DNA of 38,503 bases, taken from positions 1-38,503 of the forward strand of contig BDTH01000029.1 in assembly GCA_002923195.1 (NCBI GenBank). The letters are read 5' to 3'. The notes beneath the pieces were generated by a model, which was not told the DNA's origin, made no database searches, and worked only from the letters and a program-made list of their open reading frames with translations. Positions 1-38,503 of the stretch are shown here, piece by piece; position 1 is the stretch's first letter; every line of letters starts with the position of its first letter. The translations under genes were made by a program, and so were the position numbers. Origin of the DNA: a bacterium BMS3Abin15. Its GTDB lineage: Bacteria; Patescibacteriota; Minisyncoccia; Moranbacterales; 2-12-FULL-40-10.

Positions 1-216
1 AGGAAAGGAAATTGCATAGACAATGCTCCGGTCGAATCTTTCTTTGGACATTTGAAAGATGATATCGACTACAAAAACTGCAAAACATTCGAGGAGATTT
101 ATCAGCTCATTGAAAACTACATAAAATACTACAACAATGAACGTGCGCAGTGGAGCAGAAACAAAATGACCCCTGTTGAATACAGGGATCATTTATTCGC
201 TCTTGCTGTCGCTTAG
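1..216 (+). CDS. IS3-family transposase (OrfB, C-terminal part, truncated by window edge)
   Basis: The reading frame is open from the first base and ends at TAG 214-216, giving 71 residues. The sequence contains the DNAPVESFFGHLK block followed by Y-N-N-E-R and a final TPVEYR, which is the last part of the integrase catalytic core of IS3-family OrfB transposases. The Glu in VESFF is the expected third residue of the DDE triad; the two Asp residues lie before the window. This family moves an insertion sequence by a copy-out circle pathway. Whether the element is intact cannot be judged from here. IS3 membership is clear from the motif; the exact subgroup is not determined. Confidence 0.9.
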   Translation, partial: RKGNCIDNAPVESFFGHLKDDIDYKNCKTFEEIYQLIENYIKYYNNERAQWSRNKMTPVEYRDHLFALAVA

Positions 217-251
217 CTGTTTTTTTATCTGTGTCTACTAAATGGGGTACA
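1..251 (+). mobile_element. 3' end of an IS3-family insertion sequence, with probable right terminal repeat at about 232-251
   Basis: After the transposase stop comes a short spacer and then TGTCTACTAAATGGGGTACA (232-251). Its TG...CA ends are what is expected of an IS3-group terminal inverted repeat. The left end is outside the window, so neither the partner repeat nor the target duplication can be verified. The element points toward the 3' end of rplL. Confidence 0.6.
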
Positions 252-255
252 CTTC

Positions 256-276
256 ACTTCAACGGGGCTGTTTTTT
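256..276 (+). terminator. Orphan right half of a terminator or palindrome next to the IS end
   Basis: CAACGGGGCTG followed by TTTTTT looks like the descending arm and U-tract of a rho-independent terminator. The ascending arm (CAGCCCCGTT) is not present to its left, where the IS end lies. The simplest reading is that the IS landed in the loop of a hairpin. It could also be half of the CCCCGTT/AACGGGG palindromes seen elsewhere in the window. Confidence 0.4.
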
Positions 277-292
277 ATTTCGAAGAATAAGA

Positions 293-781
293 TTATTTTA
301 ATGTAACAGTGGCGCCTGCCTCTTCTAATTTCTTCTTAGTTTCTTCCGCTTCTTCTTTGGCTACTTTTTCCTTAATAACCTTAGGAGCAGCATCTACTAA
401 ATCCTTCGCGTCTTTAAGCCCCAATCCGGTAGCTTCTCTAACAGCCTTGATAGCGTTGATTTTTTGATCTCCGGCAGCCGTAAGCTCAATGTCAAATTCG
501 GACTTTTCTTCTGCAACGCTTTCTTCCCCAACAGCGCCTGGAGCAGCAGCTATAGCCATTGGAGCAGCAGCACTAACGCCAAACTTGTCTTCAAGAATGC
601 TAACAAGTTCTGAAAGGTCCAAAACGCTCATTTTTTCAACTTCATCAACAAGCTTTTTGAATTTTTCAGGAACCTTAACGTCCCCGCCTTGACTCGCGTC
701 AGTCGAGGCAGACTTTTTTTCTTCTTTAGCTTCTTTTTTATCCTCCGAAGCTTTAGCGGAGGGGGATTTTTCTTCAGCCAT
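293..781 (-). CDS. rplL: 50S ribosomal protein L7/L12, with long N-terminal extension
   Basis: This is the stalk protein of the large ribosomal subunit, which recruits translation GTPases. The C-terminal domain is unmistakable ([18 protein letters not shown], then [17 protein letters not shown]). The N-terminal dimerisation helix is [17 protein letters not shown] at about residues 53-69, followed by an Ala-rich hinge. The protein is 162 residues, about 40 longer than usual, because of a Lys/Glu-rich N-terminal extension (residues 1-35). Part of that extension is encoded by an imperfect palindrome near 685-710. A conventional-length start would be the Met at residue 51, but the frame is open from the upstream ATG. 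It lies 87 nt downstream of rplJ, as expected for the L10-L12 operon. No terminator is visible after its stop. Confidence 0.95.
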
Positions 782-868
782 ATTATTTGTATGCTAATTC
801 ACGCGAATGTGTAAACAAATTCATGCGAATAACATCTGATTAATTTATTAATTGTTTATTAATTTGCA

Positions 869-1402
869 TTAATTAGCCTTTTCATTAGCGACAGATTCGC
901 ATCTAGCTTTGAGCACTTGGACTAGTCCCCTCAAATTACCGACCAAAACATTAGCTAGCCCGAATATTGGAGATTTCAAGCTTCCAACCAGTCTCGCTAG
1001 CAATTCCTCCTTACTTGGAAGCTTTGCTAGAGCATTCATTTCTTCTGAATTCATTTCTTTCTCTCCCAATAATCCTCCTATTATTTTAAGATTCTCATTG
1101 CCTTTTGCAAGTTTTGCGATTATCTTAGCCGGAGTAACCTCATTATTTTCGGAAACCGTCACAGCAATTTGTCCTTCCAATTTTTTTGTGTCCATTTTAA
1201 TGCCCGCTTCCTTAAGCGCAATGCCTAAAAGAGTTTTTTTAATAACCTTGAAATCTGCTTGCGATTCCCTAAGCTCCTTCCTTAAACCAGTTAGATCCTT
1301 AACTTGCAATCCCTTAAAATCAGAAAACACGACCGATTTGGAAGATTTTATCTTCTCGGCCAGATCTTTAACTATTTGCTTTTTTTGATCCTTGCTTAAC
1401 AT
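869..1402 (-). CDS. rplJ: 50S ribosomal protein L10
   Basis: L10 anchors the L7/L12 dimers to 23S rRNA and, in many bacteria, represses its own operon by binding the leader RNA. The N-terminal half has the family pattern (SVVFSDFKGLQVKDLTGLRKELRE, residues about 24-47, then VIKKTLLGIAL). The C-terminal helix that binds L12 is present. At 177 residues it has normal length. It is the first gene of a two-gene operon with rplL, and a structured leader lies upstream. Unusually, rplK and rplA, which normally precede it, are 30 kb away at 31.4-32.6 kb. Confidence 0.95.
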   Translation of the reverse strand: MLSKDQKKQIVKDLAEKIKSSKSVVFSDFKGLQVKDLTGLRKELRESQADFKVIKKTLLGIALKEAGIKMDTKKLEGQIAVTVSENNEVTPAKIIAKLAKGNENLKIIGGLLGEKEMNSEEMNALAKLPSKEELLARLVGSLKSPIFGLANVLVGNLRGLVQVLKARCESVANEKAN

Positions 1403-1499
1403 AATCTCATTTCAATAATTAAATCACTCCCCTACAAACTTACTAATCTAATACAAATTTACAAATATTTATTCGTATATTCGTACTAAATTCGTAATT

Positions 1500-1541
1500 C
1501 GCCCGCCCGCAACGCCTTGAGCGTAGCAATTGGCGGACAGG
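1500..1541. repeat. Dispersed palindromic repeat, GC-rich family
   Basis: CGCCCGCCCGCAACGCC faces GCGTAGCAATTGGCGG as an imperfect inverted repeat. It is related to the palindromes inside dnaE (17735-17773) and thrS (19171-19209), which share the core GC(A)A(T/C)GC..GCGTTGC..GGCGGG. Confidence 0.55.
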
Positions 1542-1544
1542 TAG

Positions 1545-1680
1545 AGAAAAACAAAAATCCTGCATATCCGCAGAACTGAACAACAACTAACAAGTGTTAG
1601 ATTTTTCCTCAGTAGGACTTATATATTCGTATGTGCCTGTTCGTTAAGGCTTTCGCATACTGCCTACCTTCTGCGGAATA
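1545..1680 (-). promoter_or_regulatory. Candidate L10 (rplJ) leader with attenuator hairpin
   Basis: On the minus strand, upstream of rplJ, the sequence has CCGCAGAAGGTAGGC, then GCCTTAACGA, then CCTACTGAGG. This resembles the conserved core of bacterial L10 leaders, where L10-L12 binds a kink-turn-containing element. GGTAGG can pair with CCTAC. Downstream, CTGCGGATATGCAG followed by a broken T-tract (1547-1559) looks like an attenuator. CCGCAGAA at the start can also pair with TTCTGCGG in the attenuator, giving mutually exclusive folds. Assignment is from sequence resemblance and position; no covariance model was run. Confidence 0.55.
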
Positions 1681-1737
1681 TTTAGTTATAGAAGTATATT
1701 AACGCAATACTGAACTACTGTCAACTATCGCCCTTCC

Positions 1738-1788
1738 CGCCTCTCTGGCGGGTCACCGCCCGTCTGCCGACGAGGCAGGACGAGGCGA
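1738..1788. repeat. Two adjacent palindromic repeats upstream of rplJ
   Basis: CCCGCCTCTCTGGCGGG is a perfect short hairpin. It is followed by CCGTCTGCCGACGAGGCAGG, whose core recurs inside the 3' end of miaA (22984-23003). These belong to the dispersed palindromes of this genome. Confidence 0.65.
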
Positions 1789-1808
1789 CTTCTCACAGCT
1801 TTACCGTA

Positions 1809-2252
1809 TTATTTCTTGGGCTTTTCGGCCGGCTTATCTTCCTCTTTTTTATCTTGTTTCTCTTCCTTTTTTTCAGCAACTGGCTCTTTTGCTTGCCCCG
1901 TCCGCCTAGGCTCGCGCTCGTCGAGACTGGCAGCATCTGCTTTGGCAGATTGGTTCGGAGCCTCTTCCTCTCCTTTCTTTTGTTTTTTGGCCTTTATCTT
2001 AATAAGGCGTTTCTCGCCGGTAACAATTCCCTGTTTGATAAATAAGTTGTAAACACTGTCGGAAACCTGAGCACCTTTATCTATCCAGTGTTTTATTCTT
2101 TCATTCTTAAAAACACCTTTTTTTGAATGGGGGTCGTAACTGCCGACAATTTCCACATGCCGTCCTCCAGGAGCGATAGTGTGTTCCTGGACAACAATTC
2201 GAAATTGAGCCTTATTCTTTTTTCCAACTCGGTTAAATCTAATGGCTAGCAT
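1809..2252 (-). CDS. rpsP: 30S ribosomal protein S16, with charged C-terminal extension
   Basis: S16 is a small-subunit assembly protein. Residues 1-85 match the family: MLAIRFNRVGKKNKAQFRIV, then the R/G-rich VEIVGSYDPHSK and the GAQVSDSVYNLFIKQGIV region. The family usually ends near residue 80-95. Here a 55-residue tail rich in Lys, Glu and Ala follows, part of which (about 1897-1930) is encoded by an imperfect palindromic repeat read in frame. The gene stands alone, about 400 nt upstream of the rplJ start and in the same direction. Confidence 0.95.
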   Translation of the reverse strand: MLAIRFNRVGKKNKAQFRIVVQEHTIAPGGRHVEIVGSYDPHSKKGVFKNERIKHWIDKGAQVSDSVYNLFIKQGIVTGEKRLIKIKAKKQKKGEEEAPNQSAKADAASLDEREPRRTGQAKEPVAEKKEEKQDKKEEDKPAEKPKK

Positions 2253-2431
2253 AAATTTTCTTGAATTAACACGTGATTAATAGTTTACAACACCCACAAA
2301 AAGATGTCAATCTCGTTAAATTAATAAGAGCTTAAAATAGCTTAAGTTCTTATTAAAAATTTCGTTAAATGTCCCATATTTATCGTCGAAAAATTTTCAC
2401 TGCCTCCAAATAAAGTGGACTATGATACTGA

Positions 2432-3307
2432 TTATTCTTCGCTGTTAAACGCCGCTTTTAAATCTTCTCTGGCATCTTCTAATGTGCTTTTAAATTCTTC
2501 AATAGCAGCCTTCACTGCTTCATTTCTTGTTTCCGCAAGACCTGGCACAGCATCTCCTATCTTAGCTATTGATTCCCTTGCGCTTTTAAACGCCTCTCTG
2601 GCCGCCTGAAGATCACTGCGGATAGTTTCACGTATTAACTGTATATCAACGTCATCGCCACCACAAGCGCCCTCTGCTTTACTAATAGCTACCTCCCTGG
2701 CGCTCTTGAAATCAGATATTGCATCATTCATGTCTGATTTTCTGCTGGCTATCGCGTCATCAACTCCGTCCCTGAAAACTTTGATCGCCGCATCAACAGC
2801 ATCCCTTCTTTTGTCTACATCTGCTTCCACAGTCGCCTTAAAATCAGCCCCTGCTTGTTTTTGTTCGTCAGTTTCAGCTCTGGCTTCCAGTTTTTCGTAA
2901 TATTTCGCCCTGGCCTCATCTCTTTTGGCGCGGCGTGTTGCCAACCTCTCATCCCTTTTATTTCTTCTCTCCTCTAATTTAGCTTCCCTGTTTTCCTTCC
3001 ATTCTCCCAGTTTTTCTTCACGATTAGAAAAGCGGTCACTGACCCTTGAAGAAAGTTCGCTAAACCTTTCACAAATTTTTTCTATTCTTTTTTCCTTCAT
3101 CTCGGCTATTTTTTCTTCTCGCTGTTCTTTCAACTCTTCCCTCTTAGTTTCGCGCTCTGCCTGAATTTCTACCCTCTTGGCTTCCCTCTCTGCTTGAGCA
3201 GTTTCCCTATTTGCTTTTACCTCTTCTGGAGTAATTGCACCAGCCGGAATAGCAAAAACAAGAATAAGTATTGACAGTAGCACTTTTATGACAGTCTTGT
3301 TTTTCAT
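2432..3307 (-). CDS. Exported, highly charged coiled-coil protein of unknown function
   Basis: Residues 1-24 form a classical signal peptide (Lys-rich start, hydrophobic VLLSILILVFAIPAGA core and an Ala-Gly-Ala cleavage region). The remaining 265 residues are dominated by Glu, Lys, Arg and Ala in long amphipathic helices. They include repeated RE..KR...Q.ERE and REEKL...ENREAKLEER units (about residues 35-135), then a more Asp/Ala-rich part with one Cys near residue 218. I recognise no enzymatic motif. It is followed by a palindromic repeat from the gene for a small acidic membrane protein, and both may act at the cell envelope. An extracytoplasmic structural or binding role is only a guess. 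Confidence 0.75.
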   Translation of the reverse strand: MKNKTVIKVLLSILILVFAIPAGAITPEEVKANRETAQAEREAKRVEIQAERETKREELKEQREEKIAEMKEKRIEKICERFSELSSRVSDRFSNREEKLGEWKENREAKLEERRNKRDERLATRRAKRDEARAKYYEKLEARAETDEQKQAGADFKATVEADVDKRRDAVDAAIKVFRDGVDDAIASRKSDMNDAISDFKSAREVAISKAEGACGGDDVDIQLIRETIRSDLQAAREAFKSARESIAKIGDAVPGLAETRNEAVKAAIEEFKSTLEDAREDLKAAFNSEE

Positions 3308-3335
3308 ATTTTTTATATTTTAATTATTTACCCTG

Positions 3336-3384
3336 TTAAATCCTGCGAAGCAGGAATAGCAGGGCTATTATTTAACAGGGTTAA
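3336..3384. repeat. Palindromic repeat between two envelope-protein genes
   Basis: CCCTGTTAAAT and ATTTAACAGGG form a perfect 11-bp outer stem. Inside are a smaller hairpin, CCTGCGAAGCAGG, and ATAGCAGGGCTAT. It could serve as a terminator for the acidic membrane protein gene, whose last codons it touches. Its outer arms resemble the CCCCGTTAAAT palindromes at 15207 and 33535. Confidence 0.7.
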
Positions 3385-3653
3385 AGCACATTGTCATCTA
3401 TTGTGTCTGCGTCAAAGTCCTCGCTGTCAAAATCATCCAACACTTCTTCGCTTACATCAAAATCATCAACATCCTGTTCAAAATCAGCGTCATTTTCTAA
3501 GTCAATTTTAACAGGCGCGGCGTCATCGCTTATTTTACTCTGGCTCGGAGCCGGTGAAATACTGGGAGCTTTAGACTGATTCAAAGCCAAGAAGAGGCCA
3601 GCTATGATGACAAACACTCCCAGCAGTATTAATACATAATATTTTTTCTGCAT
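3381..3653 (-). CDS. Small single-pass membrane protein with very acidic tail
   Basis: The 90-residue product begins MQKKYYVLILLGVFVIIAGLF, a single N-terminal membrane anchor or uncleaved signal. It continues with a Ser/Pro-rich linker, then a tail in which about half the residues are Asp or Glu (DFEQDVDDFDVSEEVLDDFD). It has no Cys, so it is not a lipoprotein. It precedes the exported, Lys/Arg/Glu-rich coiled-coil gene in the same direction, with only a palindromic repeat between them. An electrostatic pairing is conceivable but unproven. Function unknown. Confidence 0.7.
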   Translation of the reverse strand: MQKKYYVLILLGVFVIIAGLFLALNQSKAPSISPAPSQSKISDDAAPVKIDLENDADFEQDVDDFDVSEEVLDDFDSEDFDADTIDDNVL

Positions 3654-3773
3654 TTTTTTTATTTTAATAATTATTATATTTACCCTGCCCTAATTATATA
3701 CTGTTTCTGACTATTTTAGAAAACATGGTGTGGATAAGTTTATCGGAAACGGTTTTTCCTCCTCGCCGGCCAG

Positions 3774-6092
3774 TTATTTTTTAATGCCTCCTTCCTGCCC
3801 TATCTGATCCAAATGGACGGAAAGCAGTTTGGAAATTCCGTCTTCTCCCATCGTTACGCCGTAAAGAAGCGATGCCTGGCGCATTGTCTCACGATTATGA
3901 GTAATAATAACAAATTGTGTGTTATGGGACAATTCCTGAAGAATCCTTCCAAACCGCCTTGAATTAGCTTCGTCTAGGGCCGCTTCTACCTCATCCAGTA
4001 CCGCGAATGGAGGCGGGTTATAAGAAATAATAGCAAACAGCAACGCTATGGAAGTAAGCGATCTTTCCCCTCCAGAAAGCATGGTTAGGTTAGTAATTTT
4101 CTTTCCCGGTGGGCAAGCGGATATATCAATTCCTATTTCTTCTTTATCCCGAGCTTCGTCGAGGGACTTATCATCATCCTCATCCTTATTCTCCCCTGCC
4201 CCGAGCTCAGTCGAGGGGTCATCAGCTTCTTTCTTCAGTCTTCTTTTTTGAATTTTTGCCTTAACAAGATGCGCGTTTCCTCCACCAAAGATTATTCTAA
4301 AATAATTAGTAAATTCCTTATTTATTTTCTCAAATGCCTGATTAAATGTTTTACTGATTTTTTGATCCATTTCCTTTATCACTTCATTGAGAGATCCTAT
4401 CGCCTTTTCTAAGTCCTTAGACTCCTGGGATAAGAACTCGTGCCTTTTGTTAACTTCTTCGTATTCTTCAACAATCAACGGATCGATTCCCCCGATTTGC
4501 TCCATTTGCACTTTCAGTTTGGAAATCTCTCCCTCTAGGGAATTTCTATCGCACGGCTGGCCGTCATATTTAAGATCCTTGGCTTCTAATTTCAGCTCGC
4601 TTTTTATTTCGTTAGCTAAATCTTCCTCTCTTACCTCAACTTTGGCCAGCTTTATTTTGGCTTCATTAAAATTATCCTTGAATTTATCAAGATCCTTCTG
4701 TTTCTCGTATAATTCCCGTTCTAGCTGAAAAAATTTCTCTCTTGTTTGTTTATCCTTTTCAATTTCTTCTTCAATGTTTTTTTCCGTTTTTTCTATTTCT
4801 GACTTACACTTACTTATTTTGCCTGTCAATTCTTCCTGTTTTTTACCAAGACTTTCTATTCTATCCTTACCCTCTACCTTAGAAGCGCTTCTGTCTATCT
4901 TTACCTCCCCTTCCCCAACATCTTTGTATAAATCATACAGTTCTTGCTGGATAGCCCGAGCAAACTCCTTGATGCCCTGAAGTTCACTTAAGTCTTCCAC
5001 ACTATTTAGGCGATTAATAAGTTTTTCTTGGTTTTGACGGACTCGCTCCAATCTGGATTTCACATATCCCAAGTCAACCGGGATAGTTTCAATAATCCGC
5101 TGTTGCTCCATTCTCTCCTTTTCTATTTCAATCCTTCCTTCGGCAATAACCATCTCCTTTTCCAGATTGTTTAGCTCTTGGTATAGGTCTTGTTTTCTTT
5201 TTTCCATCTCTTCCTGCGCCTTGGAATCCAGAGCTTTTTCCGATTCCTGGCTTAATTCGTCATTCAGCTTATCAACCTGGCGCTGAGCATTGGACATCTT
5301 GGCTCCCAGATCATTCTTTTCTCCTGAAACATTGTTTTTTTCAGATTCAAATTTACTCCAGAGATACGAAAAAAGTTTTATTTGTTTTTCCTTAAGCTCT
5401 TGGGCAACTTCTTTTCCTTTCTGGGCCTTTTCCGCCTGACGCTTAAGCATTCTAAGGTGAGGCTTTATTTCTTTTATGAGGTCGCCCGCCCTTTCAAGAT
5501 TATTTCTGGTGGATTCTAATTTTCTTATAGCTCTTTCCTTTTTGATTTGATATTGTTTTACTCCGGCCGCATCTTCCAGTATAGATCTTCTCTCTGCGGG
5601 AGTAGCGCTCAACACAGAGTCAGACATGCCCTGACTAACCACACAGTAGCTTTCCTTCCCTACTCCGGCTTTGGCCAGAAGATCAATTACATCAATAAGG
5701 CGGACGCGGCTGTCGTTGATTAAATATTCAGATTCGCCATTCCTAAAAAGCTTCCGGGATATCGCAACTTCCGAAAACTCCAAAGGGATCCGTTTGTCGG
5801 AGTTGTCGAAATAGAGGGTGGCCCAGGCGCTTCCCAAGCGGGCTTTTTTTCCTGATCCGGAAAAAATAACGTCTTCCGACTTCTTCCCCCTTAAATTCTT
5901 CATCGACTGCTCCCCCATCGCCCAGCTGATAGCATCGGCCACATTGGACTTTCCCGAGCCGTTAGGGCCGACAATAGCGGTTATTCCGCATCCTTTTTTC
6001 TCACCGTTAAAATTACACGCTGGGAGAAATTCCAACGTGGTTTTATTGGCAAACGATTTAAATCCTGATATTTCTACTTTCTTTAAAAACAT
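3774..6092 (-). CDS. smc: SMC-family chromosome condensation ATPase, short and apparently hinge-less
   Basis: SMC proteins organise and segregate chromosomes. The N-terminal ATPase half has FLKKVEISGFKSFA, Walker A GPNGSGKSN (about residue 42) and the Q-loop region. The C-terminal half has the ABC signature LSGGERS (672), Walker B FAVLDEVEAALD (about 696) and the His of the switch (IITHNRE). The protein has 772 residues, against about 1150-1200 in typical bacteria. The middle (about 200-590) reads as heptad-like coiled coil with no globular hinge and none of the Gly-rich hinge motifs. An acidic insert near 626-655 is encoded by two palindromic repeats (4146-4216). It may dimerise differently from canonical SMC. 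SbcC or RecN are less likely because the head motifs are SMC-like. Confidence 0.9.
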   Translation of the reverse strand: MFLKKVEISGFKSFANKTTLEFLPACNFNGEKKGCGITAIVGPNGSGKSNVADAISWAMGEQSMKNLRGKKSEDVIFSGSGKKARLGSAWATLYFDNSDKRIPLEFSEVAISRKLFRNGESEYLINDSRVRLIDVIDLLAKAGVGKESYCVVSQGMSDSVLSATPAERRSILEDAAGVKQYQIKKERAIRKLESTRNNLERAGDLIKEIKPHLRMLKRQAEKAQKGKEVAQELKEKQIKLFSYLWSKFESEKNNVSGEKNDLGAKMSNAQRQVDKLNDELSQESEKALDSKAQEEMEKRKQDLYQELNNLEKEMVIAEGRIEIEKERMEQQRIIETIPVDLGYVKSRLERVRQNQEKLINRLNSVEDLSELQGIKEFARAIQQELYDLYKDVGEGEVKIDRSASKVEGKDRIESLGKKQEELTGKISKCKSEIEKTEKNIEEEIEKDKQTREKFFQLERELYEKQKDLDKFKDNFNEAKIKLAKVEVREEDLANEIKSELKLEAKDLKYDGQPCDRNSLEGEISKLKVQMEQIGGIDPLIVEEYEEVNKRHEFLSQESKDLEKAIGSLNEVIKEMDQKISKTFNQAFEKINKEFTNYFRIIFGGGNAHLVKAKIQKRRLKKEADDPSTELGAGENKDEDDDKSLDEARDKEEIGIDISACPPGKKITNLTMLSGGERSLTSIALLFAIISYNPPPFAVLDEVEAALDEANSRRFGRILQELSHNTQFVIITHNRETMRQASLLYGVTMGEDGISKLLSVHLDQIGQEGGIKK

Positions 6093-6194
6093 GTATTAAC
6101 ACACAATAAAGAGCATATTACATGCTCATATCTACGCCTATATTATACTATATTTTATCAAAAAAATCATTCTTGCTTTATTTCTTTCACGAAC

Positions 6195-6497
6195 TTAGGA
6201 TCCGTTTTTATACATAAAATAAGCAAGGGCTAATCCAATTAATATAGCCACAAAGAATTGTACTAAAATTCCAATAGAGATATATTTTCTTTTTTTATAG
6301 AAAAATAACACTGATCCAGTATATATAACTAATATAATGACGGGATATAAAGTTAAAAATGCTTGTTGGGGTAAATTAATTAATAAGAATGATAAGACAT
6401 TTGACAGAATAAAAATAGCAGCAAACATCCCGAAAAAACCAATGCAAAGATCCGCGATTTTCTCTTTTTTGTTTTTATATTCTTTTTTATTTATCAT
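6195..6497 (-). CDS. Small membrane protein of unknown function
   Basis: This is a 100-residue product with a Lys-rich start followed by three hydrophobic stretches likely to span the membrane: about residues 17-40, 46-66 and 74-95. It ends in a short polar tail. It resembles no family I can name. It lies between smc and the glucosidase gene on the same strand, with about 90-100 nt on each side, so it may be transcribed alone. Confidence 0.6.
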   Translation of the reverse strand: MINKKEYKNKKEKIADLCIGFFGMFAAIFILSNVLSFLLINLPQQAFLTLYPVIILVIYTGSVLFFYKKRKYISIGILVQFFVAILIGLALAYFMYKNGS

Positions 6498-6584
6498 GTC
6501 TACATTTATATTTTACTACATTTTCCAAATTTTAGAAACTAAGGCAAGACTTAACGGTCCACCCTAAACATTAAAAAAACCTAC

Positions 6585-7772
6585 TTAATCCTCTCCGATC
6601 ATATTTAATAAACCGCAGGCGGCCCAGGCTTGAAGAGAATTGGCCTTAATGGTGTTTTTTAATCTTCTTTCGTACTGTCTGGCACCGCCAGAAAGGGAGC
6701 TAATCTCGCCATTTTTTACTCCAAATAGCTCAGGTATATATCCTAATTCCTGATAAGCCGACAGTAGCGCTTGCTTTATTTGCCCTGCTTCTTTTAAAAA
6801 TCCTGACTGCTTAAGCCCGTAATAAATTATCCAGTTATCATGCGGCCAGATAGATCCTAGATGGTAACTCGAATAATCAAAATCAGGATTATTTTCAGAA
6901 ACTGTGCGGATGCCGAAAGGCGTAAAAATATCTTTTCTAAAAAGACGTTTTACTATTTTTTGCATAGCTTCTTCCGGAACAATGCCGGAAAAAAGAAGAT
7001 GGCCGGGATTGGAAGAAACGCTTTTCTTGGGATTTTTATTTTTATCAAGAGCCAAATAATAATATTGTTCCTCTTCCCACCAGAAAGCTTTTTGAAATGC
7101 ATTCTTTAGTGCATTTGCCTTATCTGTCCACAAATCCTTTAAAGAATCATCCTTGCTAAAATGCTCGGCTAGCTTAACACCAGCCTTGTAAGCCGCATAA
7201 GCGTAACCCTGAACCTCAACAAGGGCTACCGGTGGAATAATTTTCAGGTGGTCCTCAAAGTTATCGCGCCAACCCTGATGAAAAAGGCCATGGGGATTTT
7301 TCCTTTTATATTCGATAAAATTATCCCGGTCAGGGTCGCCATAAGCCGAAAGCCAGTTAAGAGCCGCTACAATGTTATCCCAGATTTGCAAAAGAAAATC
7401 CATGTCATTGGTTTTTTCAAAATATTTTTCCGCTACAATAACAAAAAGCGGCGTAGAATCAACACCGCCAAAATAAGGAAATTGCCATTCAGGCAAAGCT
7501 GATTGCTCTTTTTTTGTAAACCTGTGCTCATGCAATATCTTGCCTGGCCTTTCTTCTGATTTATTGTTTACAATCTTACTCTGATATTTTGCCAGAATCT
7601 TCAAAGTATTTTTTGCAATTATCGGATCTATTCCGATCATCTGCCAAGAGCTTATAAGAGAGTCTCTGCCGAAAAGAGAAAAATAATTCGGGTAACCGGC
7701 CCTTAGATAACCTTCGGGTGCTTTTAATTTATCAATCCCTAAAAGCAATTTACTTTTGATTTCTTCTTCCAT
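6585..7772 (-). CDS. Glycogen-debranching/amylo-alpha-1,6-glucosidase-type glycoside hydrolase
   Basis: This is a 395-residue cytosolic protein resembling the (alpha/alpha)6-barrel C-terminal domain of glycogen debranching enzymes. Motifs seen: YFSLFGRDSLISSWQMI near the N-terminus, with the family's Arg-Asp; FPYFGGVDSTPLFV; HGLFHQGWRDNF; and SIWPHDNWIIYYGL, with the conserved Trp-Pro-His-Asp. These cluster around the active site of this fold. It would release glucose from alpha-1,6 branch points or related short glucans. No signal peptide is present. The substrate is inferred from family only; a trehalase-like or other alpha-glucosidase activity is possible. Confidence 0.8.
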   Translation of the reverse strand: MEEEIKSKLLLGIDKLKAPEGYLRAGYPNYFSLFGRDSLISSWQMIGIDPIIAKNTLKILAKYQSKIVNNKSEERPGKILHEHRFTKKEQSALPEWQFPYFGGVDSTPLFVIVAEKYFEKTNDMDFLLQIWDNIVAALNWLSAYGDPDRDNFIEYKRKNPHGLFHQGWRDNFEDHLKIIPPVALVEVQGYAYAAYKAGVKLAEHFSKDDSLKDLWTDKANALKNAFQKAFWWEEEQYYYLALDKNKNPKKSVSSNPGHLLFSGIVPEEAMQKIVKRLFRKDIFTPFGIRTVSENNPDFDYSSYHLGSIWPHDNWIIYYGLKQSGFLKEAGQIKQALLSAYQELGYIPELFGVKNGEISSLSGGARQYERRLKNTIKANSLQAWAACGLLNMIGED

Positions 7773-7813
7773 AATATAAACTATATTATTTATTATATTT
7801 TTAATAATACCAT

Positions 7814-8371
7814 CTATTTTCTTATAATTAAATATTTCGTTTCTGGTATTTTATATATTTCTAAATCTTCTTTATATTCCTTCAAACTTTTAAATTCTTT
7901 CGCCCATTTTTTACTGTAATGGACAAAAACTTTTATTGGCAGTATCCCCATTCCTTTTTCTATTCTTTTCTTGCCCCTTACATAATAATACTTTGACAGA
8001 ACATTTGCTCCAGCTGAAGATCCGGCGACTATTTTTCCTCTGAATAATTTTTCCAGATTATTTGTTTTTTTAATTTTGTCAATAAGCAACCTATTGTCTC
8101 CGCCTTTTATATATATTGTATCTGCCCTTTTCACCTGCTTAGAAAAAATTTCCGGATCATCGTCAGCTAATATAAATTCTATTTTCTTTTTAATGTGAGT
8201 AAATTTTTTCTTTTCCCATTCAAATTCCTCAGGCCAAGTTTTTTTAGGTTTTGAAAAACAAACAACCAAAATCCTGGGCATTTTAACACCTTTCACCATT
8301 TCTTTAAAAAAGTTTTTATTATGGATGGAATTTCTTTTTGTCTCCCCTCCATGAAGTATATATTTTATCAT
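7814..8371 (-). CDS. Peptidase S51-family protein (dipeptidase E-like)
   Basis: The 185-residue protein opens with YILHGGET, then a Rossmann-like segment. It has IYIKGGDNRLL and the nucleophile elbow GSSAGAN, where the first Ser after Gly-Ser is the expected catalytic residue. This arrangement is typical of S51 peptidases, related to aspartyl dipeptidase PepE and cyanophycinase. It is slightly shorter than PepE (about 230 residues). It lies 41 nt from the debranching-type gene in the same direction. A dipeptidase role is inferred from the family. Confidence 0.75.
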   Translation of the reverse strand: MIKYILHGGETKRNSIHNKNFFKEMVKGVKMPRILVVCFSKPKKTWPEEFEWEKKKFTHIKKKIEFILADDDPEIFSKQVKRADTIYIKGGDNRLLIDKIKKTNNLEKLFRGKIVAGSSAGANVLSKYYYVRGKKRIEKGMGILPIKVFVHYSKKWAKEFKSLKEYKEDLEIYKIPETKYLIIRK

Positions 8372-8538
8372 GGTCTGTGTGTGTCCTGAATTAAAAACGC
8401 GTTCCGATGAAGACGGTCCTTGCTATTTATCACACAAGTGTTTTTATTCACTTGCCACAAGCAGATTTGTTCTATTTGTAACGTAGGTATCTGCATTACT
8501 GCTATTCTATTTTATCACTAAAAAACGCAAAAATAAAG
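8372..8538. other. Short intergenic region upstream of the S51 peptidase gene
   Basis: Upstream (minus sense) of the peptidase start this stretch has TTACAAATAGAACAAA and short runs of inverted symmetry (AAACACTTGTG). I see no convincing promoter or gene. Confidence 0.3.
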
Positions 8539-8565
8539 AGGCGGCCGAGCTTCTCGGTCGCCTCT
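8539..8565 (-). terminator. Rho-independent terminator after the flavin oxidoreductase gene
   Basis: GAGGCGGCCGAG, CTT, CTCGGTCGCCTC forms a GC-rich 12-bp stem with one G-T pair. On the minus strand it is followed by TTTATTTTT, and it lies just after the oxidoreductase stop. Confidence 0.85.
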
Positions 8566-8571
8566 AATTTT

Positions 8572-9639
8572 CTACAAACTTTCTTCAGCTTCTTTTACCA
8601 GCTGATCCATTAAGCTCTTTACCGAAACGATTTCATTGCACCTGTAAGCATTTGATCCGGCAAAGACAAGTCCTTCGTCCAGATTTCCTTCTGCTGCGTT
8701 TGCCAACGCCTTGGCAATGCAAAATGGAGATGTTCTCGGATTGCAGGATTTTAAGCAGCGGAACTTACAGGTAAAGGGGATTTGCTTCCCCTCTAAAACC
8801 TCTTCAACGAATTTGTTCCTAATCGCTCTACCTGGCATACCAACCGGACTCTTTATGATTACGATGTCCTTCTTCTTCGCGTTCAGGTATGCCTGTTTGA
8901 ATTTTTCGTGAACGTCGCATTCATTAGTGCAAACGAAGCGAGTGCCCATTTGAACTCCTGAAGCGTCAAGCTTGAGAACGCGTGCTATGTCTTTTCCGTC
9001 AAAGATGCCTCCGGCAGCTATTACGGGAATCAGCTTATCAAAAGAGTTCGCTACCTCAATAACTTCCAGGAGTATTTTATCAAGCTCAGGCGCTGTTTCG
9101 TTCAAAGTATCTTCATAGGAAAATCCCACGTGTCCACCGGCCATTGAGCCCTCTACTACTACTGCGTCAGGCAATTTGTTGTGATGTCTTTTCCATTTTT
9201 TGCATATTATTGAAAAAGCTCTTGCTGAAGACACAATGGGAACCAGTTTTATATTCTTGCCGCCAATCAGCTTCGGAAGATCAGATGGAAGGCCCGCTCC
9301 CGAGATAATTAAATCAACTCCTTCTTCAACAGCGACCCTGACCAGGCTTTCATAATTTGAGAGAGCGATCATTATGTTCACGCCGATTATGCCCTTAGTT
9401 AATTCTCTTGCTTTTCGTATCTCCTCCCTGAAAGCGTCGTCGTTTACTTTTACAAATTCTTTTCCCGGCCTGTCCTCAAATTTTCCAAGACCTACGCCTG
9501 CGATTATTCCTATTCCTCCTTCATTAGCTACAGCAGATGCAAGCCCTGAGCGTGAAACCCTTATTCCCATCCCCCCCTGTATTATAGGAGGGTAGACTTC
9601 TAAGTCGCCAATTTTTAAAGTCGGCATTCTTTTGCTCAT
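8572..9639 (-). CDS. FMN-dependent nitronate monooxygenase/enoyl-ACP reductase (FabK)-like oxidoreductase
   Basis: TIM-barrel flavoprotein of about 355 residues. The N-terminus has IIQGGMGIRVS. The middle has IISGAGLPSDLP and the His-containing EGSMAGGHVGF. FMN-phosphate-binding segments are PVIAAGGIFDGKDIARVL and GVQMGTRF. Near the C-terminus four Cys cluster (CKFRCLKSCNPRTSPFC), which could bind a metal or cluster but have no assigned role. An ATG 33 nt upstream is in frame, but the start at 9639 has a strong AAAGGAGGG Shine-Dalgarno site, so I place the start there. Family members oxidise alkyl nitronates or reduce enoyl-ACP; sequence alone does not decide which. Confidence 0.85.
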   Translation of the reverse strand: MSKRMPTLKIGDLEVYPPIIQGGMGIRVSRSGLASAVANEGGIGIIAGVGLGKFEDRPGKEFVKVNDDAFREEIRKARELTKGIIGVNIMIALSNYESLVRVAVEEGVDLIISGAGLPSDLPKLIGGKNIKLVPIVSSARAFSIICKKWKRHHNKLPDAVVVEGSMAGGHVGFSYEDTLNETAPELDKILLEVIEVANSFDKLIPVIAAGGIFDGKDIARVLKLDASGVQMGTRFVCTNECDVHEKFKQAYLNAKKKDIVIIKSPVGMPGRAIRNKFVEEVLEGKQIPFTCKFRCLKSCNPRTSPFCIAKALANAAEGNLDEGLVFAGSNAYRCNEIVSVKSLMDQLVKEAEESL

Positions 9640-9701
9640 ATTCCCTCCTTTTTTAAAGAACTTGTATTTCACACTAGTCTACATCTAGTTATAATAGCTG
9701 T

Positions 9702-9752
9702 CAATAAGTGCCTATTCCCCCTAAACCTTCCACAATTTGTCGTGAATGGGGG
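9702..9752. repeat. Hairpin in the intergenic region before the inserted gene
   Basis: ATTCCCCC and GGGGGTTA enclose the smaller TTCCAC...GTGAA inverted repeat. It may be a terminator-like palindrome, but no gene reads into it on the plus strand. Confidence 0.4.
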
Positions 9753-9781
9753 TTATTTTACCAGAATATAACACATATATT

Positions 9782-9817
9782 TAAACAAACACACTCCAGA
9801 AAAATATTATTATCATT
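9782..9817 (-). pseudogene. Duplicated remnant of the 3' end of the DUF456 gene
   Basis: This 36-nt stretch matches 10808-10843, the last codons of the DUF456 gene, at 34 of 36 positions. On the minus strand it still reads MIIIFFWSVFV-stop; the differences I see are synonymous or in the stop codon (TAA instead of TAG). It therefore looks like a displaced gene end rather than a chance repeat. Confidence 0.75.
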
Positions 9818-9822
9818 TTACA

Positions 9823-9851
9823 TTGACTTTTGTGTGTTGGTCTGTTATGCA
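9823..9851 (+). promoter_or_regulatory. Promoter of the hypothetical gene at 9924
   Basis: TTGACT (9823-9828) and TATGCA (9846-9851) are separated by 17 bp, close to the sigma-70 consensus. The start codon follows about 70 nt later. Confidence 0.7.
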
Positions 9852-9923
9852 ATAGTCACGGCGTTTTTAACGTCAAATTTTTCCTGAGAGGGAATAAAAA
9901 CTCTGAGAGGAGGTCTTTGAAAA

Positions 9924-10733
9924 ATGAAAATGGAAGATAAGAACATTAACGAAGCATTGGAACTGTTGTTTAAGCTGGGCAACAGGGACTTTAAGCTTCA
10001 AGTTATACGCAGTTTATCGGATGGCGATATTGATACCATTCGTAAAACATGCATGAGACATAACGACTTTCACCACATAGCAATAGCCATAGAGGCTACA
10101 TGCATGTCTGACATGAACAACATTACTGATTGGATGTATCCGACCTTTGTTGCCTACCCCCTTGAAATTCTTTTTAGGGAAGTGGAAAGCATGAAAATGC
10201 ATGGCTTACACAGCTACTCCCCAGACAATCTTATAATAGATTGTGCCCCCTATTACGTCCTCGGTCTTATTCTCGGCTTCCTGAATTTCAGTAACCGGTT
10301 TGACGAGAAATGCCAGACGATCGAATTCGCGAAAGAGACAGCCATTGCAGAGCATTATATTGGCAAGTTTCTTGATTTTTTCATGTTTAAGAGTCCCTTA
10401 ACAGACGCCGTAGATGAGCTGTTAAAAAGATCCAATTTGCGGAAAAGATATGAAGGAGCTTTATCCAACACAGTTAAGAAATTCATGCGAAATAATAAGG
10501 CCAGGGCGCATGTCGGTGTTAGAAAAGCGACCGTTCAACTATTGATTAAAAGGGCATCGGACCATTTTGAAAAAAATAATACCTCTAAATCCTTAAACGA
10601 ACAATCGTCCAAAATAGGAGAAATGCTATTAGATCAAATATGCTTTGCCTTCTTCGGAAGAATGAGCACTTACGGAAGAGTTCTTGCCTTAGAAACTTGC
10701 ATCAAAGAACTTACTACTGTAAAAAAGACATAG
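9924..10733 (+). CDS. Hypothetical protein in a segment flanked by duplicated gene ends
   Basis: The 269-residue product is predicted soluble and mainly helical, with scattered Cys and His and no signal peptide. I recognise no family. It has its own promoter, a strong AGGAGG ribosome site about 14 nt before the ATG and its own terminator, so it is a self-contained unit opposite in direction to both neighbours. It is bracketed by two copies of the 3' end of the DUF456 gene (9782-9817 and 10808-10843), which suggests it arrived by integration or recombination at that gene end. The helical repeats near residues 10-110 could suggest a binding protein, but that is speculation. Confidence 0.8.
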   Translation: MKMEDKNINEALELLFKLGNRDFKLQVIRSLSDGDIDTIRKTCMRHNDFHHIAIAIEATCMSDMNNITDWMYPTFVAYPLEILFREVESMKMHGLHSYSPDNLIIDCAPYYVLGLILGFLNFSNRFDEKCQTIEFAKETAIAEHYIGKFLDFFMFKSPLTDAVDELLKRSNLRKRYEGALSNTVKKFMRNNKARAHVGVRKATVQLLIKRASDHFEKNNTSKSLNEQSSKIGEMLLDQICFAFFGRMSTYGRVLALETCIKELTTVKKT

Positions 10734-10757
10734 TGCTTCACCTATTAAAACAAAACA

Positions 10758-10798
10758 AGAGCAGTTCCGCAAAAATGGAACTGCTCTTTTCTTTTTTT
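10758..10798 (+). terminator. Rho-independent terminator after the hypothetical gene
   Basis: AGAGCAGTTCC and GGAACTGCTCT form a perfect 11-bp stem with an 8-nt loop, followed by TTTTCTTTTTTT. Confidence 0.95.
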
Positions 10799-10806
10799 AA
10801 ATCAAA

Positions 10807-11394
10807 CTAAACAAACACGCTCCAGAAAAAGATTATTATCATTGCAATGCCGAATATTACTTTGGCGGCGGTGCCGCCTAGAAATCCCAGCACGCTTCCC
10901 ACCCCTACTTTCAACGAATGATTAACGCTCTTACTGGCGAACAGCATTTCAAAAATAACAGCGCCTAAGAAAATCCCAATCACCAGCCCGATAATATTTC
11001 CCAAAATCATGCCAACAATTCCTAGAATTATAGATCCCCATACCCCATATTTAGTCGACCCCATTTTCTTAGCCCCATAAGCCCCGGCTAGATAATCAAA
11101 CACTTGGGCTAAAACAGCAATCACTCCCAAAATAATTAAGGCGATAATTCCCACTTTGGCAAAGCCGGTAAAAAATGAATATATAAAAATACCAACGAAT
11201 ATTATTGGCGTTCCCGGCAAAGCAGGAATAATTGTTCCCGCCAGCCCGATCAAAATTATAAGTATTGTAATAATCCAGAGTATAACTGCTTCCATTCCCC
11301 AATTAAACCATAAAGTAAGAAAAAATAAAACAATCAGTGCTGCAAATCCCACCATAAACAAAACACATTCGCACATTCGTACGAATAAGACCAT
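10807..11394 (-). CDS. DUF456-family integral membrane protein
   Basis: The frame gives up to 195 residues, but the conserved family start is MEAVILWIITILIILIGLAG, Met at residue 34 (position 11295). The upstream part may be untranslated, since the first Met codon (11394) lies within a 21-bp direct repeat. Conserved features are LAGTIIPALPGTPIIF, then a Gly-rich membrane region (DYLAGAYGAKKMGSTKYG) and GIFLGAVIFEML. About four to five membrane segments are expected. DUF456 function is not known. It lies directly downstream of an ArsR-type regulator gene, which may control it. Its last 36 nt are duplicated about 1 kb away. Confidence 0.85.
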   Translation of the reverse strand: MVLFVRMCECVLFMVGFAALIVLFFLTLWFNWGMEAVILWIITILIILIGLAGTIIPALPGTPIIFVGIFIYSFFTGFAKVGIIALIILGVIAVLAQVFDYLAGAYGAKKMGSTKYGVWGSIILGIVGMILGNIIGLVIGIFLGAVIFEMLFASKSVNHSLKVGVGSVLGFLGGTAAKVIFGIAMIIIFFWSVFV

Positions 11395-11395
11395 G
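11375..11395. repeat. 21-bp direct repeat, copy 1 (TTCGTACGAA palindrome)
   Basis: Identical to 11741-11761. The core TTCGTACGAA is a perfect 10-bp palindrome. This copy sits at the apparent 5' end of the DUF456 frame, immediately after the regulator gene. Confidence 0.85.
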
Positions 11396-11411
11396 CTGAT
11401 TTAAGGGATGG

Positions 11412-11672
11412 TTATAATAAAGCAATTATGCTTTTGGCAGCTACCGCCTGCTTACCAGAAAGCTCATAAAACACCTGCGGCCCTTCCTGATTTTTCTCAA
11501 TAATATCAAACGCCGACAAAATCCCCAGATGCTTTGAGGTTGACCGGAAAGACAATTTAATTTCCCGCGCGATATCAGTTACAGTTGCTGTGCCTTTATG
11601 TTTTAGATACTTAAGAATCGCCAACCGCCGCCTATTGGCCAAAGCCTTTAAAATTTTTTCTAAATCTTTCAC
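11412..11672 (-). CDS. ArsR-family winged-helix transcriptional regulator
   Basis: This 86-residue DNA-binding protein has a GTG start (GTGAAAGATTTA). The winged-helix pattern is complete: LEKILKALANRRRLAILKYL, then the helix-turn-helix TVTDIAREIKLSFRSTSKHLGIL and a wing ending in VFYELSG. There is no Cys pair of the metal-sensing CVC type. A good -10 (TATAAT at 11731-11736, minus strand) is preceded by the palindrome TTCGTACGAA, and a second copy lies between this gene and the DUF456 gene. Autoregulation and control of DUF456 through this palindrome is a reasonable inference. Confidence 0.85.
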   Translation of the reverse strand: MKDLEKILKALANRRRLAILKYLKHKGTATVTDIAREIKLSFRSTSKHLGILSAFDIIEKNQEGPQVFYELSGKQAVAAKSIIALL

Positions 11673-11730
11673 TAATTTTGTTCAAAAAATATTAATTGTT
11701 TGACTTAATTATATTACACTAACCAACCCC

Positions 11731-11761
11731 ATTATACCATATTCGTACGAATAAGACCATG
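11731..11761 (-). promoter_or_regulatory. Promoter of the ArsR-type gene with candidate operator (21-bp repeat copy 2)
   Basis: A minus-strand TATAAT (11731-11736) is preceded by the 21-bp repeat at 11741-11761, so the palindrome TTCGTACGAA falls in the -35/-10 spacer. That is a usual position for a repressor operator. The -35 (TGGTCT) is weak. Confidence 0.55.
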
Positions 11762-11788
11762 TGTTTGGAATAAAAATAAGAAAATAAA

Positions 11789-11816
11789 AAAGGGCTGGAG
11801 TTGTCCAGCCCTTTTG
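11789..11816 (-). terminator. Bidirectional terminator
   Basis: AAAAGGGCTGG and CCAGCCCTTTT form a perfect 11-bp stem with a 6-nt loop. The minus strand continues as a T-rich tract. It would end transcripts coming from rnc and the SD-rich region before the ArsR gene. Confidence 0.9.
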
Positions 11817-11836
11817 GAATTCTATGTAAATTTATT

Positions 11837-12300
11837 CCTCCTTGTATCGATACAAAGGGCAGTTAACCCTAAGGGACGTATTTGATTAAGCTTACGCCCT
11901 AGATAGTATTATTACATACTATCTTAGAAACAGGATCACCTCCTCTTCAACAGACGTACTTGAAGACATTTTTTATCAGGTAAAAAACATCGAGTGGTAT
12001 AGTCCCATTCCTCCTTTTAAAAAGAATTATAAATAATCACAGCCTTACGACGACTTACAGCAAGTGCATAACCACTTCGTCCATCTTTGCTTTGCCATAT
12101 AGGCTACGATAAACAGATACAATTTTCTTTTTCCTTTTCTGCCTCCGTTATGCCTATGTCTTGGATCTAAATATCCTTTCGTCCCTATGGCCCACTCACC
12201 TCCTTTTGTTTTCAAGTAACAAAAAATGCATTACCAAAATGCATTACTCAACATCCTTCATCTTGAAAATTAACTTTTTCATATTTGCATATTAGCACAG
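11837..12300 (-). other. Unexplained 0.46-kb stretch with four strong Shine-Dalgarno motifs and several hairpins
   Basis: No ORF of ordinary size is present. On the minus strand, AGGAGG-type motifs occur near 12198-12208, 12010-12017, 11936-11945 and 11837-11844. The third, AGGAGGTGATCC, is fully complementary to the 3' end of 16S rRNA. Inverted repeats include TTGTATCGATACAA (11843-11856) and GATAGTAT..ATACTATC (about 11913-11934). The motif AATGCATTAC is tandemly duplicated near 12226-12248. Possible explanations are several very short peptides, a structured RNA, or decayed coding DNA. A frame beginning at TTG in 12210-12220 would give about 50 residues (ending AKQRWTKWLCTCCKSS), but it is unproven. 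Confidence 0.35.
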
Positions 12301-12313
12301 AAAAACAAAAAGA

Positions 12314-13003
12314 TCAATCTTCCAGCCAACCCTTTGCTTCTAGTCCGTTTTTAGCCGCTTCTCTTTGGGCGTCCTGTTTTGAATTTCCCTCGCCCTCGGC
12401 TACTAACTTATTGTTTAGATATACGCCGACTGTGAAATGCTTGTCATGATCCAGTCCCCACTCCTTGGTTACTTTATAACTAGGAGTAACTTTCTCTTCC
12501 TCTTGCGCCATTTCCTGAAATTTACTTTTAGGATCCATATACGATTTGCTCTCTAAAACCTTATCTAAATTCACAACTATATTATCCATAATAAACTTTT
12601 TAGAAACTTCATAACCCTGATCTAAATAAATAGCTCCAATAACAGCTTCCAACGCATTAGCTAAAAGATAGTGCCGTGCCCTGCCCGTATCCTTGGCCTC
12701 TCCCTTACTCATTAACAAACATTCTTCCATTCCTAATTGCTTAGCCACGTCTGCCAGCATTTCACCATTAACCAACGCAGCCCTCCAACTGGTAAGGTCT
12801 CCTTCGGGATTGGGATAATTATTATACAAATGTTCGGTTACGACTAATTCCAAAACGGCATCGCCTAAAAACTCCAGGCGCTCATTATGGTCTAGTTTAT
12901 AACTGCGGTTTTCATTTAAATAAGAACGATGAGTAACCGCTTGCTTGAGAAGGTCCTTATTTTTAAATTTTACTCCGATTTTTTTAGTAAGACTACTTAG
13001 CAT
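12314..13003 (-). CDS. rnc: Ribonuclease III
   Basis: Double-strand-specific endoribonuclease that processes rRNA precursors and mRNA. The 229-residue protein has the signature NERLEFLGDAVLELVV at about residues 40-55, with the catalytic Glu and Asp residues. A second acidic pair occurs in NALEAVIGAIYLDQGY (about 112-127). A C-terminal dsRNA-binding domain begins near DPKSKFQEMAQE and ends AQREAAKNGLEAKGW. Length is typical. It lies in the same direction as rpmF and nusB, with about 95 nt separating it from nusB. That gap holds a repeat (13013-13070) of GAAGCACGAAACTCGAAAC type facing an imperfect inverse. Confidence 0.95.
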   Translation of the reverse strand: MLSSLTKKIGVKFKNKDLLKQAVTHRSYLNENRSYKLDHNERLEFLGDAVLELVVTEHLYNNYPNPEGDLTSWRAALVNGEMLADVAKQLGMEECLLMSKGEAKDTGRARHYLLANALEAVIGAIYLDQGYEVSKKFIMDNIVVNLDKVLESKSYMDPKSKFQEMAQEEEKVTPSYKVTKEWGLDHDKHFTVGVYLNNKLVAEGEGNSKQDAQREAAKNGLEAKGWLED

Positions 13004-13012
13004 AAACTAGTA

Positions 13013-13070
13013 ATCCGAAGCACGAAACTCGAAACAAAAAGTTAAAATTTGTTTAGGATTTCGTATTTGG
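13013..13070. repeat. Imperfect inverted repeat between nusB and rnc
   Basis: TCCGAAGCACGAAACTCGAAAC faces GTTTAGGATTTCGTATTTGG. The same type of sequence (ATTTCGGATTTCCG, 14501-14514) is read in frame inside rnhB. Confidence 0.4.
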
Positions 13071-13097
13071 GATCGTAAGAGATATTACTTTCTTAAA

Positions 13098-13640
13098 TTA
13101 TTTTTTTGGTTTACTTGCCTCATTATCGTCAGATGGCCTTGTGGAATCTTTCTTTTTGCTTGCCCCATTGTTATTATCAGATAGCCTCGCGGGGTTTTTA
13201 CTCACATCGTCCTTCATTGGCTCTCCCATTTCCCGATAGATAGTTCCTAACACTCCATTAACAAATCGAGCTGAACTATCCCCTCCGAAAGTTTTAGCCA
13301 ATTCAATAGATTCATTAATCGCCACTTTGGGAGGAACCTCTTCGTAATTTCCATGTATCAATTCATAAATTCCCAAACGCAGAATATTCCTATCTACCGC
13401 AGTAACCTGATCAAGAGGCCACTCTGGAGCGCACTTTTCTATCAATTCATCTATTTCTTTCCTATGTTTCAGTGTTCCTTCAACCAGGGATTTAACAAAA
13501 TCGTTTTCTTCTATTCCAGGGGCAAACTCTTTAATATTATGCTTAACAATTTCAGCAGCTTTATCATCACGGCAGCCTTGAAAGTCCCACTCAAAAAGCG
13601 ATTGCATTGCTACGGAACGTTGTAAGTGCCTGTTTGCCAT
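13098..13640 (-). CDS. nusB: Transcription antitermination factor NusB, with duplicated C-terminal tail
   Basis: NusB joins NusE/S10 and NusA in the rRNA antitermination complex. The core matches: [14 protein letters not shown], then [29 protein letters not shown] and [30 protein letters not shown]. The family ends near residue 145. Here a tail of about 35 residues follows, containing two similar units, [13 protein letters not shown] and [14 protein letters not shown] palindrome (CCCCATTG...CGCGGGG, about 13163-13195 on the plus strand) covers the first. The tail therefore looks like a gene-end duplication tied to a palindromic repeat. The gene follows rpmF by 2 nt. Confidence 0.95.
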
Positions 13641-13642
13641 AC

Positions 13643-13849
13643 CTATTTTTGTTTTTTATCTTTTTTGATTTTTTTCATTGTATCAATAACTTCTCTGCCT
13701 TTATAGTATCCGCATTTTGGACAGGCTCTGTGTGGAAGTATTAAAGCTGAACACTTAGGACATTTTTGAAGTTTTTTGGCAGAAATTTTCTTTCCCTTTC
13801 CACTCCTGTTTGTTCTAGCCTTTGTTCTCCTTTGTTTTGGTACTGACAT
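13643..13849 (-). CDS. rpmF: 50S ribosomal protein L32
   Basis: This small large-subunit protein (68 residues) opens with [17 protein letters not shown], typical of L32. It has a zinc ribbon CPKC...CPKC at about residues 30-46 and a Lys-rich tail. It is the first gene of a tight rpmF-nusB-rnc cluster. A palindromic repeat of a widespread type lies directly upstream. Confidence 0.95.
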
Positions 13850-13854
13850 GACAT

Positions 13855-13930
13855 CGTAGATGTCATCCCGAGCTTGTCGAGGGATCCCGTTATAATATTA
13901 CGAGATTCTTCACTACGTTCAGAATGACAA
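13855..13930. repeat. Palindromic repeat (TGTCATCCCGAGC/GAATGACA family) upstream of rpmF
   Basis: It begins GATGTCATCCCGAGCTTGTCGAGGGA and ends TTCACTACGTTCAGAATGACA. The outer ends TGTCAT/ATGACA and the inner arms CCCGAGC...CGAGGG are inverted. Similar CCGAGCT..GTCGAGG arms occur in frame in smc (4150-4216). Repeats of this shape are common in many bacterial phyla. Confidence 0.75.
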
Positions 13931-13984
13931 AATTAGTTATTTACTGCTTACAAATTTATCATCAAATTCCAGTTTTGGCAAGAC

Positions 13985-14641
13985 TTAGGATAAATTAAAG
14001 CTTCTTCGGTGTATCTCACAAGGACCATGGTTAGCTATCATTTCTTTGTGTAGCTTGGTGCCATATCCTTTATGTTTGGCAAAGTTGTACTCCGGATATT
14101 TTTCATGCATTTCCTTCATCATTCTGTCCCTGGTTACTTTGGCAATAATTGAAGCGGCCGAGATTGATTTCACGTATTTGTCCCCTCCTGTAATTGCCCT
14201 CTGTTCCATTGAGAAATTTGGAATCTTTTTATTGCCATCCAGTATAATAATTATCTTGTCATCTTTTCTGGTTCCAAACTCTTTATTCCTATTTCGGCGT
14301 AGATCAGCAAATGCCTTTTTCATTGCCAAGAAACTGGCCTCCAGAATATTTACCCTATCCACAGTTTCGTGATCGCATATGCCGACCCCCACGTGGAAAT
14401 TGTCCATAATAAAACCAAAAAGTTTCTCTCTTTGCTTTTCGCTGAGGGTTTTGGAATCTCTTACAAGATTTAATTCTTCTGTTCCAGCTTCGGGATTTAG
14501 AATTTCGGATTTCCGTACAGCTGCCGCGCAAGCCACTACTGGTCCAGCCAGCGGCCCCCTGCCAGCTTCATCAATGCCAATAATTAGCCCGTATCCGCCA
14601 CTGCGTAATTTGTTTTCTAAATCAAAGGTTGATTTTATCAT
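13985..14641 (-). CDS. rnhB: Ribonuclease HII
   Basis: RNase HII removes ribonucleotides from DNA and RNA-DNA hybrids. The catalytic DEAGRGPLAGPVVA motif (Asp-Glu) is at about residues 24-37. It is followed by RDSKTLSEKQREKLF, IILDGNKKIP and the later Asp region (SISAASIIAKVTRDRMM, then HKGYGTKLH). Between PVVA and RDSKT there is an insert (RKSEILNPEAGTEE) encoded by a repeat also seen near 13013. The active-site residues are unaffected. The gene is transcribed separately from rpmF; a repeat lies between them. Confidence 0.95.
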   Translation of the reverse strand: MIKSTFDLENKLRSGGYGLIIGIDEAGRGPLAGPVVACAAAVRKSEILNPEAGTEELNLVRDSKTLSEKQREKLFGFIMDNFHVGVGICDHETVDRVNILEASFLAMKKAFADLRRNRNKEFGTRKDDKIIIILDGNKKIPNFSMEQRAITGGDKYVKSISAASIIAKVTRDRMMKEMHEKYPEYNFAKHKGYGTKLHKEMIANHGPCEIHRRSFNLS

Positions 14642-14701
14642 AAAATTGTGATATGTTTATGCTTGTAGTTCCTTAAATCTATTTTATCACAGGAGGGTAA
14701 A

Positions 14702-14842
14702 TTGAAAAAAGCATTCAAGGTTGCAGCTATAAGTATAGCGATTATTATTATTCCCGGCTCAATTACCATTCCGGTGATGGCTGTTATGGGCTGGAAAATC
14801 ATTAGCAAGGTAAGGAGGAAAAAGCATGTTAGTGTCGCTTAA
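14702..14842 (+). CDS. Small membrane peptide A (46 residues)
   Basis: A TTG start is preceded by a strong AGGAGGG site five bases upstream. The product begins MKKAFKVAAISIAIIIIPGS and has a hydrophobic segment (about residues 7-32) then a basic end (RRKKHVSVA). The stop TAA 14840-14842 overlaps the next small ORF, whose AAGGAGG site lies within this gene. Two strong ribosome sites, tight coupling and a downstream terminator make a real two-gene unit likely. Function unknown; small membrane regulators, toxins or holin-like peptides are all possible. Confidence 0.6.
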   Translation: MKKAFKVAAISIAIIIIPGSITIPVMAVMGWKIISKVRRKKHVSVA

Positions 14843-14981
14843 TTATATCGGCGAGACCTTAGTTGTTACAATATGTGTAGCCATACTTGGTGTATTATTT
14901 GTCGCCTGCTTTTCGCTCATCTTGCCAGCAGCAGCGTGTAATGCATACGAAAGATTATTCGGAGCAAAAGCGAGCTGTTAA
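14826..14981 (+). CDS. Small membrane peptide B (51 residues)
   Basis: An ATG start 17 nt before the end of peptide A is preceded by AAGGAGG, indicating coupled translation. The product has one long hydrophobic stretch (about residues 11-37) and three Cys in or around it (C17, C28, C38), plus a final Cys51. A strong hairpin terminator begins right after the stop. No family recognised. It is predicted to lie in the membrane with its partner. Confidence 0.6.
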   Translation: MLVSLNYIGETLVVTICVAILGVLFVACFSLILPAAACNAYERLFGAKASC

Positions 14982-14982
14982 A

Positions 14983-15016
14983 GGGGATTTTATTAGAAGA
15001 TAAAGTCCCCTTTTTT
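14983..15016 (+). terminator. Rho-independent terminator of the small membrane peptide pair
   Basis: GGGGATTTTAT and ATAAAGTCCCC pair around a short loop and are followed by TTTTTT. Confidence 0.9.
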
Positions 15017-15039
15017 ATTTCGCCGAGGATATGCTATTA

Positions 15040-15186
15040 TATAATCGTAGTATTTATATATCCTATCTTGCAGAACCCAGGGAGCAATCCGGGCTATGGA
15101 GATGGAAATAAGAAAATGATTTTCCTTGAATTAAAATTTAAAAGTTTTTGTGATTAGACCTGCTATTTTTAGTTAGGTTTTTATTT
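15040..15186 (+). ncRNA. Candidate small RNA or dnaE leader
   Basis: A perfect TATAAT (15040-15045), with a poor -35, precedes a stretch without a gene. It contains AACCCAGGGAGCAATCCGGGC and ends with ACCT...AGGT followed by TTTTTATTTT (about 15158-15186). This could be a short transcript with a weak terminator or a leader region for dnaE. I cannot match it to a known RNA family. Confidence 0.3.
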
Positions 15187-15187
15187 T

Positions 15188-15241
15188 ATGAAATTTACTC
15201 ATCTACACCCCGTAAAAAATTCTCGCTGCGCCCGAATTTAA
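15188..15241 (+). pseudogene. Duplicated start of dnaE (short ORF MKFTHLH...)
   Basis: An ATG here reads MKFTHLH and then stops after 17 codons. The real DnaE begins MPKFTHLHVHSHYS 76 nt later. The two DNA stretches agree at about 15 of 18 positions (AAATTTACTCATCTACAC against AAGTTTACTCACCTACAT). A palindromic repeat begins exactly where the similarity ends. It could be a remnant of an earlier gene start or act as an upstream leader ORF. Confidence 0.55.
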
Positions 15242-15248
15242 CGGGGCA
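15207..15248. repeat. Palindromic repeat (CCCCGT...ACGGGGCAAG family) before dnaE
   Basis: CCCCGTAAAAAATTC and GAATTTAACGGGG are inverted around CTGCGCC. Relatives are at 26409, 28969, 33535 and, imperfectly, in nusB. The flank CAAG after GGGG is shared with other copies. Confidence 0.7.
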
Positions 15249-15263
15249 AGCGTTCATAATATT

Positions 15264-18200
15264 ATGCCAAAGTTTACTCACCTACATGTACATAGCCATT
15301 ATTCCCTATTAGACGGTCTAGGAAAAATAGACGATCTACTTGACCGTGCTAAAGAATTAGGAATGGATTCGTTAGCCCTTACTGACCATGGGGTTCTTTA
15401 TGGTGCCGTGGAATTTTTTATTAAAGCTAAGGAGAGGGGCATCAAGCCGATTATTGGATGTGAGATGTACTTAACTCCTAATGACTTGCACAGTAAAAAC
15501 CCGACTGTCGAAGACAGGAAACGATACCACTTAATCTTATTAGTTAAGAACGAGAAGGGATATAAAAATCTGATGAAATTAATTTCCGTAGCCCATTTGG
15601 AAGGATTTTATTATAAGCCACGAATAGATAAAGAATTGCTCCAGGAATATAGCGAGGGACTAATTGGAATGAGTGCCTGCATTGAGGGGGAGGTTCCGGC
15701 CGCCGTTGTTTCTGGAAATTATCAAAAAGCCAAGGACTTGGCAGTAGAATATGAAGAAATCTTTGGCAAAGGAAATTTTTATATGGAAATTCAGGACCAT
15801 CCCAATTTTGAAAATCAGAAAATCGCCAATGAGGGAATGATAAAAATATCTCAAGAAACAGGAATACCAATTGTTGTCACTGGAGATGTTCATTATGTCA
15901 ACAAGGATGACTCGGACGTCCAGGATATTCTTCTTTGTATCCAAACTAACCGCAAAGTGCACGAAAAGGATCGCATGACTATGCGTGATTTCAATTTGTC
16001 AATGAGGTCTCCCCGAGAGCTCCAAGAAACATTCAGTCATATGCCCCATGCGTTGGAAAATACCCAAAAAATTGCCCAACAATGCAATTTCCAATTGCGC
16101 CTAGGAGATACTCTGCTCCCCCATTTTGAAGTTCCTGAAGGATTCACTTCCGAGAGTTATCTTCGTCATTTAGCAGAAGAGGGTCTAATGAACAGATTCA
16201 AAGACAAGGTGACCCAGGAACATAAAGACCGTTTAGAATACGAACTTTCCATTATTGAAAAAACCGGCTTTGCTTCTTATTTCTTAATTGTTCAGGATTT
16301 TGTTAATTGGGCGAAGGACCAAGATATTATTGTGGGACCTGGAAGGGGTAGCGCTGCTGGAAGCTTTGTTTCTTATCTTATTGGGATTACCAATATTGAT
16401 CCTATTGAATACAATTTGCTTTTTGAAAGATTCCTCAATCCGGAACGTGTTTCTATGCCAGATGTCGACTTAGACTTTGCTGATGATCGTCGCGACGAAG
16501 TGTTGGATTATGTAAGAAATAAATACGGCCATGATCATGTGGCTCAGATCATTACTTTTGGAACCATGGCTGCCCGGGCGGCCATTCGCGATGCCGGAAG
16601 AGCACTAGGATATCCTTATGACTTTTGCGATAAAACCGCTAAGATGATTCCTATGTTTTCTTCCATTGAAGAGGCTATGGGGAATATTTCTGAACTCAAA
16701 CAGCTGTACCAAAACGATCCTTCTGGTAAAAAACTTATTGATAGCGCTAAGCGATTGGAAGGAGTAGTCCGCCATGCCTCCATGCACGCTTGCGGCGTAG
16801 TGATTACTAAAAAACCAGTAACGGAGTATACTCCTCTTCAAAAAATCGCCAGCGCCGGAGAAGGGACCGTCACTCAGTATTCATCCTCTACGAAATCAAG
16901 TTATGTAGAAAAAATAGGTCTGCTAAAGATTGACTTTCTGGGACTGAAAAACTTAACTATCATCCAAAATACGCTGCGCATAGTAAGAAAAACAAGGAAT
17001 TTGGAAATAAATATTGATGATATTCCGTTGGACGATAAAAAAACTTTTGAGCTCCTCCAACGAGCCCAAACAACTGGTGTGTTTCAATTGGAAAGTTCTG
17101 GGATGAAAAGATATTTGAAACAGCTCAAGCCGACCGTCTTTGAAGATGTTATTGCCATGGTAGCCCTCTACCGCCCCGGCCCGATGGACTGGATTCCTGA
17201 CTTCATTGCTAGGAAGCACGGCAGGAAACAAGTTAAATATCTGCATCCAAAACTGGAACCAATTTTGAAAAAAACTTACGGGGTTGCAGTTTACCAGGAA
17301 CAAGTTATGCAAATCGCCCGAGATCTGGCTGGATTCACACTTGGGGAAGCAGACGTCCTGCGAAAGGCCATGGGGAAAAAGATTCACAGCCTGATTAAGG
17401 AACAGAGGGAGAAATTTATCGAAGAGGCTGTCAAAAATAAAGTAGACAAAAGCATTGCTGAAAAAGTTTTTAATTTTATTGAACCGTTTGCCGGATACGG
17501 ATTCAACCGCTCCCATGCCGCTTGTTATGCCCTAATCGGCTACCAGACCGCCTATCTAAAAGCCCGCTTCCCAGCTGAGTTTATGGCTGCTCTCCTCACC
17601 TCCGATCAGGGAAACATCGACAGGGTGGCTATAGAAGTATCCGAGTGCCAAGAGATGGGGATAGAAGTGTTGCCTCCTAATATTAATGAAAGTTTCGAAG
17701 AATTCGCCGTAATCAAGGGAGATGATGCAATTGAACCTGCCCGCCATGTTAGCGCAGGCGTTGCGGGCGGGAGAATTAGATTTGGATTAAATGCTATTAA
17801 GAATGTTGGCATAAACGTAGCTCATGAAATCGTAGAGGAAAGAAAAAGAAATGGAAAATACAAAGACATTGGCGATTTGATCAACCGGGTTGAAACAAAA
17901 GATCTAAATAAGAAATCATTAGAATCACTATTTAAAGTCGGTGCGCTGGATGAATTAGGAGAAAGGAATCATTTGTTGTCCAGCAGTGAAAATATTCTTA
18001 CCTTTTCCAAAAATTTGCACAGAGCGAAGGATTCAAACCAAACAAGCTTATTCGGCGGCATGGAGCTTGAAGCTCCTTCTATTACCCTCGTGGAGGCTGA
18101 TCCTGCCACTAAAAAACAAAAGCTTCAGTGGGAAAAAGAATTACTCGGACTATACGTCAGTGATCATCCCGCTTCTGACTACCAGGAATATCTGGAGAAA

Positions 18201-18800
18201 ATGGCTATTCCAATCAAAGACCTAAGTAATGATATGGTGAATAATAAAGTGAGGTTGGGGGGAGTTATAAGTAAGGTACAGAAAATATTTCTGAAAAATC
18301 AAAACAAGGCCATGCTCTTTGTCACCATTGAAGACTTAAGCGGAAGGATTGAGCTTTTAGTTTTTCCTAAAACATTAGAACGGCTTGAAGGACTTTTCGG
18401 GGAGGATAAAGTGATTCTCACCGAAGGAAAACTTTCAGACAAAGACGGTAATTTTAAATTAATTGTTGATGATGCTAAAGAAATAACCCAATCGGAAATG
18501 GAAAACTTCAAAAGGATACAGGCAACAAGAAAGGTTAATGAGCAACTTGCAACTAATCATCGCCAAGATGAGATAAATAATAAAAAAGCACGACTATTAA
18601 TCACGCTTCCTGATAAATCCAGTAAAGATATATTACAGAAGTTATCCCAGTTTTTTGATAAGTGCACACTGGGAGGAATGAAGGTTTATGTTTCTGTTAA
18701 CGGATCAAGGCTGGAAACCCCTTACTGTATAGAGCATTTTGAGGGGTTACAGGAATCTTTGAAAAAACTAATCCCAGAGGGAAGGATTGAGATGTTGTAA
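15264..18800 (+). CDS. dnaE: DNA polymerase III alpha subunit
   Basis: Replicative polymerase, 1178 residues, full length. The N-terminal PHP domain starts FTHLHVHSHYSLLDG. The polymerase core has VGPGRGSAAGSFVSY, the catalytic PDVDLDFADDRRDEV (about residue 400) and later FQLESSGMKRYL, LYRPGPMDWIPDFI and GYGFNRSHAACYALIGYQTAYLKA. A helix-hairpin-helix region follows, then an OB domain (KVRLGGVISKVQKIFL, about 990). A 17-residue stretch near 828-844 (PARHVSAGVAGGR) is encoded by a GC-rich palindrome (17735-17773) and lies outside catalytic motifs. It is followed by thrS after a 61-nt gap. Confidence 0.97.
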   Translation: MPKFTHLHVHSHYSLLDGLGKIDDLLDRAKELGMDSLALTDHGVLYGAVEFFIKAKERGIKPIIGCEMYLTPNDLHSKNPTVEDRKRYHLILLVKNEKGYKNLMKLISVAHLEGFYYKPRIDKELLQEYSEGLIGMSACIEGEVPAAVVSGNYQKAKDLAVEYEEIFGKGNFYMEIQDHPNFENQKIANEGMIKISQETGIPIVVTGDVHYVNKDDSDVQDILLCIQTNRKVHEKDRMTMRDFNLSMRSPRELQETFSHMPHALENTQKIAQQCNFQLRLGDTLLPHFEVPEGFTSESYLRHLAEEGLMNRFKDKVTQEHKDRLEYELSIIEKTGFASYFLIVQDFVNWAKDQDIIVGPGRGSAAGSFVSYLIGITNIDPIEYNLLFERFLNPERVSMPDVDLDFADDRRDEVLDYVRNKYGHDHVAQIITFGTMAARAAIRDAGRALGYPYDFCDKTAKMIPMFSSIEEAMGNISELKQLYQNDPSGKKLIDSAKRLEGVVRHASMHACGVVITKKPVTEYTPLQKIASAGEGTVTQYSSSTKSSYVEKIGLLKIDFLGLKNLTIIQNTLRIVRKTRNLEINIDDIPLDDKKTFELLQRAQTTGVFQLESSGMKRYLKQLKPTVFEDVIAMVALYRPGPMDWIPDFIARKHGRKQVKYLHPKLEPILKKTYGVAVYQEQVMQIARDLAGFTLGEADVLRKAMGKKIHSLIKEQREKFIEEAVKNKVDKSIAEKVFNFIEPFAGYGFNRSHAACYALIGYQTAYLKARFPAEFMAALLTSDQGNIDRVAIEVSECQEMGIEVLPPNINESFEEFAVIKGDDAIEPARHVSAGVAGGRIRFGLNAIKNVGINVAHEIVEERKRNGKYKDIGDLINRVETKDLNKKSLESLFKVGALDELGERNHLLSSSENILTFSKNLHRAKDSNQTSLFGGMELEAPSITLVEADPATKKQKLQWEKELLGLYVSDHPASDYQEYLEKMAIPIKDLSNDMVNNKVRLGGVISKVQKIFLKNQNKAMLFVTIEDLSGRIELLVFPKTLERLEGLFGEDKVILTEGKLSDKDGNFKLIVDDAKEITQSEMENFKRIQATRKVNEQLATNHRQDEINNKKARLLITLPDKSSKDILQKLSQFFDKCTLGGMKVYVSVNGSRLETPYCIEHFEGLQESLKKLIPEGRIEML
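17735..17773. repeat. In-frame palindromic repeat inside dnaE
   Basis: CCTGCCCGCCATGTTAGCGC faces GCGTTGCGGGCGGGAG. Its core is shared with the insert in thrS and the repeat at 1500. Confidence 0.75.
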
Positions 18801-18861
18801 AATACTGACGCTGAAATGCTTAATTGACTGTTTTTTGTTTTAGAAGTTATAATAGCAACAT

Positions 18862-20661
18862 ATGCAAAAACTAGACAAACAAGAAACTCTAAGACACTCA
18901 ACTGCTCATGTTTTAGCGGCGGCGGTTTTGGAAATGTTTCCGGAGGCCAAGTTTGCCATCGGTCCGGCTACTGAAAACGGTTTTTATTATGACTTTGATC
19001 TGCCTCGAACCTTAATACCAGAGGACCTTGATATTCTGGAGGAAAAAATGAAGAAAATTGTCAAAGAAAACCACCCCTTCCGGAAAAAGAACATTTCAAT
19101 AAAAAACGCTGCAGATCATTTCAAAAAAGCCAAGCAACCCTATAAAGTTCAGCTTATTAAAGATTTAAAGAAACCTGCCCGCAATGCTACGCATAGCGTT
19201 GCAGGCGGGGGAAAAAATAAAACCATAACAGTATATAAGTCTGGTCCTTTTGTAGACCTATGCTCTGGTCCTCATTTAGACTCAACTGGCGAAATCAATG
19301 CCAAGGCTATTAAGTTAACTAAAATTTCCGGCGCCTATTGGAAAGGAGACGAGAGTGAAAAGCAATTACAGAGAATTTACGGCGTGGTTTTTAATGACAA
19401 GAAAGAGTTGAAAAAATACTTGCATATGTTAAAAGAGGCAGAAAAAAGAGATCATAAGAAATTGGGGAAAGAACTGGATTTGTTTTCTATCCACCCGGAG
19501 GCGCCTGGATCCCCTTTCTGGCATCCCAGAGGAATGATTATCTGGAATGAGCTGGAAAAATTTGGAAAATCTCTAAGAAAGAACTATGCCTATCAGGAGA
19601 TTCAAACTCCGCAGTTGGCCAAAAACACTCTTTGGAAGACATCAGGCCACTGGCAGCACTACAAAGACAGCATGTATCATTTCGACATAGATAAGGAAAC
19701 TTATTGCCTTAAGCCAATGGATTGCCCCTTTAATATAAAGATTTATCAAACAAGACAGAGATCATACAAAGAGCTGCCAATCAGATACACTGAGATTGGA
19801 AGAGTTCTTCGAAAAGAAAAATCAGGAGAGCTGAACGGACTCTTGAGAGTAAATGCCATAACACAGGATGACGCTCATGTTTTTCTAATAGAGAACCAAG
19901 TAGAGAGTGAAATCAAGACAATGTTAAAAATGGTAAAGGAATATTACGGAGTTTTTGGTCTTGACCCGCAATTCTACCTTGCCACACGCCCGGATGATTA
20001 CATGGGGGATATTAAAACCTGGAACAAGGCTGAGAAAGACTTAGTAAGTGCGCTCAAAAAAGAAAAAATAAAGTATGAGATCAAGGAAAAAGACGGCGTT
20101 TTTTACGGACCAAAAATTGATGTAGATATGAAAGATGCCCTAGGCAGAAGATGGCAGATGGCTACCATACAGTTAGATTTTCAGCTTCCTAAAAGATTTG
20201 AAGCGGAATATATAGATAATGCAGGCGAAAAGAAAACTCCAGTACTTATACATGCGGCGATTTTTGGAGCTTTTGAAAGATTTATTGGAGTCCTTCTGGA
20301 ACACTTTGGCGGCAAACTGCCTCTCTGGCTATCTCCTGTCCAAGTTGAAATTATTCCGGTCAGTGATAAGTTTAACAAATATGCAGAAAAGATAAATGCA
20401 GAATTATTAAAAAACAACGTACGCTCTGAAATTAACAATCGGGCAGAATCTTTAGGAAAAAGAATCAGCGAATCGGAAAAACAAAAAATTCCTTACATGC
20501 TTGTGGTGGGAGAAAAAGAAGTAAAGTCTAATTCTGTTAACATCAGACTGCGGGACAATAAGAAGCTCTCCGACGCCAAGGATAGGGCGGGCAAACAAAC
20601 GGTTATGAAGTTGGATAAATTCGTTGAAAAAGTTGTTGAAGAAATTGAAAAGAAGAAGTAG
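18862..20661 (+). CDS. thrS: Threonyl-tRNA synthetase without an N-terminal TGS domain
   Basis: Charges tRNA-Thr. The protein (599 residues) starts directly in the editing domain: HSTAH at about residues 12-16 is the HxxxH motif and CSGPH is its second half. The class II core follows, with motif 2 around RYTEIGRVLRKE and motif 3 in IHAAIFGAFERFIGVLLEH. Likely zinc ligands are Cys in MDCPF, His in DDAHVF and His in LIHAA. The anticodon-binding domain ends the protein. The usual TGS domain (about 60 residues) is missing. A palindrome-coded insert, KPARNATHSVAGGG, lies near residues 104-117 (19171-19209) in the editing domain. Confidence 0.96.
   Translation: MQKLDKQETLRHSTAHVLAAAVLEMFPEAKFAIGPATENGFYYDFDLPRTLIPEDLDILEEKMKKIVKENHPFRKKNISIKNAADHFKKAKQPYKVQLIKDLKKPARNATHSVAGGGKNKTITVYKSGPFVDLCSGPHLDSTGEINAKAIKLTKISGAYWKGDESEKQLQRIYGVVFNDKKELKKYLHMLKEAEKRDHKKLGKELDLFSIHPEAPGSPFWHPRGMIIWNELEKFGKSLRKNYAYQEIQTPQLAKNTLWKTSGHWQHYKDSMYHFDIDKETYCLKPMDCPFNIKIYQTRQRSYKELPIRYTEIGRVLRKEKSGELNGLLRVNAITQDDAHVFLIENQVESEIKTMLKMVKEYYGVFGLDPQFYLATRPDDYMGDIKTWNKAEKDLVSALKKEKIKYEIKEKDGVFYGPKIDVDMKDALGRRWQMATIQLDFQLPKRFEAEYIDNAGEKKTPVLIHAAIFGAFERFIGVLLEHFGGKLPLWLSPVQVEIIPVSDKFNKYAEKINAELLKNNVRSEINNRAESLGKRISESEKQKIPYMLVVGEKEVKSNSVNIRLRDNKKLSDAKDRAGKQTVMKLDKFVEKVVEEIEKKK
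19171..19209. repeat. In-frame palindromic repeat inside thrS
   Basis: CCTGCCCGCAATGCTACGC faces GCGTTGCAGGCGGGG, a nearly perfect inverted repeat. It encodes a Gly/Ala-rich insert in the editing domain. Confidence 0.8.
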
Positions 20662-20686
20662 TTAAGCTTGATTTCTAAGCGCTTCT

Positions 20687-20718
20687 GCAGTATCCTTAGG
20701 GATACTGCTTTTATTTTA
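20687..20718 (+). terminator. Rho-independent terminator after thrS
   Basis: GCAGTATCC, TTAG, GGATACTGC then TTTTATTTT: a perfect 9-bp stem between thrS and miaB. Confidence 0.95.
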
Positions 20719-20728
20719 GTAATAAATT

Positions 20729-22060
20729 ATGAGGTATTTTATTAAAACATTTGGGTGTCAAATGAACTACTCAGACTCTGAACGAATTGCTTCAGTGTTA
20801 GAAAAAAATAATTTAAAGCCTGTTGAAAATATTAGTAAGGCGGATTTAGCAGTGTTTAATACTTGCGGGGTTCGGCAAATGGCGGAAGACCGTGTTTACG
20901 GACAAGTCCACAATCTTAGAAAAAATAATCCGAATATTAAAATAATCCTAACCGGATGTTTGTCTAATCGAAAAGATGTGCGGAGAATATTGGAGAATAA
21001 GGTTGATTTGTTTGTTGAAATAAAAAATGTCGGAACAGCTATCACAAAATTTGTCATTGCGAACGAAGTGAAGCAATCTCGTTCAAAAAATAATAGATTG
21101 CCGCGTCGCTCCGCTCCTCGCAATGACATTTATAATAAAGATTATTTTAAAATAATCCCCAAGCATGATAATAATTTTCAAGCTTATGTACCTATAATGA
21201 CTGGCTGTAATAACTTTTGCGCTTATTGCGTTGTTCCACATGCCCGTGGTCGAGAAATTTCAAGGCCAGCTGGCGAAATAATTAAGGAAGCTAAAAGACT
21301 AATCAAAAAAGGATACAAAGAAATTACTTTATTGGGGCAAAATGTGAACTCATACAAGGATGGAAATATAAATTTTCCAAAACTTCTCAAAAAAATAAAT
21401 AATTTGCCGGGAAAATTTTGGTTGAGATTCATAAGCAGCCACCCTAAAGATATGTCCGATGAGCTAATTGAAACTATTGCTAAATCAAAAAAGGCTTGTG
21501 AGTATGTTCACCTCCCTATTCAAGCTGGTGACGACAAGGTATTAAAAATAATGAACAGGAAGTATGATGCTAAGCACTATTTGAAATTAATAAAAAAAAT
21601 TGAATTGGCATTTGAAAAATATAAGCCGGGAATTATTTATTCCCTAACCTCTGACATTATCGTAGGGTTTCCGGGTGAAACCAAGAATCAGTTTTTAAAA
21701 TCAGCTGGAATTATGGAAAAAGTTCCTTACGATATGGTTTATTTCGGACAATACTCTCCCCGACCCAACACCATAGCCTGGAAAATGAAGGACAATGTTT
21801 CTAAAAAAGAAAAGGTGAGAAGGGAAAAATATCTTAATGAAATTTTGAAGAAAACCGCTTTTGCCAATAATAAAGAATATGTAGGAAAAGTTTTTGATGT
21901 CTTAATTGAAAAAAGGAAGGATGGGGTTTATTTTGGGAAAACCAGAACACTAAAAAATGTTAAACTTCCATCTAAAAAGAAAAATTTGGTCGGAAAAGTT
22001 GTTAAAGTAAAAATAATAAAGGCCAACATATGGAACCTAGCAGGAACAATGATAAAATAA
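20729..22060 (+). CDS. miaB: tRNA-2-methylthio-N6-dimethylallyladenosine synthase (MiaB)
   Basis: Radical-SAM enzyme that adds the methylthio group to i6A37 in tRNA. The N-terminal cluster domain has Cys in FGCQMNYSDSE, NTCGVRQMAEDR and LTGCLSNR. The radical SAM motif is CNNFCAYCVVP (CxxxCxxC, about residues 155-165). The C-terminal TRAM-like domain ends the 443 residues. A stretch near 110-131 (IANEVKQS...LPRRSAPRND) is encoded by a long palindrome (21054-21127) and lies just before the SAM domain. It is followed by an overlapping miaA, whose product makes the MiaB substrate. Confidence 0.95.
   Translation: MRYFIKTFGCQMNYSDSERIASVLEKNNLKPVENISKADLAVFNTCGVRQMAEDRVYGQVHNLRKNNPNIKIILTGCLSNRKDVRRILENKVDLFVEIKNVGTAITKFVIANEVKQSRSKNNRLPRRSAPRNDIYNKDYFKIIPKHDNNFQAYVPIMTGCNNFCAYCVVPHARGREISRPAGEIIKEAKRLIKKGYKEITLLGQNVNSYKDGNINFPKLLKKINNLPGKFWLRFISSHPKDMSDELIETIAKSKKACEYVHLPIQAGDDKVLKIMNRKYDAKHYLKLIKKIELAFEKYKPGIIYSLTSDIIVGFPGETKNQFLKSAGIMEKVPYDMVYFGQYSPRPNTIAWKMKDNVSKKEKVRREKYLNEILKKTAFANNKEYVGKVFDVLIEKRKDGVYFGKTRTLKNVKLPSKKKNLVGKVVKVKIIKANIWNLAGTMIK
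21054..21127. repeat. In-frame palindromic repeat inside miaB
   Basis: GTCATTGCGAACGAAGTGAAGC at one end mirrors GCTCCTCGCAATGACA at the other. The ends TGTCATTGCGA/TCGCAATGACA form a type of repeat seen in many bacterial phyla. Here it is read as protein. Confidence 0.85.
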
Positions 22061-23052
22061 TTGTGATTCTCGGACCAACCTCGTCTGGAAAATCAGATGT
22101 GGCTATTAAGCTTGCTCGAAAATTCAACGGAGAGATAATTTCCGCTGACAGCCGCCAGATTTATAAAGGCATGGATATAGGCACTGGAAAAATCGCACGC
22201 GATTCTTCCGTGCCAAGTTCAAAGTTCAAAGTTCAAAGTTCAAAGTTTGATATTTATTATAGTGAAAGTATTCCCCACTACATGATTGACATTGTCAGTC
22301 CTAAAACAAATTACAATGCGGCTAAGTTTAAGAAACAAGCGGAAAAGATTATAAAAAACATAATAAGGCGCGGAAAGATTCCTATTGTATGCGGAGGAAC
22401 CGGCTTTTGGATAAAATCTATCGTAGACGATATCGTTTTTCCAGAAGTAAAGCCCGATTGGAAACTGAGAAAAAAACTAAATAAAAAAAATATTCCTGAA
22501 TTAATTCAGGAATTAAAAAAGTTGGATCCCAGAAGAACAAAAGATATTGATAGAAACAATAAAGTGAGGTTAATTAGGGCTATTGAGATTTGCAGGTCAT
22601 TGGGAAAAGTGCCAAAAATAAATCAAGAGCTAGGAACTAGGAATTACGAATTTTTGCAGATTGGCATTGATATTCCAAAAGAAAAATTACACAAGAGGAT
22701 TAAAATCAGATTAGACAAGAGGTTTAAACAAGGAATGATAAAAGAAGTAAAAGACCTGCATATTAAAAATAAAGTAAGTTGGAAAAAACTAGAAGTCTTT
22801 GGCTTGGAATACGGCTGGATTGCAAAGTATCTTCAGGAAAAAATAAAACTATCGGAAATGAAAGAAAACCTGTATAAGGACAGCAGGAAATACGCCAAAC
22901 GCCAAATGACCTGGTTCCGCAGGGACCCCAAACCATCCCGCCAAGGCGGGAGCTACTGGGCAAGCAAAAGAATTAAGTGGTTGCCCGTCTGCCGACGAGG
23001 CAGGAAAAATTATAAAGAAATTGAGAAGGAAGTAAAAAAATTCTTGCATTAA
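22030..23052 (+). CDS. miaA: tRNA dimethylallyltransferase (MiaA), with repeat-derived inserts
   Basis: Transfers the dimethylallyl group to A37 of tRNA. It has the P-loop GPTSSGKSD (about residues 14-22), DSRQIYKGMDIGTGK, GGTGFWIKSI, the RAIEICR helix and the C-terminal FGLEYGWI and KRQMTWFRRD. Its start overlaps miaB by 31 nt. At 340 residues it is longer than usual (about 300) because of three repeat-coded inserts: a 7-bp tandem AAGTTCA array (22213-22249, read as SSKFKVQSSKF), CCCGCCAAGGCGGGA (22938-22952) and the CCGTCTGCCGACGAGGCAGG palindrome near 22985-23003. The inserts are near the ends or in loops, so function is probably kept. Confidence 0.95.
   Translation: MEPSRNNDKIIVILGPTSSGKSDVAIKLARKFNGEIISADSRQIYKGMDIGTGKIARDSSVPSSKFKVQSSKFDIYYSESIPHYMIDIVSPKTNYNAAKFKKQAEKIIKNIIRRGKIPIVCGGTGFWIKSIVDDIVFPEVKPDWKLRKKLNKKNIPELIQELKKLDPRRTKDIDRNNKVRLIRAIEICRSLGKVPKINQELGTRNYEFLQIGIDIPKEKLHKRIKIRLDKRFKQGMIKEVKDLHIKNKVSWKKLEVFGLEYGWIAKYLQEKIKLSEMKENLYKDSRKYAKRQMTWFRRDPKPSRQGGSYWASKRIKWLPVCRRGRKNYKEIEKEVKKFLH
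22213..22249 (+). repeat. 7-bp tandem repeat array inside miaA
   Basis: The unit AAGTTCA (AGTTCAA) recurs about five times; the last unit is degenerate (AGTTTGA). With a period of 7 it cycles reading frames every 21 bp. Gain or loss of one unit would shift the frame, so it could be mutable. Confidence 0.85.
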
Positions 23053-23060
23053 AATAAAAA

Positions 23061-23094
23061 ACCCCCGATTAAATAATATTAATCGGGGGGTTTT
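23061..23094. terminator. Bidirectional terminator between miaA and the Cys-rich gene
   Basis: CCCCCGATTA and TAATCGGGGG form a perfect stem with a TTTT tract to the right and an A-rich tract to the left, so it can end transcripts from both convergent genes. Confidence 0.95.
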
Positions 23095-23110
23095 AGTGTT
23101 TATAAGTCTC

Positions 23111-23287
23111 TCATAGTTTATCGTAACAGTTGCTTGCACAATTTTTTTCGTCAGTTTCAGGAAATTCACATTGACCACATCCCTCTCCAACTTTTTTATG
23201 ACAACTATCACAGCTTAAACAAATGCACACATTCCTTTCCTCTTCTAATTTTTTGAATTTCTTCTCGGTCAAAACTGGTCCTGACAT
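23111..23287 (-). CDS. Small Cys-rich protein (58 residues), probably metal-binding
   Basis: A strong AAAGGAGGG site precedes the ATG at 23287. The product begins MSGPVLTEKKFKKLEEER and then has eight Cys: C21, C23, C26, C29 (CICLSCDSC), C37, C40 (CGQC), C50 and C54. The spacing suggests a small zinc- or cluster-binding domain. It lies 24 nt downstream of pyrB on the same strand, so the two are probably co-transcribed. It is too small and unlike PyrI, the zinc-containing regulatory chain of aspartate transcarbamylase, though its position is the same. Family unknown. Confidence 0.75.
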   Translation of the reverse strand: MSGPVLTEKKFKKLEEERNVCICLSCDSCHKKVGEGCGQCEFPETDEKNCASNCYDKL

Positions 23288-23311
23288 TTTCCCTCCTTTT
23301 TTAATCTTGGT

Positions 23312-24244
23312 TTAGTAACCGACTAGTATCATTTTAAGCAACGCCATCCTGACAAATATTCCGTTCCGTGCCTGTTCAAAATATACCGCTCTTTTGTCAT
23401 CATCAACATCGTAACTGATTTCTGTTATACGGGGCAGTGGATGCATTATAATAGCACTCTCTTTCATCAGGATTAGGCTTTCTTTGTTAATTATCAACTC
23501 CCGACTTTCTCTCTCCACCTGTTTGTAAACGGACTGCTTATCTTTAAATCTTTCTTTTTGTACCCTGGTTTGATATATAACATCTACTTCAGGAAGAACT
23601 TGCGCCAAATTATCTGTTTCAGTCCACTTTACACCATAACGATCCAAGTACCTCTTGATGTCATTTTTCATCCTGGTTTTTTTTGGCGATACAAAAAATA
23701 TTTTGTTGCCCGGGAAGTGCTTGGCTAAAAAATAGCATAAGGATCTAACGGTCCTGCCATTTGCCAGATCACCAACCATCGCTATCTTTAATCCCTTTAT
23801 TTTTCCGAAGCGCTTTTTGATAGTATAAAGATCTAACAGCGCTTGGGTTGGGTGCTGACCCACTCCGTCACCGGCATTAATAATAGGAATGCGAGAGAAG
23901 TTCTGTGCTCTTTTAGCTCCTCCCTTTTTATGATATCTCAAAACAATAATATGTCCGTAGTCACTCGCAACCCTTACCATATCTTCCAGGCTCTCTCCCT
24001 TGGCTTTTGATGAAAAATCTTTCGCGTTTTCAGTGCCTATTACCCTTCCGCCAAGCCTATTCATAGCTGATTCAAAACTTAATCTGGTTCTTGTGCTAGG
24101 CTCATAAAAAAGAGTTACCATAACTTTTCCTTTTAGCAAATCGGCTGGTGGTGAATTTTCCATCCACTCGGTAATGGAAAATATCTCCTCAACTGTTTTT
24201 GTGCTGAACTGCTGAGCCCTTATTACTCCATTAAGCTTTTTCAT
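23312..24244 (-). CDS. pyrB: Aspartate carbamoyltransferase, catalytic chain
   Basis: Makes carbamoyl-aspartate in pyrimidine synthesis. It has the carbamoyl-phosphate loop YEPSTRTRLSFESA (about residues 48-61), a Lys-containing 80s loop (KAKGESLEDM), GDGVGQHPTQALLDLYT, a GDLANGRTVRS segment and the C-terminal MHPLPR. Normal length at 310 residues. AGGAGG precedes the start. No other pyrimidine-pathway genes up to UMP are in the window, but the thymidylate module begins 2 kb upstream on the same strand. The following gene codes for a Cys-rich peptide rather than PyrI. Confidence 0.95.
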   Translation of the reverse strand: MKKLNGVIRAQQFSTKTVEEIFSITEWMENSPPADLLKGKVMVTLFYEPSTRTRLSFESAMNRLGGRVIGTENAKDFSSKAKGESLEDMVRVASDYGHIIVLRYHKKGGAKRAQNFSRIPIINAGDGVGQHPTQALLDLYTIKKRFGKIKGLKIAMVGDLANGRTVRSLCYFLAKHFPGNKIFFVSPKKTRMKNDIKRYLDRYGVKWTETDNLAQVLPEVDVIYQTRVQKERFKDKQSVYKQVERESRELIINKESLILMKESAIIMHPLPRITEISYDVDDDKRAVYFEQARNGIFVRMALLKMILVGY

Positions 24245-24300
24245 AAGTCCTCCTGTCTTTACAATTTTAAGATTTTATATTTTTTTGTTAAATAACCTAA

Positions 24301-24327
24301 AAAAAATCGCCCAACGGGCGGTTTTTT
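24301..24327 (-). terminator. Short terminator after the 115-residue hypothetical gene
   Basis: CGCCC, AAC, GGGCG with an A-run on one side and TTTTTT on the other; it can act in either direction. Confidence 0.75.
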
Positions 24328-24435
24328 AATCGCTTATAATCTCCTTTTTCACAATTAAACTATTCCACATCATATACATTATTCGCATTATACTTGAGCT
24401 GAAAACTGTGTCAATATGGTAAAATTACTGCCAGT

Positions 24436-24783
24436 TTAATTCTTTCTTTTCTCTACTTCAGATAGAAGTTCCAGTAAATAAGAATTTTTCCTGTCTCCGC
24501 CTTCTTCATGAAATCCCGCTGAGGCTTTTTCCCTTAGTATCTTAAACACTTCTTCATTCAAATTTTCCCCTGTGCCCATTCTTTCAACTTCTGTTAATAG
24601 ATTTTTTGTTACTTTATTGCGATCAGCCTTACTGTCGATTAAATCGGCGGCATCTTTAAGTGCAACAAAAATTGCTGATGCAATTTTATCTTCTGGTGAT
24701 TTTATTGGTTTTTCTGAAGAACCAGTTGGAATTATCTTGGGTTCTTCTTCTGAGTTATTAATGGTGGGTGCTTCAAAAAGCAT
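24436..24783 (-). CDS. Hypothetical protein (115 residues)
   Basis: Soluble, acidic-to-neutral and mainly helical protein with a disordered Pro/Ser-rich start (about residues 1-30), then KIASAIFVALKDAADLID and a C-terminal helix YLLELLSEVEKRKN. No Cys and no membrane segment. I do not recognise the family. It follows the duplicated gatB end by 19 nt on the same strand and ends before a terminator, so it may be expressed with gatB. Its codon use and composition resemble those of its neighbours. Confidence 0.65.
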   Translation of the reverse strand: MLFEAPTINNSEEEPKIIPTGSSEKPIKSPEDKIASAIFVALKDAADLIDSKADRNKVTKNLLTEVERMGTGENLNEEVFKILREKASAGFHEEGGDRKNSYLLELLSEVEKRKN

Positions 24784-24802
24784 ATTTTTATTAGATTAAT
24801 AA

Positions 24803-24873
24803 TTAATCTTTTAATTTTTCTTTTAATAACTTAGCTACTATTTGGGGATTGGCTTTGCCTTTTGTTTCGGCTC
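24803..24873 (-). pseudogene. Duplicated, diverged 3' end of gatB
   Basis: On the minus strand this reads AETKGKANPQIVAKLLKEKLKD-stop. The true GatB ends SDTKGRANPQVIIKLLKEKLKGK-stop just upstream. The remnant has no start and is separated from gatB by about 25 nt containing TCCGCCGTAGTGGTGGA, a short palindrome. It is a duplicate or a leftover of a replaced gatB copy. Confidence 0.85.
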
Positions 24874-24896
24874 CACCACTACGGCGGATCTGTTGC

Positions 24897-26396
24897 TTAC
24901 TTGCCCTTTAACTTTTCTTTAAGTAATTTTATTATTACTTGTGGGTTTGCCCTGCCCTTGGTATCCGACATAACTTGCCCCATCAAAAACTGCAATGCAT
25001 TTTCCTTCCCCTTTTTATAATCTTCAACTGATTTGGCATTATTGTCAAGTATTTTTTGGACCACGCTTTTCAGTTCCCCCTCGTCACTGACTTGGATTAG
25101 ATTTTTACTTTCTATAATTTGCGATGGATCACCTCCGGTTTTATACATTTCAGAAAGCACTGTTTGCGCCGCACTGGAATTTATTTTTCCTGATGCGACA
25201 AAGCCAATGAGTTCAGCAAAATTCTCCGGAGTTATTTTTATGTCACTTATGGACTGACCACTTTCGGTCAGGTGTTTTTTCAGCTCGCTTATTATGTAAT
25301 TGACTGCTGATTTTACTATTTTATCTTCCGCGATATCAAATTCTTTGGACTGAATCTTTTCCCTAAGCTCGCTAACAACATTTTCAAAATAATCGGCTAG
25401 ATTTTTATCTGACACTAAAATTTCTACGTCGTCACCTGGCAACTTGAACTGCTTCCCAAACCGCTTGGCTTTTTCAGCCGGTAGTTCGGGCAATTCTTTC
25501 TTGAGATTTTTAATATAATCGTCCGTAAATTTTAGCGGTGGAATATCAGGCTCCGGGAAATAGCGATAATCAGCTGACGTTTCTTTGATCCTTTGAGATA
25601 TAGTAGCATTACGATTACTGTCCCACCCCCTTGTCTCTTGCACCACTTTCTTTTTTTCCTCTAATAATTCTGCCTGGCGCTTAATTTCATAATCAATGGC
25701 TTTTTCAACAAATTTGAAAGAATTTATGTTCTTCACCTCAACCTTCGTTCCACTTAACTTATCTTCGCCTTTTTTATAGAGTGAGACATTAGCCTCACAG
25801 CGCATATGCCCCTTTTCCATATCTGCATCGGATATTCCGAGATATCGGCAAATTTGCTGTAATTTTTGGCAGAATAATCTGGCTTCCGCACCACTTTCAA
25901 TGTCTGGCTCCGTTACCAGTTCCATAAGAGGGACGCCTGCTCGGTTGAAATCGACTAGGGTATAATCGGTGCCCTTAGGATGAATAAGTTTGCCTGTATC
26001 TTCCTCCAAATGAATTCTGGTAATTCCGATTTTTTTATTATTAATCTCTAAGCTTCCTTTTCCGCATAATGGCTGATCATACTGTGAAATTTGGTAGCCT
26101 TTGGGCAAATCGGGATAAAAATAATTTTTCCGGTCAAATTTTGAGTCTTTGCTCAATTCACAATCAAGGGCCAGTCCGGCTAATTGAGTAAATTCTATAG
26201 CTTGCTTATTAGGAACTGGCAACGTTCCCGGCTGACCAGTACATACTGGACATATAAGCGTGTTTGGTTCCAGGCCTTTATCCTCCGAAGTTTCAACGAA
26301 GGAGGACATTCCGTTTTTTGAACTACAAAACATCTTGGACTCTGTCTTGAGTTCAACATGCACTTCCATCCCAATTGTGACATTGTATTTATTCAT
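24897..26396 (-). CDS. gatB: Aspartyl/glutamyl-tRNA amidotransferase subunit B
   Basis: GatB activates mischarged Glu-tRNA-Gln or Asp-tRNA-Asn for amidation by GatA. It begins NKYNVTIGMEVHVELKT, then has zinc-site Cys (MFCSSKN, and CPVCTGQPGTLPVPN), FDRKNYFYPDLPKGYQISQYDQP, GVPLMELVTEPDI and ADYRYFPEPDIPP. The C-terminal tRNA-binding YqeY-like tail is complete (499 residues, normal). gatA and gatC are not in the window. A second, diverged copy of its last 22 codons follows directly. Confidence 0.96.
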   Translation of the reverse strand: MNKYNVTIGMEVHVELKTESKMFCSSKNGMSSFVETSEDKGLEPNTLICPVCTGQPGTLPVPNKQAIEFTQLAGLALDCELSKDSKFDRKNYFYPDLPKGYQISQYDQPLCGKGSLEINNKKIGITRIHLEEDTGKLIHPKGTDYTLVDFNRAGVPLMELVTEPDIESGAEARLFCQKLQQICRYLGISDADMEKGHMRCEANVSLYKKGEDKLSGTKVEVKNINSFKFVEKAIDYEIKRQAELLEEKKKVVQETRGWDSNRNATISQRIKETSADYRYFPEPDIPPLKFTDDYIKNLKKELPELPAEKAKRFGKQFKLPGDDVEILVSDKNLADYFENVVSELREKIQSKEFDIAEDKIVKSAVNYIISELKKHLTESGQSISDIKITPENFAELIGFVASGKINSSAAQTVLSEMYKTGGDPSQIIESKNLIQVSDEGELKSVVQKILDNNAKSVEDYKKGKENALQFLMGQVMSDTKGRANPQVIIKLLKEKLKGK

Positions 26397-26408
26397 GAAT
26401 TTCCACTT

Positions 26409-26441
26409 GCCCCGTTGTCGTCAATAGACGACTTTGCGGGG
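26409..26441. repeat. Palindromic repeat (CCCCGTT family) upstream of gatB
   Basis: GCCCCGTTGTCGTC faces GACGACTTTGCGGGG with a 6-nt loop. Flanks ACTTG and TTCTT are shared with related copies. Confidence 0.75.
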
Positions 26442-26473
26442 TTCTTATAACTGGTATATATTTTGCCATATGT

Positions 26474-26905
26474 TTAATTTGTTCCTGTACTGCCAAATGA
26501 TCCTTCTCCTCTTGAAGTTTCCTTGTCGTCCCATTTATCTGCCTCAATAAACTCTGGTTTTTCGAATTTTTGGATAATCATTTGGGCAATTTTCTCTCCC
26601 CTCTTTATCTCGTATGAATTTTGCCCTAAGTTGACCAAGGCCACTTTAATTTCCCCGCGATAACCACTGTCCACAACTCCTGCAATACTAATAATCCCCT
26701 CTTTTACTGCCAACCCACTTCTGTCCCATATAAGCCCAGTATAATTATCTGGTATTTTCATGCCGATTCCCGTGCCGCAAAGCATCCTGTCTCCGGGCTT
26801 TAATTCTATGTTTTCTATTGAATACAAATCCAACCCAGCGTCTCCCGGATGGGCGAAAACAGGCAATATTGCATCGGGATCTAGCTTTTTAATTTCTATC
26901 TTCAT
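26474..26905 (-). CDS. dut: dUTP diphosphatase
   Basis: Hydrolyses dUTP to dUMP, keeping uracil out of DNA and feeding thymidylate synthesis. Trimeric dUTPase motifs: HPGDAGLDLYS (motif 1), DRSGLAVKEGI (motif 3-like, with IWDRSG), VVDSGYRGEIKVAL, KRGEKIAQMI and the C-terminal Gly-rich RGEGSFGSTG that closes over the site. The frame is open 27 nt further up, but ATG 26905 overlaps the tmk stop as ATGA, so translational coupling decides the start. It is the last gene of the dTTP operon. Confidence 0.95.
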   Translation of the reverse strand: MKIEIKKLDPDAILPVFAHPGDAGLDLYSIENIELKPGDRMLCGTGIGMKIPDNYTGLIWDRSGLAVKEGIISIAGVVDSGYRGEIKVALVNLGQNSYEIKRGEKIAQMIIQKFEKPEFIEADKWDDKETSRGEGSFGSTGTN

Positions 26906-27597
26906 ACTAGTACTTTTTTTACTACATTCCAAACAAGTTCGCTAATATTTTCTCTTACCATTATACTGCCGTCTTTTGTGCATTTAACAAGCGTAAAATC
27001 GGGAAAGGATTTTGCAATTTCCAGATAGACTTTTTCCGCATCTCTGAGATGCCCCAAATCATCTTCGTGAATATCCCTTTTCTCTCCGCCTACATACTCT
27101 CTGTTTCCTTTTTTATCCACTAATTTTTGAGCAACCTCGGCATCAACATGTAAAATAATATTCAAATCTGGTCGTGGAATAGAAAATGTTTCATATTCTA
27201 GATTATAAAGCCAATTAAAGTATTTTTTTCTCTCTTCTGGATCTTTTATTTTTCCTCCCTGATGACCCATGTTGGCAGTAACGTATCTATTAGAAATTAC
27301 GATTTTTCCCTCCTCAACAGCCTTCCTTATTTTGAAACTAGCATCATAACGATCACAAGCATAAAAAATGGAAGCTCGATAAGGCCCAACTTCTTCAGCG
27401 CTTCCATATTTTCCATTTAAATATTTTTCAATCAGTCCCGCTGACTTTTTCCCATATTGGGGAAAGTCCGCAATTTCAACATCATGACCATCATTTTTTA
27501 ATCTTTCTACTAGTAACTTTGTTTGTGTCGCTTTCCCACTTCCATCAGTGCCATCTATTACAATAAATTTTCCTATTTTCATATTATTGGGTCGCAA
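26902..27597 (-). CDS. tmk: Thymidylate kinase
   Basis: Phosphorylates dTMP to dTDP. P-loop DGTDGSGKATQTKLL (about residues 14-28); DR-type motif in YACDRYDAS; NRYVTANMGHQGGKI; and a LID region near GNREYVGGEKRDIH. At 231 residues it is slightly longer than the bacterial average and resembles the archaeal/CPR-like form with an AN[MI]GHQ motif. An in-frame upstream codon makes the exact start uncertain by a few residues (MRPNNMKIGKF or MKIGKF). Stop TGA overlaps the dut start. Confidence 0.92.
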   Translation of the reverse strand: MRPNNMKIGKFIVIDGTDGSGKATQTKLLVERLKNDGHDVEIADFPQYGKKSAGLIEKYLNGKYGSAEEVGPYRASIFYACDRYDASFKIRKAVEEGKIVISNRYVTANMGHQGGKIKDPEERKKYFNWLYNLEYETFSIPRPDLNIILHVDAEVAQKLVDKKGNREYVGGEKRDIHEDDLGHLRDAEKVYLEIAKSFPDFTLVKCTKDGSIMVRENISELVWNVVKKVLV

Positions 27598-27608
27598 GTT
27601 AATAAATA

Positions 27609-28958
27609 TTATTTAGCAATAATATCCTGCTCTCCCCTTTTTACATCAAATCTATTAGGTTCATCATCTAGATGAAGAACCAATCCATCTTTTTCGAAAA
27701 GTTCTTTAAGGCTTTTTATCATTTTAAGTACTTGCTCTACCAGTGTCGGATGGACAAATCGTGTTGATCGAAGTTCGACTAAATAAATAAGTGCTTTCAA
27801 GTCTCCAGAAAAACGAATCGGCACTCTGTATCCCATGGCTATATAATATTGTTTTTCCTCATCACTTCCTTTCAATTTATCAATCCTATTCTTTTGATTC
27901 GAAATAAATTTTTCAGCTTTTTCTTTTAGATCATCAGGTAGTGCATTTAGGTACCATTGGTTAAATCCATGATTCATAGTTAGGAGAGGCATTCTTTGGA
28001 CAATAGCTCGATGACGCTGAAAGTCACGAAAAGACCCAAAATCTAATAAAAACTCGTATCCCACCACTCCGCACTCAGCAATCGCCGACGGAAGTTCTGT
28101 TTTCATTGGTCTTTTTTTGAGTATATCGCGGTAACCAGAGAGCATCTTTCTGTCTATATTATCGTAAAGAAGGATAAAATCTTTCAACTCGTCATTTTGA
28201 TAATAATATTCTTCCTGCATCCAACGCTTATTATATTCTTCGGTGTTAGAAAATCTCTCGTGGCCAAAGGAACTAGAATACATTTCCAAAAGAGCTTCTT
28301 CGGTTTTTTCTGCAATATCCTGAATCTCTTTCAGTGGATGATGCCTAAGAAGCATCAGTTCATCTGCAAATTGGCGAAAATTCATTCTCCAGGCCACATT
28401 CGTAGTAGCCCCGGCTGGCAAGAACGATCGCGTAATATCAAACGCTCGAGCCTTGATAGCTTTTTCATATACTTTTTCGTCCTCACTGTCCTGTCGAGCA
28501 AATTGTTTCCTAAGATGCTTTTGCACTGGCTCTTGGGCTTCTAAATAAAATTTTCGCCAGTCTTCCAAAATTTCTTCTCCCTCTTTATTTCCCAGTGGAT
28601 TTAAGAATTTTTGTTCAGAAAAATCAATATAGCGCGTAGAAGCTTCTTGGCCTGAATAAAGTCTCCAGTCTTGAATTGCCTTAGCTGCCAACATGGAAAC
28701 CTCCTCCACAAAAACTGTTGCACTTCCACAATCCCCAATGGACTTATGCCCATAACCGACATAAAACTGTTCCATAAAGTTATCTGCTCCCTTTTCTTTA
28801 AGGATCTCCAGGTGATGCTTAATTCCTCCAATAGAACGAGAATGAAGAGCTTGAAGCATAGCCTCCGCCTGTCCGTCTATCCCAGCTTCATTATTAAGAA
28901 CTAGCACAAATCCACCTTGATCTAGATTCTTAACTACATGTTTTTCTAAAATATTCAT
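27609..28958 (-). CDS. thyX: Double-length ThyX-like flavin-dependent thymidylate synthase
   Basis: Methylates dUMP using methylene-THF and FAD. The 449-residue protein is about twice the length of typical ThyX (about 220-250). The first half has YGHKSIGDCGSATVFVEEVS and SGQEASTRYIDF. The second has the FAD/dUMP motif FQRHRAIVQRMPLL (about residues 315-328) and an arginine-rich RSTRFVHPTLVEQVL. The two halves appear to be related ThyX-like lobes that could form an active site within one chain. The canonical RHRxxS ends in V-Q-R here, so activity is likely but not certain. Genes on both sides belong to dTTP synthesis, which supports the call. Confidence 0.85.
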   Translation of the reverse strand: MNILEKHVVKNLDQGGFVLVLNNEAGIDGQAEAMLQALHSRSIGGIKHHLEILKEKGADNFMEQFYVGYGHKSIGDCGSATVFVEEVSMLAAKAIQDWRLYSGQEASTRYIDFSEQKFLNPLGNKEGEEILEDWRKFYLEAQEPVQKHLRKQFARQDSEDEKVYEKAIKARAFDITRSFLPAGATTNVAWRMNFRQFADELMLLRHHPLKEIQDIAEKTEEALLEMYSSSFGHERFSNTEEYNKRWMQEEYYYQNDELKDFILLYDNIDRKMLSGYRDILKKRPMKTELPSAIAECGVVGYEFLLDFGSFRDFQRHRAIVQRMPLLTMNHGFNQWYLNALPDDLKEKAEKFISNQKNRIDKLKGSDEEKQYYIAMGYRVPIRFSGDLKALIYLVELRSTRFVHPTLVEQVLKMIKSLKELFEKDGLVLHLDDEPNRFDVKRGEQDIIAK

Positions 28959-28968
28959 GTTTTACTTG

Positions 28969-29011
28969 CCCCGTTGAATCTTATTCGCCGTAGCGAATTA
29001 TTCAACTGGGG
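28969..29011. repeat. Palindromic repeat (CCCCGTT family) upstream of thyX
   Basis: CCCCGTTGAATCTTATTCGC faces GCGAATTATTCAACTGGGG. It lies between the stop of the kinase gene and the start of thyX and could act on their shared transcript. Confidence 0.8.
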
Positions 29012-29563
29012 TTATTTATATTTACTGACTACATCGTCAATCTGACTATGCAAATAATTTATGTCCTTGTTATTATCTATAATATAATCAGCGTGTTTTT
29101 TTAAGTCTCTAATTCGAATATCTGCCTCTCCTTCATGATCTTTTTTAAAATCTTCAAATGTCTTACTCTTGTCATCCGGATTCTCCCCTCTTTCTTTAAT
29201 TCTCTCAAAGCGCTTTTCTATATCAGCTTCTATATAAATTAATTTAAACTCTGGCAATTCTTTTAGATATTTAATATCTGCCGATCTTCTTACTCCATCA
29301 ACTACAATAACTTCGTGGTCATCTTTCTTCACGTCTTCAGATATAACCTTAGCTAGTGTATCTTCTCCATAGGCCTTGCGCGTGATTGTAGAAAGTTTTT
29401 GCATATTTTCCCTGTTTTGATCCAGATACAATCTATCTAATACGTCCCTCAGCATCGTAGAAAAACGATGCGCACTGCCATCGTATTTTTCAATAATATG
29501 CTTAGCTACTGTTCCCTTTCCGCCAGCTAACTCTGCTGCCAGCCCCAAAATTATTTTTGGCAT
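29012..29563 (-). CDS. P-loop kinase, probable deoxynucleoside monophosphate kinase
   Basis: The 183-residue protein starts MPKIILGLAAELAGGKGTVAK, a P-loop variant (GxxxxGGKGT) of the nucleotide/dephospho-CoA kinase superfamily. It has an RFSTMLRDVLDRL substrate region, VVDGVRRSADIKYL (Walker B-like, DGVR) and a LID-like RFERIKERGENPDDKSKTF. Coding between dCMP deaminase and ThyX points to a dNMP kinase acting on dCMP, dTMP or similar. Dephospho-CoA kinase or adenylate kinase-like activity is an alternative. A separate tmk is present, so it probably has another substrate. Confidence 0.7.
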   Translation of the reverse strand: MPKIILGLAAELAGGKGTVAKHIIEKYDGSAHRFSTMLRDVLDRLYLDQNRENMQKLSTITRKAYGEDTLAKVISEDVKKDDHEVIVVDGVRRSADIKYLKELPEFKLIYIEADIEKRFERIKERGENPDDKSKTFEDFKKDHEGEADIRIRDLKKHADYIIDNNKDINYLHSQIDDVVSKYK

Positions 29564-29575
29564 AAATAACTTAGA

Positions 29576-30055
29576 TTATTCGAAGGTTAATTTTTTCGAA
29601 GGAGTGTATTGTCTATACTTAACACCTGCCAAGTCTAACATTTTTCTTGATGCTACCCATTTTTCATCGTCATGGTACTTATCATCCTCATATATTATCT
29701 CTTTGATACCTTTTTGAATAATAACTTTTACGCACTCATTGCAAGGAAACAATGTAGCATACATCCTAGCTCCCTCAGTCGAAGCATTGGAATTTAAAAC
29801 CGCATTCTCTTCCGAATGAACAACGTAGGGATATTTTGTATCTTGGAAATCCCCTTCTCTAGCCCAAGAAAGGTTATCATCGGAACATCCTCGTGGAAAT
29901 CCATTGTAACCCAGACCGATTATAATATTACTGTCGTTCACTATACAGGCACCCGTTTGAGTGTTGGGATCCTTTGACCTTTGGGCAATTACCTTACACA
30001 TCTGCATAAATGTTTCATCCCAACTAAAATAATCTTTTCTTTTATCCTCTTTCAT
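29576..30055 (-). CDS. dCMP deaminase
   Basis: Zinc enzyme converting dCMP to dUMP, the substrate of ThyX. The 159-residue protein has YFSWDETFMQMCKVIAQRSKDPNTQTGACIV, the zinc/proton-shuttle motif HSEENAVLN (His-Glu) and PCNEC (two Cys ligands), as in the deoxycytidylate deaminase family. It lies 8 nt after glyA and 12 nt before the kinase gene, within one operon. Confidence 0.93.
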   Translation of the reverse strand: MKEDKRKDYFSWDETFMQMCKVIAQRSKDPNTQTGACIVNDSNIIIGLGYNGFPRGCSDDNLSWAREGDFQDTKYPYVVHSEENAVLNSNASTEGARMYATLFPCNECVKVIIQKGIKEIIYEDDKYHDDEKWVASRKMLDLAGVKYRQYTPSKKLTFE

Positions 30056-30063
30056 AATTTTAT

Positions 30064-31308
30064 TTATTTTAGATTTTTATATATTGGAAACTTTTTACAA
30101 AGCTTTATGACTTCCTTATGAATTTGGTTTAACTTTTTATTATTTTTTCGATTTTCAATCGCATCATTAATCCATTCAGCGATTTTTTTTATTTCTTTTT
30201 CCTTCATTCCTCGAGTTGTTACAGCCGGAACACCAATCCGCAGTCCACTAGGATCCATCGGCGATCTAGGATCATCGGGAATGACATTTTTATTAACGGT
30301 AATACCCACCTTATCTAATGCGACTTCTGCTTCTTTTCCTGCAACTTCCTTACTGCTAAACACATCTACTAAAACCATATGATTTTCCGTTTTACCGAAC
30401 ATAATTTTGAAACCGTATTTTCTTAATTCCTTTTCTAAAACCTTGGCATTTTTAATAATTTGTCTGGCATATTTTTTAAACGACGGCTCTAAAGCTTCTT
30501 CCAGCATAACAGCTTTAGCGGCAATATTATTCATATGTGGTCCGCCCTGAAATCCCGGGAAGACTGATTTATCTATCGCCTTAGCAAACTTTTTTCTACA
30601 CATTATCATTCCTCCTCTAGGCCCCCGGAGTGTTTTATGAGTGGTGGTTGTTACTATATCAAAATAAGGCACTGGATTAGATATGGCTCTTCCTGCAATC
30701 AACCCGGCAATGTGAGCAATGTCTATCATAGAAATTGCCCCAACTTTCTTGGCAATACTACTAAATTTCTTGTAATCAAGTTGTCTAGTATATGAGGAAA
30801 ATCCAGCTAGAATTATTTTTGGCTTTATTTTCTTAGCAACTTTTTCTAATTCTTTATAGTCTATTTTTCCATCCCTTCCTGTTTTATAACGAATAAATTT
30901 GTAGATTTTAGCTGGAAGAGTAACCGGATGGCCGTGAGTTAGATGTCCCCCATGGGAAAGATCCATCCCCAATACTTTATCTCCTGGTTCCAGAAGCGCG
31001 CTGTAAACAATCATATTGGCCGGAGCTCCTGAATGTGGCTGAACATTAATATGGTCAGCTCTGAATAATTTTTTCGCCCTGCTAATTGCTAGACTTTCAA
31101 TAACATCTGTATATTCTTGTCCACCATAATATCTCCTGCCCGGATAACCCTCGGAGTACTTATTGGTAAAAATAGAGCCCAGAGCCTCCAAAACGGCTTC
31201 AGAGACATAGTTCTCCGAAGCAATAAGTTCCATGCCCTCTTGCTGACGCTTAAGCTCTCCTTGTATGGCATTATATATTTTTCTGTCTTGTTTTTTTAAG
31301 TTTTTCAT
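30064..31308 (-). CDS. glyA: Serine hydroxymethyltransferase
   Basis: PLP enzyme converting serine and THF to glycine and 5,10-methylene-THF, the one-carbon donor needed by ThyX. The sequence has LIASENYVSEAVLEALGS, NKYSEGYPGRRYYGG, the HGGHLTHG and DIAHIAGLIA motifs, and the PLP-lysine TTTTHKTLRGPRGGMI at about residues 220-235. Full length at 414. It is first in the operon glyA, dCMP deaminase, kinase, thyX, tmk, dut, all minus strand with short gaps. A terminator for the preceding ribosomal operon lies just upstream. Confidence 0.97.
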   Translation of the reverse strand: MKNLKKQDRKIYNAIQGELKRQQEGMELIASENYVSEAVLEALGSIFTNKYSEGYPGRRYYGGQEYTDVIESLAISRAKKLFRADHINVQPHSGAPANMIVYSALLEPGDKVLGMDLSHGGHLTHGHPVTLPAKIYKFIRYKTGRDGKIDYKELEKVAKKIKPKIILAGFSSYTRQLDYKKFSSIAKKVGAISMIDIAHIAGLIAGRAISNPVPYFDIVTTTTHKTLRGPRGGMIMCRKKFAKAIDKSVFPGFQGGPHMNNIAAKAVMLEEALEPSFKKYARQIIKNAKVLEKELRKYGFKIMFGKTENHMVLVDVFSSKEVAGKEAEVALDKVGITVNKNVIPDDPRSPMDPSGLRIGVPAVTTRGMKEKEIKKIAEWINDAIENRKNNKKLNQIHKEVIKLCKKFPIYKNLK

Positions 31309-31361
31309 AATTATCAGTAATAACGGGTTTCTCCATTCTACTACTTTTTATTTCTTCGGTC

Positions 31362-31386
31362 AAAAAAACGCTCATACAGAGCGTTT
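31362..31386 (-). terminator. Terminator after rplA
   Basis: Minus strand AAACGCTC, TGTAT, GAGCGTTTTTTT: a perfect 8-bp stem with a T-tract, immediately after the rplA stop. Confidence 0.95.
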
Positions 31387-31397
31387 CTTAAAGTAAG

Positions 31398-32072
31398 TTA
31401 TGCGTTGATTTTAATTCCCGGCCCCATGGTTGAGCAGATAGAGGCAGAAGTTATAAGTTTTCCCTTAACCGCTTCTGGCTTGGCTTTTTTTATAGCTTCA
31501 ACAAAAGCTTTTAAATTTTCCTTTAGCTTGTCTTCATCAAAAGAAAGTTTTCCGAATACTTGATGTATATTTCCGCTGTCATCATTTTTGAAATTAGACT
31601 TACCTTTTTTCAAACTCTCAACCGTCTTCTTTACGTCCTGGGTAACTGTTTCTGTCTTAGGACTAGGCATAAGACCTTTAGGACCGAGAATTTTAGCTAC
31701 CGGCGCAAGCTTAGGCATCATTTCCGGAGTAGCTAGCAGCACATCAAAATCCATTTTACCGCTCTTTATTTTTTCAATTAAGTCTTCTCCGCTTACTATA
31801 TCCGCACCAGCATCCTTGGCTTCCTTTTCCTTAGTTGAAGTAACGACAGCTATTCTTTTGGTTTTTCCTGTCCCGTGAGGGAAAACTACGGCGCCTCTTA
31901 CCTGTTCTTCGCCTTTCTTAGTATCAATAGACAAATTCACATGTGCTTCCACTGATTCATCAAATTTAGCTATTTTATTTTCCTTAACAAGCTTTATCGC
32001 TTCATCAATTGAATATGACTTACTCTCATCAATTTTCTTGAAAACGTCCTTGTATTTTTTTCCTCTTTTCAT
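31398..32072 (-). CDS. rplA: 50S ribosomal protein L1
   Basis: L1 forms the E-site stalk on 23S rRNA. MKRGKKYKDVFKKIDESKSYS begins the protein at ATG 32072, with GGAG 10 nt upstream; the six-residue extension from a TTG is unlikely. Family features are VNLSIDTKKGEEQVRGAVVFPHGTGKTKRIAV, ILGPKGLMPSPKTETVTQDV and ASICSTMGPGIKI at the end. In this genome rplK-rplA is followed by a terminator, not by rplJ-rplL. Confidence 0.97.
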   Translation of the reverse strand: MKRGKKYKDVFKKIDESKSYSIDEAIKLVKENKIAKFDESVEAHVNLSIDTKKGEEQVRGAVVFPHGTGKTKRIAVVTSTKEKEAKDAGADIVSGEDLIEKIKSGKMDFDVLLATPEMMPKLAPVAKILGPKGLMPSPKTETVTQDVKKTVESLKKGKSNFKNDDSGNIHQVFGKLSFDEDKLKENLKAFVEAIKKAKPEAVKGKLITSASICSTMGPGIKINA

Positions 32073-32170
32073 AATGATATAATTCTCCAATCTACGCTAA
32101 TCTATTCACTAATTATCCCCAATTTCTTATTCGTGAATATTCGAGAGTAAATTCGAGTCGATTAGTAATT

Positions 32171-32593
32171 TCACTCCACAGTTATGCCCATCGATCTGGC
32201 TGTTCCTTCTACGATTTTCATTGCTTCTTCAATATCGTTAGCATTAAGATCTTGCATCTTAGTCTCAGCAATTTCCTTAACCTGATTTTTGGTAACCTTT
32301 CCAACTTTATCTTTTAATGGATTTCCGGCTCCTTTTTTCACCTTAGCCGCTTTTTTCAGCAATTCCGCAGCTGGCGGAGTCTTAGTTACAAATTCAAAAC
32401 TTCTGTCTTCATAAACAGTAATTTCTACTGGTGTAATATCCCCTCCTTTATCCTTAGTAGCTTCATTAAATTTAGCGCAAAAATCTTGAATATTAAGCCC
32501 GTGCTGACCTAGAGCTGGCCCTATCGGAGGAGCAGGATTAGCTTTTCCAGCTGGTATTTGAAGTTTAATAACAGTTTTTACTTGTTTCGCCAT
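32171..32593 (-). CDS. rplK: 50S ribosomal protein L11
   Basis: L11 binds the GTPase-centre rRNA. The N-terminal [36 protein letters not shown] and the C-terminal [30 protein letters not shown] are typical. It has 140 residues and lies 9 nt after nusG. Confidence 0.97.
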
Positions 32594-32602
32594 ATTTGTA
32601 GA

Positions 32603-33148
32603 CTATATTTTTTTAACTTGTAGGAAATCCAGCTCAACAGGGGTTTCTCTTCCGAAAATAGAAACCAGGACTTTAATCTTTCCCTTTTCTTCGTCTATCT
32701 CCTGAATTTTTCCATCAAACTCCTTGAATGGACCGTCGTTAATCTTGACCGAATCTCCAATCTTAACATCAATTTTATACTTCGGTTCAGATACTCCCAT
32801 GCGTTTCTTAAGATTTTCAATTTCCACTGGATCAACAGGAGTCGGTGTAGTACCCAGGCCGATAAATCCCGTAACATTAGGAGTATTTCTGACGACATAC
32901 CATGATGCATCGGTTACAATCATATTTACTAAAACATATCCGGGATAGATTCTTTCCTCAACGACTGTTCTTTTTCCGCTCTTAATCTTAATCTTCTTTT
33001 CTTTAGGAACAATAACGTCAAAGATTATGTCCTGCATATCCATAGACTCAATTCTTTGCTTGAGGTTACGAGTTACGTTATCCTCATATCCTGAGTAAGT
33101 ATGAAGCACATACCATGCCTTTCCGTGATGTTGTGTTTGCTTTGCCAT
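32603..33148 (-). CDS. nusG: Transcription termination/antitermination factor NusG
   Basis: NusG contacts RNA polymerase. The NGN domain starts WYVLHTYSGYEDNVTRNLKQRIE and contains KIKSGKRTVVEERIYPGYVLVNM and VRNTPNVTGFIG. The KOW domain is IGDSVKINDGPFKEFDGKIQEIDEEKGKIKV. Normal length at 181. It lies in the conserved order secE-nusG-rplK-rplA. Confidence 0.97.
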   Translation of the reverse strand: MAKQTQHHGKAWYVLHTYSGYEDNVTRNLKQRIESMDMQDIIFDVIVPKEKKIKIKSGKRTVVEERIYPGYVLVNMIVTDASWYVVRNTPNVTGFIGLGTTPTPVDPVEIENLKKRMGVSEPKYKIDVKIGDSVKINDGPFKEFDGKIQEIDEEKGKIKVLVSIFGRETPVELDFLQVKKI

Positions 33149-33186
33149 TTTTGCCTAGAGCGGAGCGAGTAGCTATAAAAATGAGC

Positions 33187-33322
33187 ATCCCGCACCAATT
33201 CTTTATGTTAACTTATTATTTAATTATGACTAAGCCGCAGGTGATTCCGTGGTAAAACTTATATTTTTTCGCCACCGCCTCTGGCGGGGCTCCGCCATGG
33301 CGGGAGAATTTGGTGCTGGGAT
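33187..33322. repeat. MITE-like element between secE and nusG
   Basis: ATCCCGCACCAATTC (33187-33201) and GAATTTGGTGCTGGGAT (33306-33322) are imperfect inverted ends enclosing about 100 bp. That interior holds two short GC-rich hairpins (CCGCCTCTGGCGG and CTCCGCCATGGCGGGAG). The ends resemble those of the element at 35305. No coding capacity. Confidence 0.65.
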
Positions 33323-33335
33323 AGCCAACAAATAT

Positions 33336-33524
33336 TTATTTTATAATAAATCCTTTTAGTATGCCGCTGAAAAGATAATCCAATCCTCCCAAAAAAGCCG
33401 CTACCGCCAAGCTGACGCCTATGACCAGTAAAGTGTAATTTACTGTCTGTCTTTTTGAAAGCCAGTTGACCTTTGTCAGCTCAACCCTGGCTTCTTTGAT
33501 GAAAGTTATTATCTTGCTAATCAT
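33336..33524 (-). CDS. secE: Preprotein translocase subunit SecE
   Basis: Small single-span subunit of the Sec channel. From ATG 33524 it reads MISKIITFIKEARVELTKVNWLSKRQ, the conserved amphipathic helix. A membrane segment (about YTLLVIGVSLAVAAFLGGLDYLF) follows. The open frame extends to 33569, but the extra residues (CGQERRNLNLMGSK) are encoded by a palindromic repeat and are probably not translated; ATG 33536 is another option. Confidence 0.92.
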   Translation of the reverse strand: MISKIITFIKEARVELTKVNWLSKRQTVNYTLLVIGVSLAVAAFLGGLDYLFSGILKGFIIK

Positions 33525-33529
33525 TTTTG

Positions 33530-33590
33530 ATCCCATTAAATTGAGATTTCGCCTCTCTTGCCCACACAAATTTAACGGGACAAGGATTTT
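33530..33590. repeat. Palindromic repeat (CCCATTAAAT/ATTTAACGGG) at the 5' end of secE
   Basis: CCCATTAAATTGAG faces ACAAATTTAACGGGACAAG. It belongs to the family at 3336 and 15207 and covers the 5' untranslated region of secE. Confidence 0.6.
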
Positions 33591-33592
33591 TT

Positions 33593-33613
33593 AAAAAGCC
33601 CTTGGGGCTTTTT
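33593..33613. terminator. Symmetrical hairpin upstream of secE
   Basis: AAAAAGCCC, TTG, GGGCTTTTT is a perfect terminator-like stem between the divergent secE and tRNA units. It can stop transcripts in either direction. Confidence 0.6.
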
Positions 33614-33668
33614 GTATGTTGTTATATTACTATAACAGCTTTTTCTTGTCAAATATGCCTCTTAAATA

Positions 33669-33697
33669 TGGACAAAATCTACTATTTAATGTATAAT
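33669..33697 (+). promoter_or_regulatory. Promoter of the tRNA genes
   Basis: TGGACA (33669-33674), 17 bp, TATAAT (33692-33697). The tRNA-Ala gene starts 29 nt after the -10. Confidence 0.85.
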
Positions 33698-33725
33698 GGT
33701 TTTTAGTGTTATTATGTATTTATAT

Positions 33726-33798
33726 GGGCCGGTAGCTCACCTGGTAGAGCGCCTCGCTTGCACCGAGGAGGTAGCGGGTTCAAGTCCTGTCCGGTCCA
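33726..33798 (+). tRNA. tRNA-Ala (TGC)
   Basis: A full cloverleaf: acceptor GGGCCGG/CCGGTCC, including the G3-U70 wobble that specifies alanine; D-arm GCTC..GAGC; anticodon stem CCTCG/CGAGG with loop CTTGCAC (anticodon TGC at 33759-33761); and T-loop TTCAAGT. The discriminator is A. CCA is not encoded. Confidence 0.97.
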
Positions 33799-33800
33799 CA

Positions 33801-34028
33801 CAAAAGAATTTGAATAAGGACTTGAAGGGTGTGAGTAGGATGCGAATAAATGAGCATTCTGTGTGTAGCACCCAGGCTCTGAATCGGAGTGAAGAGAAGT
33901 CCTGTCCGATCCACAGGGGGCATGGTGATTCAGTCGGCCCGCCTCGACTTGCGGAGACCACTTGTCGACGCGAGACGGGTTAGAGCGGAGCATTACTTAC
34001 TCACTCGCAACCCTCCTAATAATAACGA
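33801..34028 (+). other. Spacer between tRNAs with a duplicated tRNA-Ala 3' end and a tRNA-like 5' half
   Basis: AAGTCCTGTCCGATCCACA (33897-33915) repeats the end of tRNA-Ala with one mismatch. Directly after it, GGGCATGGTGATTCAGTCGG (from 33918) resembles the 5' part of a tRNA. No full cloverleaf can be drawn within the spacer. Confidence 0.5.
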
Positions 34029-34102
34029 GGGTGTGTAGCTCAGTTGGTTAGAGCACTTCACTGATAATGAAGAGGTCGGAAGTTCGAGTCTTCCCACACC
34101 CA
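34029..34102 (+). tRNA. tRNA-Ile (GAT)
   Basis: Cloverleaf: acceptor GGGTGTG/CACACCC, TA at positions 8-9, D-arm GCTC..GAGC, anticodon stem CTTCA/TGAAG with loop CTGATAA (anticodon GAT), T-arm GGAAG/CTTCC with TTCGAGT. CCA is not encoded. It is probably transcribed with tRNA-Ala; Ile-GAT and Ala-TGC are often paired. Confidence 0.97.
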
Positions 34103-34147
34103 CATCAGGTGTAAATAAATATTGCAATTAGGTTTCAAGCCTGTCCC

Positions 34148-34198
34148 GTAGTGAAACGTAGTTTCCACTACTGGAATTCGAATCTTGGTATGCCCACA
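34148..34198 (+). pseudogene. Hairpin and tRNA-like 3' half downstream of tRNA-Ile
   Basis: GTAGTGAAAC, GTA, GTTTCCACTAC forms a hairpin. It is followed by GGAATTCGAATCTTGGTATGCCCACA, which resembles a tRNA T-arm and acceptor end. Its TATGCCC (34189-34195) is complementary to GGGCATG at 33918-33924. Either it is a decayed tRNA-like element or a diverged copy of the tRNA-Ile 3' end. Confidence 0.4.
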
Positions 34199-34207
34199 GC
34201 AATTAAA

Positions 34208-34232
34208 AAATTCGAGAATATATCTCGAATTT
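34208..34232. terminator. Bidirectional terminator between the tRNAs and trxB
   Basis: AAATTCGAGA and TCTCGAATTT form a perfect 10-bp stem with T-tracts on both strands; it serves the converging units. Confidence 0.9.
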
Positions 34233-34233
34233 T

Positions 34234-35181
34234 TTATTTCTTCAAATACTGCTGAATGCTATTGGCCGCGATTGCTCCTTCCGCAGCCGCTGTAATTATT
34301 TGCTTAAATTTATTCGATCCGGTGGTTATATCTCCTGCCGCCCAAACTCCATCCACTGTTGTTTTTCCATCAGAACCAATTTTGATATATCCCCCGTCAT
34401 CCAATTGTGCACCAATACTTTTAGCCAAATCAGTAGATGGATCAGCTCCGATTTCAATAAAAATTCCATCTGCCTTGAGCGTATTAGAATTATTAAAAGG
34501 ATTATCCAAAATCAATTCCTCTACTTTATTTTCCCCCTTAATTTCTTTGACATTAGTGCTGTAGATTATTTCTATCTTAGAATTACCTTCAATAGATTTT
34601 ACCCAAAAACTCTCAGCTTTCAATTTGTCTTTGCGATAAATAATATAAATTTTTTCTGCAATGCCACTCAGGAAAACCGCAGATTCAGCTGCGCTGTCGC
34701 CTCCTCCTATCACAGCCACTGCCTTACCCTTATAAAAATATCCGTCGCAAGTAGCGCAATAAGAAACGCCTTTTCCTGATAATTCCTCTTCTCCGGGAAT
34801 TCCCAGTTTGCGATACTTAGTGCCCATAGTCAAAAGAATGGCTCGGGCTTCAATTTTTTTCCCGTCATTAAATAATAACCTAAATCCCCCTTCTCTTCCC
34901 CCTTTTTTAAAGGGGGACTGAGGGGGATTTTTATCAATTTTGTCTACCTTGCCGGCAATTATTTCAACTCCGTAGCTTTTTGCATGATCTGCTGACTTTT
35001 GCGCAAAATCCATACCGGATATTTTTTGCGTTCCCAGCCAGTTGCCAATATCAAAAGTCGTGGTAGTGAGACCGCCAGAAACTTCTCCGATTATGATATT
35101 CTTTATGCCGTACCTTGAAGCGTAAACCGACGCATTAAGCCCGGCTGGTCCAGCTCCGATAATTGCTAAATCGTGCTTCAT
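34234..35181 (-). CDS. trxB: Thioredoxin reductase-like FAD/NAD(P)H oxidoreductase
   Basis: Reduces thioredoxin or a related disulfide protein. The 315-residue protein has the FAD motif AIIGAGPAGLNASVYASR, the redox CATCDGYFYKG (CxxC, about residue 145), a second dinucleotide fold VAVIGGGDSAAESAVFL and DGVWAAGDITTGSNKFKQIITAAAEGAIAA. A palindrome (34882-34930) encodes an in-frame insert, NPPQSPFKKGGREGG, near residues 84-98. No thioredoxin gene is in the window. The upstream 0.28 kb holds a MITE-like element. Confidence 0.93.
   Translation of the reverse strand: MKHDLAIIGAGPAGLNASVYASRYGIKNIIIGEVSGGLTTTTFDIGNWLGTQKISGMDFAQKSADHAKSYGVEIIAGKVDKIDKNPPQSPFKKGGREGGFRLLFNDGKKIEARAILLTMGTKYRKLGIPGEEELSGKGVSYCATCDGYFYKGKAVAVIGGGDSAAESAVFLSGIAEKIYIIYRKDKLKAESFWVKSIEGNSKIEIIYSTNVKEIKGENKVEELILDNPFNNSNTLKADGIFIEIGADPSTDLAKSIGAQLDDGGYIKIGSDGKTTVDGVWAAGDITTGSNKFKQIITAAAEGAIAANSIQQYLKK
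34882..34930. repeat. In-frame palindromic repeat inside trxB
   Basis: AAATCCCCC...CCCCCTTT faces AAAGGGGG...GGGGGATTT, a nested perfect palindrome. It is translated as a Pro/Gly-rich surface insert. Confidence 0.9.
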
Positions 35182-35304
35182 AAATTGCTAAATGGTTAAA
35201 TTATTTAAAATTAAATAGTATTCGTACATTTGTAACAGATTTGTAATTCGTAGAGTCTTTGATTTCTTCTGAAAATTAACATACAATTCTAAAGTAAGCA
35301 ATCC

Positions 35305-35433
35305 CCCACACCAATTAAGGATAAATTTTAAAAAATTATTTACATTATCTATTCTCTAGATATTTATTATTAGAACATACTCCATCATTAACTTACACGA
35401 GTTTCATTATCAAATCCTTGATTGGTGTGGGGG
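35305..35433. repeat. MITE-like inverted-repeat element upstream of the CAP gene
   Basis: CCCCCACACCAATTAAGGAT (35305-35324) and its inverse ATCCTTGATTGGTGTGGGGG (35414-35433) match at 19 of 20 positions. They enclose 89 bp of very AT-rich DNA with no ORF. It is followed by GCAAG, as at other CCCCG repeats. A promoter for the CAP gene may lie inside or just after it. Confidence 0.8.
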
Positions 35434-35459
35434 CAAGATAATTTTGTATAAACATATCC

Positions 35460-36356
35460 ATGAAAGTATTACTCAAAACTATTCTATATATTTCTCTTTT
35501 CGCAGTAGCCTTCCTAACTGCTTTTTATTTGCCACCTTATTTTGATAAATTTGTCAATGAAAGCCTGGAAAAAATCGAAACCAGAGGCCAAGCAAGAATA
35601 GAAACCTCTAAGGCAAAAATAAGCGCTCCGGTTCAAGAATCAGAGTTTGAAAAAACTGCTCAATACGGAAAACTAAACTGCCAAAATTATGAAAATAATA
35701 CATTAGTAAGCGGTATTTTTGAGAGAATAAATACTGACAGGGAGTTGAACAATAAAAAAGCGCTATCTTGGTCCAATCTTCTTTGTCAGTCTGCCAACTT
35801 AAAGGCGGAAAATATGATAGAAAACAGTTACTTCGAGCATGTTTCCCCTTCGGGTGTTACTCCATGGTACTGGATTGACAGAGTGGAGTACAAATATACA
35901 TTTTCGGGAGAAAATTTGGCGCTGAATTATTATACATCCGAAAGCGCTCACATAGCCTTAATGAATAGCCCAGGACATAAAGCTAACATACTCAACGAAA
36001 ATTTTACTCAAATTGGACTAGCCTATTTCAGAGGCAAGATAAATAATCAGGATGCTTTTGTTATTGTCCAACACTTTGCCAGCCCGGCACCTGAAGTTCC
36101 TCCGGTTAAATATGTCTGCGAAACTAAAAAGGCTGAGAAAAATTTAAAAGACCTTGAAAGGGATAAGAAAAAAATAGATAATTATCTTAAAGATGCCGAA
36201 GATATCAAAGATCAGATAAAAGCCGCTGGCGGCGACACGGATGAAGTAAATGACTACATTGATGATATGGAAGATAAGAAGAAAAGAGTAAAAAAATACA
36301 TCCGGGAAATTGAAGACTACCTGGATGAGTGTAAAAAGTTAAATGCCTCTAATTAA
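35460..36356 (+). CDS. Membrane-anchored CAP (SCP/PR1-like) domain protein with coiled-coil tail
   Basis: Residues 5-23 are a hydrophobic anchor or signal (TILYISLFAVAFLTAFYL). After a short helical linker, a CAP domain spans about residues 80-215: ERINTDRELNNKKALSWSNLLCQSA, SYFEHVSPSGVTPWYWI, YTFSGENLAL, LMNSPGHKANILN and FVIVQHFAS. The His/Glu residues of the CAP cavity (FEHVSP, GENLA, PGHKANIL) are kept. A C-terminal Lys/Asp/Glu-rich coiled coil (about 230-290) follows. Extracytoplasmic CAP proteins of bacteria have varied, often unknown roles. Its 3' end overlaps the convergent DGR reverse transcriptase gene by 18 nt. Confidence 0.9.
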   Translation: MKVLLKTILYISLFAVAFLTAFYLPPYFDKFVNESLEKIETRGQARIETSKAKISAPVQESEFEKTAQYGKLNCQNYENNTLVSGIFERINTDRELNNKKALSWSNLLCQSANLKAENMIENSYFEHVSPSGVTPWYWIDRVEYKYTFSGENLALNYYTSESAHIALMNSPGHKANILNENFTQIGLAYFRGKINNQDAFVIVQHFASPAPEVPPVKYVCETKKAEKNLKDLERDKKKIDNYLKDAEDIKDQIKAAGGDTDEVNDYIDDMEDKKKRVKKYIREIEDYLDECKKLNASN

Positions 36357-37391
36357 TCTATAAATTTTCTTTTTAATTCCCTGTCCCTTGCAATGTTTGA
36401 GCACTCCATAATACGATTGCAAGCTTTGATCAAATGACTTTTTTGAAATTAATCTATTTTTTAATTCACGCTTTTTCAATATAATTTTCTTTATTATTCT
36501 CTTTTTGGTTTTCATCCGCAGAACCTTATGGTAAGGCAAAGCAACGTAACCCAAAAAATCAATGCCTTGCCGATATTTTCTAATGATTATTTTATCAGGA
36601 TGCAAAATTAACTTTAGATTTCTTTGTAAAAAATCATCAATTATTGGAATTAAACTTTGCAGATATTCACTATCTTTCCCCAAAATCAGAAAATCATCGC
36701 AATATCGCAGATAATATTTAGATTTTAGCTTATGCTTCGCAAATTGATCCAGTTCATTGAGATAAATATTGGCAAATAACTGGCTAGTAACATTCCCCAA
36801 CGGCAATCCGATCGGAAAGCTTTTGATAATTTTTTTAACCAGCCAGATCGTGTTTTTATCCTTTATTTTCTTTTCGATGAGTTTCAGTAAAATACCCTGA
36901 TCAATAGAATCAAAAAACTTTTTAATGTCACATTTGAGCGCAAAAATATTTTTGTGGTTATTTCCGTTTAATTTACGACAAAATTCTTCCAATCGCAAAA
37001 CACCTCTATGCGTTCCTTTTTCTATCCGGCAGGAATAAGAATCAAAAATGAAATTTTTATCAAATATCGGATAAAGGATTCTGAAAACCGCATGATGCAA
37101 GATTCTGTCTTTGACGGTTGCCTTGTGAATACGCCTTAGTTTTGGATCACAGACGTTAAATGCGGTATAATGAGAATGTCGATAAAATTTAAGTTTTAAT
37201 TCCCGATGAAGCTGGAATATATTATCTTCTAAGTTAAATTCAAACTGCTGAATGTCTGATTTATTCTTTTTACCGTGACTGAATTCTTTCCATGCTAAAA
37301 ATAAATTTTCCAAAGAAATAATTTCCTCAAAAATATTTATATTTTGATTTTTAATATTTAATTTATGACTATCAATCCCCCCCCCCAACAC
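36339..37391 (-). CDS. Diversity-generating retroelement reverse transcriptase
   Basis: Copies TR RNA into adenine-mutated cDNA. Motifs: KATVKDRILHHAVFRILYPI (about residues 91-110), catalytic DIKKFFDSID (155-164), GLPLGNVTSQLFANIYLNEL (195-214, the DGR-type [LIV]GxxxSQ), YCDDFLIL (YxDD, 230-237) and LHPDKIIIRKYRQGIDFLGY (263-282). There is no maturase or endonuclease domain, which argues against a group II intron. The first frame-open start is GTG 37391, without a good ribosome site, immediately before a 10-G run (sense strand). With 9 G the frame would instead continue to ATG 37422 (MYQRRIKITES...). No internal Met lies ahead of the fingers domain, so the start must be at or upstream of the run. 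Confidence 0.93.
   Translation of the reverse strand: MLGGGIDSHKLNIKNQNINIFEEIISLENLFLAWKEFSHGKKNKSDIQQFEFNLEDNIFQLHRELKLKFYRHSHYTAFNVCDPKLRRIHKATVKDRILHHAVFRILYPIFDKNFIFDSYSCRIEKGTHRGVLRLEEFCRKLNGNNHKNIFALKCDIKKFFDSIDQGILLKLIEKKIKDKNTIWLVKKIIKSFPIGLPLGNVTSQLFANIYLNELDQFAKHKLKSKYYLRYCDDFLILGKDSEYLQSLIPIIDDFLQRNLKLILHPDKIIIRKYRQGIDFLGYVALPYHKVLRMKTKKRIIKKIILKKRELKNRLISKKSFDQSLQSYYGVLKHCKGQGIKKKIYRLIRGI
37377..37386 (+). repeat. 10-C homopolymer at the facing 5' ends of RT and avd
   Basis: Ten consecutive C (G on the minus strand). Deleting one base would place ATG 37365 (plus) in frame with avd and ATG 37422 (minus) in frame with RT. As given, both genes have only GTG or TTG starts downstream of or next to the run. 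Confidence 0.95.
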
Positions 37392-37413
37392 TTTCAGTAA
37401 TTTTAATACGCCT

Positions 37414-37737
37414 TTGGTACATAAGGTTTGTGAGTTCTATAAAAAGACTTATTTAATTTCCCCTAGGTTATCTAAGCGCGACCGTTTTGGAATTTTTTCC
37501 AAAATAGAAAATATTTGTTTGGAAATAATCAATTTATCTATTACCGCTTCGCTGGAAGCAAAAGTTAATAAATTTCCTTTTTTGAATTCTGCCAGAATAA
37601 AAATTGAGATGTTGAAAAGATTTTTTCGAATAGCTTATGAGTTGGATATTATTAACCAGAAATTATATATTGAATTAGAACTAGACTTGCAAGAAATTTC
37701 TAAGATGGTAAATGGATGGATAAAATATTTACGATAA
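37414..37737 (+). CDS. avd: Avd-like DGR accessory protein (four-helix bundle)
   Basis: Avd is a small pentameric protein that binds the RT and TR RNA in DGRs. The 107 residues show the usual pattern: PRLSKRDRFGIFSKIENICLEIINL, then AKVNKFPFLNSARIKIEMLKRFFRIAYELDIIN, and the terminal LQEISKMVNGWIKYLR (the bAvd-type GW[IL]K ending). The TTG start shown truncates the first helix; if the adjacent C-run had 9 bases, ATG 37365 would add MTINPPPNTFSNFNTP. Unlike usual DGRs, it is opposite in direction to RT, TR and target. A terminator follows. Confidence 0.88.
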   Translation: MVHKVCEFYKKTYLISPRLSKRDRFGIFSKIENICLEIINLSITASLEAKVNKFPFLNSARIKIEMLKRFFRIAYELDIINQKLYIELELDLQEISKMVNGWIKYLR

Positions 37738-37748
37738 ACATATATTCA

Positions 37749-37786
37749 TTAAAAAATCCCGAGACAATCAGGATTTCTTTTTTGGA
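37749..37786. terminator. Bidirectional terminator between avd and TR
   Basis: AAATCC and GGATTT (plus) with a T-tract on the right serve avd. The same hairpin read on the minus strand ends in GGGATTTTTT and would stop TR-containing RNA before it runs into avd and RT. The stem is short, with an 11-nt loop. Confidence 0.6.
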
Positions 37787-37929
37787 GACTTCTCGCGAGA
37801 ACGAAGGTTGCCGTTAGCATTGCCGGAATTGTACCAATTGACGTTCACCTTGCCATCGTTCGGATTGAAGTTCACGTTCGGAACGTTGCCATCGGAATAC
37901 CGCGATCCGCTATTTTCACCTGATTCCAT
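37768..37929 (-). CDS. Short ORF containing the DGR template repeat
   Basis: ATG 37929 to TGA 37768 encodes 53 residues, Asn-rich in the TR part (GNVPNVNFNPNDGKVNVNWY), then SREKSPKKKS. The Asn codons (AAC/AAT) are what TRs use to allow maximum diversity, so the coding potential is probably only a by-product of sharing the frame with the target. It could be translated, as the frame is intact and starts with ATG. Another reading is a truncated target gene turned into a template. Confidence 0.4.
   Translation of the reverse strand: MESGENSGSRYSDGNVPNVNFNPNDGKVNVNWYNSGNANGNLRSREKSPKKKS
37792..37912 (-). repeat. DGR template repeat (TR)
   Basis: 121 bp matching the VR at 38262-38382 without gaps (offset 470). 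In the target's sense (minus) direction, 29 positions differ, and 22 of these are A in the TR. The TR carries 31 A in the compared stretch, mostly in AAC/AAT codons. It lies between target and RT, as in known DGRs. Confidence 0.95.
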
Positions 37930-37971
37930 CTATAATCACCGATAATCTTTTACAAAATTATCTGGGTTTGA

Positions 37972-37997
37972 CCCCGCTCCAGCGGGGAGTTTTTTTA
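37972..37997 (+). terminator. Rho-independent terminator, plus-strand direction
   Basis: CCCCGCT, CC, AGCGGGG then AGTTTTTTT. It would stop plus-strand transcripts running past avd and across the TR region, so it may protect the TR from antisense RNA. Confidence 0.9.
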
Positions 37998-38140
37998 TGA
38001 AGCATTCTATTTCAATAGAAATCTTCACCAAAATCAGGCAAGCAGTTTCCTATATCTCCCGCCAGACTGACGGGGGCAAACCGCTATCCGCATAGGACCG
38101 GTTATGTTAGCCGTCTTTATTATACAAAACTTTCCGAAAA
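37998..38140 (-). promoter_or_regulatory. Region upstream of TR; candidate TR promoter at 38119-38124
   Basis: No gene is seen here. A perfect minus-strand TATAAT (plus-strand ATTATA, 38119-38124) lies just after the target's terminator, without a clear -35. It could start the TR RNA, which would then run about 370 nt to the terminator near 37749. A short hairpin (CCCGCCAGACTGACGGGGG) lies in between. Confidence 0.35.
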
Positions 38141-38179
38141 TAAAAAACCCGCCTGCCAAATATCAATTCAGCAAGCGGG
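38141..38179 (-). terminator. Terminator of the DGR target gene
   Basis: Minus strand CCCGCTTGC and GCAGGCGGG form a 9-bp stem (one G-T pair) followed by TTTTTTATTTT, 50 nt past the target stop. Confidence 0.92.
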
Positions 38180-38228
38180 ATGTATCACCTTCTTTTTTAA
38201 AAGTTTAAAAGTGAAAAAGTTACGAGGT

Positions 38229-38503
38229 TTATTTCTCCGACTTCGTCGGAGAGGAAACTACCTCGCGAGAACGAAGACCGCCACGGACAAAGCCGGAACC
38301 GTCCCAACTGACGTACACCCCACCATCGCGCGAAACGAAGTGCACGCCCGGAACGCCGCCACCGGAATACCGCGATCCGCTACATAAAGTAACATTTTCA
38401 ATATCCAGATGTTTTCCGGTTTCGTCAAAAAACTTTAACTCATGAATGAAACGCTCTGCTAAGGTTTCGGTTGTTACACCGATTTCCTCGATCTTATTGG
38501 CAG
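38229..38503 (-). CDS. DGR target (diversified) protein, C-terminal part only
   Basis: The open frame enters from the window edge and ends at TAA 38229-38231, giving 91 residues. The part before the VR reads IEEIGVTTETLAERFIHELKFFDETGKHLD. The VR encodes SGSRYSGGGVPGVHFVSRDG and GVYVSWDGSGFVRGGLRSRE. A short tail (VVSSPTKSEK) follows, partly encoded by the post-VR hairpin. At A-derived positions, codons for Asn in the TR have become Gly, His, Val, Arg, Tyr, Ser and Phe. Known targets have a C-type-lectin-like fold, which would be expected here, but the N-terminal part is needed to judge its fold and location. Confidence 0.9.
   Translation of the reverse strand, partial: ANKIEEIGVTTETLAERFIHELKFFDETGKHLDIENVTLCSGSRYSGGGVPGVHFVSRDGGVYVSWDGSGFVRGGLRSREVVSSPTKSEK
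38234..38252 (-). promoter_or_regulatory. Hairpin/cruciform 3' of the VR
   Basis: TCTCCGAC, 3-nt loop, GTCGGAGA: a perfect 8-bp stem, 9 nt downstream of the VR in sense direction. In the Bordetella phage DGR a short GC-rich inverted repeat at the same place promotes cDNA integration at the VR. The TR has no such hairpin at the matching position, as expected. Confidence 0.8.
38262..38382 (-). repeat. DGR variable repeat (VR)
   Basis: 121 bp at the 3' end of the target, aligned without gaps to the TR. The last 15 or so bases (sense CTTCGTTCTCGCGAG) are identical in TR and VR and contain the palindrome CTCGCGAG, where the homing-initiation site is expected. Seven differences are not at TR adenines, showing some independent drift. 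Confidence 0.95.

What the first reader, a model, noticed from the sequence alone, without database searches (positions are those of the whole stretch)
9782..10843. A 1-kb gene cassette flanked by two copies of the DUF456 3' end
Seen: 34/36 identity between 9782-9817 and 10808-10843, with both copies encoding the same last residues. Between them is one hypothetical gene with its own promoter and terminator. This is how integrative elements that target gene 3' ends look (attL/attR with a restored gene). There is no integrase, so it might be a satellite moved in trans.
Basis: partly seen in the sequence, partly recalled or inferred. Interest (0 to 1): 0.62.

Follow-up and report, generated by a model that had tools for sequence, protein, structure and literature searches.

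The report
Recombination scar beside an acquired gene
In a small uncultured bacterium, a 1-kb foreign gene sits between the working end of an ordinary gene and an orphaned second copy of that end; at least five other genes in the same genome show the same scar, which points to a DNA-uptake and recombination habit rather than to a virus-like mobile element.

Summary
9782-9817 and 10808-10843 match 34/36, and in register both encode MIIIFFWSVFV-stop of DUF456 with only synonymous differences. The region is an insertion: the nearest relative that keeps nusB-rnc-DUF456-smc has 96 bp between DUF456 and smc; the window has 4.7 kb.

The reading as an attL/attR element or satellite is not supported. 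There is no integrase, the 36-mer occurs nowhere else in the genome or in viral contigs, and relatives of the cargo gene sit elsewhere (ftsW-murG) without repeats. Above all, the scar is not unique. In 1.05 Mb of this genome, six genes have orphaned 3' tails (DUF456, gatB, metK, endonuclease IV, a GH1 glucosidase and a GT4 glycosyltransferase, the last with two) and one has an orphaned 5' head. Lengths vary from 36 to 170 nt, and one tail (gatB, in this window) has no cargo. Differences fall at third codon positions (46 of 68), so the orphans are divergent alleles, not decayed duplicates. ComEC, DprA and RecA are present.

Best explanation: incoming related DNA anchored by homology in the host gene and joined illegitimately at its other end. 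The cargo belongs to an undescribed family with a conserved tandem GAGA-hairpin leader.

The parts
10807..11394 (-). DUF456 membrane-protein gene, intact; its last 12 codons (10807-10842) are the 'right copy'
   Evidence: PF04306 E 7.4e-38; orthologue next to smc in relative G063 at 65% identity
9781..9816 (-). Orphaned (displaced) DUF456 tail: last 12 codons including stop, three silent third-position differences from the intact gene ('left copy')
9818..10806 (+). Inserted segment (cargo) between the intact gene end and the orphan tail
   Evidence: bounded by the repeat; DUF456-smc are 96 bp apart in G063
9881..9912 (+). 5' leader with two tandem small hairpins with GAGA loops; the GGAGG ribosome-binding site overlaps the 3' arm of the second
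   Evidence: only such pair in 1.05 Mb of own genome; same leader with three hairpins before the homologues in L290, L294, L295
9924..10733 (+). Cargo ORF, 269 aa, undescribed family; homologues (17-24% identity) between ftsW and murG in three species of another lineage
   Evidence: no hit in Pfam, NCBIfam above cut-off, PADLOC, PHROGs, PDB, phages, plasmids, viral contigs; homologues
10757..10788 (.). Bidirectional intrinsic terminator between the convergent cargo ORF and DUF456
9712..9781 (-). Second orphan tail: last ~8 codons (..YMCYILVK*) and conserved 3' UTR of a small membrane/winged-helix gene family (full length at G000:C48 and C82; tails or cores at C31, C96)
24809..24871 (-). Orphan gatB tail 25 nt downstream of the intact gatB gene (24897-26396), no cargo between: same kind of scar in the same window
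   Evidence: tblastn 15/21 identical residues, E 2.5e-6; 11 of 17 nucleotide differences at third positions
6093..9711 (.). Further material between DUF456 and smc absent from relative G063: small membrane protein, MGH1-like/GDE-type glycosidase, S51 peptidase, nitronate monooxygenase

Best explanation
The flanking repeat is the scar of an additive allele replacement. DNA from a related lineage, carrying its own DUF456 allele with the cargo gene behind it, entered the cell (most simply by natural transformation). It paired with the resident DUF456 by homology, and its other end was joined illegitimately inside the last codons of the resident gene. The result is a DUF456 gene ending in the donor's tail, then the cargo, then the orphaned last 12 codons of the old allele with the old downstream DNA (homology-facilitated illegitimate recombination, HFIR). 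Shown: two divergent coding alleles of the tail, the insertion relative to G063, six genes with the same scar, and a complete uptake/recombination gene set. Inferred: the recombination steps, their direction, and which tail is old. The cargo is a unit with its own leader and terminator. I think (weakly) that it is a defence- or toxin-like gene whose translation is held down by the GAGA hairpins over its ribosome-binding site.
For: Scar confirmed. The same pattern at sequence-unrelated genes in this genome: metK around a Fic gene, a GT4 gene with two displaced tails around RhuM-Fic and PaaX/Cas2-like cargo, endonuclease IV, GH1 glucosidase, gatB without cargo; one displaced gene head (epimerase, around a GIY-YIG gene), which a 3'-end integrase would not make. 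Tail lengths differ (36, 61, ~100, 170 nt), even at the same GT4 gene. 46 of 68 differences at third codon positions, P 8e-9, so copies diverged as coding alleles before one was orphaned. Middle gene pieces are not found displaced; controls of 511 and 300 genes gave no clear displaced tail. ComEC, DprA, RecA present. Published precedent with orphan 3' ends (PMC5361080).
Against: No close relative is held, so the empty site before this very event, the donor allele and the crossover point inside DUF456 could not be seen; G063 is another family. HFIR is rare where measured (several orders of magnitude below homologous recombination, PMC5361080). Six genes in one genome is many, and the excess over controls is modest (7/887 vs 0/811, P 0.016; controls are short loci, which lowers their chance of showing pairs). 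The 3'-over-5' bias is not predicted by HFIR itself and needs selection against new promoters.
Confidence: 0.57

Rival explanations
1. Site-specific integrative element: attL/attR formed by an integrase that targets the DUF456 3' end. The 1-kb unit is a satellite or deletion remnant moved in trans; its attP carries a silent-site-different copy of the gene tail.
For: Perfect restoration of the reading frame with silent changes, insertion at the 3' end, one complete unit of leader, ORF and terminator between the repeats; three tyrosine recombinases in the genome.
Against: No integrase in the unit; the 36-mer occurs only here and not in viral contigs; none of the recombinases lies near such a site. 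The other scars concern unrelated genes with tails of different length, one has no cargo, one is at a gene head. Homologous cargo elsewhere lacks such repeats.
Confidence: 0.2
2. Tandem duplication of DUF456 with later loss of most of one copy, the cargo having been acquired independently.
For: Produces a truncated copy next to the gene; orphan tails at other loci show decay (stop in the endonuclease IV tail, frameshift in the third GT4 tail).
Against: A decaying remnant should collect changes at all codon positions; here 3/3 (DUF456) and 46/68 overall are third-position. Repeated association with new cargo is not explained.
Confidence: 0.1
3. Assembly artefact: two strain haplotypes (with and without the cargo) concatenated in a metagenome-derived contig.
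For: The genome is a 114-contig assembly, 89% complete, and the two tails look like alleles of two strains.
Against: No N at the junction; other orphan tails are visibly decayed and nested serially with different cargo (C96, C39), which an assembler would not invent; a 36-bp overlap is shorter than usual assembly overlaps (own knowledge).
Confidence: 0.13

Closest known systems
Displaced (orphan) gene ends at T6SS effector-immunity and Rhs/CDI loci, attributed to homology-facilitated illegitimate recombination (Kirchberger et al. 2017, PMC5361080)
   Same: Incoming DNA anchored by a conserved homologous stretch, new cargo added, old 3' end pushed downstream and kept; repeated at one locus; no integrase.
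   Different: Here the anchors are ordinary genes (DUF456, metK, gatB, endonuclease IV, GH1, a glycosyltransferase), not toxin loci, and the cargo is an unrelated single gene behind the gene rather than an alternative C-terminal domain.
Genomic islands and satellites integrated at gene 3' ends (tyrosine-integrase islands, PICIs)
   Same: Duplicated gene end with the frame restored, cargo between the copies.
   Different: No integrase, 1 kb only, site not found elsewhere, target genes differ with no common core, one scar lacks cargo.
Integron gene cassettes
   Same: Single gene with its terminator, bounded by repeats.
   Different: The repeat is a gene tail, has no attC features, and the two copies are specific to this locus.

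Membership tests
Site-specific integrative element at a gene 3' end | Direct repeat of the gene end at both borders with the gene restored | tested here: met
   34/36 repeat, identical peptide and stop
Site-specific integrative element at a gene 3' end | Integrase in the element, or a resident/helper recombinase with the same site | tested here: not met
   Only one ORF in the unit, no recombinase domain; 36-mer only at these two places in the genome, recombinase loci elsewhere, none in viral contigs
Site-specific integrative element at a gene 3' end | Same element or site reused in other genomes | tested here: not met
   No cargo homologue in 142 order relatives; homologues in genus g80 sit at ftsW-murG without gene-end repeats
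Site-specific integrative element at a gene 3' end | Excised circle and precise empty site | not testable with these tools
   No reads; no same-genus genome held
HFIR / displaced-end scar | Orphan gene end that is a different allele of the neighbouring intact gene | tested here: met
   Third-position bias 46/68, P 8e-9; 3/3 for DUF456
HFIR / displaced-end scar | Non-homologous cargo added at the locus relative to relatives | tested here: met
   96 bp DUF456-smc in G063 against 4.7 kb in the window; a single, distant relative
HFIR / displaced-end scar | One homologous junction, i.e. a breakpoint inside the intact gene | not tested
   No genome close enough for a breakpoint analysis of DUF456
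HFIR / displaced-end scar | DNA uptake and homologous recombination machinery in the host | tested here: met
   ComEC PF03772, DprA PF02481 and RecA PF00154
Integron cassette | attC site | tested here: not met
   Border repeat is coding sequence of DUF456; attC-like sites seen by eye only on other contigs, C101 and C113
DUF456 (PF04306) | Pfam gathering score | tested here: met
   130.4 bits against cut-off 29.4

The most novel reading that the evidence does not exclude
An undescribed integrase-less way of gene capture is common in this lineage: single defence-like genes with their own leader and terminator dock behind the 3' ends of arbitrary housekeeping genes, bringing a recoded copy of the host gene's tail, so that successive captures stack as arrays of orphan tails (as at the GT4 gene on C96). 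The gene in the window would belong to a family recognised by its tandem GAGA-hairpin leader.
Probability: 0.12. Interest if true: 0.75.

Novelty: new variant of a known kind. Interest (0 to 1): 0.45.

Why it matters
If right, orphan gene tails are countable scars of DNA acquisition in uncultured small-genome bacteria. They mark where foreign genes were added, which allele is foreign, and that gene gain here can work without mobile-element machinery. It also warns that a duplicated gene end around a gene is not by itself evidence of an integrative element. The scars make HFIR, otherwise measured at low frequency in a few laboratory species, directly testable by population sequencing.

Tried and rejected
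(1) Integrase/satellite reading: searched the repeat in own genome and viral contigs, and listed recombinases; nothing linked. (2) Cargo function: Pfam, NCBIfam, PADLOC, PHROGs, PDB sequence searches negative; NCBIfam UreE at E 0.056 is chance; AlphaFold on the single sequence gave pLDDT 41, all helical, not usable, so no fold search. (3) Rfam: only sub-threshold chance hits on the terminator hairpin. (4) Covariance model of the GAGA leader over 380 genomes: apart from the training set, the best match (1.8e-6) has no fitting downstream gene on inspection; the rest look like chance. Covariation in the leader is too small to prove the hairpins. (5) The apparent tail duplication in relative L026 is an intergenic repeat family, not a gene tail. 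(6) The cassette is not compositionally foreign: G+C 38.7% against 36.6% genome. (7) A scan of public genomes with the 17-nt core of the 9712-9781 element gave scattered matches in unrelated bacteria, which I take as chance. (8) L291 and L035 weak hits to the cargo protein are not homologues by inspection. (9) Head duplications in the census are mostly signal-peptide or tandem paralogues, so only the epimerase head is counted.

Full report
WHAT IS THERE. In register, 10807-10842 and 9781-9816 (minus strand) both read ATG ATA ATA AT(C/A) TTT TTC TGG AG(C/T) GTG TTT GTT TA(G/A). All three differences are third-position and silent. The right copy ends an intact DUF456 gene (PF04306). Between the copies lie a 269-aa ORF in convergent orientation and a bidirectional terminator. 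A promoter inside the unit is not supported above chance. Outside the left copy, 9712-9781 is the end of yet another gene: the last codons and 3' UTR of a small membrane-anchored winged-helix gene that is complete at two other places in the genome.

IT IS AN INSERTION. Among 96 genomes searched, 26 besides the own genome hold DUF456. In the best match, G063, the order is nusB-rnc-DUF456-smc as in the window, with 96 bp from the DUF456 stop to the smc start. In the window 4.7 kb lies between them: the cargo gene, the two orphan tails, a nitronate monooxygenase, an S51 peptidase, a glycosidase and a small membrane protein. The cargo gene was found in no DUF456-bearing relative.

IT IS NOT ALONE. 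I then looked for copies of gene ends outside other genes, on the same strand within 8-12 kb. Displaced 3' tails were found for DUF456; gatB (in this same window, 24809-24871, 25 nt after the gatB stop, no cargo); metK on C95 (61 nt, around a Fic-domain gene); endonuclease IV on C39 (beyond a PaaX/Cas2-like gene, tail with an internal stop); a GH1 glucosidase on C31 (beyond a 1091-aa protein; the weakest of the set, E 0.003); and a GT4 glycosyltransferase on C96. The GT4 gene has two displaced tails, ~170 and ~100 nt, the second frameshifted, separating a RhuM-Fic gene and a PaaX/Cas2-like gene, with an Abi_C gene beyond. A displaced 5' head occurs at an epimerase gene on C95, around a GIY-YIG gene. 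Middle pieces of genes gave no real case. Controls gave no clear displaced tail in 511 genes of unrelated bacterial loci and 300 genes of relatives' loci. The difference is modest (7/887 copies against 0/811, P 0.016), and the control loci are short.

WHAT MADE THE SCARS. In five pairs the differences fall at codon positions 1/2/3 as 15/7/46 (P 8e-9). The orphaned ends therefore diverged from the intact ones while both were under coding constraint: they are alleles of different lineages, not duplicates that decayed in place. This fits DNA from relatives that brought its own gene end plus new genes. It also fits an integrase element with a recoded attP, but that model needs a recombinase and a fixed core. 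Here target genes are unrelated, tail lengths vary even at one gene, one scar has no cargo, one is at a gene head, and no recombinase is linked. The genome has ComEC, DprA and RecA. The same logic has been proposed for orphan 3' ends at T6SS and Rhs loci by homology-facilitated illegitimate recombination (PMC5361080), and Patescibacteria are described as competent for DNA uptake (PMC12455944). The recombination steps themselves are inferred, not shown.

THE CARGO. The 269-aa protein has no match in Pfam, PADLOC, PHROGs (above chance), PDB, phage, plasmid or viral collections. A phylum-level search found one relative (G228), and a profile search at class level added two more from the same genus. 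In these three species the gene lies between ftsW and murG. In the window's genome ftsW and murG are 54 bp apart without it, so the gene occupies different loci in different lineages. The proteins share only 17-24% identity with the window's. Yet all four genes carry the same kind of leader: tandem hairpins about 20 nt apart with GAGA loops, the last overlapping the ribosome-binding site, with the 13-mer GAGAGGGAATAAA identical in all four. The arrangement occurs nowhere else in 1.05 Mb of own genome or in the other loci scanned, and a covariance search of 380 genomes gave no further convincing case. I therefore treat leader, ORF and terminator as one unit and propose translational control through the leader. 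Covariation is too weak to prove the structure. A defence or toxin role is a guess from the company of Fic, RhuM-Fic, PaaX/Cas2-like and Abi_C cargo at the other scars.

VERDICT. Real feature; the interpretation should change from integrative element or satellite to displaced-end recombination scar with a mobile-by-recombination cargo gene. It is a new variant of a known kind: the kind (orphan ends by HFIR) is known from toxin loci, while its repeated use behind ordinary genes in one small genome, and the leader-bearing cargo family, are new to my knowledge. The main uncertainty is the lack of same-species genomes or reads.

Noticed in passing
G000:C39 5714-5753/6452-6491, C69 2501-3381, C85 8939-9621 and 11321-12019, C61 813-1512, C100 214-1093, C35 23235-24123, C32 22872-23547 (L207, L237, L253, L229, L268, L203, L200/L286): PaaX_M (Cas2-like domain) genes are each hugged by a pair of 29-57 bp direct repeats that differ from gene to gene and in four cases are near-perfect palindromes (C39: 40/40 identical). 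7 of 8 motif-matched PaaX_M ORFs score 20 or more, against 10 of 649 other ORFs with score 22 or more. They look like self-contained single-gene elements or self-operators; no publication found.
   Followed up: partly
G000:C101 3421-3557/4161-4294 and C113 328-388/1250-1310 (L269, L281): Single genes flanked by repeats ending in ..TAACC...GCGTTAT / GCGTTAGG, which look by eye like integron attC sites; either a CALIN in this genome or mis-binned contigs.
   Followed up: no
window 9712-9760; G000:C31 ~21984, C48 ~3505, C82 ~2349, C96 ~6791, C78 ~6183: Dispersed 3'-UTR element with core AAATTGTGGAAGGTTT inside imperfect inverted arms (CCCCTATT..AATAGG), next to or derived from a small winged-helix gene; the C96 and C78 copies share extra downstream sequence. 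Exact core not found in 130 order relatives.
   Followed up: partly
G000:C95 11431-11835 (L263): A 65-aa GIY-YIG gene lies between two alleles of the epimerase gene's first 12 codons (all codon differences synonymous) and is bordered by G+C-rich inverted repeats; possible homing-type element.
   Followed up: no
L264 (C96) just upstream of the displaced tails at 10255 and 8905: Both displaced GT4 tails are preceded by TTAAAGTYGGGT; the DUF456 orphan tail is preceded by AAAAGTCAATGTAA. May be chance or a junction feature.
   Followed up: no
G000:C32 1578-2333 (L200): RAYT-like Y1 transposase gene flanked by REP-like hairpins CCGAAGGTTGAGCCTTCGG.
   Followed up: no
L026 492-578, 2028-2108, 2827-2910: Relative G017: intergenic repeat (AACTTTAGGAATTC...GATAACGGGGTTG) after each of several short genes including DUF456; possibly a cassette-type array.
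   Followed up: no
window 36339-37391 minus: ORF with reverse-transcriptase-like sequence (..YLRYCDDFLILGKD..) by eye; type not examined.
   Followed up: no
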